Below, piece after piece: positions 1-64,000 of a stretch of 64,000 bases of DNA (position 1 is the first letter of the stretch; each line of letters begins with the position of its first letter). A program made the translations under genes and the position numbers. The notes beneath the pieces are model-generated. The model did no database searches. It was not told the DNA's origin and worked only from the letters and a program-made list of their open reading frames with translations. The DNA is from Lepraria neglecta (Eukaryota > Ascomycota > Lecanoromycetes > Lecanorales > Stereocaulaceae): assembly GCA_033220425.1 (NCBI GenBank), contig CM065648.1, positions 4,588,001 through 4,652,000 on the forward strand. Direction: 5' to 3'.

Positions 1-1
1 G

Positions 2-730
2 GATCCCGCTGCGTATCCATCTTTCACAGGGAAGTACGCCTACCGCGGTCTCATACCCATGAACAAAGCGGTGGACTTGCTCGGAGATGAATTAGCCCGG
101 AACGCCATCATGTGGATTGGGAAACAAGGCCACATTCTCACTTTACCCATTGAGAAAGGGGAGGTCATGAACGTGGTTGCGTTCAAGACGAAGAAGGACG
201 GCAAGTGGGACAATGAACACTGGGTCCTGCCCCAAGACAGAAAAGGCGTGGAAGACGACTATGCCGACTGGGGTGACAGTGTGAAGAAGATTGTTAGCTT
301 GATGGAGAAACCGGATGTTTGGGCTTTGTTCGACTACCCACCCGCAAAAACCTACTACAAAGGCAGAACCTGCTTAAGTGGAGACGCTGCCCACGCAAGT
401 ACGCCGCATCATGGCGCTGGGGCGGGTATGGCTATTGAGGATGCGTACATTATGGCGAGCCTGTTGGCGGAGATTGAGGATGAGAAAGGGATTGAGGGGG
501 CGTTTAGAAGTTTTGATGCTGTGAGGAGGCCCAGGACGCAGAAACTGGTGAGTACGAGTCGGGAGTGTGGGAGAGTGCTGGAATGTGAGGGGAAGGGTAT
601 TGGGGAGGATAGGGAGAAGTGGAGGAAGGATTTGGCGGAGAGGCATAAGTGGATTTGGGAGAAGAAGCTGGAGGAGGATTTGGAGGAGGCGGTGGCGATG
701 TTGGAGGGTGGGAAGGCCCGAGTAACTTAA
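2..730 (+). CDS. FAD-dependent monooxygenase, salicylate hydroxylase-like (C-terminal part)
   Basis: The reading frame is open from base 2 and stops at 730, so the 5' part lies outside the window. The visible 242 codons hold the second FAD-binding signature of class A flavoprotein hydroxylases: GDAAHASTPHHGAGAGMAIE followed by DA, about 65% of the way through the visible part. A YRGLIPM stretch typical of salicylate/3-hydroxybenzoate hydroxylases lies near the start. Family knowledge: such enzymes use FAD and NAD(P)H to hydroxylate aromatic acids. The substrate cannot be read from this half. The first in-frame ATG (59) is internal and not the true start. It is convergent with the proteasome gene downstream. 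Confidence 0.85.
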   Translation, partial: DPAAYPSFTGKYAYRGLIPMNKAVDLLGDELARNAIMWIGKQGHILTLPIEKGEVMNVVAFKTKKDGKWDNEHWVLPQDRKGVEDDYADWGDSVKKIVSLMEKPDVWALFDYPPAKTYYKGRTCLSGDAAHASTPHHGAGAGMAIEDAYIMASLLAEIEDEKGIEGAFRSFDAVRRPRTQKLVSTSRECGRVLECEGKGIGEDREKWRKDLAERHKWIWEKKLEEDLEEAVAMLEGGKARVT

Positions 731-898
731 GCAGGCTGGCAAAAACAAATGAAAAATAAGTAATAAGATAACTGCTCCGTTGCCCTATGCATGCAGCCCG
801 CTATCTATTGGAGAGATCAAGCTGTTAATACAAGGATTATAGTACAGCCTTCGCTTTGCTGACCTCGAAGTTCGAAGCGTCAACTGGAAATGTGCCCC

Positions 899-1801
899 TC
901 AAGCGTCGATGTCCATCTTCTCCACAACCACCACATCATCGTCCGACGACAGCTCGTGCACCGTGACATACTTGCTGATCTCCTCCCTCGTAATGATCTT
1001 CTCGTTCAAGACTGCGGTCGTACCACGCTTGAACTTGTAATCCCTCTGCTTCACCTCGCGCTGATTCGGCGTGATATAATTCCTCATCAGCGTCGCCTTC
1101 TCCTCCGTAATAACACAAACGTCCACATTACTCCCACTCCCCAAATCATTGAAAATCCCCGCCTGAATAGCATCACTAGCCAACTTCACGGCCTCCTCTT
1201 TCGTCATCTTCTGCTTCCACTGCGTCTCAAACACCGCCATAGCCGCCAAACTCCCCGATCCCATAGTCACATACGGCAACTTATCGGTACTGCCGTGGGC
1301 GTGGACAGTGTAGAGACCTACGCCTGTGGGATCAACGCCAGCGACGACGAGGTAGGCCCCGATATGGCCTTGATAGCGGAAGAGGTGCTGTTTTAGCATC
1401 GTCATACAGGTTACGACGCGCGGTTTGCGGCCTGTGGAGAGAGCGTGCAGTTCGAGGTTTGAGGAGATTATGGCCGTTGTGAATTCTGTGTCTGCGGCTG
1501 TGCCGGCGCCTGCACACCATATTTGGGGGGCTATGTAGTGGAGTTTTTCGCAGTTCTAGGATGGATGTTAGTAGATGTGGAGGTGAGGATTGGGGGGGTT
1601 TGGGGGGGTAAAAAGGGATGTGAGGACCTTGTCTGCTACTATGGGGCCGGAGGTTGCTCGTGTGTCTGCTGCTATGACTACGCCTCCATTGAATATGCAT
1701 CCGACGATTGTTGTGCCGGTGCTTGTGGCTTTGGGTAAGGGGACGCCTTGGGCATGGAGAGTGGCATTGCGGTTGTAGTTGGAGAAGTCGAAGCCGGGCA
1801 T
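899..1801 (-). CDS. PUP1: 20S proteasome subunit beta-2 (Pup1 type, trypsin-like)
   Basis: Two exons, 1801-1628 and 1555-899, encode 276 aa. The propeptide ends ATSTG, followed by the mature N terminus TTIVG. The catalytic Thr is residue 30, released by autocleavage after Gly29. The protein then matches the Pup1/PSMB7 pattern: [35 protein letters not shown], the [20 protein letters not shown] core and [20 protein letters not shown]. Established role: the trypsin-like active site in the inner ring of the 20S core. The 72-nt intron lies exactly between ADK and NCEK. It has a perfect CTACTAAC branch site but a weak donor (GTCCTC). The gene is divergent from NUP159. Confidence 0.97.
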
Positions 1802-2318
1802 GATTGCGGAGGGAGCAGGTATTTATTGACTGTAAAACCAGTAAGGCAGCTGGCGAGGACGTTTTTTCAGGAGTGGGAGCTGTTGTCCCTCGATTATCAA
1901 TACGCTCTTCAGACCCTCTGGAGGTGATTCGAAATGCTGACTTTGGATTCTGTGGGTGAGATATAGCTGATGGATAGCAGTGACGAGGATGGAGCTGCCT
2001 CAAGAGCTACCTTACAAGTACGCGCTAGTGATTGCTTGGCGCCAAGATCTTCCAACGCGCTCCAGATTTCTTGAACTCAGCCAGCAGTTGAAGGCAGACT
2101 CGAGGCAGCACCTTGCTATGCTGCACAGTCTATGGCTCTGCACTGTGTGATAAATAGCATCGATCCTGGACCGCACCCTTAAAGTTTTCACCGGGACTCC
2201 TATGGTATCCCGACGACACTCCTTTACAACACCTCGAACACCCCCCAACCTCAAAGGCAACAAACAGCTCCTAGGTCGAGAAGTTGGCACTGTCTCTCCA
2301 GTCTTTCAGCGAGCAAGG
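1802..2318. promoter_or_regulatory. Divergent intergenic region between PUP1 and NUP159
   Basis: A 517-bp region separates the start codons of two divergent genes, so it must hold both promoters. No clear TATA box or PACE-like proteasome element could be assigned by eye. No gene is seen in it. Confidence 0.5.
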
Positions 2319-5300
2319 ATGGCATTCCAAATGGGCATTCCATCTCCGTTCGAAGGTAGCATGGGAGCTGTAAGCAATGCTCAGACGCAAACAGGTCCGG
2401 ATTTAGAAGAGATACAAACTGAGGTAGGGTTTTCTACGGCCTGTGTTGGAACTGAACACTAACTCGCATGTCACAGGCTCTCGGTTTCCAAGCCATAGCA
2501 GGAGAATCCAAGTTACGCTTATTGCCATCACCATGGCCCGCGGACTCGCTTCCCCCTCCCACAGCGTCCCTTCTATCTATAGCCTCAAAGAAAGGTCTAC
2601 TTGCGGCCGCTGGGCCCGAGTCGGTAGTTATCGCCGGTACGGACTCGGTGCGGCAGGCATTTTCGGCGTCGGCAGATGGCAACATCAAGCCCTACACACC
2701 TCAGTTGACCCTCCCGATAGGAATGAGGGTCTCGCAGGTCGCCTTCTCCGCAGATGAAGACTTTCTCGTATTGTCAGCAGAGACTGGCGGAGGACTAGCG
2801 GTCTACGAGGTCCAGGCTCTGATGCAGGGCAACACTCAGTCCACATTCCAGCTTCCCACCAACGGAGCTGCCCTTCGTGCGTTGGTGCCAAATCCAACAC
2901 CAGAAACAGCAGAGCTGTTCGCAGCCGTAACTACGAATGGGGAATTGCTGATGGCGAATCTAAAGACACGACAATTTCTGAATGGCTCACAAGGTCAAGT
3001 CTTGAAAGACGGTGTGAGCTGTGTCTCATGGAGCACTCAAGGCAAGCAATTGGTCGTAGGACTTGGAAACGGAACCGTATGTCAGATGACACCTGAGGGC
3101 GAAATGAAAGGGGAAATTCCCAGACCACCGGCTCTCGAGGGCGATCAATATGGTGAGTGCTCGGTCCCACGCACCTCAGTTGCTCCGCTAATTTCTATCA
3201 GTGTCTTCTATATCGTGGTTCGAAAACAATGTCTTTCTCGTCGCTCATACGCCGTCATCATTCGAAGCCGGCCTGGCCCCTGCGACAACCTACCATGTAG
3301 TAACTCGTCAAGCATCAAATCCATCCGCCATGATGTTCCAAAAGCTTCCCGAGCCTTGCCTGCCTTTTGGGACGAACAGGTTACCTCCTTTCCAATTCAT
3401 GCAGCGTCTAAAAAACTTCCCACCAAACCTTTCGGATGTCATAGTTGTGGCTTCTACTGCCTCTATAGATATTGGCTTGGTCACGAGATCTAAGACCCCT
3501 CTTTCAAATGATGTCTCAGCCGAGGTCTCCAATGTGTTTACGACAACTACTATGGCTGATGATTCGCGGCGTGCCCAATTGCCAATGAGCGAGGACATGG
3601 GGGACACATCACCTATAGGTGTTGGTTTCGATCTGTCCAGTAAGGACAAAGTACTACGACCGTTGCCCAAGGAGGAATATGATGCATCTCCAGGTCCTTT
3701 GCCGGCGCTAATGATATTAAACAATGAAGGCATTTTGGCTTCGTGGTGGATAGTTTATGCCGAATCAATCCAACAGGGAACGTCTTTTCCAGGTCTAGTA
3801 GCTGTTGGTGGAACTCAAACGCAGCAACAGCCACAGGTAGAGAGGCAAGCATATCCGTTTGCCAGCGCCCGTGCGCAAACAGCATCCCCTTTGGGCCAGA
3901 CCACATTTGAAAAGCCGGAAACAAAGAAGCCGGGATCTATGCTCGGGGGCTCCTTAAGCAAACTTGCGACCAATGCATTTGCCTCCCCTGGACCAGCTTT
4001 CGGTGCTACGTCAACATTTGGAAAGCCGTTTTCGCCATGGGCAGCCGGGGCAACAGTCTCTGCTTCACCACAGAGTGGGAGCCCGGCTTTCGGCCAGCCC
4101 TCATTTGGGTCTGCTACGCCCATGGGAGCAACTACCCAAGGTACAGCCTTTGGGATGGCCGGGGTTATAGGTGCCCGTCAATCGCCATGGGGAACAGCGT
4201 CATCAAGCACGGCAGCGGCGACAGGTAGCGTCTTTGGACAACCTAGCCTCGGCGGAGGCAACAAATCCCAATTCGCAGCTGCTACGACAGACAAGCCCTT
4301 TGGTTCTAACACAGCAACTAGCAGCCAAGCTCCCGCTTCGTCGGGCTTTGCTTCTTTTGCCTCGAAGCCCAGTGGTTTCTTGACGACTACACCTAGTAGT
4401 AACGCAGAAAATCCGTTTGCTAAAGGTACACCTGGTACTTTTTTCGGTTCTGGCATGGACACCGATACCAGCTTCGGAGCAACACCGAAGAAGGATGCTG
4501 AAGCTCCGAAAAGTATATTTGGCGGAGACGGCTTTACGCTAGGATCAACATTCAAAGGAGACGGTACAGCTGCAAATGACGCACCTGAGCTCTCTGGTAA
4601 TGCAGCTGGTTCGTTGTTTGGTGGTGGATTTGGCAATATGCTTGGGGAAGCTCAGAAAGAACCTGGCACGCTTCAAACAAAAGACGCGGACATGGATGAA
4701 GAGGATGACAGCCCCCCTGCGGAAGCCGCTCAAGCTCCTTCTCCTGAGAAAGACACGACCACTCCAGTCGCTAAACCAGCTCCACCGAAATTTCAATTTC
4801 CAAGCGCGCCGCCCTCAACAGGTGGTCTATTCGGTACTCAAACTCAAAGTAAGACTACTCCTGCTGCCGTGCAGAACAGTCAACCCACGAGCTTTGGCTT
4901 TGGTAAACCCACCCCGATTCCAACACCCGTCACAACCACACCAAAGGACACTCCGAAGAAATCTGGCCCCTCACCTCTTCCTTCTATCGAGACATCTCCA
5001 AAGATCAAGACAGAGCCACAGTCCGACGACGATGGCATCTCTCCATTGAACGAGACGGAAGCCGCGCCTCCAGAAGGCTACGAAAGCCCAGAGACTCCAA
5101 CAGCATCGAAGACCCCACAGCTGCCTCTACCACCAGAATCAACAAGCAAGATGACCTTTGCACCAGGTGATTCGTCTAATTCGTCAAAGTCTTCAGACGA
5201 TGCGCCCCTACCGCCCGATTTCTTACCGGCAAAAAGCAAAATCAAAGAGGTCGAACCTGCTCCAGAGGAGCAACCAGCGTTGCCCTCAGGCGACGAAGAC

Positions 5301-6914
5301 GAAGGCTCAGAGGAAGATGAGGAGGAGGAGGTGGAGGAGGAGGAGGAGTACGAAGGCAGTAATGAGGATGGCGAAGAGCGTGGCTCAGACGAGGATAGAA
5401 AACCGTTTGATGACGAAGGCAGTGGGGTGGATGTAGCTCAAGAGCTCAGCCCGACCACCGACCAAAGCCCAAAAATAACACCCGGAAGCTCTTTCGGTGG
5501 CCCATTGGATAAGAGCCCACCCGGAGGCCTCTTTAGCAGGATCACACGTCCACAAGACGGGCAGAAGGGCAAGCCTCTCTTCGGAGAAGTTGGAAAAACA
5601 TCAGCACCGTACCTACCGCCGCCAACCAAATCACAACAGAGCCCAAGATCACCGAGCCCAGTACGCTCAAGCGTGCTAGGAGACTCGCTCCGACCAGACA
5701 ATGCGAGGTCTGTCAGTGCTCCTGGTCCGTTCAAAGCACTCGACAATCGAAAGCATGCATTAAGTCAACTCGCGGTCCCCTCAAAGCCGCAGCCTTCTGC
5801 TAAGGAAATACGAAAGCAAGAACGAGAGCGACTAGCAGCTCTGCAAGCCCAAAGAGCTGCCGAAGAGGAGCAGGATCTTAGCGATAGAGAGGATGAGAGA
5901 GTACGCGAAGAATTGGCGATTGAAGTGGAGCCCACGAAGACATTGGACCCGTTCCTTGCGCATCAAGATTACATTGGAGATATTGACAAGCCTGGCATTC
6001 CTGGCCAAATTGAGAAGGTCTACAGAGACATCAACTCGATGATCGATACACTGGGCCTCAATGCACGTTCGCTCAAAGCCTTCGTGAAAGGTCATGAACA
6101 ACTCCACAAAGACGATGGTCGCAAGCGAGCCGACTTGGAGGATGATGACTGGTGCCTTATCGAGATTGCCGAGCTAGGAAAAATTGAGGGCGATGTCACT
6201 GCTCAGCTCAAGAAGGGCAAGACGCAGGATGTACCACAAAAGCTCGATGAGTGTCGAGACCTACGAAAGGGAGTTGCTACGCTACGAGCCAGAGGCAGTG
6301 ACATTGCCAGAGCTGTCGATATGAGATCTGACCCAAAAGCAATTGAGTCTGTAAGATCCGCTCCACTACGCCTTGATCAAGCTACACAACAGCACGAGCT
6401 ACGAAAGAAGGTTACTCGGTTCCAAAAGCTGCTAGCTGAAGCAGAGGAGAACATCACTATGCTCAGAGCCAAGCTAGCGTCCTGTGAGACCACCAACGGC
6501 AGGGGTCCGCCATTGAAAAAACCCACAGTCGAAGCCGTCACCAAGACCGTAATGAAGATGACCAGCATCGTCGAGAAGAAAAGCCTAGATATCGACGTGC
6601 TCGAAAACCAAATGCGAAACCTGCGCTTCTCCTCTATTGCTAGTCAAAGCAGCAGAGAAGGCTCTCCATTCACGCCAACATCAGCAAAAGGAAAGCGGGT
6701 TTCTAGATTGGGCGCCAGCACCGTTCAAAACGGTCATTCCTATTCCCCCGAACTTTCTCGCAGTACACGTGCATCACCCAGGAAAGCTATTGAAGAGTTT
6801 GTACCAAAGGAGGTACAGACATACCGAGAGAAGGCGCAGAGACGGCAGGAAGTGAATGAGATCATGAAGGAGGCGTTTTCGAAAACTGGGCCAATGATTA
6901 GGCCTCTGGATTGA
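2319..6914 (+). CDS. NUP159: Nucleoporin Nup159/Nup214-like FG nucleoporin
   Basis: Three exons, 2319-2423, 2477-3152 and 3202-6914, encode about 1497 aa. The N-terminal ~440 residues have the Nup159-type beta-propeller sequence. From about residue 470 to 850 there is a low-complexity Ser/Thr/Pro-rich region with scattered FG, FGxP and SFG motifs. An acidic run of Glu/Asp follows near residues 950-1000. The C-terminal ~300 residues are charged, coiled-coil-like sequence containing DYIGDIDKPGIPGQIEKVYR. Established role: cytoplasmic face of the nuclear pore, docking the mRNA-export helicase Dbp5 through the propeller. Both introns are short (53 and 49 nt). The long ORF is free of lesions. Confidence 0.93.
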
Positions 6915-9223
6915 GGCGAAAAATGCATTGCGTGTTTCGTACTACCACTGATCATCCTCGGATGGAGGCATAGCATCCACTTCTTGGATTTACGCATATT
7001 GGCCACTATCTTGTACATTATCGTCAGCATTAGCTTGGGCGTTTGAAGCTACCTAGGGACGAGCGATTCGTTAAAAGCTGAGGTACAAGCGCTTTGACCC
7101 TTTTTGATCACAAGCGTGATGACACTGTGTTTACTTTCCATCCACACCGCGGACGAGGCAAATATTCAAGAGAGCAATTCAATGGGAGGCTTGCAGCCTG
7201 CTCTGACTTTGTGTTCGAGACAAAGGAGGCGTGCCGATGCGTGCTCATTGATAGATGTGGAGCTGCTACTTTAGATTTATTTCCAAATCGAGGTGGCCAC
7301 TCCGAATGCTAGGTTACGCAGCCTTCTCCAAGATCACACATCTCGTTTCTGCATTACAAATGTTGGCTTGTTGAGTGCGATCCCTGCTCCTACGAGAGCA
7401 GATGTGAAACATCCAGACTAACCTTCCTTGCCTTCAAGACGGCGATCCATAGATGCGGCCTCGGTCAGAGCCTATAATTTCACCCGAAACCACGCACATG
7501 ATCCACGGGTACTAGTAACTGGAGATTTGCGCTCAACATCCAGACCAGAAATGGAAAAACAAACCCGGTCGGTGAGAAAAGTTACCTGACCATGAGCGAA
7601 GTGGATCAAGAACAGCGGCGGGTTGAGAGTAGAAACAGCATTCGCTGCCATCATTTGCTGATCAGCTGAGTCCGATCCCTGTAGGTGGAGTACACGTATA
7701 GCGTCAGGCAGCAGTAGAAAATAGGAAGGCTAAAGGGCTGGACGCCATGAATCCAGACTTCTTACTTCTTGAATGGGCCGCAGTTGGAGACACGGCAAGT
7801 TTGCCAAGTCGCGAAGTTGGCATCATAATTATATGATCAGCGCGCATCCTTGCATGTCACACTCATATTTCCATTGGAAGCAGCCCGTTCCCGTTCCCGC
7901 TCCTCGCCCCTCCCAATCGGAGTCTCGCCGGCGCTCCTCGTTGTTTTGAGCTGGCAGGGTTTTCCTGGTTGTGGTTCAGCGGGAGCCATGGCTAGGTGGT
8001 GGTAGAAGTCGTGAATGAGCATTACTGGTGCACAGATGAGCTATTTTCCTGTATTACAAGGATAGTGCGGAGCAGCAAGGGCAAAGACTAGCCTATGAGG
8101 GGATAGATCCTTGTTGATGTAGAACAGCGATAGCGCTAGCTTGTAATTAAAAAAGAAGCAACAGCAAATGATCAGAGAACCCGCTCTCAAATTACGAGGA
8201 CGCGAGCAAGACGTCCAGACATCCCTATCCTCACAATGTGCGAATATAATCGGCTTTGCGCAAAAGGAGATAGGAAAAAGACAACGATCAAAAGTCTAAA
8301 GAAGCCATGCGAAACAAACCAGCCCCTCGCACAAGCAAAGACCCCCTTGAGCAAGAATTCCTGCCTCGTAATGAGGAAGAGGGCCGTGCACTAGGCGGGA
8401 AACATGATCTTGCAGCCTGGAGCCAGCAATAGGGGCCTCTGGAAGAAACGGCAGGTGATCGAGGAAAGATAGGGGCGAGTTCTGGGTCCGTGGTGCAAGA
8501 AGAGCGGCGTTGTTGCGGAGAGAGGCGAATACGAGAAGACATTATTGGCATCTTGCAAGTGGGCCAAAAGAGTTGGTGTGGATGAACGTGGCACAAACAC
8601 TTGTCTGGACCCGGTGAGCGCTGAGGGACTTGTTGGCGCCTCCTCATAGGCCAAAAAAAAACAGCCTACACAATTGAGGGAATATGAAGAAATGCTAAGC
8701 GGAGTGGTTGTCAATATTAGGACGGTATGAAACTAGCGTCTTCGGTTCTGAGGAAGTGCAAAATAAAACACCAATGTATTTCAATCCTGCTGAAAAAGCT
8801 GTGTTGGTGTGTATTTGTTCGATGTTACATCCAAGAACATTATGTATTAGATAGTACAATTCAAGCACTAGAGGGTAGACATGTCTGGCAAGTAGTATGA
8901 TAGATCGCAAAAAATGAAAAGTAAGATCAATAATATTGCAAGACATTGTAGCCCCAACGCCAGCCCGGATCCGAAATCCAAACACATCTTGTACCTGTAC
9001 CTTCAATTTCGCCATTAATATAGTGTTCGCCACTTGTAATCGGTTGACTTGGATTTTACGTCTCAATGCACATGGCCATCAGCAGCCACCATCTGCGGCC
9101 TGACCAGGGAGTAGCTCAGGCAGATTAGGGGTATTCTCTTCGTCGATATGCTAGATCGGCGTAGCTCATCGTCGCGCCGTAACCGTGAATCTTATTCTGA
9201 GTGTGGCTCCTTGGGATGTTGAT
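6915..9223. other. Intergenic region, no gene recognised
   Basis: About 2.3 kb between the 3' ends of two convergent genes. Short ORFs occur on both strands (for example 7094-7312 + and 8391-8714 -), but none has a conserved motif, coding-like composition or plausible splice continuation. No RNA gene or repeat was recognised. Confidence 0.5.
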
Positions 9224-12200
9224 CTAGTACCTCGAACTCATATCTTCATTTCCATAAGTCAAGCCGGCAGTGTATGGAGGCCCATTGGGGTGTCCATATG
9301 TATATCCATTGTTGACCGCGGTGAAACCAAGTCCATGAGGACCGTCTCCGTCGAAGCTTGAGTTGAAAGGGTAAATCGGGCTCGAGGTGTTTACCAAATT
9401 GTTGGCTTGTATGTTCTCGTGAGTAGGTGAATACATCATATCCGCATTTGCTCCTCCGTGTTGATTCCTATTTGAGATGCAGGGTCGGTCAATCACGAAT
9501 GGATAATCTGTATGGCCTTCATTGAAAGGTGCTTTGACTTCATGGTACTGAGAAGCTCCAGGATAGGATGCTGCAGAGAGACCACCAGGGAATGAATCAG
9601 AGGGCCCATCAAGCACGCCGGTGAACGTGCCTTGAGGATACATTTGGTCAAATTGGGACTATGCACCAAGTCAGTCGTTCAATGATTCTGTCGATAGACA
9701 TTTGGTAGACGGTCACTTACCCAATTGACTGGCAGCTCCCGCCTCGGATCCTCCGATCGTGGTATAAGCTCAGGTCGAAGGATGTTAGGCAAGCCCTTGG
9801 GTATGGTGGGCGTGCCATAAGGCAATCCCTCTGTGAGCGGCATCGCCATTACTACTGTTGCCCCATGTTGACTACTGGAAGCATGCCTGGACACTATACC
9901 AGACCGACTGAATTCATCCGCAGCACTTCCCGTAGACACTTCATTCTCGAGCGGCGCAGTCACAGTGCTACCAGGACTGGAGGAGAGCGTAGCAGCCTGG
10001 GTCGACGGCAACTGCTTGTTCATCTTTGTTGGGCAGCGAGGCTTCTTGGCCGAAACAAAATCTGACATGGCGTCGCGGATTCTGGATACCAGTAAGTAGG
10101 CCTTCTGATCTCGAGGCATTTTGGGATCTGCTTCGAAAACCCAGTCCAAACATTTCCAAGCTGCGTCTGCGCCTTTCCGGTGAGGGTGTAGATACATTTC
10201 CAGGAGCATCAGAAGCGCATAGTGATGCTGTTGCAAGGCACCGGCATACCATAACCAGGGCTTGAACACCTTATTGGTTTCAATGTCCATGACGACTCGC
10301 ATCGTATGAATGCCAGAGGCGTTTAACATTTCGTTGAGACGAGCTTTTCAAATCAATGTCAATAACACACATTATGAAAAACTTTGAGAGTCCTTACCTG
10401 GTAGCCTGTATTCCGTATGTATGTGATAAGGATGAAGAATCATTGCGTGCATGCGACTGGTGTGGAGCTCGATATTGAGTCTTGTATATCGTTGTATTGG
10501 CTCACTGTCATTGAGTATCGTGCCGTAGTCATTAAGCAATTTGGTTTTCAGGTCATGAACCCTGGCAAGCAATTGACTCAGAGGCGTTTTGCCCTCCTCC
10601 AACCTTCCAATCTGTCCGCGATCAACGTATATCGAACGGATGACTTCAACGCACCGCATGAGGACCAGGGAAAACGTAATGTCCGTGTATTTATCCGTGT
10701 CATGGTCAAGATGCTCAAGATCATCGTCGTCAACATTGAGAGGAAATTTTGTGGTATAACCATCTGCCCGAATGAGTGGCCGTGGGCCATGTGCTTCGGA
10801 GGTTCGAATATCGAGAAAGCAAAGTTGGTGCCATAACATGCGCCCAACATGTGTACGTATCGGATCGAAGCCATATTCGGTACCATCTTTGTGCAAACCC
10901 ATGCATTCGGCAAGGCGAATGGCTGTTGCGACGAGACTTGAATGTACACGGCCAATATGACCTCGGCAGAGTGCAATCTAAAAGTCGTCAGTACTAACAT
11001 GGCCACGCAATAGCCATAGTATCTGAATCTTTGACGCTGCGTTCCTCAATTGACCTTGCGTTGAGGCTGCTGTGCAAAGCAGGGGTTCATAGCGTCACAT
11101 CGGAAGCAAGTCTGAATCAAAATTGAATAGGAATGTGCTCTCACCAGATACATCACATATGCCTGGATTGTCTGCAACCTGCTGGTCTGCGAAAGGTGGG
11201 CACGTCCCAAGGAGACCTCGGTCGCCAGTTGCATTCGGAACACCAAAGTCGATTTGTGGCAGCCGCGCTTGTCTATTAACACTTCTTCATCCATACTAAC
11301 AGCGCCGGAGAACAATGCAGCGAAAACCATCGCCCCTTTCGAGCTGGGAAAGTCGTTCACTGAGCTGGGGCTGTCAAGGCTTTTTTGACGGCGGAAATCG
11401 TTGTAGACCCTTCGAAACGAAGGCTTGTGCACGACACGAGCGACAGGATCAACATTCTTCAAATATTGAATTATAAGCTGATCTGCGTCATCGTTGCTCA
11501 ACCGTAGCTCATTCAGCGAGGTATCTGGGCAGGCGAAGAACAGAAAGCCTGAGACCGGCGCCATGTACATTGAACCAGGAGTGAAGCTATAGCCGTTTGC
11601 TATTGCACCTTCGGGACTGGGATAGTGTGCATCATTCAGTGCGTTCGTCAGCTACAACCGATCAGCGATGTTTTCAGCTGTGCGGCGGTACCCAATGCAT
11701 TTCGAGAATGTATACCTCTTCAGCCATTTTCGGCCTGACTAAGGCTCCAATCCGTTCAGTGATGCGGCATTTGCCAAACATGACCCCCATGTCTAGCTTG
11801 AGGTTGCCATCATCCGCGTCGTCCTCGTAAGCCGCATCAGCAACGGCCAGGGGAGTAGGCTCCAGCCTTTGCTCGTCCTCGGGTCCATTGTCCAGATCTA
11901 GGGCTTCAATGTCCAGAGCTTCAAGGTGCTCGTGCGGAAAATAGCTCTGAAGAACGCTTCTGACAAGGTGTTTCCGTTGTCTTTCCAAAAACCGGGTACT
12001 CCTCTTGACCACATTGAACACTTTCCGACCAGCGGCATCTGAAGGCTGGCGATAGTATTCGCACTTACGGTCATTCTCCTGACATAACCCGCAAATTGGC
12101 TTGCCCTGGTCACATTTTGCCTTTCGTTCTCTGCATGAAGAACAAGCGTTGATGGCCCTATTCCGAGTCTTTGGCTCCTGTGTAGAAGAGACTTTGATCG

Positions 12201-12309
12201 GACCCTGTTGGCTGGCTGTAATTGGTCCTAGCATAATGGCCGTAGGCTGTTCCGTACGCAAATTAGGTCCGAGTTGAAGAGCACTGGGAAAGTCTGAAGG
12301 ATTCTTCAT
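9224..12309 (-). CDS. Zn2Cys6 fungal-specific transcription factor
   Basis: Five exons, 12309-11716, 11651-11145, 10977-10398, 10343-9721 and 9658-9224, encode about 912 aa. The zinc cluster is CSSCRERKAKCDQGKPICGL plus CQENDRKC (Cys 56, 59, 66, 73, 76, 83), the classic spacing. The central Fungal_trans domain contains AIRLAECMGLHKDGTEYGFD and LWHQLCFLDIRTSEAHGPRP. The C-terminal ~250 residues are Ser/Asn/Pro/Gly-rich, as in activation regions. Phases at all four junctions agree, and intron 2 (167 nt) is unusually long for this window. Targets are unknown; there is no metabolic cluster beside it. Confidence 0.9.
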
Positions 12310-13493
12310 GTTGAGTGCGAGCGGACGACGGGTTTTAGCCAGCTACGGCCGTTACACAAAAGACCTACAACATGCACACCTTTAGCAGGGTGGCAAAAAG
12401 ATCACAAGTGAATCAACGTACCCTTAGTGCTACAACCCAACTTTAATAATGCCCTATCATGAAGCCGTAAGCAGTTCTCGAGCATTGGCCACATTAAGCG
12501 CCCCTGCATTCACTTTGAAAGGCAGACGCGATCATGTTTTTGTAAAGTCCCAAGAAGCAGAACCGGTAATTACTCCGGGAACTGAGCTATCCGGCCAACA
12601 CTTCTTCTGCGAGGCCTCGGTTCTGCAGGGAAGCATCTCCAATCAGCCCAGGTGTGCTTTAAATTTAGCTGTTCCCGACGGGTTTCAGCCTGGCGTTAGC
12701 CTCGGGGGGAAATCAGAGGAGGCGTGCCATGGGGCTACCCACAGTAATGTTTTCTCGTCTTTTATGGGTCAAAACGCCATGGAGGTCCACAGAACTTCGG
12801 GGGATAACAAGATAGCGAATAGAAAAAGGACAATCCTGGATCCGATGTGACTGCTGCCAAACTCGATTGGGAAATTCTCCTGGTTTTGTACCATTCTCAA
12901 AGTGTTGTGCTGTGACAATGACAAATAAAAGTCTAAAACAAGTCTTGAGGAAGTGACGAGTGAGATCTCCTAGCCATTGGTCAGGAAGCCAGCAGCTAGG
13001 GAAGCAGCAGCCGCAAGACTATGCAATGACTTTTGACAACAGCGTCTTTCACCCCCTCAATACGGAGAAGAGAGCGCTCGTATGCATCAGGGTACACAAG
13101 ATAGCAAGCAAAGTAAATCCCCTAGATCTGGCTGATGGACCTATCGAACAGTGTGATCACGCAATTCTTTTAATTTGAACAAATGGTAACAAGAACGGTC
13201 TTGTGATTTTGAGAGATAGTGGCCAAGGCTTAGTGTCAGGGTCGAGGAAGTTGAAGATAGACGTTAGGCAAACGAGTTAGCTTAGAAGGTAGAGCCGTAA
13301 GCCGAGATGCCCTAACAAACGGCCCCTAAGGATTCGGTACGGCGCGGAAATGCTCGTCAGCATGACGCTGCTGACACTACGGCCTTCAGTTCATTCGTCA
13401 CTATTTACCCTTTCTATCTTATTTTACATTGAGCTATTTCACGAAAAGCCACCAATTGCGCTCTTAACCTCTTAACTCCACACATCGAGAATC
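12310..13493. other. Divergent intergenic region, no gene recognised
   Basis: 1.18 kb between the Zn2Cys6 gene and the ABM-domain gene. A 133-codon ORF at 12449-12850 (+) has no recognisable motif and is not counted as a gene. The region presumably carries both promoters. Confidence 0.45.
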
Positions 13494-14405
13494 ATGGCAC
13501 CCGCAACAGAGATCGCCACGATCCCCCTCAGTGCGGGAGCAGACATCGAAGACCCCTCATCCCCCGCAGGCAAGGTATGGCAATCCTCACTGGATACCGT
13601 CTCTCAACAAGAAGGCTTCCAACGAGCCTACTAGTAAGCAACCCTTTCGAGTAATCATTTCCTTCAACTTCATTGTTTGACATATGTTTTGAGAGCCGGA
13701 GTCTTCTCCGCCTTCGGAAACATGTGTTCCGATTTAACAATGATCTTCAGAGAGAAACGCTGACTCCAGATTGTGTAGTGGTCGGGAAGTTGAGAACCCA
13801 AGCGTCGTCCAGCTACTCGTTGGTGAGAAATTCTCCGAGTACCTATCTCCATCAATGCTAAAGCTTCAAGCCCATAAACTTGGACCTAGAAACAACCATC
13901 CATGCTGACAAATTCTTCCATTGTAGACTGGGACTCCTATGAGCACCACCGAAAATTCATCGCCGACCCCGTCTACGGACCCTTCGCCAAACACCTAATG
14001 ACCATAGTCGATGGTCCAATAACAATGCACCACGCCAACTTCACCCCGCACCCGCCTTCCGCCGCCCTCTCACACACCACCTCCCCGGTAACCGAAGTCC
14101 TGACTTGCGTTCTCCCCTCGCAAGACGAGTCCTTCGAGAAGAACGTCAACAAATTCCTTGATATTGTCAAAGAGAAGGCAGAAGGGGTCAAGGCTGCGGC
14201 CCAGGGATGGATCATTGAGGACGTGGAGCATGAGAATCTGGGGTCGGGGAAGAAGGGGAAGGTGTTTGTTGGGATGATAGGGTGGGAGAGCCTTGATGCG
14301 CATATGAAGTTTAGGGAGACGAGCGATTTCAAGGATAATGTTCATCTGTTGAGGAAGGGGCCGGTGGCGGTGGAGGTGCATCATACTGCCTTCGTTGAGA
14401 AATGA
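13494..14405 (+). CDS. ABM-type dimeric alpha/beta-barrel protein
   Basis: Three exons, 13494-13633, 13779-13822 and 13927-14405, encode 220 aa. The middle exon is only 44 nt. It is required, because joining exons 1 and 3 directly gives a stop, whereas its inclusion yields the continuous stretch QRAYYGREVENPSVVQLLVD followed by WDSYEHHRKFI. This resembles antibiotic-biosynthesis-monooxygenase (ABM)-like proteins, which are cofactor-free dimeric barrels of varied function. The specific reaction cannot be inferred. It is tail-to-tail with the CENP-K-like gene. Confidence 0.8.
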
Positions 14406-14507
14406 GGGTGCTTCGAAGATGTATGACGGCCTCACGACCCGGGGTATATGTAATAGACACAAGACGTACCACCAGACTTTTCAACGTGTGTAATTGAATG
14501 TTTATAT

Positions 14508-15623
14508 TCATTCGTCCAGCTCTTTACCAAAGTCTCTCAGCAGCAATTTTCTTGCATCGTCAGGATGGAACTGCGCGACTTTTGCTCGGACCAGGAACCG
14601 CACAGCTGCTGATTCTCTCCGTACCCTGATATAGGGATCCGAGTCTTCATCACCGGCAGCGGCATTGAGAAGATCTTCAGTTAGACTGCGAAAGTCTGCT
14701 TCAGCTGCCTCCTTCTCGCTTCTCGTACCTTCTTCCATATCCTCATCCTTGGAGCCCCAGACTTCTTCATTCCTCCGCTTCCTTTTCGGATCGCTCCCGT
14801 TGTTGCCTTCTTTAATTTTCTTCGCTTTGCCTTGTTGATTGAATCCTGCTTTCAATGTCTCTTCATCAATGTCAAGCAAGTCACCGACGACAGGTCCGCC
14901 AAGATCTTCTGCTGCTATCATTGCAGCCAGATGCTCGTCCGCGAATTTGTTAAACGCCACTACCAGTTTCCTTAGCTCTGCCATATAGTGTCGTCTTTTC
15001 TGTTGCTGCTCTTGTATCATTGCTTTGGCCACATCCTCCCTGGACTTATGCGATTGCTCCTCATTTTCAAGTCGCAATTTCTTGATTCTCTGTTCCAAAG
15101 CTTGGGTGATGGATCTAGCATCTCCCAAATCATCTTGTTCCTGCTGAAGTCGTAGCCGAGCTTTTGAAATATCCTCTTTAGTCTCGATTATCGAAGTCTT
15201 GGTATCATCCACAAGATTTAGTGTGCTGCGGAGGGCGAGCAGCGCTGGCAGAGGAGAGTTCGGCAACGGCAGCAGTGGTTCGGCTGGCGTGAGAGACCTG
15301 TAGGCTCCCGTGACAACACGCAGCTGGCGGAGGCGGACTTTGGGATCTTGAGCCGGCTCTTCTACCGAAACTGTGGGAGCGATGGCTCGCAACTGAACGA
15401 GAAAATCAGCAATCTTGGTATGTGGGGCCCCGGAACTTTCGAACGCTACCTTCTCGAGCGCGGCTTGGTGCTGCTTCACTTGGTTCTGGAGAGATTGTAA
15501 GGAGCTGGTGATGCGCGCTTCGTAGTCTTCTCCCCCATTCGTCGATTCTGGGTCATAGTCTATTTCTTTCAATTTGCTGACATAGTCTTTCAACTTTGCC
15601 AGAGAAGTTGCTTGAGCAGCCAT
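14508..15623 (-). CDS. Probable kinetochore protein CENP-K
   Basis: A single-exon 371-aa protein. The N-terminal half is rich in heptad-like charged sequence (predicted coiled coil, about residues 130-230). The conserved core reads AAMIAAEDLGGPVVGDLLDI, followed by a basic KRKRR segment and a C-terminal block ending RESAAVRFLVRAKVAQFHPD. From memory this pattern belongs to fungal proteins annotated as centromere protein CENP-K (inner-kinetochore CCAN/Sim4 complex); I could not check it. The alternative is an unnamed fungal coiled-coil protein. Confidence 0.62.
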   Translation of the reverse strand: MAAQATSLAKLKDYVSKLKEIDYDPESTNGGEDYEARITSSLQSLQNQVKQHQAALEKVAFESSGAPHTKIADFLVQLRAIAPTVSVEEPAQDPKVRLRQLRVVTGAYRSLTPAEPLLPLPNSPLPALLALRSTLNLVDDTKTSIIETKEDISKARLRLQQEQDDLGDARSITQALEQRIKKLRLENEEQSHKSREDVAKAMIQEQQQKRRHYMAELRKLVVAFNKFADEHLAAMIAAEDLGGPVVGDLLDIDEETLKAGFNQQGKAKKIKEGNNGSDPKRKRRNEEVWGSKDEDMEEGTRSEKEAAEADFRSLTEDLLNAAAGDEDSDPYIRVRRESAAVRFLVRAKVAQFHPDDARKLLLRDFGKELDE

Positions 15624-16384
15624 ACCGTGTAATAGGGAAAGATAACGGACTTATGTCATTTAATTGGGCGAGCATGGCGTTGCATATCACAGTCAACAGC
15701 CTCAATCATCACTCCCCTCCTTCCCCCACGCGTTCTGCCAAGACTAATAAGGCGCCCCCTCTAGCCCCTGCGTAGCCTAGTGAGCCCATTAGCCCGGTTC
15801 TTCACAATTTCAAGGCTGTTCCTTCCTCAACTCACTCCTTCCTCCACATAGATTGTCTTTTGACAACAACACCGCACGACCTAGACTGCTATTCATCATC
15901 CCCAGGCTACCTTAAAAGAACATCGACTTCACTGGTGGCCGAAGCACCACATAAGGTTTGCTGAATACTCCGCAAAGGTCTCCGTTAGCAAACACCCAGC
16001 GTTCCTCCCCTCAAAGATCACGAGATTCCTTCCTCACGAGCACCTCGCCTTCCATCATCACCTTACCATAGTTCTGTCCTTCACCCTGCACTTGCAGCTG
16101 AGGCTTCCAACCACTACCACTACCACCACCACACGTCCTCTACCACAATCTATTCACAGCCTCACCCGACTTCTCCCCCATCACGGTCCACTTCCTCGCA
16201 TTCCACACCCCCCAAAGTGCACCTCGCTCCTTCCAGCAAACGTCTACACCATCACCAGCACGTTTTCATTCGAACTCCCTGGTGTACATAGTGGAACAAT
16301 CAAGAATCAAGAAATTCCTCAGACTACAAGTCCACTGACAATCCCTTACCCGACCAATCTTCCAAACATTAACCTTTAGCCAAC
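15624..16384. promoter_or_regulatory. Divergent promoter region with CT-rich leader
   Basis: 761 bp between the CENP-K-like and KH-domain gene starts. The last ~350 bp before the KH start are strikingly C/T-rich on the + strand, a common core-promoter/5'UTR signature of highly expressed filamentous-fungal genes. No ORF here looks real. Confidence 0.5.
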
Positions 16385-18128
16385 ATGTCTGCTTCACCTT
16401 CAGCGGTTGCGACGCCTGCGACGAATACAAAGAGGTATGTTTACCCCTATGTCGTGTCATTTGGGTGATTGGGATATGCTTCGGGACCAGATGTTGGGGA
16501 TTTTGCCCCATCTATGTTCCTGAAACCTGTCTCATAACCCAAACGCGGACATGATAAAGAGATTCTGACTCCGAAACAGGCCTCTTGATGACGAGTCTTC
16601 TCCCTCTGGACCAACAGATCAACCGGATGCAAAACGCCCGGCTCTTGACAAGGCTGCAAAGGACGAAGAGGGGGACAGCTCACCAACCGCGCTGGTTTTA
16701 GCCACTGAGAAATCTGCGTCGAGCCCGGACACAGCTTCTGGAGATGTTAAGGCGGAGACTGGTGCCAAGCCACTCGAAAACGGCCATACAGATGTTCAGG
16801 GCGATACCGTGGTGCCAGATGCTCCAAATGGAGCAAGTTCTTCGGCAGCAATACTGGAGACTCAACCTATACAATCTACTGGTGGCCAATACGATCGAGC
16901 TACTTCCCAAGGACCATCGCAACACCAGGGACACCAAGACGAGACTGGTTGGCTCCACATGCGTGCTGTCATCTCAAGTGCTGAGGCGGCTACTGTTATT
17001 GGCAAAGGAGGAGAAAATGTCTCACAGATTCGACGTCACTCTGGTGCCAAGTGTACTGTTAGCGATTACTCGCGTGGTGCCGTGGAGAGAGTTCTGACCG
17101 TCAGTGGTTTGGTCGACGCGACTGCAAAGGTATGGCGCCTTTCTCATTTCATTGGACTCTATGCTAATATCTCTAGGCTTTCGGTCTTATTATTCGAACA
17201 TTGAACAACGAACCTCTCGAGGCAGCTTCTACTTCACAGTCAAAGACATATCCTCTTCGCCTTCTTGTTCCCCATATCTTAATTGGCTCTATCATTGGAA
17301 AGTCTGGTGTACGCATCCGTGAAATCCAGGAAGCCTCTGGTGCTCGCCTCAATGCATCTGACTCATGCTTGCCTTTGTCGACTGAACGATCCCTCGTTGT
17401 CCTTGGTGTTGCGGATGCTGTACACATTGCAACTTACTACGTTGGTCAGACTCTTGTAGAGCAGCTGACGGAGCGATTCGGTGGTCCAGCGGCTTCAGCA
17501 TATGCTACTCGAAGTGGAGGACCCGCAGGTGTTGTTCCAGGCGGAATGCAAGTCGTCCCATACGTACCTCAGCCTGCTGGAGGCCAATATGGTCATCCCG
17601 AAAACTACAGACGACACAACAACCAACCTCAACGCACGCCAGCAAACCCGTATGGCGTTCCTTACCTCCACGGGCAGCCACCTCAGCAACAGCCCCAAGC
17701 GCCTGTGCATTATGGTGGTTCCCCTCAACAGGGTGGCTACGCCGGAGCTGGGCCACATCAACCTCAACAGCACGGAGCCCACCAACCTACTCATAGCCAT
17801 GCGGGTCCTCCAGCACAACCGATTCAAGGAATGGTGCCTGGTCAGCCATTGACACAGCAAATCTTTATCCCCAACGACATGGTGGGTGCTATCATTGGGA
17901 AAGGAGGCGCAAAGATCAATGAGATCAGACAGCTTAGTGGCAGCGTGATCAAGATCAACGAGCCACAGGATAATAGCAATGAGCGCTTGGTGACTATCAC
18001 AGGGACGTCAGAGTGCAATCAGATGGCGCTTTACATGCTTTACTCAAGGCTTGGTGAGTATCGCTGACGTCGAGATCTATTTACTTGAAGCTGACTGTTG
18101 CGTAGAGAGTGAAAAGCATCGGATCTAG
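16385..18128 (+). CDS. Three-KH-domain RNA-binding protein (poly(rC)-binding type)
   Basis: Four exons, 16385-16434, 16580-17129, 17177-18053 and 18106-18128, encode 499 aa. Each KH domain shows the GxxG loop: VIGKGGENVSQIRRHSGAKC, IIGKSGVRIREIQEASGARL and IIGKGGAKINEIRQLSGSVI. KH2 and KH3 are separated by a Gln/Pro/His/Gly-rich linker. The architecture matches S. pombe Rnc1 and yeast Pbp2/Hek2 relatives, which bind mRNA and affect stability or localisation. The last exon adds only seven residues (ESEKHRI) and is supported by a clean GTGAGT donor and CGTAG acceptor. Confidence 0.92.
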
Positions 18129-18709
18129 AGTGGAGACGGGGTCACTTTCATAATCAACAGTTTTCTTCAGCTGGGCGGTTTTGATGGGCGACCTCTGGAA
18201 TGCGTTAGAGGAGCTATTATGTGCTTGTTAAGCTTGGACTCATAAAGCGCTCCACCCTTCACAAAATATCTATTCTCTCACTTCATACAATGCAAACGTT
18301 CATTTCTCTTGATGATTGAAGTAAGTCCTTTCTACGATTGCAGACTTGCCTCATGACCCAAATGTCGAACTTGCTATTTCACAGCCTTTGGACGTGGATG
18401 ACGTTTGCAGCCCGTCTTCAGAATTGCCGGAAACGGGCATGGCAGTCTTCTATCCAACAGGAATCTCGATCTCCATGCCCACTTTGATGTTCGTTTCCAT
18501 ACAGCTCGTTGAGGTGAATATGTCTCGTTGCCTGCTTGCGGTCAATCTGTAAAATGCGATGTTCATGTCGCGACTGCGAACAGCGCCTGCATGTCATCTC
18601 TTACTTCATCTTAAATGCTTTTATCGTCAACGATTTTGAATATGAACCTTGTACTAAATTATCGAGACGGTTTGTTTGAAACCGCCTTGCATCACTCTTG
18701 CCTTTCAAG
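18129..18709. other. Intergenic region
   Basis: 580 bp between two genes on the same strand. It presumably contains the 3'UTR of the KH gene and the promoter of the BTB gene. A 68-codon ORF at 18346-18552 has no support. Confidence 0.4.
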
Positions 18710-19885
18710 ATGGGCCATTCCGCCAAAACAATCTGCCACGAACGTCTGTCCAGCAACCCTCCGACGAATATAGCCATGCCAGACATCAACACCAGCTTCG
18801 CAAATGTCCCTGAGAAAAAGCAATCCAAAGAAATCGCCATTCCCAGGACCATCACCTTCCCGACCCCAAAGACTCCAACTCGGTACCCATAAACCCCTCC
18901 CACCCCAAACCCAACCATCAATCCACTAACAGCCACGACAGCCACCTCTTCAAAACCCCCATAACCCTAACAATCGGCCCAAACAGCACCCCCTTCCCCC
19001 TCCATCTCGAAGTCCTCCTCTCCATCTCCCCCTTCTTCGCAGCAACATTCAACCCCCACTACAACTTCCTTGAATCCGCGACCTCCACCCTCTCCCTCCC
19101 AACCCACAACCCCCAAGACTTCGAATACTTCGTGCAGTGGCTTTACACCCGCACTCTCACGCACGAATCCCTCGATGGACCCCATCCTGCTTACTTCAAG
19201 TTGATAAGGTTGTGGAAGGTTGCGGATTGGTTGCAGGCGACGGGGCTGAAGAATGGGATTGTGGATGAGATGGCGAAGAGGGCCGATGCGACGAATAGTG
19301 TGCCGACGCCGGATGATACGAGGAGTGTTTTTGGGGAGGAGGTGGGGGAGGGGGTGGAGAGGTTGGGGGAGCTGATTTTGGATTTGTTTGTTTGGTATGC
19401 GCTACTGGTTTCACTTTAGGGTTGTGTGTGGTTTTTGCTAACTTTTGTGCAGGAAAAAGACGGATAGTCTTGTGCAAACGCATCCGGATAGTTGGGATGA
19501 GAGATTTCTGAGGGAGTTAGTGGGACGGTTGAAGAGGGAGTTGGTGGGACGGTTGAAGAGGAGGGAAGGGGAGGGAGAGGCGCCGTGGAGGGATAAGAAG
19601 ACGAGGTGTGAGAGGTATCATGAGCATGATGGGTGGGCGCCTATGTGCGAGGGGGTAGGTGGGGATGGGTTAGTCTTTTTTGTTGTCCTTCTGAGGCGTG
19701 ATGGGCTAATGATTTGGCAGTGTCAACACTGTGTCGACGAGGCCGAAGCAGGCGAGAAGGAAGGTTATTACTGCGGCGGGGTAGAAAGGACATTGGACTT
19801 AAAAGAGTATTACTATACAAGCTTGGCCGATAGATGGGTACCGAATTCGCCTTTGGCGTTCTTGCATCGATACCCTTCAGGGTAA
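18710..19885 (+). CDS. BTB/POZ-domain protein
   Basis: Four exons, 18710-18882, 18933-19394, 19453-19654 and 19721-19885. The BTB core spans exon 2: ITLTIGPNSTPFPLHLEVLL, SPFFAATFN, then FEYFVQWLYTRTL and KLIRLWKVADWLQ. In fungi, BTB proteins of this shape are small adaptors of unknown partners. ATG 18710 is the first start in the exon-1 frame; 18776 is an alternative. The third intron (66 nt) is a multiple of three with no stop, so its retention would still code. Exon 3 has a tandem duplication encoding ELVGRLKR twice. The C terminus is Cys-containing (CQHC...YYCGG). Confidence 0.78.
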
Positions 19886-19997
19886 AACAACATTTCAGGA
19901 TTTCTGTCGTTGGGACGCATCAATCAATCGTATCATCTCTCCACGCAGATGATCGCTTCATCAGTTCGTCCGTCTGAACCCGTTCCAGTGAATCGCA

Positions 19998-22034
19998 TCA
20001 ATCAATAGTATCATCCCTCAACGCAAATAATTGCTTCATCAACTCGTCCGTCTTGTGAGCCAGAGCGTCATGGTAAAGAACATTAGTAATGAAATTATGG
20101 CAATTATTAATCTTCGAAGCCGTGTCCCGGGCGAAGTCGAAGTGGACGTACATGTCCTCCATGTACGTGGCTGAGTATACTGGAACCTCGTTCCTTGCCA
20201 GCTGAGCTTCGTCGTAGAGTTCGGGCCAGTCGTCTGTTGTTGCAAGAATCTCGGCCGTTTCTTTGAGATTGGTGAGCTCGTCGTAGTCGTTGAACATATC
20301 CTTGAATACCTAGATCGTGGTATTAGTGTTCGGTATAGAAAAAGTACGCTAATTGAGTCTTTTACCATCTCGCCTGTGAAATACACTGGATTTGGACTGT
20401 CGGCCGAGACGTTCGTGAAATCTGGGTTTTGCTTCATCATGCGATCCGCTGACCAATTGGGGGCATTGCTACGACTCGTCATTAGTCCGGTCTTGCTTGA
20501 TTGATAATAAATCAGTGTCCCTACTTCCTTGCATAGAGCGGCTCGTGGACCAAAGCGTAGAGCGGCATTGTATCAAAGGGAAGCAAATCGCTGAATGCTG
20601 CGAGAGTGGGCCTCGTAAAGTAACCAAATTGGTTCAGGTCGCTGGTGAAGCGGGTTATCATTTCTTGAAAATGGTCAGTAGGAGACGTGTTGCTAATTAG
20701 AGCAATTTGCTTACCGTGTACAGTGTCCATTGTACCATGGAAGCCAAAGAGTATGCCCAGCTGACGCAGCCGCAGGACAGACAGCCTTCCTCCGCTAGGG
20801 AGTGTGATATTTTCTTTTTCGATGTATCGAATGATGTCTTTGACTCGATGGATATCTTCGGTATACTTATTGTAGTAGGCTTTGTTTCTCTCTGCGACCT
20901 TTCCTGCTTGATGTTAGTCTAGGTCGTTAACAATGCATGCACTATCTTACGGAAGAGGTACTTGTAAACCTGGTCTGGATGCTTTACCAAGGGTGGAAGA
21001 CCTCCTGTTGTGAAGACTATCGGCTGAGTCGGAAGGTCTGCCCGTACAGCTGAGTGGAATGCTTACCCTCTTGAAGCGCTTCCGGACTCCAAGCACTCAT
21101 CAGTATCTTTCCTCCAATAGTATCGCTACATCACCCATTACTTACAATCGAGAGAGATAGTTCACGCAGCAGAAACCACCAAAGCTTTGACCCATGATTG
21201 ACCATTTCTTCTTTTCCTCGGGGAAGTCTGCAGTCAGTGTTTTGCGGATAGCTTCACAGTCCTTGACTGGAAGAGTGTTAGTGTTCTGCATGCCGTAGGT
21301 CTGACGGGGAAGGGAGATTTTTACCAATGCTATCTGCCCGGAAGTGCTTCAGAAAAGCTGCTTGCTGTGCTGGCCCACCTTCTGTGGCAAGTGTTCTTGC
21401 GGCGACAGTACTACTTAGACCGGTTCCTTTTTCAGGCACATTGAATCAGCTTCGTAGTGGAGTCGGTGATCTGGTGTGCAAAGGGTCATTACCACGCTGG
21501 TCCAAGAATAAAATCTAGCCACTTTAGCAAATAGTTTATACCCTGGCCGAGAGCCGAACCTGATAGCCTTTGTCTAGTACGATATCGGTCCAGCCATAGT
21601 TTTGTGGACTTCTGCAAGGCATGCCAGGTCCACCTTGGAAACGGATTAGGATCTTGAAGCAAGGAGAGGTAAACAATTTTAAAGACCTTGCAAATAGAGG
21701 ACTACGAAAGTTGTAAACATCAATAGTACACCATAGAACTTCTCATGCACAATGCTTACACCATGGCGGCTGCTTGACCTCCCGTTTACTCGCATCAATG
21801 GGCTTCTCAAACCGTTCAACGCTTCTGGCGAAAAGGCGAAGAGTGCCATATGATGGGTTGGCATGGTCTTTGGGTACTTCGAAGAAAAGCTCCGAGACAC
21901 TCAGTCTACCTATGCCGCCCTGAGCACACCATCAGGCTATAAGGCTGAGGATGGCGCTATTTACCGGGCACCTGATGTGTCCTTTTTCCCAGTAGCTTTG
22001 CGGTAGCCATGGTGCAATTAACCTCTTTGGCCAT
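19998..22034 (-). CDS. Proline iminopeptidase-like alpha/beta hydrolase
   Basis: Thirteen exons: 22034-21965, 21909-21760, 21701-21687, 21633-21560, 21514-21493, 21426-21325, 21266-21146, 21095-21067, 21016-20951, 20903-20715, 20663-20525, 20468-20366 and 20309-19998. They encode about 463 aa; ATG 22010 would give 455. Exons 3 and 5 are only 15 and 22 nt, and phases agree at all 12 junctions. The oxyanion strand reads FLYLQGGPGMPCRSPQNYGW, then ILFLDQRGTGLSS. The nucleophile elbow is GQSFGG, and GILFGFHGTMDTVH precedes the cap. This is the S33 peptidase pattern (releases N-terminal Pro). It is tail-to-tail with the BTB gene. Confidence 0.9.
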
Positions 22035-22329
22035 GGATTTGGAAGTTTGATGTCTGCCGTAACCTGGCTTGATTTATGTGTTGTCTGGCTCGCCCACTTC
22101 GGGCGTACTAATGTTACACGAAGTGTTGAGATGAAAACCCCCCATGGGTACGGCAGGTACTGTAATACTACGCGATATCGACGCTAGCTCGAATACATTA
22201 CGTGCGCATATCATGACGTCTAAGATCGTTGTTTTAGCACATGCTATTGCACACGCTCTTCGCAATAGATCGAGACTATGATAATTAGGATATCTACACA
22301 ACTTCAACATACTCCTTTAAGATCTAAAA

Positions 22330-23652
22330 ATGGATGACGGAGAATATCTCCGGTTGGAGGTATCTTACCGTCCACAACGCCGAAAGTCTGGCTCGCTGAC
22401 CATCGCTGACCATCGCGGCTTGCTGTAGAAAGAATATTGTCCACCAATTGATACCTCACTCTTTGCCGCTCTTTACCACGAACATGTCTCGAACAATGCA
22501 CCAACCCATGAATTACGAACTGCTCTCGACAGCATAAAAGATATCGCCTTAGCCGACGAAAATGTTACGTTCGATCCCTCAGGGAGCAGTGGCTGGCAAG
22601 ATGGCGAAAGCTCACACGACTCCTCCGAGCGTGCGCAGTCGTGGCATGGAGACGCTACATCTGCGAGTACGGAAGACACGGATCTGAGTACTATCTCCCA
22701 GGTTTTGGAGTCGTTAGATCTAGCAGGCAGTTCGAAAGGGTATGAAACCAATACTGTAGATCTGACCACGGAACGAGATTGGGCAGAACTACAAACATTA
22801 ACACCTTTGGAGAAAGCGCGATTACTCAAGGAGATGTTCCATGATGCCAAAGACTTTGACATAAACTATATACTAAAGAAGGCGGACAACGATATTGAAA
22901 AGGCAGTGGACGAGCTCCTGAATCAGACTTTGCTCAAGCATGAAGATCTCGATGGCGGAGGAACGAATATTAAAAAGGGCATTGAAGCGTTCACGGAGCC
23001 TGCCATCGGCGCTCGCGGACGCAGAGCTCGGAAAAAGCAGAAGCAAGTTCTGCGGCGCAGGAGCTCCATACCAGCGGCGACGGCGCCAATAATACCGCAG
23101 TACCTTCGACGGGCCCCATCGCCAACTTCGGATACACCCACCACACGTTCCTCTTCGAATTACTCTATTCCACCACCACGATCGACGGACGCCGCTCTCA
23201 GGACAGCTCGCACACATGCCCTCACCCAAGCTCAAGCCGCCCACCGCAAGGCGAAATCGAATCCTCTGTATGGCGGCGCAGCGGCCTACTATAGCTCAGA
23301 ATATCGAGAGAGCTCTGCCGCCCTTCGGCAAGTCGAAGCAGCCGGGGCGGACGAGCTTGTGAAGAGACAGTCTAGACAAGGCGAAGTGGACTTGCATGGT
23401 GTGAATGTTGGAGACGCTAAGAGGATTGCCAACAAAAAGGTCGAAGAATGGTGGGACCGAGAAGGAAGAGAATGGGCCAGGGTAGGGAAAGTCATGGGTG
23501 GTGGCCTGAGGATTATTACTGGAGTAGGACGTCACTCGGAGAGCGGAAAGGGGCAGTTGGGTCCTGCTGTAAAGGGTATGCTATCTAGGGACGGATGGAA
23601 GTTAGAGGAAGGCCAGGGTGTAATTGAGGTCGTTGGTAAGATGAGAAGGTAA
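22330..23652 (+). CDS. CUE-like / DUF1771 / Smr-domain protein
   Basis: Two exons, 22330-22359 (10 codons) and 22429-23652, encode 417 aa. There is a CUE-like helix stretch (DFDINYILKKADNDIEKAVD). DUF1771 follows (ALTQAQAAHRKAKSNPLYGG to about SRQGE), then a C-terminal Smr domain with DLHGVNVGDAKRIANKKVEE and the ITGVGRHSESGKGQLGPAVK loop. This resembles the N4BP2/Cue2 family, whose Smr domain can cut mRNA at stalled ribosomes; the activity here is inferred from family only. The 69-nt intron contains a short tandem repeat (CGCTGACCAT). Confidence 0.88.
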
Positions 23653-24784
23653 TCAGAGAGATTAATACCCTATGTTTGGTAGATTGGATATGTTTTGGAT
23701 AGGACAGTCGAAGTTTATTCTCCCTTGGAAAACCCATACTCGAACTGGCCATTACCGACTTGATATAAGATTGGAGCTACAAAACGTATGAGATTGCCGG
23801 TTTTTGGAACCCGTTAGACACTGAGACCCGACTCAAGGCGGCTGAGAATTGCTCCGCTTTGTACATTATTGAGGTTCAAGACTGCAGAACGTGGGCTTCA
23901 CCGAACTATCAAATTCCCTGTCTTCTACTTGGAATACTTGCGAGATTCCCCAGAGTCAGCTCCAAGTCAGTGTGGATTGCTTCGCTCTCTTAATCATTAA
24001 AGCACCAGACTCAACCGATTCGGCTCCAATGAGCCACAAAATTCTCTGTCCGACGCTTGACAGAAACAGGAGAACATGCAGACTCGGCTCTAAATGGTGG
24101 TGGATTGCTTTATTTTCTGCGCGGTCAAAGCTCCCGAGTGCGTAGACTGGGGTGCTGAGGAGCTACGCTCATAGCGGTTCATGGGCTACTGACCTCGGTA
24201 GCTGCACCAATGCTGCTCTGGAGACTGCTTGACTGCTCCGCCCTATAGGCAGACAATGCTCGAAAACGCGCAAACTCATCTCTTAGGACCTGGCCATTGG
24301 ACTTTGGAGCCCGCTAGAAGATGGTTTGCAGGGGAGAAAGAGCTCATTGACTATGGCACCTGTGCTCAAAGCATCACGGCCGCAGAGGACACGCGTCTCG
24401 AGTCTGCCCCCGCACCTTCTTTCATGCTCACAATTTCAGAAACTCCATCCAATATCGCCCCTATTGTAACCTTAGTCTCGACCACCCACCATGGACGTTT
24501 CCAATCTAAACATGGTTCGCTATTTTAAAGTAGTAATTAATGTACAGAGTGTTTAACACGATGAAAATATCATTATCTAAGGTCCTGAGCCCTCCCTTTC
24601 TATCCAACAATAGGGGTATAGCTTCACCAAACGCCATGCATAACAGACTTCATCCTCTGGCCACTTCGATACCACACATAATACAGTATACGATGGTATC
24701 AACAGTGCAAACATTGGCTTATCGCGCCTCCAAATACCTGTCAAACAAAAATTTACAACCCAAATAAGTCACCTCATAATCTGT
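23653..24784. other. Intergenic region, no gene recognised
   Basis: 1.1 kb between the Smr gene and the decayed membrane-protein gene. Short + strand ORFs (23891-24145, 24229-24528, 24540-24767) lack conserved motifs and splice continuity. Confidence 0.45.
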
Positions 24785-26185
24785 CTATACATGCGGCACA
24801 AAATTCGACCAATTAGCACTCTCAAAAGCCGTCTTCGGCAGTGCTCTCAAGCTAACAAACCCCTCAACAGTAATATAACTCCTCGCAAGACCATAGATCA
24901 GAAACACAGGCAAATGAAGCAAAACAGCTATCCACCTCGGTAACAAGCTCGCAGCCCCTAAAATAGTAGTCGCCTCGTGATTATCGAATAAAGCTTTTTG
25001 CCGGTCTGCCCGCCATCACTGTTCCAGGTGCTATGGCATTGAGGTAGAATATCAATGAGCCTAACGGTATCAAGCTGGACGTCCGCCAGAGAATTCGCTC
25101 TGTTGGGGACGGGAAGCTGAAATGCCAGCCAGCTAGAAGGATGCTGAAATACGCTAGGGTGAACAGGTGAGCGTACACTATATCCGCTATTTTGATTCCG
25201 CGCGAGGCGTAGTTTTGCTGTTTCCGAACGTCTTGATGGGTAACACCCCTTGAGTAGAACCCCAATGAAACACGGCTCTTACTCCAAACCAAAACGGAGC
25301 AAGAAGGCTCGATCGGCTCGTCGGCGGTCTTACAAAGTCCAATGGCGTTTCAGAGTAGCGTTCGCAGATTCGATCACCGGCTTTGACAAGTATTTCTTCG
25401 AGTTTTGCTGTACTCCGCAGCGTGATCGGAGTGTCGATGTCTAGCGGCTTGTGCCTGAGGAAGAAGAACGAATTCAATGTGCAGAATACGAATGCCAGCG
25501 TTGATAGCTCGAATGTCGAGAGGGCAAGGTGCTGCGCGCAGCGGCCAAAAGCCTGAATGGCAAACCATGCTATCAGCACGTGAGTTAGAAAGCGCGCAAA
25601 GCCATCGGCTTTGTTTTTGTCCCAAATAGCTATTTCTTTGACGTCGGGGTATTTCAAATGGTCGTTCTTGACTAGGTATACTGTCTGCTGGCCATCGATT
25701 GGAAACGGCGTAAATTTTGGGCAGTCAAGCAGTGGTCCTCCCATGTCGGCGTAGAAGGTGTGCCGCATAGTCCATGGAGAGTTTTTGATGCGGGAAAGAT
25801 TTGATCGTATCCGCGAGAAGTTCTCTGGCGGCTTGGACGATTGCAGGGCCAACTCCCACTCGTTTTGTAGATTGGCGAAGTCTTCGACCGATTGGCAGGC
25901 CGATTTCCACCGCTCAGCAGCGATCCCTGTAAGCACTTCTGGGAAGAATAGGACGTATGCCATCCACCGCGTTTTGTTTTTAAGAAAATCCAGTCGGATC
26001 TCTTTCTGTGGTGGTATGTTCAGAAACAACACCGACCATGCACATAGAAATATGGTGAGCGCGCAGCTCTGGAGTATATCGATAGTGCCACGACAATTTG
26101 GTTGAGGAATCCAACCAGGTGCCAACTCGGACAGCATCGTGTCTGCTATGGAATTGAATGAAGCTCTGGATTTGAGGGGGCTCAC
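24785..26185 (-). pseudogene. Multi-TM fungal membrane protein gene with two frameshifts
   Basis: The first frame runs from ATG 26185 for about 330 codons (GTIDILQSCALTIFLCAWSV, later ILAPFWFG-like sequence) and ends after NSKTTPRAESK. The coding sense continues in another frame as GIKIADIVYAHLFTLAYFSI. This is explained by an extra GC in a CGCGCG run near 25198-25205. A second jump occurs in an A5 run (T5 on +, 24995-24999), after which the frame reads LFDNHEATTILGAASLLPRW to PHV and stops at 24785. The family (large Pezizomycotina membrane proteins of unknown role) was recognised from memory only. Introns do not explain the jumps well. It overlaps the stop of the upstream pseudogene by a few bases. 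Confidence 0.65.
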
Positions 26186-27007
26186 TGCTTGGAATCGCTG
26201 AACCTTTGAATGGGAACACTGGCCCCAGGAATGTCTGTCAACCGACCTGTCACAATAGCCCCTTGATGCTTCGAGTATAGAACCCCGTCAACATAATCAA
26301 GGTTTGGATCCGCAGTCACTTCTTCAATCTTCTTTATTGCTTCCGTCATGCTCGACACGGGATGGTATGTTGTCTCGACGTACTTCTTAGCCTCTCTGAG
26401 TTGCAGCTCCACCAAGGTGGTCACGCCCATAGTTCCGCATGCACCCGCTGCCCCATGAAACAGGTCAGACTTTTCTTTCTCCGGGCACGTAACAACATCA
26501 CCGTTGGCAAGGACCATCTCCACAGAATTGAATGTACGGTTGAAGAATCCATGCTTGAAGCGAGCTACTCTCGTCAGACGTTCCTGCGTATCCTCCACCA
26601 ACAGTGATACCTGGGAACTCCATCACCACAGATGGAACTAGGCCATATTTCAAGGTCTCTTCCACCAAACGGTCCATGGGCACATTAGGCTCTACCGTCG
26701 CGGTTTTTCTTTCCATATCGACCTTGAGGACATGTGAAAGGCTGCTGCTATCGACCATTCGGTTTCCTTTGGCCGCATGGCGCGTGCTATTGGTCGATCC
26801 GTGAAATATACGGAACTTCTCCTTCCGTTCGTAGAAGCGTCGTACACTGGCGGAGATGCCATCAACGGCCCTGCTGTGGTCTTCTGTCGAGAACCGCCCC
26901 GTATAAAAGGCGATTGGCGTGGCCTGACAAGGTCGCCATGCTCCGAAGCTCGATGACCCTGCTGAGAAGCGCATCTTGGCAGCGCGCAATGTCTTGTATG
27001 TTATCAT
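26182..27007 (-). pseudogene. DHCR24-like FAD-binding oxidoreductase, frameshifted and truncated
   Basis: The N-terminal part (from ATG 27007) contains FRIFHGSTNSTRHA, ATVEPNVPMDRLVEETLKYG and PSVVMEFPGITVGGGYAGTS, the FAD-binding PCMH fold of Delta24-sterol reductase relatives. At about 26558-26562 one extra base shifts the frame. The next frame continues perfectly as RFKHGFFNRTFNSVEMVLAN with LFHGAAGACGTMGVTTLVEL. The protein then stops at 26182 after IQRFSDSKQ, roughly half the usual ~500-residue length, so the C-terminal substrate domain is missing. It is a non-functional remnant unless the sequence is wrong. Confidence 0.75.
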
Positions 27008-27333
27008 GAGTAAGACATGCGAGGCAGGTAGAGGAGAGAGTATGATTCCGTCTCAACTGAGAGGGCTCGGCTCACTTGCCTTTTGCGGTCGGCCCTAGCC
27101 CTAATCGAAGTCTTGCTTGCATCTGACTTTGGGGCTGTCGGAGTTTGTGTTCTCCGGGGTACATCTGTAAACATGCCAAGAGAGTTTAACAGACGAAACC
27201 TTGTCCTCTAATGAGGGAGTTCTCTTATCAACAACTTTTAAAGCGCCCTGAGGAAGCTCCTCCAAACTTTCCAACTATAATTTTCTGCAACTCAACCTTG
27301 GTACATGGTACTCATATATCGACAAATTGTTAT

Positions 27334-28701
27334 ATGTCTAAGGTCTGCCACCAAAGGATGATTGGTTTCTCAAGATGTTCCGTATTTAGGTATCCCGTTG
27401 AAACTGCCATAAAAACGGCGGGATATCGCGGAGTATCATCCTCCTGTCGCTTGCGAGCCAAAGACATCAAGAGGGTGCCAGTTGCAACTTATGGAGAAAC
27501 GAAAGGGGCGGGTACCACCGGAGCTCAAAGAACGACACTTGCTGTCGATGGGTCTAAGTCGGCATCAAAACCACCTCTCAGCGAGGATATTGGACGGCAA
27601 GCTGTGGCTTTTGACTATGGCGTAGTGCAGAAGATGACGCCTACCTTGAAAAGCTTCATGCTTGAGGGCAAGGTGGCCGTAGTTACAGGGTGAGCTCCAC
27701 ATGAGTTAAATTGCATGCATGTCCCGAAGCTGTGTGGCGTGTTCTATCTAGGTGCAATTCTTGACTACTTTTTCGCTTCAAATATTTACAAAGTCTAGCG
27801 AGTCACTCTTACTCAGCGATTACCTGTTTGTTATTAAATTCATACATGCTAATATGTGGGAGAGGCGCTCGAGGATTAGGATGGAATATGTCCCAAGCAT
27901 TAGCAGAAGCCGGGGCCAAAGCCATCGCCCTACTCGACGTGAAGCAAGAACTCGGTGATCAAACAGCAGCAGAGCTACATGAAACCACCGGCATACCAGT
28001 CCAATTCTACAAAGTGGACGTCCGAGACGCCAAAGCAATATCAGACGTGGTAGCCGATATTAGCGAAGCCTTGGGGTCGCCGGACATTGTGATAAACTCA
28101 GCTGGTGTCGTAGAGTAAGCCTACTGCAATTCTCAACTTTTCGGATATCCAGGCTCATCCGGGGTACTCAGCTCGAACATCAAAGCCGAAAACTACGACG
28201 ACACCATGTTCCGCAACCTTATAGACATTAACCTCACAGGTTCCTTCCTCGTCTCCCAAGCTTGCGCTCGCCACATGATCTCCCAGAAGACTGGCGGCTC
28301 CATCATATTCCTCGCCTCCATCGCCGGTTCTCGAGTCCTCCATCCCCAGCAACAGTGTGCCTACAACGCGTCGAAAGCGGCTGTGACACATCTGGCCAAG
28401 TCACTGGCAGCAGAGTGGGCTCAGCATAGCATTCGCGTTAACACGATTGCACCAGGGTACATGGACACGGCACTGAACAGAGAGGCACTACTGGAAGGGC
28501 AGAAGAGTCATTGGGCTGCGATGACACCGATGGGGAGGTTGGGACAACCAGATGAGTTGAACGGTTTGGCTGTATTTCTGGCAAGCGATGCTTCGAAGTT
28601 TGTGACGGGTGCTCACATTCTTGCCGATGTAAGTGAATCTCCCGAGTGTATTAGAGACTTGCGATTGATTTTAGATACAGGGTGGATACGCTGTGTACTA
28701 G
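27334..28701 (+). CDS. Short-chain dehydrogenase/reductase (SDR), possibly mitochondrial
   Basis: Four exons, 27334-27689, 27863-28114, 28172-28628 and 28681-28701, encode 361 aa (353 from ATG 27358). The N terminus is basic and Ser-rich, like a mitochondrial presequence. The Rossmann motif is VVTGGARGLGWNM and is split by intron 1 (173 nt). Then follow VINSAGVV, SIIFLASIAGSR and the active-site YNASKAAVTHLAKSLAAEWA. The C terminus is GGYAVY, encoded by a 21-nt last exon. It resembles polyol/sorbose-type SDRs (for example arabinitol dehydrogenases); the substrate is inferred weakly. Confidence 0.85.
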
Positions 28702-28811
28702 ATCTAACAGCCTGCGTTCATGTACAGTCGAGAGCCATCAATGACAGAGCCATAGGTATTTTCTAATATGCTCGCTTTTCTTCATCCATAACGCCCCTTA
28801 CGCGGATTCTA

Positions 28812-29108
28812 CTACGGCATAATCCTTATTTCGGGAATGAAAACAAAATATCCAGCCAGCCAAATGACAACAAGTACCACACAGAATAGAACTTTCAGTA
28901 AGGTAGAATCTAGTGCCGAGGCGGTGCTCGATTGTGCACTGTTTTCGGCGAAGGTGTGATAATTGTGAATGGTCGTGTGTAGAGTGGTAATGTGATCAGC
29001 GTTTTGAAGAGCAGGGTCGTCGGCTGGGTTGTGCGGTGGTAGGTCAGCTGGAGCGTGGGGTGGTGGATCGGCTGCTGGAGCGTGGTGGTGGCTTGTTGCA
29101 TCGGCCAT
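28812..29108 (-). CDS. Small tail-anchored protein, hypothetical
   Basis: A 98-codon single-exon ORF. The N-terminal half is Ala/Pro/His/Asp-rich with repeating HAPAD/HNPAD units. The C terminus holds one hydrophobic segment (about residues 69-91, VLFCVVLVVIWLAGYFVFIP), followed by a few residues, as in tail-anchored proteins. It has no recognised family. It is kept because the segment is well formed and no other gene competes here. Confidence 0.42.
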   Translation of the reverse strand: MADATSHHHAPAADPPPHAPADLPPHNPADDPALQNADHITTLHTTIHNYHTFAENSAQSSTASALDSTLLKVLFCVVLVVIWLAGYFVFIPEIRIMP

Positions 29109-29820
29109 TGAGGAAGTTGGATGGCTATGCAGAGCTGATCAGACCCGAAGACGGATTCGTATCATGTGCCGTTTGCGTTCGTCATGTTGAGTTTCGAAAG
29201 AGAGGAGGTCGGAATTTGGATGTCTGGATCGAACACTTAGTTTTAATCAGTAGCAAAAAGTCATCTTCCTTGAAACCTGCAGTGACTGCAGTGACAGCAG
29301 CGGCGAAAGATGGGAGTTATTGCAAAAGAGAAAGTGAGAAGCTTGATCAAGTCAAATATGGTGGGGTGAGTCAATGTGGCTGAGACTACTGAATGCTGCG
29401 CCCAGGTTACATCCTTCGCAGGATTCAGGACTCCCTTTGCAGGCCAGCTTGGTTGTACACAAAACCTGAAACGCGGCATACTAACACTCACAATCCTCCT
29501 TTATGCAGTCAGCACATCCACGTACTTCAATTAAGTAGAAGAAAGGGCATTGAACAGTTCGTGATCCATAGATGATTGAGATGGTCGTTAGATACAGTGG
29601 TCCTTTCGGTGACTTTCTTGGATTCTAGGTAAGCCCAAATGGCTATCTACGTACTGACAATCAAGCATGACAGCTCCTTATAACATCCCAATGAAAATCC
29701 AATCCTAACTCCGTCGCTTGCTAGTCGCGTGAAGCATTGAGTGCGCATCACTGGTGGTCTTCGTGGGTATAGTCAAGCTTATACTGCTTCAACGTAATTG
29801 CTACTCCACGTCAGCCTGCT
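29109..29820. other. Intergenic region
   Basis: About 710 bp with no credible ORF or RNA gene. It probably holds the promoter of the small ORF and the 3'UTR of the Ysc84-like gene. Confidence 0.4.
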
Positions 29821-31126
29821 TTATTTCGGTTGAAAAATAAACATCTCCACATACCTAGGAAATATTCCAGTCCGATCACCTATTTTGCCAGTCCACCAGT
29901 CAGACGCATTGTCCGTCCTCTTCGTAATCGTAATGATCTCACCCTTCTTGAAGCCCAAGTCACCCGGCTGATCGGCGTCGAAAGTGAATAGAGCAATAGC
30001 CTGGTCTCTGCCAACGGAGGCTGAGGGACTTTTTGGAGTGAATTTGGGCTTCGGTGCTGTCGGTCTGTTGGGCTTGGGTGAATTGCTGAAGGAGTAGTCC
30101 TCTCCTATTGTGTTCGTACGGCTTCGACCAGCACTGTTTGGTTCGCGATCGTAGACGTCGTCATTCCAGGTAGAAGCTCGCCTTGGTGCGTCGTGGTATT
30201 CGTAGTCGTTTGCTTGCGCCGTGGATCCTGTGCGGTTTGTACGTACACCCTCGTTGTAGCCTGCGCCTTGTCGGCCTTCCCAGACCACATTGTCGTGGCT
30301 GTCATCGTAGATGGGGATATCGTTGTACATGGCATCGGAGGCAGACGGTGTGATGCCTGCGAAGACTCGCGAGTTTAGGACACGCATAAGGGGTTCTGCA
30401 GCTGGTGGTGGGCGAACGCCACCCTCAAGAAGCTGTTTTGCTGTGATTCGACTGTTGTATAGCTTCTCATTCGCATCGCGCCGTTCGATCAGAATGCTTC
30501 CCTCCAGACTGACACCTGCAAAGAGACCTTTTGTCTTCGAATATGAGAATACCCCTGCCACGCCCTTCAAGCTAGCTGCTCCAGCAGCCTCTGCATTGCG
30601 CCCCACTGGTCCTGCAGCAATCGATACATTGCCTCCGAGTGTTAATGAGCCCTTCTGTGAGAATGTGCGCACGGCGGCCGCATCATTGAGGATGAAGACG
30701 AAGTCTGTGAGCTCGAATCCTATTTGCCCACCGAAGCCTCCGCCACCCGTTGCAATGGCTGAGGGCGCTGACCAGGTTCCATCGGAGAGGCGAGCGATGA
30801 CGATTCCGGAGCCGAATCGACCTGAGCCTAGGAAGCCAGCTTTGAGGACTGTGATGATTGCAAGACCCTAGTAAACAGCATCAGTCCTAGCTCCAAACGC
30901 ATGACTGTCCAGTTTTCCCTACCTTTGCATTGGCTAATATCTGAGGTGGTATAACCTTGTCTGGGCCGAAAGCTTGCCGTGGGTCTACGAAGGAGGCGAG
31001 GACCTGTTCAATCCAGAGTCAGTGGGGATTGCCTTGCTGAAGCTGATCGGGGAAGCTCACCTTGCCAGCTTTCTTGCATTCACTAGCTACGGAGGTAGGA
31101 AATGGATTGTTAATTCCAAAGGGCAT
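29821..31126 (-). CDS. YSC84: Ysc84/Lsb3-like actin-binding SH3 protein
   Basis: Three exons, 31126-31061, 31003-30923 and 30867-29821, encode 397 aa. The N-terminal SYLF/Ysc84 domain begins MPFGINNPFPTSVASECKKA and includes VIPPQILANAKGLAIITVLK, GGGGFGGQIGFELTDFVFIL and SLTLGGNVSIAAGPVGRNAE. A disordered Ser/Pro/Asn linker follows. The C-terminal ~60 residues are an SH3 domain (ALFTFDADQPGDLGFKKGEI, then WWTGKIGDRTGIFPRYVE). Established role of the family: actin bundling and lipid binding at endocytic patches. Confidence 0.93.
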
Positions 31127-31883
31127 TTTCTCTGTAAGACCAGTAACTTTGGAGGTAGCGAAGGTCTTTTAGGACGTGGAGAGAGAGTATGTAGGTTTAG
31201 TAATATAGATCTACTCTTGCTCCGCCATCGGGTCCGCGTGGAAGTCAGCTGTTGCCAAGAAATGAAGCGGGATGACGGCATGTAATTTACTCAAGCTGTT
31301 GTTTATTTCTCCACTCCTCTTCAATTCGACCTCCACAGCCTAGACGACGAGCCGAGTTTCAAACAAACAACAATCTTGAGTTGCCAGGCAATTTCTGGCA
31401 TCTAAAGATATGACACCCAATTGCTTCAACATTCTGAAATTATCGGCAATGAACATGGGGTTCTCCAGGCCAGAGAAGTTATTGAAAGACCCAGTTCCAT
31501 GGCTGTTGGGTGCCCGTCCACATTGAGCTGAACGAAAAAAAAGCATTTCCATCTCTCCATCCGTAGTTATTTTGCATCTCAGTTTGCGCATTGCATCAGC
31601 ATATCGAGGAATCTCCTCTGGTGCATATCACTTTCTAGCCGACGTGATACGACGCTTGGGCGCAAGTCTTCTTCTAGACCTGAAATACACGTTTAATGTT
31701 AATATGGAAGTTTTGTTCTCATACACTCTGATCCGTTTTCTCATATTCGGGTGCAAATTGTGGATACCGAATAGCGCAAGAAAGACACATTGCAATCCGA
31801 AGAGAACTACGAAATCGTTATGTTACAATGGACAAGATATCACAAAGTTGACACTCCCTCAAGGTGCCCAACTTCCTGTATTT
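31127..31883. other. Intergenic region
   Basis: About 760 bp upstream of the Ysc84-like gene and downstream of the GRGGxGN-motif gene. Nothing recognisable beyond the promoter expected for the former. Confidence 0.4.
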
Positions 31884-32318
31884 TTACTTCGAGTCATCCA
31901 CCACCTCTTCTGTTGTCGTTTTCTTTTGGAACATTCCAGCCATCGAACCAAAGACACTGCTTCTCCTCCTCTGCCGTCCGTTCTCGTCAACCGTTATCTC
32001 GACAACCTTGTTTTCAGAAGGTCTGCCTGCTCGATCTCAGTAACAGCGCGTCTTCATCGGATGATTTTGCTTACGCAAGTTTCCTCTACCACCTATACCA
32101 TAACTCGTGTAGCGCTCGAGGATCGTCTTGGAGGGCACTGATGATTCGCCTGGTGATGACATCGCGCCTAACGGTTGCTGGGACCCGTGGGAGTAGTGAC
32201 TTATGGGAGAAAGCTTGGTCAGTTCAGGTTCTTCGTTCGAATCTCTGCGCGCCGGAGGTTGTTCAAATTGCTCGGGGGTTGAAGGTGACGTCGAAATTCT
32301 GGCGGGCCATAGCCTCAT
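31884..32318 (-). CDS. Small fungal protein with GRGGxGN-like motif (DUF3602-like)
   Basis: Two exons, 32318-32075 and 32026-31884, encode 128 aa. The donor (GTAAGC) follows GIGGRGNLR. Splicing yields GNLRRPSENKVVEITVDENG and a basic/Ser tail RQRRRSSVFGSMAGMFQKK, typical of DUF3602/Par32-like fungal proteins linked to TORC1 signalling in yeast. Only one motif copy is present. The start at 32318 is the first ATG after an in-frame stop; an upstream exon cannot be excluded. Confidence 0.55.
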
Positions 32319-32817
32319 ATACTGGACTTGCCCACGGACCCACTAGGTCGTATTCACTAATGGAAATGGGATCTCCGAGCGCCACGGTGGTGTTTGCGCT
32401 CTCCCTGTGATAAGAGATCGCATGGGTATTGGCAGATTTCCATCTGCACCCCAGATTATTTTTTCGAGATAACGCCAAGCGGGGTAACGATCAACGGGAG
32501 CGCACTCCAGCCTCTACCTAACGAGTCACACGATGAGTCTCTGGTACCTCGATAAGGATTCAATTGCTGATAGGTTATACGCTGCCTCAGGAGACAGTGT
32601 TGCTCCTGAAGCTCTATGTCTAGTCTTTCATCTATCAGTCCATGATCTATCTGTTAGGATTCTGGCCCGTAACACGGAAATCCTATGCTCTAGAACAGCC
32701 TTTTCCATTTAGCCATCGATTCTCAGAAGGCGCCAATCCAGTCCCTGTCGTCCTTCGCGTTGCCTCTTCTCTATCACACCGTAAGAAAGGCTGTCAATAC
32801 TAACGTCCACATTTTCT
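32319..32817. other. Intergenic region
   Basis: About 500 bp. A minus-strand ORF (32263-32478) overlapping the start of the DUF3602-like gene in another frame has no support. No other feature was seen. Confidence 0.4.
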
Positions 32818-33753
32818 TCACACCTTGGCTTGTATGGGATGGTATCCACCTTCCTCCCAGGTCTTTGTAGCAGTCTCTCGCAGCTCCATTTGCTCTGTCC
32901 TCGTCAATGGCTTTTCGGTTCCTCGTCTCGCCTCCCGCGAAATCTCCGTCTCTACTATAGTTGCGTTGTCGCCATCTTCGTCAGCGAACAGGTAGGACCG
33001 GCATTCGACGTTCATCCAGCCGGTGCCTGTTCAGAATCCATTAGCCTGACCGTCTCTAGGAATACCCTCTGATGGCACATACCTAGCGCGTCTTTATAAT
33101 CCGTCCAATCCTCGGTGAAATAGTGCAAAAATCCTCCATGTGTCACCAGTACAATCTCCTTCTCCGGCCTAGCCTTCAACCATTGTCTCGCCTCCCTTGC
33201 TCTCTTCTCTAGAGCGCTAGCAGTCGGCGCCCATCTCCCGGCCTTATTGTTCCAACCTTCAGGCACGCGGCTCAAGTCGACTGGCTTGCCCTTCATCTCC
33301 TCTTTCAGTACCGTGATATCGGTGCCGGTGTCACAGGGAACGTCTGCCGTCTCTTGCGCTTCGGGAAGGGCTATAATCGGCACGCCGCGCTCTATCACGG
33401 GCGTGAAGCCGTGAAGAGTAGTAAAGATGGTTCGACGAAGGGGTGATGCGACGAGGAGGTCGACGGACTTGTGGTGGGGAAAGTTCTGGGCGAGGTGTCT
33501 GCATTGCTCTTCGCCAAAAGGTGTCAAGGATGGGTCCTACATATTTCGGAGTCAGCATTACCTTTTGAAAGGAAGTCTGAGCCGAAAGAGAGGTTTCGGG
33601 ATTACTCCTGAGACTTCTTTCATAGCTGATGACCTTCGGTACGAATGGAAGGGAAAGTGCTCCGGAAAGTGCACTTACAGGCATGCTGTGGTTAGCCACA
33701 CTGAGATTGTGATACCCCTGGGCATGTCTGACGCAGTGGATTATAGGTGCCAT
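32818..33753 (-). CDS. Phosphoglycerate-mutase-family (histidine phosphatase) protein
   Basis: Three exons, 33753-33679, 33536-33083 and 33026-32818, encode 245 aa. The catalytic motif CVRHAQGYHNLS (RHG-type, phosphorylated His) lies at the N terminus. Then come LLVASPLRRTIFTTLHGF and the second-His strand IVLVTHGGFLHYFTEDW. It is closest in type to yeast Pmu1/Ydr051c-like broad-specificity phosphatases. Intron 1 is 142 nt. Confidence 0.9.
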
Positions 33754-35000
33754 GGTGAAGGATGCAACCGATTCTGGCTATCTCGCAAGTATCTGGTGAA
33801 GGATCGTTGGGGTCGAGAAGACCTGTCTGATTTATCCAGAGAAAGGAGTGAGGTGTATTCAAAGAATGTATTCAGAAGAAATTACGCAGGTAGAACAAAG
33901 GAAATGCGACTCCACGCCCCACTAAGCCATTCGTCATTCGTGGAGAATTTCTGCCTTCCGGCGGAGCTTAGAAGCAGTCCTCGGCATACCTTCCACTGCT
34001 CGGAACACTTGCCAAGATCCGTCTTGCATCGCCTGAAGATTTCTGCACAACCTCCTCTGAAATCTTGTACAGCCTGACCGAGATTCCCGCGGCTAATGCA
34101 TATGAAGTGAAGCTGCTGATGCAATAGAGGGAGTTCTGTGAACTGTTGACAATACTCCTGATACATCAGCTGAGGTGCTTTCCATCGCCAATTTGTCCAA
34201 GCAACCAAGACTTCCGCTCTGGGCGAGGAGCGTGTACAAGGGCCTTGGCGTCTTGGATTCAGCTTGGACTCCATGTCGCAAGGCTCACAGCCCCGAAGAT
34301 AGCTCTTCTTCTACATGGAGTGCATGCGGATTAAGGCTTTAGCAGGAAGAATCCATCTATGAAGCACAGACACTTCAAGCAGTGCAAGATTGCAATACGA
34401 AGAGAATTGAGCAATAACCCATTCTGTCCAAAGGGTGGGCGGAGTAAATAGAGGTTGGTGGTGGCGACGACAGCGAGGTCACTCGTCGGCGAAGCTGAAC
34501 CTTTTTCTGCATTTCCAAGTCTTGCAACATCAAGCGAAAGGCATGGATCAAGGATCTTCAACAGATCTCAGGTCGCTCAGCCCTTTCGTGTTGTCAACCC
34601 CCACCTCTCCTTAGTACACACAGCTGTTTGTGTCATTGGACACTAGCCAAGGGGCGTGATCGGCCTAGACCGACGTCGATAACCCTAACCATAAAGACTA
34701 AATGTTGCTTGTCTCCTTTGAGCATCCAAGCCACGCTCTCTCTTGAGACAAGCTGGCTTCTCCCCTCTCACCGTAATTTGGCGCTCTTGGTCTAGTATCC
34801 CTCCTTGTCGGCGTTTTCCATGTTCTCGGACCTCTAAGCCTCAAGTCTTATCACCCCAGCCCGCATCTCCTCATTTATTTAGATCACACCCACCCCGTAG
34901 TTTAGAAAGATGTCTTGCAAGTATTGGTATTTTTGCACCAGGCCGATTGACCACCTACTTGGGTATATATATGTTGGTGATTTGAAGGCAGGGTGAAATT
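33754..35000. other. Intergenic region, no gene recognised
   Basis: 1.25 kb between divergent genes. ORFs at 33882-34274 (-) and 34743-34985 (+) show no motif or splice logic. The promoter of the DUF3433 gene is expected at the right end. Confidence 0.4.
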
Positions 35001-37821
35001 ATGTCTTCAGGTTTGTATACCTCATACCTTACATAGACATATATACGGACACTAAAATTGTTAATAGTTAACCGGCACCATTATCAGCCATCAATCACCC
35101 GAATACCCTCATTGCTTTGCCTTCTCCTCGCAACCCTGGGCCTCATAGCGTTCGTGGAATACGCATGTCGACACCTGCCCGCGCGCAATGCAAATGGCAT
35201 CGTTGCAACCTTGCAGAAAAAAGCATCGGCAGATGTCAGTGCTATCATAGAGGCTAGGCTTGTCAGAAGGCAAAATGGTACTGGAGTAACAGCACCGCCA
35301 CCAGGCAACTTTCTTCCCGTTGATGGAGCAGATGCCGCATCAAGCCCTAACCCACCAGATTTCCTACCTGTAGCCGCTACAACGTCAATCACTTTGGCCG
35401 CCAATCCATCGGATTTCCTACCTGTAGCCGCTGCAACGTCAACCACTTTGGCCCCCAATCCATCGGATTTCCTACCTGTAGCTGCTGCAACGTCAACCAC
35501 TTTGGCCCCCACTCCATCGGATTTCCTACCTGTAGCCGCTGCAACGTCAACCACTTTGGCCCCAAATCCATCGGATTTCCTACCTGTAGCTACTGTGTCT
35601 GCCTCGCTTGCAACATCAGCCTTCATTCCCGTTGACCCCCTGACCTCAAGCTCGACCACCTCTGCACCAGCTACACCCGTCTTTCTGCCCGTCGGTGACA
35701 GTAGTAGCACAACACCTACGTATGTCCTTCTTTTCACTGTTGACCACGTCCACCTTACCCTTGCCAAAGAATTTGCGTTCTGATCTTCAATACTGATACT
35801 GCCAATCTCTATTAGTACAGTCCCTACAACGGAAATCACTGTTGGAGCTCCTGCTCCCACTAACTTTCTGCCGGTGGACAATTCGGTAACTCCTGCAACA
35901 TCTGTAGGCCCGATCACACAGGCAATCCTGCCAGGTACTTCAACTTCGTCGACAGCCAATTCGACATTTTCATCCATCACAGGCTTAGCCAATGGAGTAC
36001 CATACACTATTGGAGCTGATGGCTTGGTATTTATCGACGGAGAGATATTCAATACGGCCTCTCCCACAACTGCTACGCTATTTGATGGCCAGGAGCTCGT
36101 AGTCGGACCGACCGGAGCTGTCTCCATTCAGGACCTATCGCCTGTGGATCCTAGAAAACCTAAAATCGGCGTCACCGCTCGAGACTATGTCGTCGGCGCT
36201 TTCATTCCAACCATCCTCGCAGTTCTCTTCAGCATCCCCTGGCACCTCTTACACTCCGCCATCAAGGAGATAGAACCTTTCTATCAGCTCCACAACGCAG
36301 ACGGTGTCTCCGCCGACAACTCGCTTACGCTGGACTATAGAGCTTCTGTCAACGTTGTGGCCACCTTTACAGCCATGCGAAAGAGACATTACCTCGTATG
36401 GTGGTCCGGGATCGTATCGCTAATTATCTTGCTCCTTCCGCCTCTTGCATCGGAGACGGTGTTCATCGGGTTCGTTGGTCAAGGGAGATGTACGGCTACA
36501 TCAGGCAGAGACGCCTGCATTCCCGAACTGAGTGTATTCCCCGTCGCTGCGAGGGTGGTACAGGGAATCTTGGCATTTGTCGCACTTATGACGTTTGCAC
36601 TAGCAATTGCAGTCTTGCAGAGGAAAAGCGGCGTCTACGCTAATCCACTGAGCATCGCTGGCTTAGCTAGCCTCTTCCAGGACCAACGTCTCATCGAGGA
36701 TTTCCGTCGACTCAATCCGTATGCAACACCGAAGGAACTCCGTAACTCCCTCCGAGGTAATCGCTATCGAGTCGGAACATACAGCGAAGTCGACGGAAGC
36801 ACCTCCTACGGTTTGACTCTGGTTCATACCAATGCTCTACCCATGGAGGAACATAGCCGCACATCGTCCATGGGAGGAAAGAAGTACGCATCCGTAGCTG
36901 TGAGCGCCGTCGATGAACAATCGGCTCCTGTCCGAAAGAAGCCTAGCTCAAGCCCATGGATTCATCCAGCTATCGTTGTAGCTTTTTCGCTGTTCGTCCT
37001 CGGACTCGAAGCACTAATCATCTACTACAATCGAGTGGGCGGCGACACGGGCTTTGAGAGATTTATGGACAGTGAAGCTTTTGGTGTCAGCTTTCTGTTT
37101 ACAGCCATCGGCGTCATACTCAAAATGTATTGGCATTCCTTAGATGATGGTAAGTTATTCCCTCTCTTGCATCAGCCCTTCATCGAAGAGAAAGGACGCC
37201 TTTCTCACGCCAAATATCACAGAGATACGCACCATGGAACCATATCGGCAGCTTTTACACGGCGACGCCAAAGCCAGCGACAGCATCCTTCTAGCCCCTT
37301 GTTCAAACCCATTCACTGGCTTCTTCCACTCCATCAGCCATGGCCATTTCTTCAACGCATACACCAGCCTAGTCGCCATCCTGTGTGAACCCCTGATCGT
37401 CGCCCTAGCCAACATTCCATTCAAGCCCGGCACGGCATATCAAGCTTACATGGTCGCTACCTGGATCTCCGTTGCCGTCTTAGGCATGATGCTCGTGGGC
37501 ATCGTCTGGTTCCTATGTAGGAAGAAGACGCCAGGTATGATACGCAGACCAGACACCATCGCTGCTGTGCTTTTGTCCCTGTGTGGTAGCCATATGCTTG
37601 GTGAGTTCATGGGTATGGCTCAGATGGATAAGCGTACGAGGGATGGTATTGTTAAGAGGTGCGAGAGGAGATATGCGATGGGCCGGTCGGTTGGTGTGGA
37701 TGGCGTGGAGAGGGAGGTTGTGGATGAGGATATATTTGTTGGTCAACAAGAGCCGCCTAGGATGAGGTTTGTGACGACTCATGGTCACACTGTGTTTGGG
37801 GGTTTGTTGGCTGATACCTAA
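35001..37821 (+). CDS. DUF3433 multi-TM protein with FLPV tandem repeats
   Basis: Four exons, 35001-35010, 35068-35719, 35816-37149 and 37223-37821, encode 864 aa. The first coding exon is 10 nt (Met-Ser-Ser plus one base). A signal-anchor segment (about residues 17-37) is followed by a Ser/Thr/Pro-rich extracellular-type region carrying an 18-residue repeat. Seven further hydrophobic segments follow, including YVVGAFIPTILAVLFSIPWH and a C-terminal pair. This is the usual DUF3433 layout of Pezizomycotina; the function is unknown, presumably plasma-membrane or wall-associated. Frame and phase are consistent throughout. Confidence 0.85.
35345..35600 (+). repeat. 54-bp tandem repeat coding for NPSDFLPVAAATSTTLAP
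   Basis: About five head-to-tail 54-bp units inside the DUF3433 gene. The middle three are nearly identical in DNA, and the outer two are diverged (TTSIT, TVSAS variants). The period is a multiple of three, so unit gain or loss keeps the frame. The FLPV tetrapeptide also recurs outside the array. Confidence 0.9.
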
Positions 37822-38625
37822 TTTATAGTACTGTGATTGAGTATTTGTATAGCGAGTTGGCTTGTTCGTCTGCTTCTACATTGATTGAGAATCGTTTGCC
37901 ACCTATTCGTGCCTCAACATCGTAATTATCATACATTGACCGAGATCACCTGCCTTTCACACGTGGATCAGCAGCGTGACTGCCGCCATCATTCCACTGC
38001 CTTCATGTATTGCGTCGCTTATCGCCTCCCTCATTTCCCACGGCAGCGAGACTCCTTGCACTGCCTTTGCTGCCTTTGATATGTCCGGTCACTCTTACCA
38101 CTGTAATCTCCGGAATCGATGTCTCTGGGAATCATTTCCGGTGTTGAGATCTCTCTGAAGCCTCGTCTAATCTCCGGGAACATAAAAATATATATCATGA
38201 CTTCACAAGACACGCTCTCATACGTCAATGCCCGGTTTACCCCGCGCTTTGCCTTCATAGAAAGAGTGTTATAGACAGGATATGCCTGTAATCTCTAACT
38301 GGATAGTATAGTGCCGAGTAGTACCGGCAGCATGTTTTGAGCTAGAGGAGATGAGGCTGTAGGTAAACATATCACGACGCGGGTTCATTTTCTATAAGTT
38401 CTCTCACTTCCCCGTAGAAAATATTTTCTGCATCTAACGTTCACATGCTTCAACACTCACATTTTCTCACTATCCCCCAGCTCAACTGTTTTTGTACCGT
38501 TACCATTTCCTGCTCAGAACTCTGCGGGAACCACCATTGCACGCTCAATCGAAACTTCAAACGTGTCAAACACAGCTCTGGAAGAACCTCTTCTGGCAAC
38601 TACCGGGCTTTCTGGGAGCCCAAAC
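37822..38625. other. Intergenic region
   Basis: About 800 bp with no gene recognised. The exon-1 frame of the next gene is open well upstream of its first ATG (38626), so an upstream 5' exon of that gene may lie here. Confidence 0.35.
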
Positions 38626-40130
38626 ATGACCAAAGCTGGCTCGACAGTAGCTGAGAACACGCCAAAGCCCACTGCGCGAAAGCGAAAGGCCAGCCAATCC
38701 GTTACAAAGCCGAGGACCAAGAAGCCGAGGAAGGCCAAGGTAGAAGCTACCACCGAGACAATAGAGGCAGATCCCACGGTCATTGGGCATGGAGCTTACT
38801 CCACTCGCGCGCGAAAGTTCGTCTACAAGCAGAATTCCTCAGTCTTCGTTGGCAAGTCTGTCCCGAAGACTCCAGAAACTATGGAGTATTTTGAAAAGCA
38901 GAAGAAGAAGATAATAGAGGAAGAATCTTACCATCAGATCACTGAGGGGAGTGTCATCGTTAAGACCACGGATGGCTACGGTCTTGTGATGATGGTCAAG
39001 GGTGGAATGTACACCAACAGGCCTGGCGAGGAGAAGCAGTTGCGCGAGAGGTGCGAGGCTGCTTTCAAGGCCTTCACAAAAGCCTATCCCCCGGAGACTC
39101 CTGAGAAGACCGACAATCGGCATGTAATCGCCTTGGAGAATGAAAGGAAAGAGTGGACGAAGAGGGGCCTCCCTTGGGGCCGTCTGGTATATTTCATTCC
39201 AGTCCCAATGTAGAACAAAGCTGACCAACGCAAGCACTTGACACCATGGCATGAGAGCGGCCATCCCAAGGAGCCGCTGACACTCTCACGCAATGCCAGT
39301 AAGATCAATGCCACCCAAATGGACACACTCAAGGCCTTCATGCGAGACACGGCGTGGGAGCACGACCAGGGCAGCAATTGGCTCAGGGTCTTGGACGAAG
39401 AGGCATGGAGGCGCATGAATAAATGGTATCAGGACCTCCAGGAAGCAGGCAAATTCGAGCATTTATACCAAGGGCCAAACGGCTGCTACTCCGCGCTCGT
39501 CCCCATCGCCAATCTCGCGGTGCAACCGCATAGGGACCCCAAAGACGCACGTGGCAGCTGGACTCAAACAAATGCATGGGGTGACTACGAAGGAGCGTGG
39601 ATTGTGTTCCCGCAGCTGAAGCTCATGATATTCCAGGAGCCGGCGACATCGTGTGGTGCAGGAGCTACTATCTCGAGCACTGGGTAACGCCGATTCTCAA
39701 GGGGCAACGTTTCTGCAACACGCGTTTCAACAAGGAGGACGTGGTGAACCCAAAGCCGCAGATTTATGTGTGTCCAGTCCCCGAGTGCAGCAATACGGTG
39801 GGGGTTGTGAGCTCGCTCAGAAGCCACATTGGGAAGTACCACTTCAAACTTTCAGATGCGGAAGTCGAGCAGATCACCAGTGGCATGGCTGATGGTGGTG
39901 TTTTTGATGAAAAAGAGGCGCGGTCGGTTGCTCGTATGTTGGCGACGAGAACTAATTTGCAGGATAAGAAAAAGCGAGAGCGGGAAGAGAAAGCCAAGCT
40001 AGGGAAGACAGGGAAGCTAGGGAAGAAAGGGAAGCAGGTGAAAAAAAGGGAAGCAAGAGCAATAAGCATGTCTGATGAGACCTCTTTTGGTGTGATCGAA
40101 ATGGAGAAGCGTAAAAGCCTTATGTTTTAG
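38626..40130 (+). pseudogene. 2OG-oxygenase-like plus C2H2 zinc-finger gene, one-base frameshift
   Basis: Exon 1 38626-39186 is Lys/Pro-rich, then globular. A 48-nt intron (39187-39234, GTATAT donor) leads to HLTPWHESGHPKEPLTLSRN. The frame then runs through NLAVQPHRDPKDARG (H-x-D) and GAWIVFPQLKLMIFQEP. It must shift within 39638-39644, where one G seems missing, to continue as GDIVWCRSYYLEHWVTPILK (distal His). H-x-D...H fits the double-stranded beta-helix of Fe(II)/2-oxoglutarate oxygenases, though the family was not identified. The C terminus has a C-x4-C...H-x4-H finger (CPVPECSNTV...HIGKYH) and a Lys-rich tail. Confidence 0.6.
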
Positions 40131-40381
40131 CAATCAGGAGTGGAACTGAGTGTATTGACGATACTGCCTTAGAGGAATGGATGCTTGTCTACTGTCGATA
40201 AATGAACTTGAATTCTTGATGATAGGAGAGTTCCAATAGGCCTGACATTAGTGGTGGTAGGAGTACTCTGTGTAGTAAATCTAGAATTTCTGGAAGGCTC
40301 GGATATTTTCCGAAGGGTTTCCGAGATTCGGAAATCTCAGTCTATTCCTCCAATTGTTTTGAGCCAACAATTCTACATGCT

Positions 40382-41640
40382 ATGCACAGAATTGCCAACA
40401 ATCTTCGCCTCTATGGTCGTCATACGCGGCCGAACTGCTTCCCAGCTGGATGGCCGACCAGTTCCTCGCAATATCGACGTTACAGCACCCCTCCCATACT
40501 AAACCGATCGGACGATGTTACCAACGTGAGGGTGAAGACTGGCACTACCGGCTATGTATCCTTGACGTATATTCTCGCTGCCAGAAGTCCTCCTTGAGTT
40601 GTAAGCTAACGTCTGCTCCAGCATCCGCCACGCCTCACGTCCAGAAACCGCCAATCCTATCATCATTTACCTCAAACGTGGAATGCCCACATCCTACGGC
40701 TCTAGTATCGCCGAAAACATCTACAACCTCGCCACGAGCGCGAACGCAACTGTCGTCTACGTGGAGTACAGGCTTTCAAGAGCTTTCCCTTACCCTGTTC
40801 CGATCCATACTGTCGGTGAGCCTTGAACTCGCGACATAAGCACTTATGGCTGACGAACAATTCCAGGTTGTTCGCGCATACGACTGGGTGCAGGAGAACC
40901 TTGCTGGCAGTACAGCCAAGGCACATGATCAAATAGCACCCTCCAGGATTGGCGTATGCGGTGAACTGGTTGGAGGAAGCCTAGCCGGTATGCTGGCTTT
41001 GACGGAATGCCACAGTGCATCCCTAGGGATCAGTGCTGCGGCTCTTGGAAACCCAATCATTGATTGGACTGCGTTACATTCATCAGGAACAAGGCCGGAG
41101 TCGGAGATAACGGGTCGAATGAAGGTCACCAAAAAGAATCAAAAGTCCTTGGAGAAGAACCTATTGGCCATCGACTCTCTGGTGACATTACGGGAGGAGT
41201 ACTTCCCAAAAGCGGAAAAATACCACGATCCCTTCACCAGCCCTCTTCTCTTCTTCCGTACCCCGAGTTCCGAACTACCACTCGAACATACACCTCCTCA
41301 GCCCTCCGACGGCGACTCGAATCCAGAAAATGCAGTCCTAGAGCCTACCAAAACCCGTCGGTTTCTTCGCAAGTATCCACCCACATATTCGGACCTCATA
41401 CTTCCGCATATGAGAGTCAACGTGGGCAAAGAGAGCGTGCTTAGAGATCAAGGAATCGAGCTGGTTGATCTTATGCGCAGGAGCTTTGGTCGTTGGGAAG
41501 TAGATCGGTTTACACATCTGGGGAAGGACTATCCTCAGCGAGGATTTGAAGCTGTGGATAGGGAAGGACTCGGGTTGTGGGATGAGGAGGAGATACTGGA
41601 GATTGGTCATTGGTTTGGAGATGTTTTACGGAAGCCCTGA
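40382..41640 (+). CDS. Alpha/beta-hydrolase-fold protein, probably non-catalytic
   Basis: Three exons, 40382-40566, 40622-40811 and 40867-41640, encode about 382 aa. The fold is shown by NPIIIYLKRG, then TVVYVEYRLSRAFPYPVPIH, VVRAYDWVQENL and RIGVCGELVGGSLAGMLALT. The usual HGGG is replaced by LKRGMP, and the nucleophile elbow reads GELVG, with Leu where Ser is expected. The second intron needs a weak GTCGGT donor to keep frame; a nearby GTGAGC donor would shift it. The N terminus is basic and may be a targeting peptide. Confidence 0.65.
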
Positions 41641-41816
41641 TTGAAGCAAACATCGATGGACAGACCTCAAGATTGATGATGGCTCTCTTGGGGCAGTCTG
41701 GACAGAAGAGATCACTTCGTTTATCAAGAGCCCCAGATAATTGACTGCATACGTCACTTCAAGAAGTCGAAGTTGGTTGAACAGGCTACAGGAGCAAAAG
41801 TAAAAACAACGAATAT

Positions 41817-41900
41817 CGCGAGCTGGGAGATTCGAACTTCCCGATGCCTTTCGATACTGCAGCATTAAGTACAGCGCCTTAACCACTCGGCCAAGCCCAC
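41817..41900 (-). tRNA. tRNA-Leu(UAA)-like gene, possibly a pseudogene
   Basis: Read on the minus strand it has a 7-bp acceptor (two G-U pairs), the D-arm TGGCCGAGTGGTTAAGGC, a long variable arm and the T-arm GTTCGAATC. Its 84-nt length fits a class II tRNA. The anticodon region contains CTTAAT (UAA, Leu), but the stem CTGTA/TGCAG leaves an 8-nt loop instead of 7, and the T-stem has one mismatch. This suggests decay. Confidence 0.5.
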
Positions 41901-42124
41901 TGTTTCTCAGGTTGGTGTTATCTGGCTTATGAGTAAGGCAATATTAGAACAGTTCGAAGGCTTGGCACATATTTCACATGGACCTTGAAACAACGACCCG
42001 AGAACTTGGCAGCTAAGGAGGTCTGTCCTCTCGCATGGCACTCGCAAGAGATTGAGGATGCCATGGGTGCAAATTTAAGCAGATAACGAGCTAGTATGTC
42101 TCCTCGAGCAAAAAAATTGGACAT

Positions 42125-42205
42125 TGTGAGTTGTCAGATTCGAACTGACGCATCAGAAGATACTGGATCCCGAAACCAGCGCCTTTGACACTTGGTCAAG
42201 CTTGC
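42125..42205 (-). pseudogene. Decayed tRNA-Leu-like sequence
   Basis: Shares GGCGCTG, CAGTATC and GATGC blocks with the copy at 41817-41900 and keeps a perfect 5-bp T-stem around TTCGAAT. The acceptor pairs at only 4 of 7 positions. The D-arm carries G-to-A changes (TGACCAAGTG instead of TGGCCGAGTG), and the anticodon loop TTCGGGA fits no class II tRNA. Confidence 0.45.
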
Positions 42206-42347
42206 TTTTTTGCTTGGATTGATTTCTTTCTTTCTATGACTCATGGGTGAAGAAATCATTGAAGCCCTGGCATTCCCTTGAACCACCAATCCACCAATAA
42301 CAGCCAACGGTTAAATTCAAGTCTTCGCCTCTAATTCCTCTGACTGC

Positions 42348-42774
42348 CTAGAGCTCTATGGACCGTGTTCGAACGATGGTGGCCCTGATTCTCTCAATAT
42401 CGCCCGGGTGTGACCTGTATACTGAACTCATCGCATAGAGTCTCCTAGCTTCCTGATTAGCAATCGTCGAGCCTCGTCTTGAAAAATTTCCGACAAACTC
42501 ACCACAACGTCCAACCATTCTGAACCTGGAATGGCGGATGAGACAACATCCCCGCGATATCTCCGATCAGGTGATCAACGACAAAGTCTCCGTCGGAAGT
42601 AATGGAATAACTGTAGGTGTGAAGGAGGTGATGTGTGGGTGGGATAGCGACGATGTGACGGTCAGAAAGGGGAAGACCGTCGTGGCTGGGGTTGGCGGGG
42701 TGGCTGCGTGTCCAGGGGCGAATCGACAATCTGTCGTAGCGACGCCGTTCGAGGAGCAGGATTCTGGCTTCCAT
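42348..42774 (-). CDS. Array gene copy H (intact), unknown family
   Basis: Exons 42774-42503 and 42444-42348 encode 122 aa. It starts MEARILLLERR, has SDRHIVAIPP at the SDAQI position, and ends exon 1 with NGWTLW. The intron splits the last Trp codon (TG|G), and exon 2 encodes RLYAMSSVYRS...ATIVRTRS. It has a canonical GTGAGT donor and TAG acceptor, and no lesions. No signal peptide, TM segment or known domain. It is the most downstream copy of the array. Confidence 0.7.
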
Positions 42775-43164
42775 GTTTGGATGCTTCTGGAGGTGAGATG
42801 GTGGTAGAGAACGTATGCTAATCAGAGAAGAAGAGCGGAGCATACTTTATTGTCAAGAGGGACAAAAAGACGGCAGCAGTAGGGCATGTGCATCAACGGA
42901 TCATACGAGGAGTGGCTGAGTGCATCTAACAAAGGAGCCAGAAGATAATATGGTGGCAGCATCTGCATGCTCCGCATGATATTTGCTGGAAGACTACATC
43001 ACTGAGGAAAAATTTCTCGGAGTATGCTCGCCACCTCATCTCTGCTCATGTTCGCGTCTTTGCACAGAAGTCCATGGATTACGCTCGCGTTCTCTTAGAT
43101 GTTCAGTTGTGTTGCTTTGCCCTTCGGGTCTGCCTTTGCGGATTTGCCTTTCGCGTTTGTCTCC

Positions 43165-43632
43165 TTAGGCTTGCCCTTCCCACGCAGGATTTCGATATCG
43201 AATAGCGATGACCATGACCTTTTCACGGTATTTACTCCTGTCGCGCTCAATCATTCCGACCTCTTCCAAGCGCCTCAATGGAAAATGAACTCATGGCAAT
43301 CGCGAAGGGGTTCATGAGAGAGCTTACCACTCTGACCAGAAATCATCGTCAGCGCGGGATGGATTTTCGTTTCCCAGAAATCCAGTCAAGTAGTCTATGA
43401 GGCCATCCCTTCTTGCTCCTGTGGAGTCGGCATGGTTATAGATTGCGGGAGACGTCCTTGTACCGGACACTAAAGCAGGATCCCATTGGAGGAGGGGAAT
43501 TGGTGTTGGTGGGAGTTGACGTTCCGATATCCCGATGCCCAATGAACCAGGCCCACTCAGGACTTTCCAGTCATAACTTGAGTCCTTCTCGGGTTGATAA
43601 CGCCCTCCGAGGCGTAGGAGCCTTCTATCCAT
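43165..43632 (-). CDS. Array gene copy A (intact), unknown family
   Basis: Exons 43632-43328 and 43273-43165 encode 137 aa (MDRRLLRLGGRY...DDFWSEW | RLEEVGMIERDRSKYREKVM, ending VIAIRYRNPAWEGQA). An upstream in-frame ATG at 43644 would add four residues; 43632 is chosen because it aligns with MEGRLLRL in the paralogs. The 54-nt GT-AG intron splits the Trp codon in phase 2 as in the other copies. No known domain. Confidence 0.7.
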
Positions 43633-44303
43633 GATCTGAGCCATCGCGAATATGTTGTAGATGAACGCTTCTGATAGTCAAGTGAGAAACTTGAAAACCT
43701 TGCCTTTTATATCTGATCTTACTGGGCATCAGCAGTTACTTATCATTCATTTTCTTGCAAGGCAATTTACCTATGTTCGGGTAGATGGCTCATGGGTGAC
43801 AGTACATCCCGGGAAGAGCATTTCAACATTGACAAATCTCAACTCAAACATCTCATTAATTTCTGCGTTACCGGCTTCCTCTGATCAGAAACACGGAGCT
43901 CTCCGAGTCCAAAGCATGAGTGCGAACCATACGTACCTTGAGCGATGAGTTTTGATCTAGAGAGAACATTAGCTTGCAGAGCTCCATTCTGGCTTTTTGT
44001 GTCACACGAAAATATGTCTCAATATCTAAAACGCTACCAGAAAGGAAAGGGAAGACAGCAGCCGCGTGAGTGCATGAATTCATTACACTGTGACTAATTA
44101 AATGCTAAAGAGCACATTCTAGGTGCTAGTAGGATTGCAAGAATTTGCGGTGACATCAATGCATGTTCATGCTCCATGGCCCTTAAGCTTGGTTACTGGA
44201 CATGGAATGTGATCCAAGCATTTCGAACCATGTGATTCAACACTCGGATTATTTCCCCTTAATTCTCGTTTGGTTCCCTACGCTCAGGATATAGTCCAGA
44301 GCT
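43633..44303. other. Spacer between array copies A and B
   Basis: About 670 bp upstream of copy A and downstream of copy B. No further copy or other ORF is supported here. Confidence 0.4.
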
Positions 44304-44689
44304 CTAGAGGTATCTAATAACCAGGACAGGAACCGTCTCGATACCGTCGCCATCTGTGTCTTCGATCTTCCCAACCGAGTAGATGACCCTAGACATGGTA
44401 CCTACATTAGCCTAGAAAGCATGCTGCTAAGACGCAAAGGTACCTACCACTCCTTCCACTTTCTAGTATGATCCTGGAATCTTCCCTCGCGTACGACTGC
44501 GTTCACAAAGTCCACTACGGATTTGTCAGACTGGGCAAGAGATTTTGGTAGGTTTGACATGATCTCGGCGTGTTCGGAGCTGGGGGCTTCGTATCAAAGG
44601 GTTGCTGGGTGGTGGGATATACGCCATGAATTCAATGACTTGTTGTCGTACAAGTTGTTCCGCTCAAGGATGAGGAGTTGTCCGTCCAT
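44304..44689 (-). pseudogene. Array gene copy B, single nonsense mutation
   Basis: Exons 44689-44448 and 44388-44304. It starts MDGQLLILERNN (ATG 44695 is also in frame) with WRISHHPATL. The next codon is TGA, where paralogs have the Gly of SLG (GGN). The frame stays open afterwards (YEAPSSEHAEIMSN to KWKEW) and joins exon 2 (VIYSVGKIEDTDGDGIETVP, ending VLVIRYL) through a GTAGGT donor. One substitution is the only lesion. Confidence 0.7.
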
Positions 44690-44877
44690 TTCCATCTTTA
44701 AGGATGCTGAGGGTGGTTAGCCAGTCACGAGCGAAGATGTTGACGAAGCTAAGTACTTTGACTGGGGTCAGAGGGTTGTTGTGTTGATGAAAGTGATCTT
44801 TGTGTTTGATGAGAGTGAGATTTGGAGATGTGCTGGAGAGGAGAAAGAAAGATGGAGGATGGATGCTGGAAATTTCC

Positions 44878-45325
44878 CTAGGACTGGCGGTATCTCACGA
44901 TGATGACTATGACTGTCACAAGCCATTCGCTATCGATCTTGTCACCCTCGATAAAGCCAATCTCTCCGATAGCATGCAAGCGCCTGAACATCGTAATCAG
45001 CACTCACCCAATGACGATCCCATGAATTGACAACCATGGTGTACACTCGCTTGGCGACCCCCCGAAATGGGCACAATACCGGTTATGGATTAATTTGCAA
45101 GGGTACATACCAATCAGTCCAAGTACCACCATCATCCTTGAAGCAAGCATCTGCCAGGAGCTGAGTGAGGAAGGTCATGAGAGAGTCCGGCGTCGTATCG
45201 TGATCGAGTAGGGACTTTGGGTTCTTGGGAATCTGAGCCTCAGATACAGCGACCCCTTTGAGATCGTTTGTGACGCGCCATTCGTGATCGACTCCGCGCT
45301 CGAGGCGGAGGAGTCGTCCTTCCAT
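44878..45325 (-). CDS. Array gene copy C (intact), unknown family
   Basis: Exons 45325-45111 and 44983-44878 encode 106 aa: MEGRLLRLERG, WRVTNDLKG, SEAQIPKNPKSLL, TFLTQLLADACF, GGTWTDW | RLHAIGEIGFIEGDKIDSEW, ending VIVIIVRYRQS. This is the cleanest family representative. The intron (127 nt) is about twice as long as in the other copies. No known domain, signal peptide or TM segment; probably cytosolic. Confidence 0.72.
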
Positions 45326-45439
45326 GGCGAAGGGGATTGGATCGATGTTGGAAGGAGTGTAGATTGGTGATGGTGATGGTAGGAGTGTAGACTCGCATGC
45401 AATCCGACAGCTCTTGGTACCTTCTAGCCTGCAAATTTC

Positions 45440-46101
45440 AATACCTGAAGTGCACGTATCTTGAGACCCCAGCAGTTGCACCTCGCCGAGCGTATGGATC
45501 AGCTCCTCGACGAGTACCTCGACTAGCACCTATGAGACCGTCTCGACGAGTAACTGTATAGGCAATTGTATTGGCACGTGTGATTGTGCTAGCATCAGCA
45601 CCGTTGCCGGCATCAGCGCCTACACCACCAGCTTTACCAGCACCAGTACGAGCATCAGCATCTGTCTGCTCTGCTTCATTGCCTTGTTAATGCGTTACTT
45701 GCCCTCTGCGGTACCTCACAATAATAACCCTCGCTCTCGCGGTCCACCGAGTACCACCGCCCTCCTCCGTATAACGATCAACATCTCCAACAGCATGCAG
45801 ACGCCTAGTCAGGTTGTCAGCAGCCATAGGTTTAGTCAATATCAAAGTTGACATACCATACTGTCCAAGTATGGCTGCCTTTGAAGTCGTGATCTGCCAT
45901 CACATTCTCGACGAATCCGATGAGAGACTCGCTTCTATCTCTTGTAGCCATATCGCCGTGAGATTATAGCAGAGATGGTGGGTTGGTTAGGATCTGGCCT
46001 TAGGAAAGAGGAACGCCAAGGGTCTCGAGACCGTTCGTGACATGCCATCGTCTCGCCGGTCCGAAGGATTTGCGTTGGATTCGTAGGAGTCATCCCTCCA
46101 T
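45440..46101 (-). pseudogene. Array gene copy D, multiple nonsense codons
   Basis: Exons 46101-45857 and 45804-45687. It reads MEG, a stop (TGA for the Arg CGA of MEGRLL), then LLRIQRKSFG...WHVTNGLETLGVPLS, a second stop, GQILTNPPSLL, a third stop, and SLIGFVENVMADHDFKGSHT WTVW. Exon 2 is intact (RLHAVGDVDRYTEEGGGTRW, VIIVRYRRGQVTH). After its TAA the same frame stays open about 80 more codons of Gly/Ala/Arg-rich sequence (GADAGNGADA, RRGADPYARRGATAG), so the stop may itself be a mutation. Confidence 0.7.
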
Positions 46102-46619
46102 TGTTGAGAGTGTGTGTTCGGTGATAGGTGTTAAACTTGATCGATGTCTTTTGTTTTGAGAATTGCTGCTGATTTGAAGGAGACTTTGTCTGTGCTCGCT
46201 GGAATATCACCTTTTGTACCTGTTTATTGTGGACGGAAGAGTTATGGCAACAAAGGTATAGTAAGGGATCTTGTGACCTGTTGTGCTACTAGAGGAAGGA
46301 CCAATATTAGTAAAGATAGCTAATACATGAAGTGGCAAGAATGCTTACACGGTCCTTTCTGCACGAGCTTCCTCGCACGATTATCTATTGGCAATACAGT
46401 ACGCCGGGAGATCTTGAGACCTTTCGTGCTACAAGGACAGAAAGCTAGGGTAGCAAAGGAGAAAAAGTACTGATTAGCTATTCCACCATCTAGTATTCAA
46501 CAAGCCCCTCGTAAGCAAATCAAACTGCACGACCGGCAAAGGACCTTCAAGCACGCAACATTCAGAACAAAACCACCACCAAACTTGTCTATCCCCCTCG
46601 TCCCCTCGCCCTTAAGCAC

Positions 46620-47020
46620 CTAGGTCTCGCGGTACCTCACGATGATAAATGACAATTTGCATCCCAGTGCCTTCGGTATCTTTCATGCCTTCGATATCCT
46701 CAACGGCATGCAGACGTCTGTAGTGGGTCAGATTCAGTAGCTAGAGGATTGAGAGTACGTACCGTGCAGTCCAAACATCCTCAGCTTCAAATCTCTCGTC
46801 CGCCAGAATATGGGACACTTCCTGTATGAGCGTATCTTCTTGCTCTCTTAGGCTGCTGGAGCCCTCAAGTTCGACAGGAGACTTTGGTATTTTGGAGATT
46901 TGAGCGTCAGATAGAACCGACGCCTAGACTCTCGAGATTGTTTGTGATGCGCCATGATTTGTCAGCTGTCTCGTCATACTCGTTACAGAAGCGTTCGAGG
47001 TACAGGAGGCGTCCTTCCAT
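46620..47020 (-). pseudogene. Array gene copy E, two single-base insertions
   Basis: Exons 47020-46763 and 46717-46620. MEGRLLYLERFCNEYDETAD, WRITNNLESLGVG is followed by an extra T that breaks the frame. Removing it restores LSDAQISKIPKSPVELEGSS and LIQEVSHILADERFEAEDVW. In exon 2 (RLHAVEDIEGMKDTEGTGMQ) another extra T precedes IIVRYRET and the stop. Both exon lengths exceed the family phase by exactly one base, supporting two independent insertions. Confidence 0.7.
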
Positions 47021-47410
47021 TGTTGAAGGTACTTGGGCAAGGCTTGGAAATTCCATGTTGATGTTGGAAAATGGGTAGGATTGATGAGAGTGGTTTTTTG
47101 TGATTTGGTGATGTGAAGGAAGTATCGTTCATCTTGACCGGAACAAGTCTTCAAGTACCCTACAGCTGCTTTAGTATCACAGAGTCTTGTTAGCGAAATA
47201 CACTGCTGTATTACGAGTGGTACAGGATGATGAACCGAAGGCGGAAGAGTGTACCTAAGCTTATGCATGATTCGGTAAGAGCACTAAGTAACCATCCAGT
47301 CATCAAGCAATCCTCCACCAATTGTACAATTATCACTACCTCCTGACCCGCAAATAGACATCAAGCATACATGCAGAATTCATATAAGAATACGCCACCA
47401 CCATACCACT

Positions 47411-47817
47411 CTATCTCTTGGCCCTGACCTTATTGCGGTACCTCACAATGGTGACATCGGCTCCCTCCATCCAACCGAAATACGGTGATGGCCATCATCT
47501 CTGACCCGATGTACTTGCCTAGTGGGCTACTCTCAGCATTATCAACAATCACGACTAAGTTGGGTGAAGACGTATCAGTCCGTCCAAACCCCCTGGCCCA
47601 GTGTACCCTTGAATTCAACACCCGCCATGAGAGTCCCAAGGTATTCAACAACAGACTTCCGATGGGGTCCTTTGGATCTGTTGAAATAGGAATCGAGTAG
47701 GGTCGGTGGATCGGCAGATAACCATGGATCAGGATGGGAGATTTGTTCCGGGGAGTCATAACTATCTGCGACGCCCCATTTGTTGAATCCGTAGTAGGGT
47801 CTGAGTATGATAGTCAA
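47411..47817 (-). pseudogene. Array gene copy F, start, splice donor and frame lost
   Basis: The recognisable body is YYGFNKWGVADSYDSPEQIS...SVVEYLGTLMAGVEFKGTLG, then VWTD at the exon end. No ATG remains; the first codons abut the stop of copy G with no promoter between. The donor reads TG|ATACGT where paralogs have TG|GTNNGT (G to A). In exon 2 the frame must shift to recover the terminal DVTIVRYRNKV. Confidence 0.6.
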
Positions 47818-47820
47818 GCG

Positions 47821-48293
47821 TTATGCTTCAATTTCCGCAGTGGTACCTTGACTATCGTCATAGCCAGTGCCCGATCTCACAATGAGGACCTTGGCCCATT
47901 TGCCGTACTTGCAGGGATCACCTGCATAGTCATGGAGGCCGAGCATCTCAAGATTTATAGCACGCACACGCCTGTCGAACCAATTTCAGCGGCAGCCTAG
48001 TTGCCATGAAGTCTTGTTCACGGCTGGGGTGCATAACATTCTGTCCAGCCATCCTCGCTAGCATGTTCGGCGAGGATATTTGACACATAGTCTATGCATT
48101 CATGCCTCCTGATTCTCCACCAGTCGTCGGGGTAAGCGACTTCCTTGGTCAGTGGATACGCTTTCGCACCTTGGGAGATCTGGGCGTCAGATAGACGGAA
48201 GCCAAGGCTCGAGGGATTGTTTGTGATACGCCATGGAGTAGGGTTGGCTTTCTCGTCGAGGTCACGGACAAGGCAGAGGAGCCTTCCTTCCAT
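47821..48293 (-). pseudogene. Array gene copy G, defective splice donor
   Basis: Exons 48293-48037 and 47971-47821 would encode 135 aa: MEGRLLCLVRDLDEKANPTP, WRITNNPSSLGFRLSDAQIS, YVSNILAEHASEDGWTE(W) | RVRAINLEMLGLHDYAGDPC, VLIVRSGTG. The donor position reads TG|TTATGC instead of TG|GT. The only nearby GT shifts the frame into stops. Read through, the ORF ends after WTECYAPQP (91 aa), which might still be made. Confidence 0.6.
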
Positions 48294-49403
48294 GACTGGA
48301 TATAGTTGATTGTTGATACTTGCGAATGGATAGATATGATAGGGATTGTGTTTTCGAATTTGCCACAGAGATGAAGGAAAGATGGTTCATTATGGGCAAC
48401 ATCTTGCTTAAGTACCCTTTTCTAGGTATGAGAGACTCTGCTGAAGCCACGGTGCTTCATACGCACGAAATGGCAAAAAGCGAAGCTATCAACACACCAA
48501 ATTTCCGAACTTTGAACCACACTGATAGGGAAACTCGTATTGACAATCTGAAACATCTTAAGAAAGATATCGCAATTTACCCTCTTTCAATTAAAGGTTA
48601 TTTGAAGCTCTCACTCCTGTTCGGGGTACTCGTTGCAAGAAACTCACCCTGGTCACAAATTGACAATGTGCGAAGCTGAAAGACATGGAAACCCTTGACA
48701 GATCAAGTGCTTCACCATAGCTCAACGATGACGACCTTCGACGTCCGTCCTATTCATCATAGAAAGGCTTCATCATCGCACAACGATGAGTGTTAAATTG
48801 TTCAATGTCTTGGCGCTCTTGGCAGATAGAGGCGCTAAAGAGATCTACCCGTCAGCCTAATCCTGAAATAGTAAAGCTTAGCAAAGCTTGGACGCTCGCC
48901 TAGCCCCGCGTCGCCGTGCCAGCCATGCCACCAAAAAGTTGCATGGCTGGGAACCAATCTGCATGAAGTACAAGAATGGTGAGCTGTCGTTCTCAGTCTT
49001 ACCTTCTTCTCTCCTACATATCGTCGAGTGTACTATCCATCTCTTGCAATTGCGAAAAGTGACGATCTTGCATCTTGACCGTGATCCCCTTCGACTTCTA
49101 TTTACTCTTTCCAACATCAACCTACTTGCCGTCTATATATACATTGAAGCCTCTACATACCTCCCTGAGCTTTACTGCCGTTCGCATACATACTTCAAGC
49201 AACATAAAGAACTACAGCGACACACCATACCCTATTGGAGCACACTCTGAATCAACCTACCTACCGACCTACCACCCCGATTATATATAAACACCTCCAA
49301 CCGCCACTTCTGCCCTCCCCTGTTACCGTACAAAGCCAAACCCACCAAACCTTCGTTGTCACTACTCCTCCACCTCCTCCTATAACCTACTACATAACCA
49401 AAA
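48294..49403. other. Intergenic region
   Basis: 1.1 kb between the array and the 46-aa membrane peptide. About 60 bp near 48356-48419 resemble the region upstream of copy E. The last 300 bp are C/T-rich, like a promoter and leader. Other ORFs here are unsupported. Confidence 0.4.
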
Positions 49404-49544
49404 ATGGTCCAACGAAACATCGTCGTCGCAATCATAATAATCGTGCTTTTCGTCATACTCACCCTAGTGGGCTTCGGCATATACTACGTGCAAAAACGTT
49501 TCTCCATGGCTGGGAGGGGGAGGCTAGTGGATGAGGAGGATTAA
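49404..49544 (+). CDS. 46-aa single-pass membrane peptide, hypothetical
   Basis: A short ORF (46 aa) with one strong hydrophobic segment, about residues 6-29 (IVVAIIIIVLFVILTLVGFG), followed by YYVQKRF and the tail GRGRLVDEED. The positive charges after the segment suggest a cytosolic C terminus. The start has a good context (ACCAAAAATGG) after a C/T-rich leader. No family was recognised. The other strand has no competing gene. Confidence 0.45.
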   Translation: MVQRNIVVAIIIIVLFVILTLVGFGIYYVQKRFSMAGRGRLVDEED

Positions 49545-49999
49545 TCAGGGTTTTGTTTGGGAAGGGATGAGATTTAAGAGACCAGTCATTGTTTGGGATC
49601 AAATTGTTGATGTTATGAGGGCACAAAAGTATGACTTGGATGTGTATATAGACATGATTTGGGCTTCGTATATCAGCATAGCGTTTGGGGTGGGGATATG
49701 GGATGGCATTGGGATGAAATGGACACGCCTTTGGTCAAAGCGAATATAGAATGGAATGTACCGGAATTGATGAGCGAATATTCCAGATATGAATACAATT
49801 GATGCATAGGCCGGATCATTATTTAGCGTCTCCATCGCATTGCACTAACGCTCAAATCGTCCACAGGGTATATATGCGTGAAAAACTCCATAATTCTGGT
49901 CCCTGTCCATGTCCCGCTTTTTCTGTACACCTCCGCAGCGCTCGTAAAAGAAAAATGAAGCTCCTGTCCTGCCTCGTCAATCATTAATCTTACACCCAT
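49545..49999. other. Intergenic region
   Basis: About 455 bp, probably two facing 3'UTRs. Nothing recognised. Confidence 0.4.
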
Positions 50000-51657
50000 T
50001 CATCCTCGCATATCCATACCACCACCTTCCCCGACGCCTTCAGAAGCATTATACTCCCTCAAGCCCATTAACATCCTCCCACCTGCATGGCCCTTGCCAT
50101 CAGCTTCACCGTTTCCATTCCCGTCTCTTAGGTGCGGGTCTAGCATACCCTTGTCGATGTGCTGATGTTGATTGTGTTCAGGATCCAACTCTTCCTCATC
50201 GCCAGGCGCATCGGCTAAATCTTCATCTTCGTCTGATGGCGCTTCTGGGTCGTTATTATGATAGGGTCGTTGGTCACCGCGAGCGCGGAACTGGGCAAAG
50301 GCTGCGTTACCGTTGGTGTGGTTGGTATTCAGGTTTGAAGGAGTTGATGTTGCCCAAGGGGAGGGAGCTGGGAGGGGATGTTGTGTGCTTCGAGAGGCTT
50401 GTATCCGAGTTTTCCATTTTGAGATGAGGTTTTCAGGAGTCCAAGATTGCGTGTCGGTGATATTGGTGGCGGTTTCACGAGATATAGGAACGATTGATGG
50501 GGAGAAGGTAGAGAACTCTGGAGGCTGATGTATTTGATCCAGCCGAGAGCGAAGATGCTGGATCTCCTGCTCAGCAAGATCGAGTTTCCGCTTGGTCTCT
50601 TGATGCCTCTCTTGCTCACGAGCATAGGCTTTTGCACACTCCTCGCGCCACCGATCTTGCTTCTGCTTCTCTGAGAGGGGCTTCCAAGCGTCGAAGGCAC
50701 TTGAAAGGTGCTGGTAGTATTTCTCTTCCACTTCGCTTAGTACAGAGTCGGTCTGATCTTGCAGATGTCCGTTAGTACCGTTTGGCTGGCTGTGACTCGG
50801 AGAGAAAGTTGGCCGACGTTGTCGCCGCCAATCTTTCAGCCTTGTCCCGATCCATTCACGGAGGAGGTCACGATGGGCAAGCTGGGGTGCCTCAGTGGAC
50901 CATGATAGTTTATCGGGTACAGACGACCCAGCTAATAGCGAGTGGGATGCTGAGAGGCATTGAAGGCACAGTTCGGGGAAAGAGAGTGTGAACAAGTTGA
51001 AGTCAAAAGGTGAGGGAGGATGCGCGCACATTCTGTTAGTAGATTTGCCATTAGCACAACCCCTAACAGACTGAAGAGAAGACCTTACTTCGCAGCCTGT
51101 ACACTCCCAAGCACCTCCTGCAAAGCCAACTCAGCCGCTCGCGCCCGGTCACGCTCCTCCATCGCATTCTGATTATGGATAATTTCTTCCTTCACAGATC
51201 TCCTTCCCGAAGGTGACTGCCTCCTAGCATACAGCGTATTCTGAGAGACAGTCGGTATGTCATTAATAACGCCCGTCTGATGCCAAGTCGCCTTATTCAG
51301 ATACGTCTGAATGCGACTCCCGTCCGCATGCCCGGCATTCGCATACCCACCCTGTATCGAAGGCGAGCGCTGGTCGCGAAAGGGCGTAGGCTTCGAACTC
51401 GATGGTGTAGAGCCCTCCCTCTTGCCCGAAGAAGTGCGCGCTTGCCGGCGTGTGACGTTTCCCCTAAGCCTGCGGATCTCGTCCACGTTGTGTACGTCGT
51501 CTGGAGGTTTCGCGTTCTTCTCTTTTATGTATAGATCGAGGTGGCGGCCGAGGGAGGAGGATGTGAAGGCTTGGTGGCAGTATGGGCATTCCTTGTCTTT
51601 GGAGGCCGGTGTTTTGCCTGTGGATGAACCAGGGGTTCCTGCAGCGCCATCTGCCAT
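50000..51657 (-). CDS. Conserved fungal protein with CxxC...H zinc-finger-like motif
   Basis: Two exons, 51657-51089 and 51032-50000, encode 533 aa. Near the N terminus is CPYCHQAFTSSSLGRHLDLY, a C2HC/C2H2-like knuckle, followed by DEIRRLRGNVTRRQ and a conserved TGVINDIP segment. The middle is coiled coil (ECAKAYAREQERHQETKRKL region). The C terminus is acidic then Gly-rich. I recall it as a conserved Pezizomycotina protein of unknown function. The 56-nt intron has a perfect CTACTAACAG acceptor. Confidence 0.78.
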
Positions 51658-52470
51658 CTCCCATCAAATGGGAGCGCGGCGAGCTGAAGTCTCCGCACAG
51701 TAAGGTTTTACCCCACAGACTGGTACCGGCTTTTGAGGATCACAGTGCGCAGGTGTTGGGTGCGTTGCGTAATTAGAGAATTGATCAGGCGCGAACACCC
51801 ATGTTCACACCAATTGAGGCACGTTAGAAGGATTCACCCCCCAAGTTGTCACACCCACCAAGTTGTCAGCCCTGTAGGGCTGAACATCAAAATTTAGCAA
51901 AATTTATTGCATATTTGACTTATTCAACACCAAATACTAGTAACTCTACTATATCTAAATTTACCGCCCGCAAGGCGTCAGAAGAAGATTATAACTCTGC
52001 GGTTAAGGGTGACTACTACGGATCTACAGCAAGGACGGTGGAAGGCGCAGGGCGAGGACGAGCAGCAGAGCTCTGGGGACCTTAAGAAGCAACCAATAGG
52101 AAGAGGACAACGTATAAGGAAGCCCCGCAAGGCTAAGATATAGCTAGCAACCTGAATGGAGTCCAAAAAGTCCGAATCTGCAATAAAAACTTTCAGATTT
52201 GCAAATTTTTGATGTTCAGCTCTACAGGGCTGACAACTTGGGGGATATTCTAATGCAAATCTAGCGCTAGCCCCAGAGGGCTAGTACGTTCATGAACACT
52301 CTACTACTAGGGACACAGTAATAGAATTGTTTTTAGATTGTATTTCTCCTATTATGTGTAGAAGCTATCAACCTGCTTTCTATAGGTGCGTTATGTTCAG
52401 AGGACGAATACATTTGAGTATGTTATTCAAATACGATGCTCTAAGCTATTGCAATGCCCCTAATAGGACC
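51658..52470. other. Intergenic region holding a MITE-like element
   Basis: About 810 bp between the zinc-finger-like gene start and the amidase 3' end. Half of it is the inverted-repeat element at 51854-52244. A small palindrome (CTAGCCCCAGAGGGCTAG) lies at about 52267-52284. No gene. Confidence 0.5.
51854..52244. mobile_element. MITE-like element with ~43-bp terminal inverted repeats
   Basis: The left end (CCAAGTTGTCAGCCCTGTAG, running to about 51896) is matched by the inverted right end 52202-52244, with few differences over about 43 bp. The interior (about 305 bp) has no transposase-like protein. An extra partial copy of the end (CCCCCAAGTTGTCA) lies just outside at 51836-51849. No clear target-site duplication was found. 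Size and structure fit a non-autonomous DNA transposon. Confidence 0.65.
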
Positions 52471-54416
52471 CTACTTATCTAGTTCAATAACTTTCAACGC
52501 ATCTCCAAGATGTTCAGCCAATGCAAGGACCTTCTCTTCTTGCAATCTGCGCCCCACAAGCTGCACTGCGACGTGTGCGCCATCATAGATCTCGGGGTCG
52601 TCTAGTAAACATGATTAGCAAAGACTACCTTACCTTATAACTAGGAGCTTTACTCACAATCTGCTGCTATCTCCTTGTCTTGCTCATTGAAGGGCTTGAA
52701 GTTTTTGTCAACCACATCAAGCCTCTTATCGACATTGGTCACCGGCACTATACAAGATGTGTAGTCGAGGGTGTTAATGATGCCGGAATAGCCCAAATAC
52801 TTGTACTTGTTTGGACGGGCGGCAGCGAAAGGCGCTAGAGGCATAATGAGAGCATCCACAGGCCGGCCTGTACCGGTCAAATTAACGGTGCTGTTCCAGT
52901 ATTCCATGTACTCTTTCTGGTATTCGCGCTTGGCAATATTGACTGCTGCAATCTTGCTTGCGTTCGCCTGCTCCGTAGGTCCGGTGCCGTAGATGTCTGC
53001 TACTTGGGCTGCCAGTGGTTCTCCTGAAATACCCACGGCACCATGTATATCGGCACCGCCATCGCCCATCCAGACCTTCATGAGGATGTCTGTACCGCGT
53101 TGGTGGCTGGGTGGCTTCCATTCAATGACATGGTGACCCAGCTTTTTGAGGGTCTTGGCAGCCATGTCCATGGCTTTCTGTACAGGTGGATGAGGTTGAA
53201 TGACTCCATCATGCTCCATGATACCAAATGCGAGCTCCCCATTGTCTATGATGTCTAGAATCTGCTTCTCCTGGTCGTCTCGCCAAGGGATCTCGTGCAC
53301 GAGAGGATCATGAAGCCAGGGTTGCTGGCTCAAAAGAGATTTTACCACCAATCTCAAAGAACGCAGGGAGTGCGAAAGGGGCCCAACAACAGAAAGCACA
53401 GAATTTTGTCCATCCATACTGTTAGCCATACCTTCGTATGGTAGTCTCCCGGACGAAGGGCGAAGTCCATAAAGTCCATTGAAAGCTGCCGGAATTCGAA
53501 TGCTTCCGCCAATGTCCGTACTATGTTCAGGCGTGAGCAGATCGCGTCAAACGGAGCTTAACGACGCACATACCCAAAACCTACGGGAGAACCCCTTAGA
53601 GAAATGAGAGCTCCTTCACCACCAGAGCTTCCACCACATGTCAGGTTGCGATTCTTTGGATTCGTTGTGTATCCGATGATGTTGTTGACTGTTTCACCTG
53701 CCATGAGGGTGTGGGGAACTGAGGTCTTGCAGTAAAGAATGGCTCCCAGCGCACGCAGCTCTTTGACCATCTCGCTCTCGAACACCTTCTCTTTACCAGT
53801 CCCTTTCTTGCCCATGAAAGTGCCAATCCTTAACGATTTCGAGATCAGTGTTTCTCTTTTGAGATGGGTATTGAGTCGTGAGACATATCTCAAGAGCCGA
53901 AAAAGGTTCCCGGCTCAGAAAAGGGCTTGACAGATGAAATTATAGCTCAGAAAAAATAACTCACCAGCCAACATAACCCATAGTGGTTTCCACTCCCTTA
54001 ACATGGAATTGGTCCTTGAGACTAACGGGCAGTCCATGCAGTGGTCCAATTGGTGCCTTGTGCTGCGCGTAGTACTTATCGAGCCTCTTAGCATCTTCGA
54101 TGGCAGCATCAAAAAAGGTCTCGTGCAAGCAATTAGTTAACTGATGGGCAAGACTACCTCTGTGGCAGAAGGCCGTGGCGACTTCCTCGGCCGTCCATTT
54201 GCCCGTCGACGTCTTCTCAACTATGCCAACCGCATCTGTCTCAGTAATGTCAACTTCTTCTTTCGATAAGAAATTTTGTATGAAAGGTCCGGTCACATCT
54301 CGCTGCTCCTCAATCGAAGGTATAGAAGAAATCCGCCATTTGCTTGGGATTGAGTTGTTGATGGAGCTAAGCTTGGATTTTCCAAGACTCTCCCAAGTTG
54401 TCGTCTCCGTCGCCAT
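52471..54416 (-). CDS. Amidase-signature enzyme
   Basis: Four exons, 54416-53965, 53828-53574, 53520-52658 and 52601-52471, encode 566 aa. The catalytic triad is visible: Lys134 (LPVSLKDQ), cis-Ser218 (CGGSSGGEGALI) and nucleophile Ser242 (TDIGGSIR). The Ser-Ser spacing of 24 equals that of fatty-acid amide hydrolase. Intron 1 is 136 nt, the others 53-56 nt. Fungal members hydrolyse acetamide or other carboxamides; the substrate is not predictable. No signal peptide; probably cytosolic. Confidence 0.94.
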
Positions 54417-54654
54417 CGGGTCTATAAATCAGAAATACTATAGTCGAGAATGCAGAGTTGTGTGTGTTTCTATTTGGAGAAAAGCAACAAAGCTCAATTT
54501 GTTAAATGCGCGGAAGCAATGACGCGCAGTTTCTAGGCTAAATGTGGGGTGAAGCTTATCTTTCAGGCTAAAGATCTGCGCCTGCCGTTTTTGTATAATG
54601 GTCTATTGATGGTTCCACATCGGGCCAAGAACTTAACAGTGTCCTTGCAGGTTG

Positions 54655-55792
54655 TCAGTCTCTCATTTGGCGTACATTCAAATTTATCCGCTTATTCGAC
54701 ATCCAACCACGCCAAGCCTCATAGGGGTCCTTGCTGTCATGGTTGAAATCAGAGTCAATGGTAGCAGGCCAAGGTCGCAGCCACTCGGGACAGGTATCAG
54801 GGAGAATTTGGGGCACGCCATGCCAGGCAAATCGAGATGGACCGGTCATGAAGACAGCATCACCTGAGTGCAAGCGTACAACAAGAGACTTCTCGTTCCC
54901 ATCATTCTCAGAGCCCATACCAACGACAAAGATTCCGTCGCAGCCAAGGCTTATACTAACCAGCCCTCTTTCACATTCTTCAGAAACATCACGATGCATG
55001 CTCAGAGTATCACCAGGGCTGTAGACGTTAACAATTGCTGCCTCGGCTATCATCTCCGGAAAGAGCCCATGGATAAAAGCTGCAATATCAGCTGGGAAAG
55101 GTGGATTCTCGAGTGGATAGCGTTTCTGTGTCCAATCGTACTGACCCCCAAGAGTCAACCACCGTAATTTGCGACTGAGAAATTGAAACACTGTAAAGGG
55201 CTTATGGATTGAGTCATCGAGGGGAAGGAATATTTCAGGAGATGTGGAAGACATATTGAAGAAAGAAAGTGCGCGAGATGCACCATCGGGCTCGCACGGA
55301 GGTGAACTAGATCTTTGAGCAGCATGGTAGGGAAGCCGATGGTGTAAATGGACGTTGGTTCCGTGTCTCTGATCTGCAAGGTCCCTATGAAGCAGCTTTG
55401 ACAAAAGATCCCTTTGAGTCTCTCCAGGGATCAAAGATGGGATCAGAAGCAAACCTGTTCGGTTTCAATGAATCATACTGGAATTTCAATGTCTCTAAGG
55501 GCTTACCTGGGATATCTTTAGCTTCATAGACCTCAGCATCCGCCTCTAAGAGATTTGACGCCAGGCCAATTACACCTTGGAGATGGCAACAGGCAGCATA
55601 TACTGTAGGCCGTGATAGATTGTCAACTTTCTTGACTGTATTGCAATTCCCAGGACTGAGGCCAAGGCTGAGATCAAGAATTCCAGCATCGGAAGTGAGG
55701 GCGTCTTTGGACAATTTTTGATAGAATTTGTAGACATTCTTGATGAAGCCTGGCGGCCGTTCCCGAGCGTCCAGAGCGTCTCCTTGCGCCAT
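54655..55792 (-). CDS. AlkB-family Fe(II)/2-oxoglutarate dioxygenase (ABH1-like)
   Basis: Two exons, 55792-55507 and 55454-54655, encode 361 aa. ATG 55792 is the first true ATG (the frame is open a little further upstream). The N terminus (ERPPGFIKNVYKFYQKL) is typical of fungal ABH1-type proteins. The core has NVYSPGDTLSMHRDVSEECE (H-x-D), GPSRFAWHGVPQI (distal His) and RINLNVRQMRD (2OG-binding R-x-N-x-N-x-R). Such enzymes demethylate DNA or RNA bases. A transposon ends only ~90 bp upstream of the start codon. Confidence 0.92.
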
Positions 55793-55874
55793 CAAAATTT
55801 GGCTGTTACGATGAAGTTGTTCGGTCTCCAATGCAGAGGAATTTTCCTGACCGTTTCGCGAAGGAAAACGCTCT

Positions 55875-56844
55875 CGCTTGTGTCCCGATTATATTGACCG
55901 CACCGGCGCAAGCACTACTGCAGGCCAAGATGCGCCGTTTCTCCGCTATTCCTCATACAATTTATGTGAGTAAACACGGAGAAGACGCGTCTTGTTGCCG
56001 CTTCCAATGTCTCCGTCAATGTCGCTGTCGCGGGGAAGGTTGCTTGCCCCTAGGATCTCCGCCCCTGAGTAATAATTTGGCGGCGGAAACAGCGTTATAT
56101 ATGGTACTATCCTAATAATATATACTACCGCCCAGGGGGTTCCTGGCGCCCTCCACCACTTCATACTGCGCCTGTAACTCCGCCCTCAGGTCAGCGATCC
56201 CCATTGCGCGTAGCGGGCCTGTAATATGTTCTAGGCGAGCAACCCATCTCTTCATAATATCATCTGCTAAGTCCGGCGGAAGCTGGGTTACCGTCTCCTC
56301 CAGGTCGTAGTACTTGCTTTTCAGCGACTCCAGGGTCTCCCTTAAATCAAGGCGGCGGCGAGCTGGGGCTCCTTGCGATAAAGGCGACAGTAATAGTATG
56401 ATGTTCGGGCCCCGCCCTGGGTGTCGGTGAGAGGGGTGGAGCGCCTGTGGGACCAAAAATTGGTGGCGTAAGGCCAAAAGGTATCGTACTGCTCAGGCTT
56501 CCAGGTCTGCAACTCGGTAGGATTGAAGAGCTTTTCGCGGGCGACAGCGACGTCAGGCGGGGCCCTGAAGATATGTGCCATAGGGGTAGTATAGTAGGTA
56601 GCTGGGAGGGCGGGACGGGGGCAAATAGCGGTGGTGGATAGGTACTATAGGTAGGAATCGTCAGCGCAGTGGGAAATTTGGTAGAAAGGAGACGATGCAC
56701 AGGCGGCAGCGAGGTGTTTACTAACAAGACGCGTCTTCTCCGTGTTTACTCACCTAAATTGTATGAGGAATAGCGGAGAAACGGCTCATCTTAGCCTGCA
56801 GTAGTGCTTGCGCCGGTGCGGTCAATATAATCGGAACCGCTTGT
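55875..56844. mobile_element. 956-bp transposon with 115-bp TIRs, MULE-like
   Basis: The element spans 55882-56837. The left TIR 55882-55996 is repeated inverted at 56723-56837 with only about four mismatches over 115 bp; the ends read GTCCCGATTATATTGACCGC and GTTCCGATTATATTGACCGC. Both sides are flanked by the direct repeat CGCTTGT (55875-55881 and 56838-56844), a target-site duplication. Very long TIRs are typical of Mutator-like elements, though a 9-bp duplication would be usual. It lies between the AlkB and CDK1 promoters. Confidence 0.85.
56112..56581 (-). other. Degenerate internal ORF of the transposon
   Basis: From ATG 56581 a 79-codon frame reads MAHIFRAPPDVAVAREKLFN, ...FWPYATNFWSHRRS, TSYYYCRLYRKEP, then stops. 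Another frame of the same strand continues as RRRLDLRETLESLKSKYYDL to 56112. The YYYC segment recalls the N-terminal DNA-binding part of fungal Mutator-like transposases. No catalytic domain remains, so the element is non-autonomous. Confidence 0.4.
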
Positions 56845-57125
56845 AGCGCCTCGTTAGCGCGTAGCCCGGTTCTGTGTTTACAAAACGGACCGATGCAAGA
56901 CATACACAACACGAAAGCGACTCTCGGACATCCTCGACGTTACTAACCCAACAGCCCTTTTCCTCCTATGGACCCATTCGTTGTTTGACACTCTTTTACT
57001 CGAGCAAATTAGCATTGACTGTCACCGATTAACAACATCCGCTACCACAGTAGTTTTCCCAAGTCCCATCGGAGCAGCTTCAGGAAGCTATCATCCCGTA
57101 AATTAGTCTCAGCTGTTGAACTATC

Positions 57126-58298
57126 ATGGAGAACTATCAGAAGATCGAGAAGATCGGAGAGGGTAATCGCACGAATTCTGTCCTATGCCGATCTGCAATT
57201 CCTTAGCACCGCTGGCCCCTCGATACTGAGACATGCTAATGATCGCTCGAAAAGGTACCTACGGTGTTGTCTACAAAGCCCGGGATCTTACCCATCCTAC
57301 TCGAATCGTCGCCTTGAAGAAGATCCGCCTCGAAGCCGAAGATGAGGGTGTCCCAAGCACAGCCATCCGGGAGATTTCACTGCTCAAAGAGATGAACGAC
57401 CCAAACATTGTCCGCTTGCTCAACATCGTTCACGCTGATGGTCACAAATTATACTTGGTGTTCGAATTCTTGGATCTGGATCTCAAGAAATACATGGAAG
57501 CACTGCCAGTCAGTGATGGGGGGAGAGGAAAGGCATTCCCACAGGGTTCAGGGCCAGACCTTGGGAGGCTCGGCCTTGGTGACGCCATGGTCAAGAAGTT
57601 CATGAGCCAGCTTGTGGAAGGCGTGAGGTACTGTCACAGTCACCGCGTACTACATCGCGATTTGAAGCCGCAGAACCTCCTCATTGACCGAGACGGGAAC
57701 TTGAAGCTGGCAGATTTTGGTCTCGCCCGAGCCTTTGGAGTACCCTTGCGCACATACACACATGAGGTGAGCAATCAGGGCACCTGCATACCAAGGTCAA
57801 GGCATCAGTTGACGCGTGTCTAGGTTGTCACTCTATGGTACCGAGCGCCCGAGATTCTACTTGGTGGTCGACAATACTCAACTGGGGTGGACATGTGGTC
57901 TGTCGGCTGTATCTTTGCAGAGATGTGCACACGAAAGCCTCTTTTCCCAGGTGACTCCGAGATTGACGAGATATTCAAGATATTCCGGCAAGTTTCCTGA
58001 GGTTGACCTATCAGACCAGGTGCTGATAAATTCTAGATTCCTCGGTACCCCAAATGATCACGACTGGCCCGGCGTAACATCTTTCCCCGACTTCAAACCA
58101 TCCTTCCCCAAATGGACCCGCGATCCAACAAGAGCTCTTGTGAACAATTTAGATGATGATGGACTTGATCTCCTGGATGCTATGCTGGTCTACGATCCTG
58201 CTAGGCGTATCTCCGCAAAGCAGGCATGCATGCATCCTTACTTTGAAGCTGGTAGCTCTGCGTACTCTGGCAGGGGCAAGCCTAATGGATATCTTTGA
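57126..58298 (+). CDS. cdk1: Cyclin-dependent kinase 1 (Cdc2/Cdc28/NimX)
   Basis: Four exons, 57126-57162, 57255-57766, 57824-57987 and 58037-58298, encode 324 aa. [11 protein letters not shown] spans intron 1. Then follow the ATP-binding Lys34 (ALKKIRL), the cyclin helix [62 protein letters not shown] and the [13 protein letters not shown] insert. The short loop after [10 protein letters not shown] is common in filamentous-fungal orthologs. Established role: master kinase of the cell cycle. Intron 3 is GC-AG (GCAAGT...CTAG); no GT donor keeps the frame. Confidence 0.98.
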
Positions 58299-59261
58299 CG
58301 GGGGTCAAAATAGTAACAAGGCTGGGATAGGGTATTGATTCACCAGCTGCATTTTCGCTTTTTATTTACAGTGCTTCCCCACCATGACGGTCAGGTATTA
58401 TGAGATTATGGCGCTACACACTTGCAGGACATCCCGGAAGGCTCAAGCATCTCTAACAAGGCATATCATGTACCTTTACGTTCTTGCGATGTATGATATG
58501 GCGCAGAAGGTTAGGGACCCGGCAGTATTAGCTCTGCATATCAAGAGGCTGGCTTAGGATAGACCGCTCCTTTACGAAGCATTTCCCAACTTCATGTTAC
58601 TGGTCAGACTTGCAGGCAGGCTTCAAAGTAGCATCGCCACCATTATTTCCGCTCCAACCCCTGATCATTGCGTCTTCAGGCCCCCCACTAGTAGCCCTGC
58701 CAGAAAAGCTTGGTGGGGTCCATCAGGCTAATCCACTCAGTGAGGTGCTGAACGTTTCCCAACTGCTACACCGCACCTTCCATCTCCGCTTTTTGCAGAT
58801 GATTTAGAAGCGCAACCAACAAACATAGACTGTGATAGCAAAATCAACTCGGGAATACTGCTTTGGGATTCAAGTTGCAGCAACATCGCAACTCAGCCCT
58901 GTGAATCCCACCCATGAAACAGGGATCCACTAAAAGTTAGGCTGCAGATCGGCTCCTGCAAGGTTGTTTGGGCACAGCAATCCACCAACCACCAACCATG
59001 AACCCGGCGACACCGCCCACGAGCCGCTTGAACGTTCAGCCCCCGGGCTCTAGTCGAGCTGGATGCCGGACATGCAACACTATAACGGATTCTGCTTCGC
59101 CAAAACTGGCAGGGGAGAGCTCATAAGGAGCTTCCAGGACCCAACTCTTCTTCGACCTTGACAGCTCTCCTACGTACAGCACTTCATACCATTTGAGACG
59201 TGCTCACCGAATCTAGCCTTACAAAACAGCTCTGTCCAGTCGACGCGTAGGCATTGACATT
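58299..59261. other. Intergenic region
   Basis: About 960 bp between CDK1 and the calpain gene, same strand. It presumably contains the CDK1 3'UTR and the calpain promoter. The 58610-58807 ORF is unsupported. Confidence 0.4.
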
Positions 59262-62230
59262 ATGGACAACGAATACGGCGATGCGCAAGAGGTCGAGGAA
59301 ACTCCAGCTCCAGCGCAATCAGTGCCGGAGGCTACCCCCAAAGTGAGGAAGCAGTTGCCTCAAAGGAATGTCGACGCATTCTGGGACAAAGTATGTACTC
59401 TATCTTCCCTAGCCAACGCATCAAGCTCATGCGTCTCAGTTTACTACAAAATTTCCCGGAAAAGTACACTGCGTTCTGCCAGCAGACATCTACGCCAAAA
59501 CCAAAGCCTCCAAAGCCAAGAAGGGGGTCGTGAGCGGTCAAGTCGCGGCAAAATCCTATGATCAAGCTGCATCCGAATGCAAGCATGCCGTGGAAAAGAT
59601 CGCAAAAGAGTGTCGGAGGGTCAATCACAAATACCGCGACCCGCATTTCGATATCGAATGGGACTTGAAGCGGGACCGGCGAGACTGCTTAGATGGCTTG
59701 GAAATAAATGAGGATGACAGAGCTTGGCCGAAGTCTGTCAAACGGATTCCGGTAAGCCTATCACAGCCGTTGACCGATCTGTTGTGTAGAGACCAGCGCA
59801 GCCCCTAACGTGTTCCAGGACATCTTCGACAAGCCTGTGTTCTTCCAAGAAGGTGCTTCTGCGAGTGATGTTCGTCAGGGAATGAGTGGTGATTGCTGGT
59901 TCCTATCGGCACTGTGTGCACTTTGCAACAAGAAGGACCTGATGGACAAGATATGTGTGGCTAGGGACGAAGTTGTGGGTGTCTACGGCTTCGTGTTTCA
60001 TCGAGGTTCGTTCAGACTTCTATACCTTATACAATGGAAGGAATGCTAAGTGCAGCAGATGGAGAATGGTTTCAGACTATCATTGACGATAAACTCTACC
60101 TCATCGCGTCCGACTGGTGGGAGAGCTCCGACGAGGAGAAGCGTACTTTCGAGATGGTCAATAGACAAGATGCCGAGGAGAGATACCGCCTAGCGAATCA
60201 AACTGGCTCTAAGGCACTATACTTCGCCCAGTGTACTAGCGAAAATGAGACGTGGCTGCCGCTGCTTGAAAAGGCATTTGCCAAAGCACATGGAGATTAT
60301 AGTTCCATTGACGGAGGCTTCACGGGGTTTGCCTTCTTCTCTCTACAGTTCTAGCACGTTGCTAATACGTCGCAGAGAAGCTATTGAGGATCTCACGGGC
60401 GGCGTCACCACTGAGCTATTCACCACAGACATTCTCGACAAAGAAAAGTTCTGGACCGAAGAGATCATGAAAGTGAACGAGGAATTCCTGTTCGGCTGCG
60501 CCACAGGCACATTCGACAAATGGCAAGGTTCAGATCAAGCGTCAAGGATTGGTGCAAGGAACGATATCGTGCGCATGCATGCATATTCCATCCAGGAAGC
60601 AAAAGAGATAAAAGGAGAAAGGCTTTGTCGACTGAGGAATCCTTGGGGCGAAGGGGAGTGGAAAGGTGCTTGGAGCGACGGCTCCGAGCAATGGACACCG
60701 GAGTGGATGCAGCTTCTCGGCCACAAATTTGGCGACGATGGGATGTTCTGGATCTCCTACAAGGACCTTTTGCGAAGGTACCAAAGCTTCGATCGGACTC
60801 GGCTATTCGGGCCAGATTGGCGCATCACGCAACAGTGGACTGAATTGGACGTGCCTTGGTCTGCTGATTACAACGACACTAAGTTCAACATTACCCTTAC
60901 TCAACGCAGCCCTGTCGTGATAGTATTGTCTCAATTGGACGATCGTTACTTCAAAGGAATGCAAGGCCAGTACACCTTTCAATTACATTTCAGACTTGAA
61001 AAAGATGGGGAGAACGATTACATTGTTCGCAGCCATGGTAATTACTCTATGCACCGGTCAGTCAGCACAGACTTGGAGCTTGATGCCGGTACGTATTCTG
61101 TACTGATGAAAATCACGGCACGGCGTTGGCAAGAGGACTCTACTCCGGAGGACATAATCAGAAACAATGTCAAGTACAGGCAACAGAAGTTGATCCAGAT
61201 CGGGCTTGCGTACGACCTCGCTCACGCCAAGGGTGACATCAGAGAGACTGAAGAAGAGAAGGTAGAGCGCCAAAAGCGAGAGGAGAGGAAAAAGGCAGCG
61301 GACAAGAAGAAGCAGCGTGAAGCAAAAAGCAAAACAAACCGCAAGCAGTGGGAATATGGGAAGAGGCAGAAGGCAAGAGAAAAGCGCTACATTCAGAAGA
61401 GAGAGGCATACAACCGCAAGAAAGCCGAAGCACAGAAAGCAGCCGAGCAGACTGAGGGTGGCGCTACCGGCGAGGGAGCTGCTGCTGAGCCAGCTGTTAA
61501 TGGCGCAGACGCAGCAGCAGGCGTCGAAGGCGAAGTCGAAAAGCAAGCCGCAGCTGGCGCCACAGAGGATGCCACCGGCGAACCAGCTCCGGACCCAGCG
61601 TCCTTACCCTCACCTCCAGCGGATCTCCCGGACGGGGACGCCGAGACAACAAATGGAGTCGCCGCAGATGACCAACCCGGCGATATTCCGGCCGAGGAAG
61701 CCCAACAGGAAGAAGCCCAGGCCGAACCAGCAGCCGACGATACTACACAAGAGCCTCCTTTATCCGAAGCCAATGTCCAATCTATTCCCCAAGTCACCTT
61801 AAATGGAGATCCAGTCCCAGTCAGCACTGCACCACCCGCTTCCGTCGCCGCGCCCTCCACCCTCGCTCCCAATGACGACTACCAATACGACAGCGATGTA
61901 TCCTACACGAGCTCCATCGACAGTGTTCTGGACTTTTATCCTGATAAAGAGACCTACGCTGCTGCTGCTCTTGCCGAAGACGATGCTGAAGTAGAAGAGG
62001 ATTTGCCGCCTGCAGAAGGTGATGACGCGGACGCCGAGTTCGAGAATGACCCGTGGAATGCCGTTTGTGTTGTTGGATTGAGGGTTTATAGTAAGGATAA
62101 GGGGTGCTGCGTGCAGATTGTTAGGCCGAAGGAGGAGGAGGAAAGTTTGGATTTGGATGATGCGAGTAAAGGGGCTAGTGGGGAGGTGGATGGGGGGGGT
62201 GAGGGCGGTAACAGGGAGTTAAGGGGGTAG
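59262..62230 (+). CDS. Calpain-type cysteine protease with C-terminal coiled coil
   Basis: Five exons, 59262-59390, 59440-59751, 59819-60005, 60059-60326 and 60376-62230, encode 916 aa. The catalytic triad is Cys173 (GMSGDCWFLSALCALC), His367 (MHAYSIQEAKE) and Asn387 (RLRNPWGEGEWKGAW). A calpain domain-III-like beta region follows (FNITLTQRSPVVIVLSQLDD). Then come a long Lys/Glu/Arg coiled coil (about residues 540-640), an Ala/Glu/Pro-rich disordered stretch, and a short C-terminal conserved block (WNAVCVVGLRVYSKDKGCCV). It is distinct from PalB, and its role is not known to me. The active site is complete. Confidence 0.93.
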
Positions 62231-62749
62231 GCAAGGGAGATTTGAGGATGTTGAGCGGGGCGACCTTGCAATGGCCATCTCTTCCATCTATGATCTCTTC
62301 TCACTGTATCCGTCTGCAATAGGTCAATCGAATGTAGAAGTTCTGTATCACTATCATGGTGTTGTTTCTTCACGATTAGGAACGTCTTTTATGAAAGCTA
62401 ACGCAACCTGGCGGCAGGATTCACTCAATTGCACAGCGTATTCGCTTATTTTTTCTGCAGTCATTATATGACTGGCACAGTGGAAGCCATTAAGCTAAAT
62501 TTCGTTCTTGTGCTGACATTCAAGGATCTCAATTCGTCACGCTATTTGGTGTGCAATTAAGAAAATGGAATTGAATGAGAATACTCCTCATGGGTGGTAA
62601 AAGCTCATCACCTAACGCCTTGCTAAATCCAAGGACTTAAGGGGCATGATTTGCCGGAAAGCAAACATCTTCACTGTCTCCATTATCTTTCAAATCAATG
62701 ATTGCTCCATTCCTAACCGCCGCCTTCGGCGCAGACAGAGGACGCTTGG
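62231..62749. other. Intergenic region between convergent genes
   Basis: About 520 bp of facing 3' ends. No gene or repeat recognised. Confidence 0.4.
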
Positions 62750-63952
62750 CTAAAGTCTTCCATGCCTAGCCTTGAAAATCGATATCTTGTCATCGTAGAA
62801 TAGAATCTCCCTCAGCTTGAACTTCACCTTCTTCTCGCTCGACTGACTGCTACCCTCATCGTCATCAGTATCAGGACTTCGCTCCCCAGCATCTGAATCC
62901 GTATCTTCAGCAGCTGGTGCTGGAGTCGGAGGCGCCGGGCCCCCATCCTCGCTATCGTCGTCGTCATCATGATTGTCATGGTCTTCAGATTGATCATCTG
63001 AGTCAGTTTCGTCGGTTGCCGCCCCCTGAGTCGTTGTTGACTTTGGTTTGACTTTCTTCTCCAGGATCTCAAAGCATTTGTTTTTGATGGCTAGATAGCA
63101 GAGCTGAACATCAGGTCTTATAGCAACGACGTCCACGGCGCTCATGGCGGCTTCTCTAGGGCTGAACGAAGTGCTGTGGTCTGCTATGTAGGGCAGGTAG
63201 ATGGACCGCAGATGCGGTATCTGTGGTAGTTTCTGAAGGAAGAAATGCCAGTCTTTGTACTCAATTGACATTGCAAGTTCCCTGAGGCGACTCATCTTTC
63301 CACTAGTGACGAAGGTCAGAACTTCGCGGTTGAACATCCATTTTCTGGCCGCGACACCACGTGCTCGATTTGATACAGGGCCATAGGCACTGTCAATCAT
63401 GACTTTGGTGAGGCTGGCTCGGTGACGGCGTAGTGGGCCGCGGTAGATGGCATCTAGTGAGACGGTGGAGGGAGATGTGCCATTCTCTTGAAGGAACATC
63501 CATTCGAGGTTGTTGGGGGCGAGAGTGGTTTTGAGGAATGAGATCATTTCTTTCGAGACGGAGTCGGTGTGGATTTTCTTCAGGTTGAGTTGGTATTCGA
63601 CTGCACCAGAGAGAGACTCTGATGAGGGTTTGCGGCGAAGTCGAGGTTGTCCCTTTGGAGTAGGTAGAGATTTTGTGTGAATTGAGAGAACTAATGATTT
63701 TCTTGGGCCGTACTTCCGCTTGAGTTCCTCCCAAAGGCTTGTGCAGTCGCCACAATTGAGCAGCGTCAGGCTTGTAAGCACGGTAAAGTCAATTGCTCTC
63801 CAGAGCACTTGCGACTGAAGTGTAACTCTTTCGATCTCCAGAGTTTCCAGCCTCAATTTAATGACTGGATTAATGATGTCCTTGACTTTCAGAGCGCCTA
63901 CTGGGTCTTCTATGAAATCTTTCACGTAGGCAGTCTCTGTCAAACTGGTCAT
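62750..63952 (-). CDS. F-box/LRR-type fungal protein, probably 5'-incomplete
   Basis: A 400-codon open frame from ATG 63952. The sequence (INPVIKLRLETLEIERVTLQ, then VLTSLTLLNCGDCTSLWEEL and CGD-like leucine spacing) looks like the leucine-rich half of fungal F-box proteins, which are substrate receptors of SCF ubiquitin ligases. The C-terminal third is a long Asp/Glu/Ser run followed by REILFYDDKISIFKARHGRL. No F-box is present, and the frame stays open upstream to the window end, so the true start is probably outside. Confidence 0.65.
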   Translation of the reverse strand: MTSLTETAYVKDFIEDPVGALKVKDIINPVIKLRLETLEIERVTLQSQVLWRAIDFTVLTSLTLLNCGDCTSLWEELKRKYGPRKSLVLSIHTKSLPTPKGQPRLRRKPSSESLSGAVEYQLNLKKIHTDSVSKEMISFLKTTLAPNNLEWMFLQENGTSPSTVSLDAIYRGPLRRHRASLTKVMIDSAYGPVSNRARGVAARKWMFNREVLTFVTSGKMSRLRELAMSIEYKDWHFFLQKLPQIPHLRSIYLPYIADHSTSFSPREAAMSAVDVVAIRPDVQLCYLAIKNKCFEILEKKVKPKSTTTQGAATDETDSDDQSEDHDNHDDDDDSEDGGPAPPTPAPAAEDTDSDAGERSPDTDDDEGSSQSSEKKVKFKLREILFYDDKISIFKARHGRL

Positions 63953-64000
63953 TGTTCTCGCGCCTGGGCCACCCGGCGCCGGGTGTTCGACTGGAATCGA

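Follow-up and report, generated by a model that had tools for sequence, protein, structure and literature searches.

A tandem array of eight small two-exon paralogues in Lepraria neglecta: a possible lineage-restricted gene family in turnover

Tandem families of orphan genes are already known in fungi. The lineage-specific genes of Neurospora crassa are located near telomeres and are often clustered with HET genes (PMC10684091). The family described here, from Lepraria neglecta, is arranged in tandem and has no named domain.

In the window, the stretch of 64,000 nucleotides that was analysed, a small two-exon gene is present eight times in head-to-tail orientation on the minus strand, between positions 42348 and 48293. 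The copies are numbered c1 to c8 along the direction of transcription; the letters in Table 1 are those of a preliminary description, which had named them by rising coordinate (H for c8, then A to G for c7 to c1). Exon limits were placed by script in seven copies and by reading in c2. Three of the eight copies are intact, c5 (106 residues), c7 (141 residues) and c8 (122 residues). The other five are broken, through loss of the splice donor (c1), the lack of a recognizable start together with a stop at the junction and a lost donor (c2), a frameshift in each exon (c3), or in-frame stops in exon 1, three in c4 and a single one in c6. The presence of both intact and broken copies indicates that the row has grown and decayed.

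Table 1. Features of the array, in order of transcription (positions in the window).
Feature	Position	Strand	Supporting evidence
c1 (G) exon 1, frame open, following donor without GT	48037..48293	-	orthologues P0005, P0009, P0010
c1 exon 2 remnant, RVRA...VLIVRS	47821..47971	-	left-out profile: weak, E 9
c2 (F) remnant of exon 1, without a recognizable start, junction stop, donor lost	47566..47808	-	own-genome match to P0003 E 0.003, 1 TGA; profile E 9 only
Open frame containing c2 exon 2 remnant (VTIVRYR)	47414..47494	-	profile E 0.0013
c3 (E) exon 1, frameshifted, junction CG/A	46763..47020	-	orthologue P0002 open throughout, 91-93%
c3 exon 2, frameshifted, RLHAVEDIE... and FIIVRYR in different frames; 3' limit approximate	46623..46717	-	profile E 1.8 and 0.067
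c4 (D) exon 1, three in-frame stops	45857..46101	-	orthologue P0003 open, 84-100%
c4 exon 2, RLHAVGDVD...VIIVRYR	45687..45804	-	profile and leave-one-out
c5 (C) exon 1, intact	45111..45325	-	orthologue P0001 92.5%
c5 intron, 127 bp	44984-45110	-	
c5 exon 2, intact, stop present	44878..44983	-	profile and leave-one-out
c6 (B) exon 1, one in-frame stop	44448..44695	-	profile
c6 exon 2	44304..44388	-	orthologue P0012 96.7%
c7 (A) exon 1, intact, variable middle longest	43328..43644	-	orthologues P0004 92.5%, P0011 71%
c7 exon 2, intact, stop present; intron ends in GAG	43165..43273	-	profile
c8 (H) exon 1, intact	42503..42774	-	left-out profile E 0.036
c8 exon 2, intact, stop present; last strand diverged (TIVRTR)	42348..42444	-	orthologue P0013 85.7%; missed when left out

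The exon-1 pattern of the family is MEGRLLxLxR, WRITN, SDAQI, a helix and WTxW, and a stretch of variable length precedes the helix while the core is conserved. As the preliminary description had stated, the intron is in phase 2 at a position common to all the copies, and it splits the codon TG/G in seven of them and CG/A in c3. A GT donor is found at the shared site in six of the eight copies (in c3 it is preceded by CG) and is absent in c1 and c2. The end motif VIIVRYR, which had been described as common to the family, is observed in c4 and c5; other copies have different endings, for example TIVRTR in c8 and VLVIRYL in c6.

The homology of the copies was assessed with leave-one-out profiles, each built without the copy that was then scored. 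The left-out exon 1 was recovered in all four cases (c1, c5, c7 and c8), with E values of 4.2e-6 to 0.036, and the best match outside the array had E values of 2.2-3.2. The left-out exon 2 was recovered in four of the six cases (c4, c5, c6 and c7; E 6e-8 to 0.052, best outside match 0.35-0.93). For c1, exon 2 reached only E 9 and ranked behind outside matches (0.35), and for c8 it gave no match at E≤10. These two second exons are therefore weak by themselves, and both copies owe their place in the family to their first exon and to the common splice site. Identity to exon 1 of c5 is mostly 29-46%, with extremes of 22 and 67% on short stretches. The likeness exceeds chance, and the claim of eight homologous paralogues is upheld by the profiles, the splice site and the restriction of the likeness to exons.

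A profile search, which had been proposed in the preliminary description, found 13 proteins: two hypothetical proteins of Letharia, one like them, and ten orthologues of single copies. Apart from P0001, which was one row of the query, ten of these proteins (P0002-P0011) carry the exon-1 pattern, with E values of 2.7e-21 to 6.8e-3, and the other two (P0012 and P0013) are exon-2 peptides. A second search with P0001-P0004 and P0006 as query rows gave lower E values for several proteins. Seven of the eight copies (c1, c3, c4, c5, c6, c7 and c8) have orthologues of their own, so the array is older than the species splits. The longest contig has the same length, 569,560 bp, for P0001, P0002 and P0013, and it measures 5,531 bp for both P0003 and P0012, which suggests that the genes are in tandem arrays in relatives as well. 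In proteins of relatives, read-through residues after the Trp, or an end right at this point, make the intron site look conserved.

Some of the same copies are in a different state in relatives, and the array shows a record of turnover. The first exon is open in the orthologues of c3 and c4, unlike in the broken copies here, and the birth-and-death evolution that had been proposed from adjacent intact and decayed copies is supported. For c1, P0005 shifts frame before the junction and P0009 and P0010 stop after 53 residues; this copy seems to be broken in relatives too. The only named relatives in the word-based search are the lichen fungi Letharia columbiana and Letharia lupina, and within the reach of such a search the proposed lineage restriction is supported.

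Outside the exons, the copies have little in common. Among the 21 pairs from seven copies (c2 left out), two (c1-c3 and c3-c5) beat all 200 plain shuffles in the upstream 150 bp and none did so in the downstream 150 bp; for the introns, one of 21 pairs was reached by at most 1 of 200 shuffles. In the coding regions, pN is smaller than pS in all 12 comparisons made, a result that is indicative only, since the comparisons share copies, omit c2 and c6, and have dS near saturation (infinite for c7-c8). With exons alike, introns and nearly all flanks drifted, and pN<pS, the copies would be protein genes under past selection. No RIP signature, as raised TpA/ApT and lowered (CpA+TpG)/(ApC+GpT), was found in the array (0.67 and 1.26, compared to 0.70 and 1.29 in the window).

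The family has no recognised domain in the collections searched, as had been claimed. Twelve proteins scanned against Pfam gave one match (P0008, E 0.036), which is under the cut-off and outside the family domain; five scanned against NCBIfam gave none; and no significant match was found among PDB sequences (best E values 0.15, 0.6 and 0.31). The intact copies have low hydropathy with no hydrophobic N-terminal or membrane stretch, and by hydropathy no signal peptide was seen in c5, c7 and c8 (mean of -0.67 to -0.97 over the N-terminal 20 residues). The conserved exon-1 columns contain no catalytic-looking His/Cys pattern. We consider it fairly likely that the products of the intact copies, 106-141 residues long, are soluble in the cytosol and consist of a single alpha/beta domain.

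Structure prediction, which had also been proposed, gave two models. The model of c5 exon 1, made from this exon alone, has a pLDDT of 75.8 and shows strands followed by a helix, and that of Letharia P0006 is poor (pLDDT 61.3) with no strand of at least three residues, so that any fold assigned would be tentative. Two strand-like stretches can be read by eye in exon 2. The OB topology consists of three strands, a helix and two strands. The predicted order in exon 1, together with the two stretches in exon 2, would be consistent with a known fold (an OB-like one, for instance), of which the family would be a distant branch that has escaped recognition, with a housekeeping binding role; we regard this alternative as unlikely but not negligible.

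The family itself is solid. Chance likeness, or copies that are non-coding repeats, has a minimal probability: it could point only to the second exons of c8, missed when left out, and c1, not separable from outside matches, and it is contradicted by the leave-one-out recovery, the common intron phase, the restriction of the likeness to exons, and orthologues and Letharia homologues that were absent from the query, for example the orthologue P0002 (E 2.7e-21) and P0006 of Letharia (2.2e-11). With five of the eight copies broken, the family may be dying out in this species, once useful and now decaying unselected, with three copies open by luck. The apparently broken c1 of relatives (P0005, P0009 and P0010) fits this reading, which we regard as rather improbable. 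Against it, both c5 and c7 have an open frame and GT-AG splice sites here, and their orthologues P0001 and P0004 have an open exon 1 at 92.5%; the first exon is also open in the orthologues of c3 and c4.

A role in recognition or conflict had been raised in the preliminary description and is not supported. In such an allorecognition cluster, balancing or positive selection would diversify the paralogues, which would take part in self/non-self recognition of lichen fungi. This explanation would agree with tandem paralogues that are mostly 29-46% identical to c5 exon 1 and have a middle of variable length, with the differing state of the same copies in relatives, with the lineage restriction, and with the frequent clustering of Neurospora lineage-specific genes with HET genes (PMC10684091). 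Against it, pN is below pS in every one of the 12 comparisons, 0.69 Mb separate the array from the end of its contig, and a scan of 10 neighbouring ORFs, out of the 35 of at least 150 residues in the window, showed no HET or NLR domain. The nearest HET match among the 150 scored of 196 candidates (C3:4697439) is 61 kb from the array, not a striking distance when such matches occur about once per 280 kb. Nothing tested ties the array to recognition or conflict in particular, and we hold this explanation to be doubtful.

Judged from the sequences, our main reading, with a probability of roughly 0.5, is a lineage-restricted family of small genes in one old tandem array with birth-and-death turnover. 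The best guess for the product would be a soluble intracellular binding protein. Tentatively, intact copies would bind a partner, with specificity set by paralogue diversity in the variable stretch; examples would be recognition of non-self or symbiont, or buffers in a stress response, and copies whose partner has vanished would be lost. It is a considerably longer shot that the family, and perhaps its fold, is confined to lichen fungi and that the array is maintained for recognition inside the cell (of partner, strain or invader) while it diversifies, with copies gained and silenced in each lineage. If true, the array would be a candidate locus for recognition in the lichen symbiosis or for allorecognition in lichens. 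A proven role of this kind would help to explain how lichen fungi distinguish partners or strains, which is for now a guess.

The exon-1 domain is the same in the Letharia columbiana protein HO173_001630 (P0006) and the Letharia lupina protein HO133_007871 (P0007), which are 39 and 36% identical to c5, respectively. Unlike the copies here, the stored Letharia proteins lack the exon-2 part, and P0006 terminates at WTLW, the motif that precedes the intron in the window, as would result from read-through of the donor. The gene models there are therefore probably short or wrong after the Trp. Annotation seems to miss the family largely: the search found only a pair of hypothetical proteins in named genomes, of which P0006 stops at the point that corresponds to the intron start in the window. 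The Neurospora crassa clusters (PMC10684091) serve for comparison only, with no homology claimed. They are near telomeres and HET genes, whereas the array here is internal, with the nearest scored HET match 61 kb away. The likeness is that of paralogous orphans, often clustered, with few or no recognised domains.

The minus strand of positions 41500-49500 was read and translated, with exon limits set by script for seven copies of the array and by reading for c2 (copies are numbered c1 to c8 in transcription order, which are G, F, E, D, C, B, A and H of the preliminary description). The limits of the array in the preliminary description match the c8 stop and the c1 start exactly, and its split codon was likewise found, as TG|G in seven copies and CG|A in c3. 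Three copies have an uninterrupted reading frame, ATG through stop, and a GT...AG intron: c5 (106 amino acids, intron of 127 bp), c7 (141 amino acids, 54 bp) and c8 (122 amino acids, 58 bp). Exon 1 of c1 is open and its splice donor GT is gone. In c2, no start was located, a stop is present at the junction (the shared phase-2 intron site in the last codon of exon 1), and the donor is gone. There is a frameshift in each of the two exons of c3, and exon 1 contains three stops in c4 and one in c6. The end of c1 exon 2 is located about 12 bases from the c2 remnant, as if a deletion had joined the two copies.

Features of the array and its surroundings
Feature	Positions	Strand	Remarks
Array, c8 stop to c1 start	42348-48293	minus	
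c1 exon 2 end and c2 remnant	47760-47821	minus	
c1 region similar to c3	48171-48418	minus	63% over 279 columns
c3 region similar to c1	46891-47161	minus	
tRNA-like gene	41817-41900	minus	35.9 bits, above the tRNA cut-off (focused Rfam search)
tRNA-like gene	42125-42205	minus	28.6 bits, slightly under the cut-off of 29 (same search)
Large ORF	35084-36127	minus	
Tandem repeat in this ORF	35358-35590		54-bp unit, 4.3 copies, 95% match

The homology of the copies was assessed by leave-one-out, running a profile made without the tested copy on the 64-kb window. Exon 1 was recovered in all four cases (c1, c5, c7 and c8; E values of 4.2e-6 to 0.036), and the top match of these profiles elsewhere in the window had an E value of 2.2 or worse. 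Exon 2 was recovered in four of six cases (6e-8 to 0.052). That of c1 was outranked by matches beyond the array, and that of c8 was not recovered in the window by the profile lacking c8, a fair limit of the test as exon 2 is short. Exon 1 of c2 is weak against a four-copy profile (E of 9) and is matched by P0003, a protein of a relative, at E of 0.003.

A single-sequence search matched one protein. With a 13-row profile, 13 proteins of relatives (P0001-P0013) were found at E≤10, and for eleven the E value is 0.0068 or lower; P0001 itself was among the profile rows. A second profile, with rows including P0001-P0004 and P0006, returned ten of the 13 and nothing new; P0003, P0012 and P0013 were absent from its list. 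Two of the matches are named, the hypothetical proteins HO173_001630 of Letharia columbiana (P0006), to which P0008 has 89% identity, and HO133_007871 of Letharia lupina (P0007). The ten remaining proteins each correspond by sequence identity to one copy: P0001 to c5 (92.5%), P0002 to c3 (91-93%), P0003 to c4 (84-100%), P0004 and P0011 to c7 (92.5% and 71%), P0005 to c1 (75%), and P0009 and P0010 also to c1 (90.6% over 53 residues). P0012 (c6 exon 2, 96.7%) and P0013 (c8 exon 2, 85.7%) are weak in the profile search (E of 0.42 and 0.58), and their assignments rest on identity. Orthologues are thus present for seven of the eight copies, with none for c2 among the 13 proteins. The paralogues diverge far more than the orthologues, so the array would predate the splits between these genomes.

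The residues following the junction in P0001, P0002 and P0003 are those obtained by reading through the same donor in the window, and P0004 and P0006 terminate directly at the Trp, which is where c7 and c8 end on read-through. The intron position is therefore probably common to the whole family, and the second exon is probably missing from the 76-residue Letharia protein. P0002 and P0003 have exon 1 in one uninterrupted frame, in contrast to the broken c3 and c4 of the window, so these two losses are probably comparatively recent. In P0005, the frame changes ahead of the junction, the last 23 residues correspond to a different c1 frame (95.7%), and the junction residues would leave no space for GT at the same position; P0009 and P0010 stop after 53 residues. 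As a result, c1 seems to be broken in the relatives as well. Such losses of differing age fit the birth-and-death turnover proposed earlier.

Outside the exons, 150-bp flanks were compared with 200 plain shuffles for the 21 pairs among seven copies (c2 left out). Two upstream pairs (c1-c3 and c3-c5) exceed all shuffles, and c3-c6 was reached by 2 of 200. No downstream pair exceeds all 200, and one of 21 intron pairs is at the 1-of-200 level. The exons, by contrast, are still detectable by profile. The c1-c3 likeness extends past the start to about 125 bp upstream, and for this reason it may represent the youngest or best-kept duplication. The dinucleotide indices of the array carry no RIP signature. 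Copies or their stop-free stretches were compared in 12 chosen combinations, and pN is below pS in every one (0.23-0.55 versus 0.39-0.80). This is indicative only, as copies are shared among comparisons, c2 and c6 are left out, and synonymous change is near saturation.

The array product would most likely be a small, soluble protein acting inside the cell by binding some partner, and the paralogues would differ in the length-variable stretch preceding the helix. A role in conflict is compatible with the turnover and the diversity of the paralogues, but we consider it unlikely; neither genomic context nor pN/pS lends it anything. Ten ORFs neighbouring the array were scanned, of the 35 of at least 150 amino acids in the window. 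For seven, Pfam gives a match at E≤0.001 (alpha/beta hydrolase, two amidases, 2OG oxygenase, protein kinase, and two DUF3433, one under the curated cut-off) and three have none; HET (a domain of fungal allorecognition genes), NLR and transposon domains are absent from these ten. HET domains are common in the genome (of 196 candidate matches, 150 were scored), and the closest among those scored is 61 kb from the array, near the even-spacing expectation. It is also possible that the gene family is dying.

The contig that carries the array has 5,327,242 bases and ends 0.69 Mb away from it. A word-based search of the genome (42.0 Mb, 11 contigs) with seven protein queries and two patterns gave no additional convincing copy outside the array. 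The two tRNA-like genes in tandem just downstream show 62% likeness over 172 columns, flanks included. Neither is among the matches of a broader Rfam gathering search, and ARAGORN called the one at 41817-41900 alone, with an unclear anticodon.

A name for the gene family is absent from the libraries searched and from the titles and opening parts of abstracts examined in the literature; as a kind, orphan tandem families with turnover are already known.
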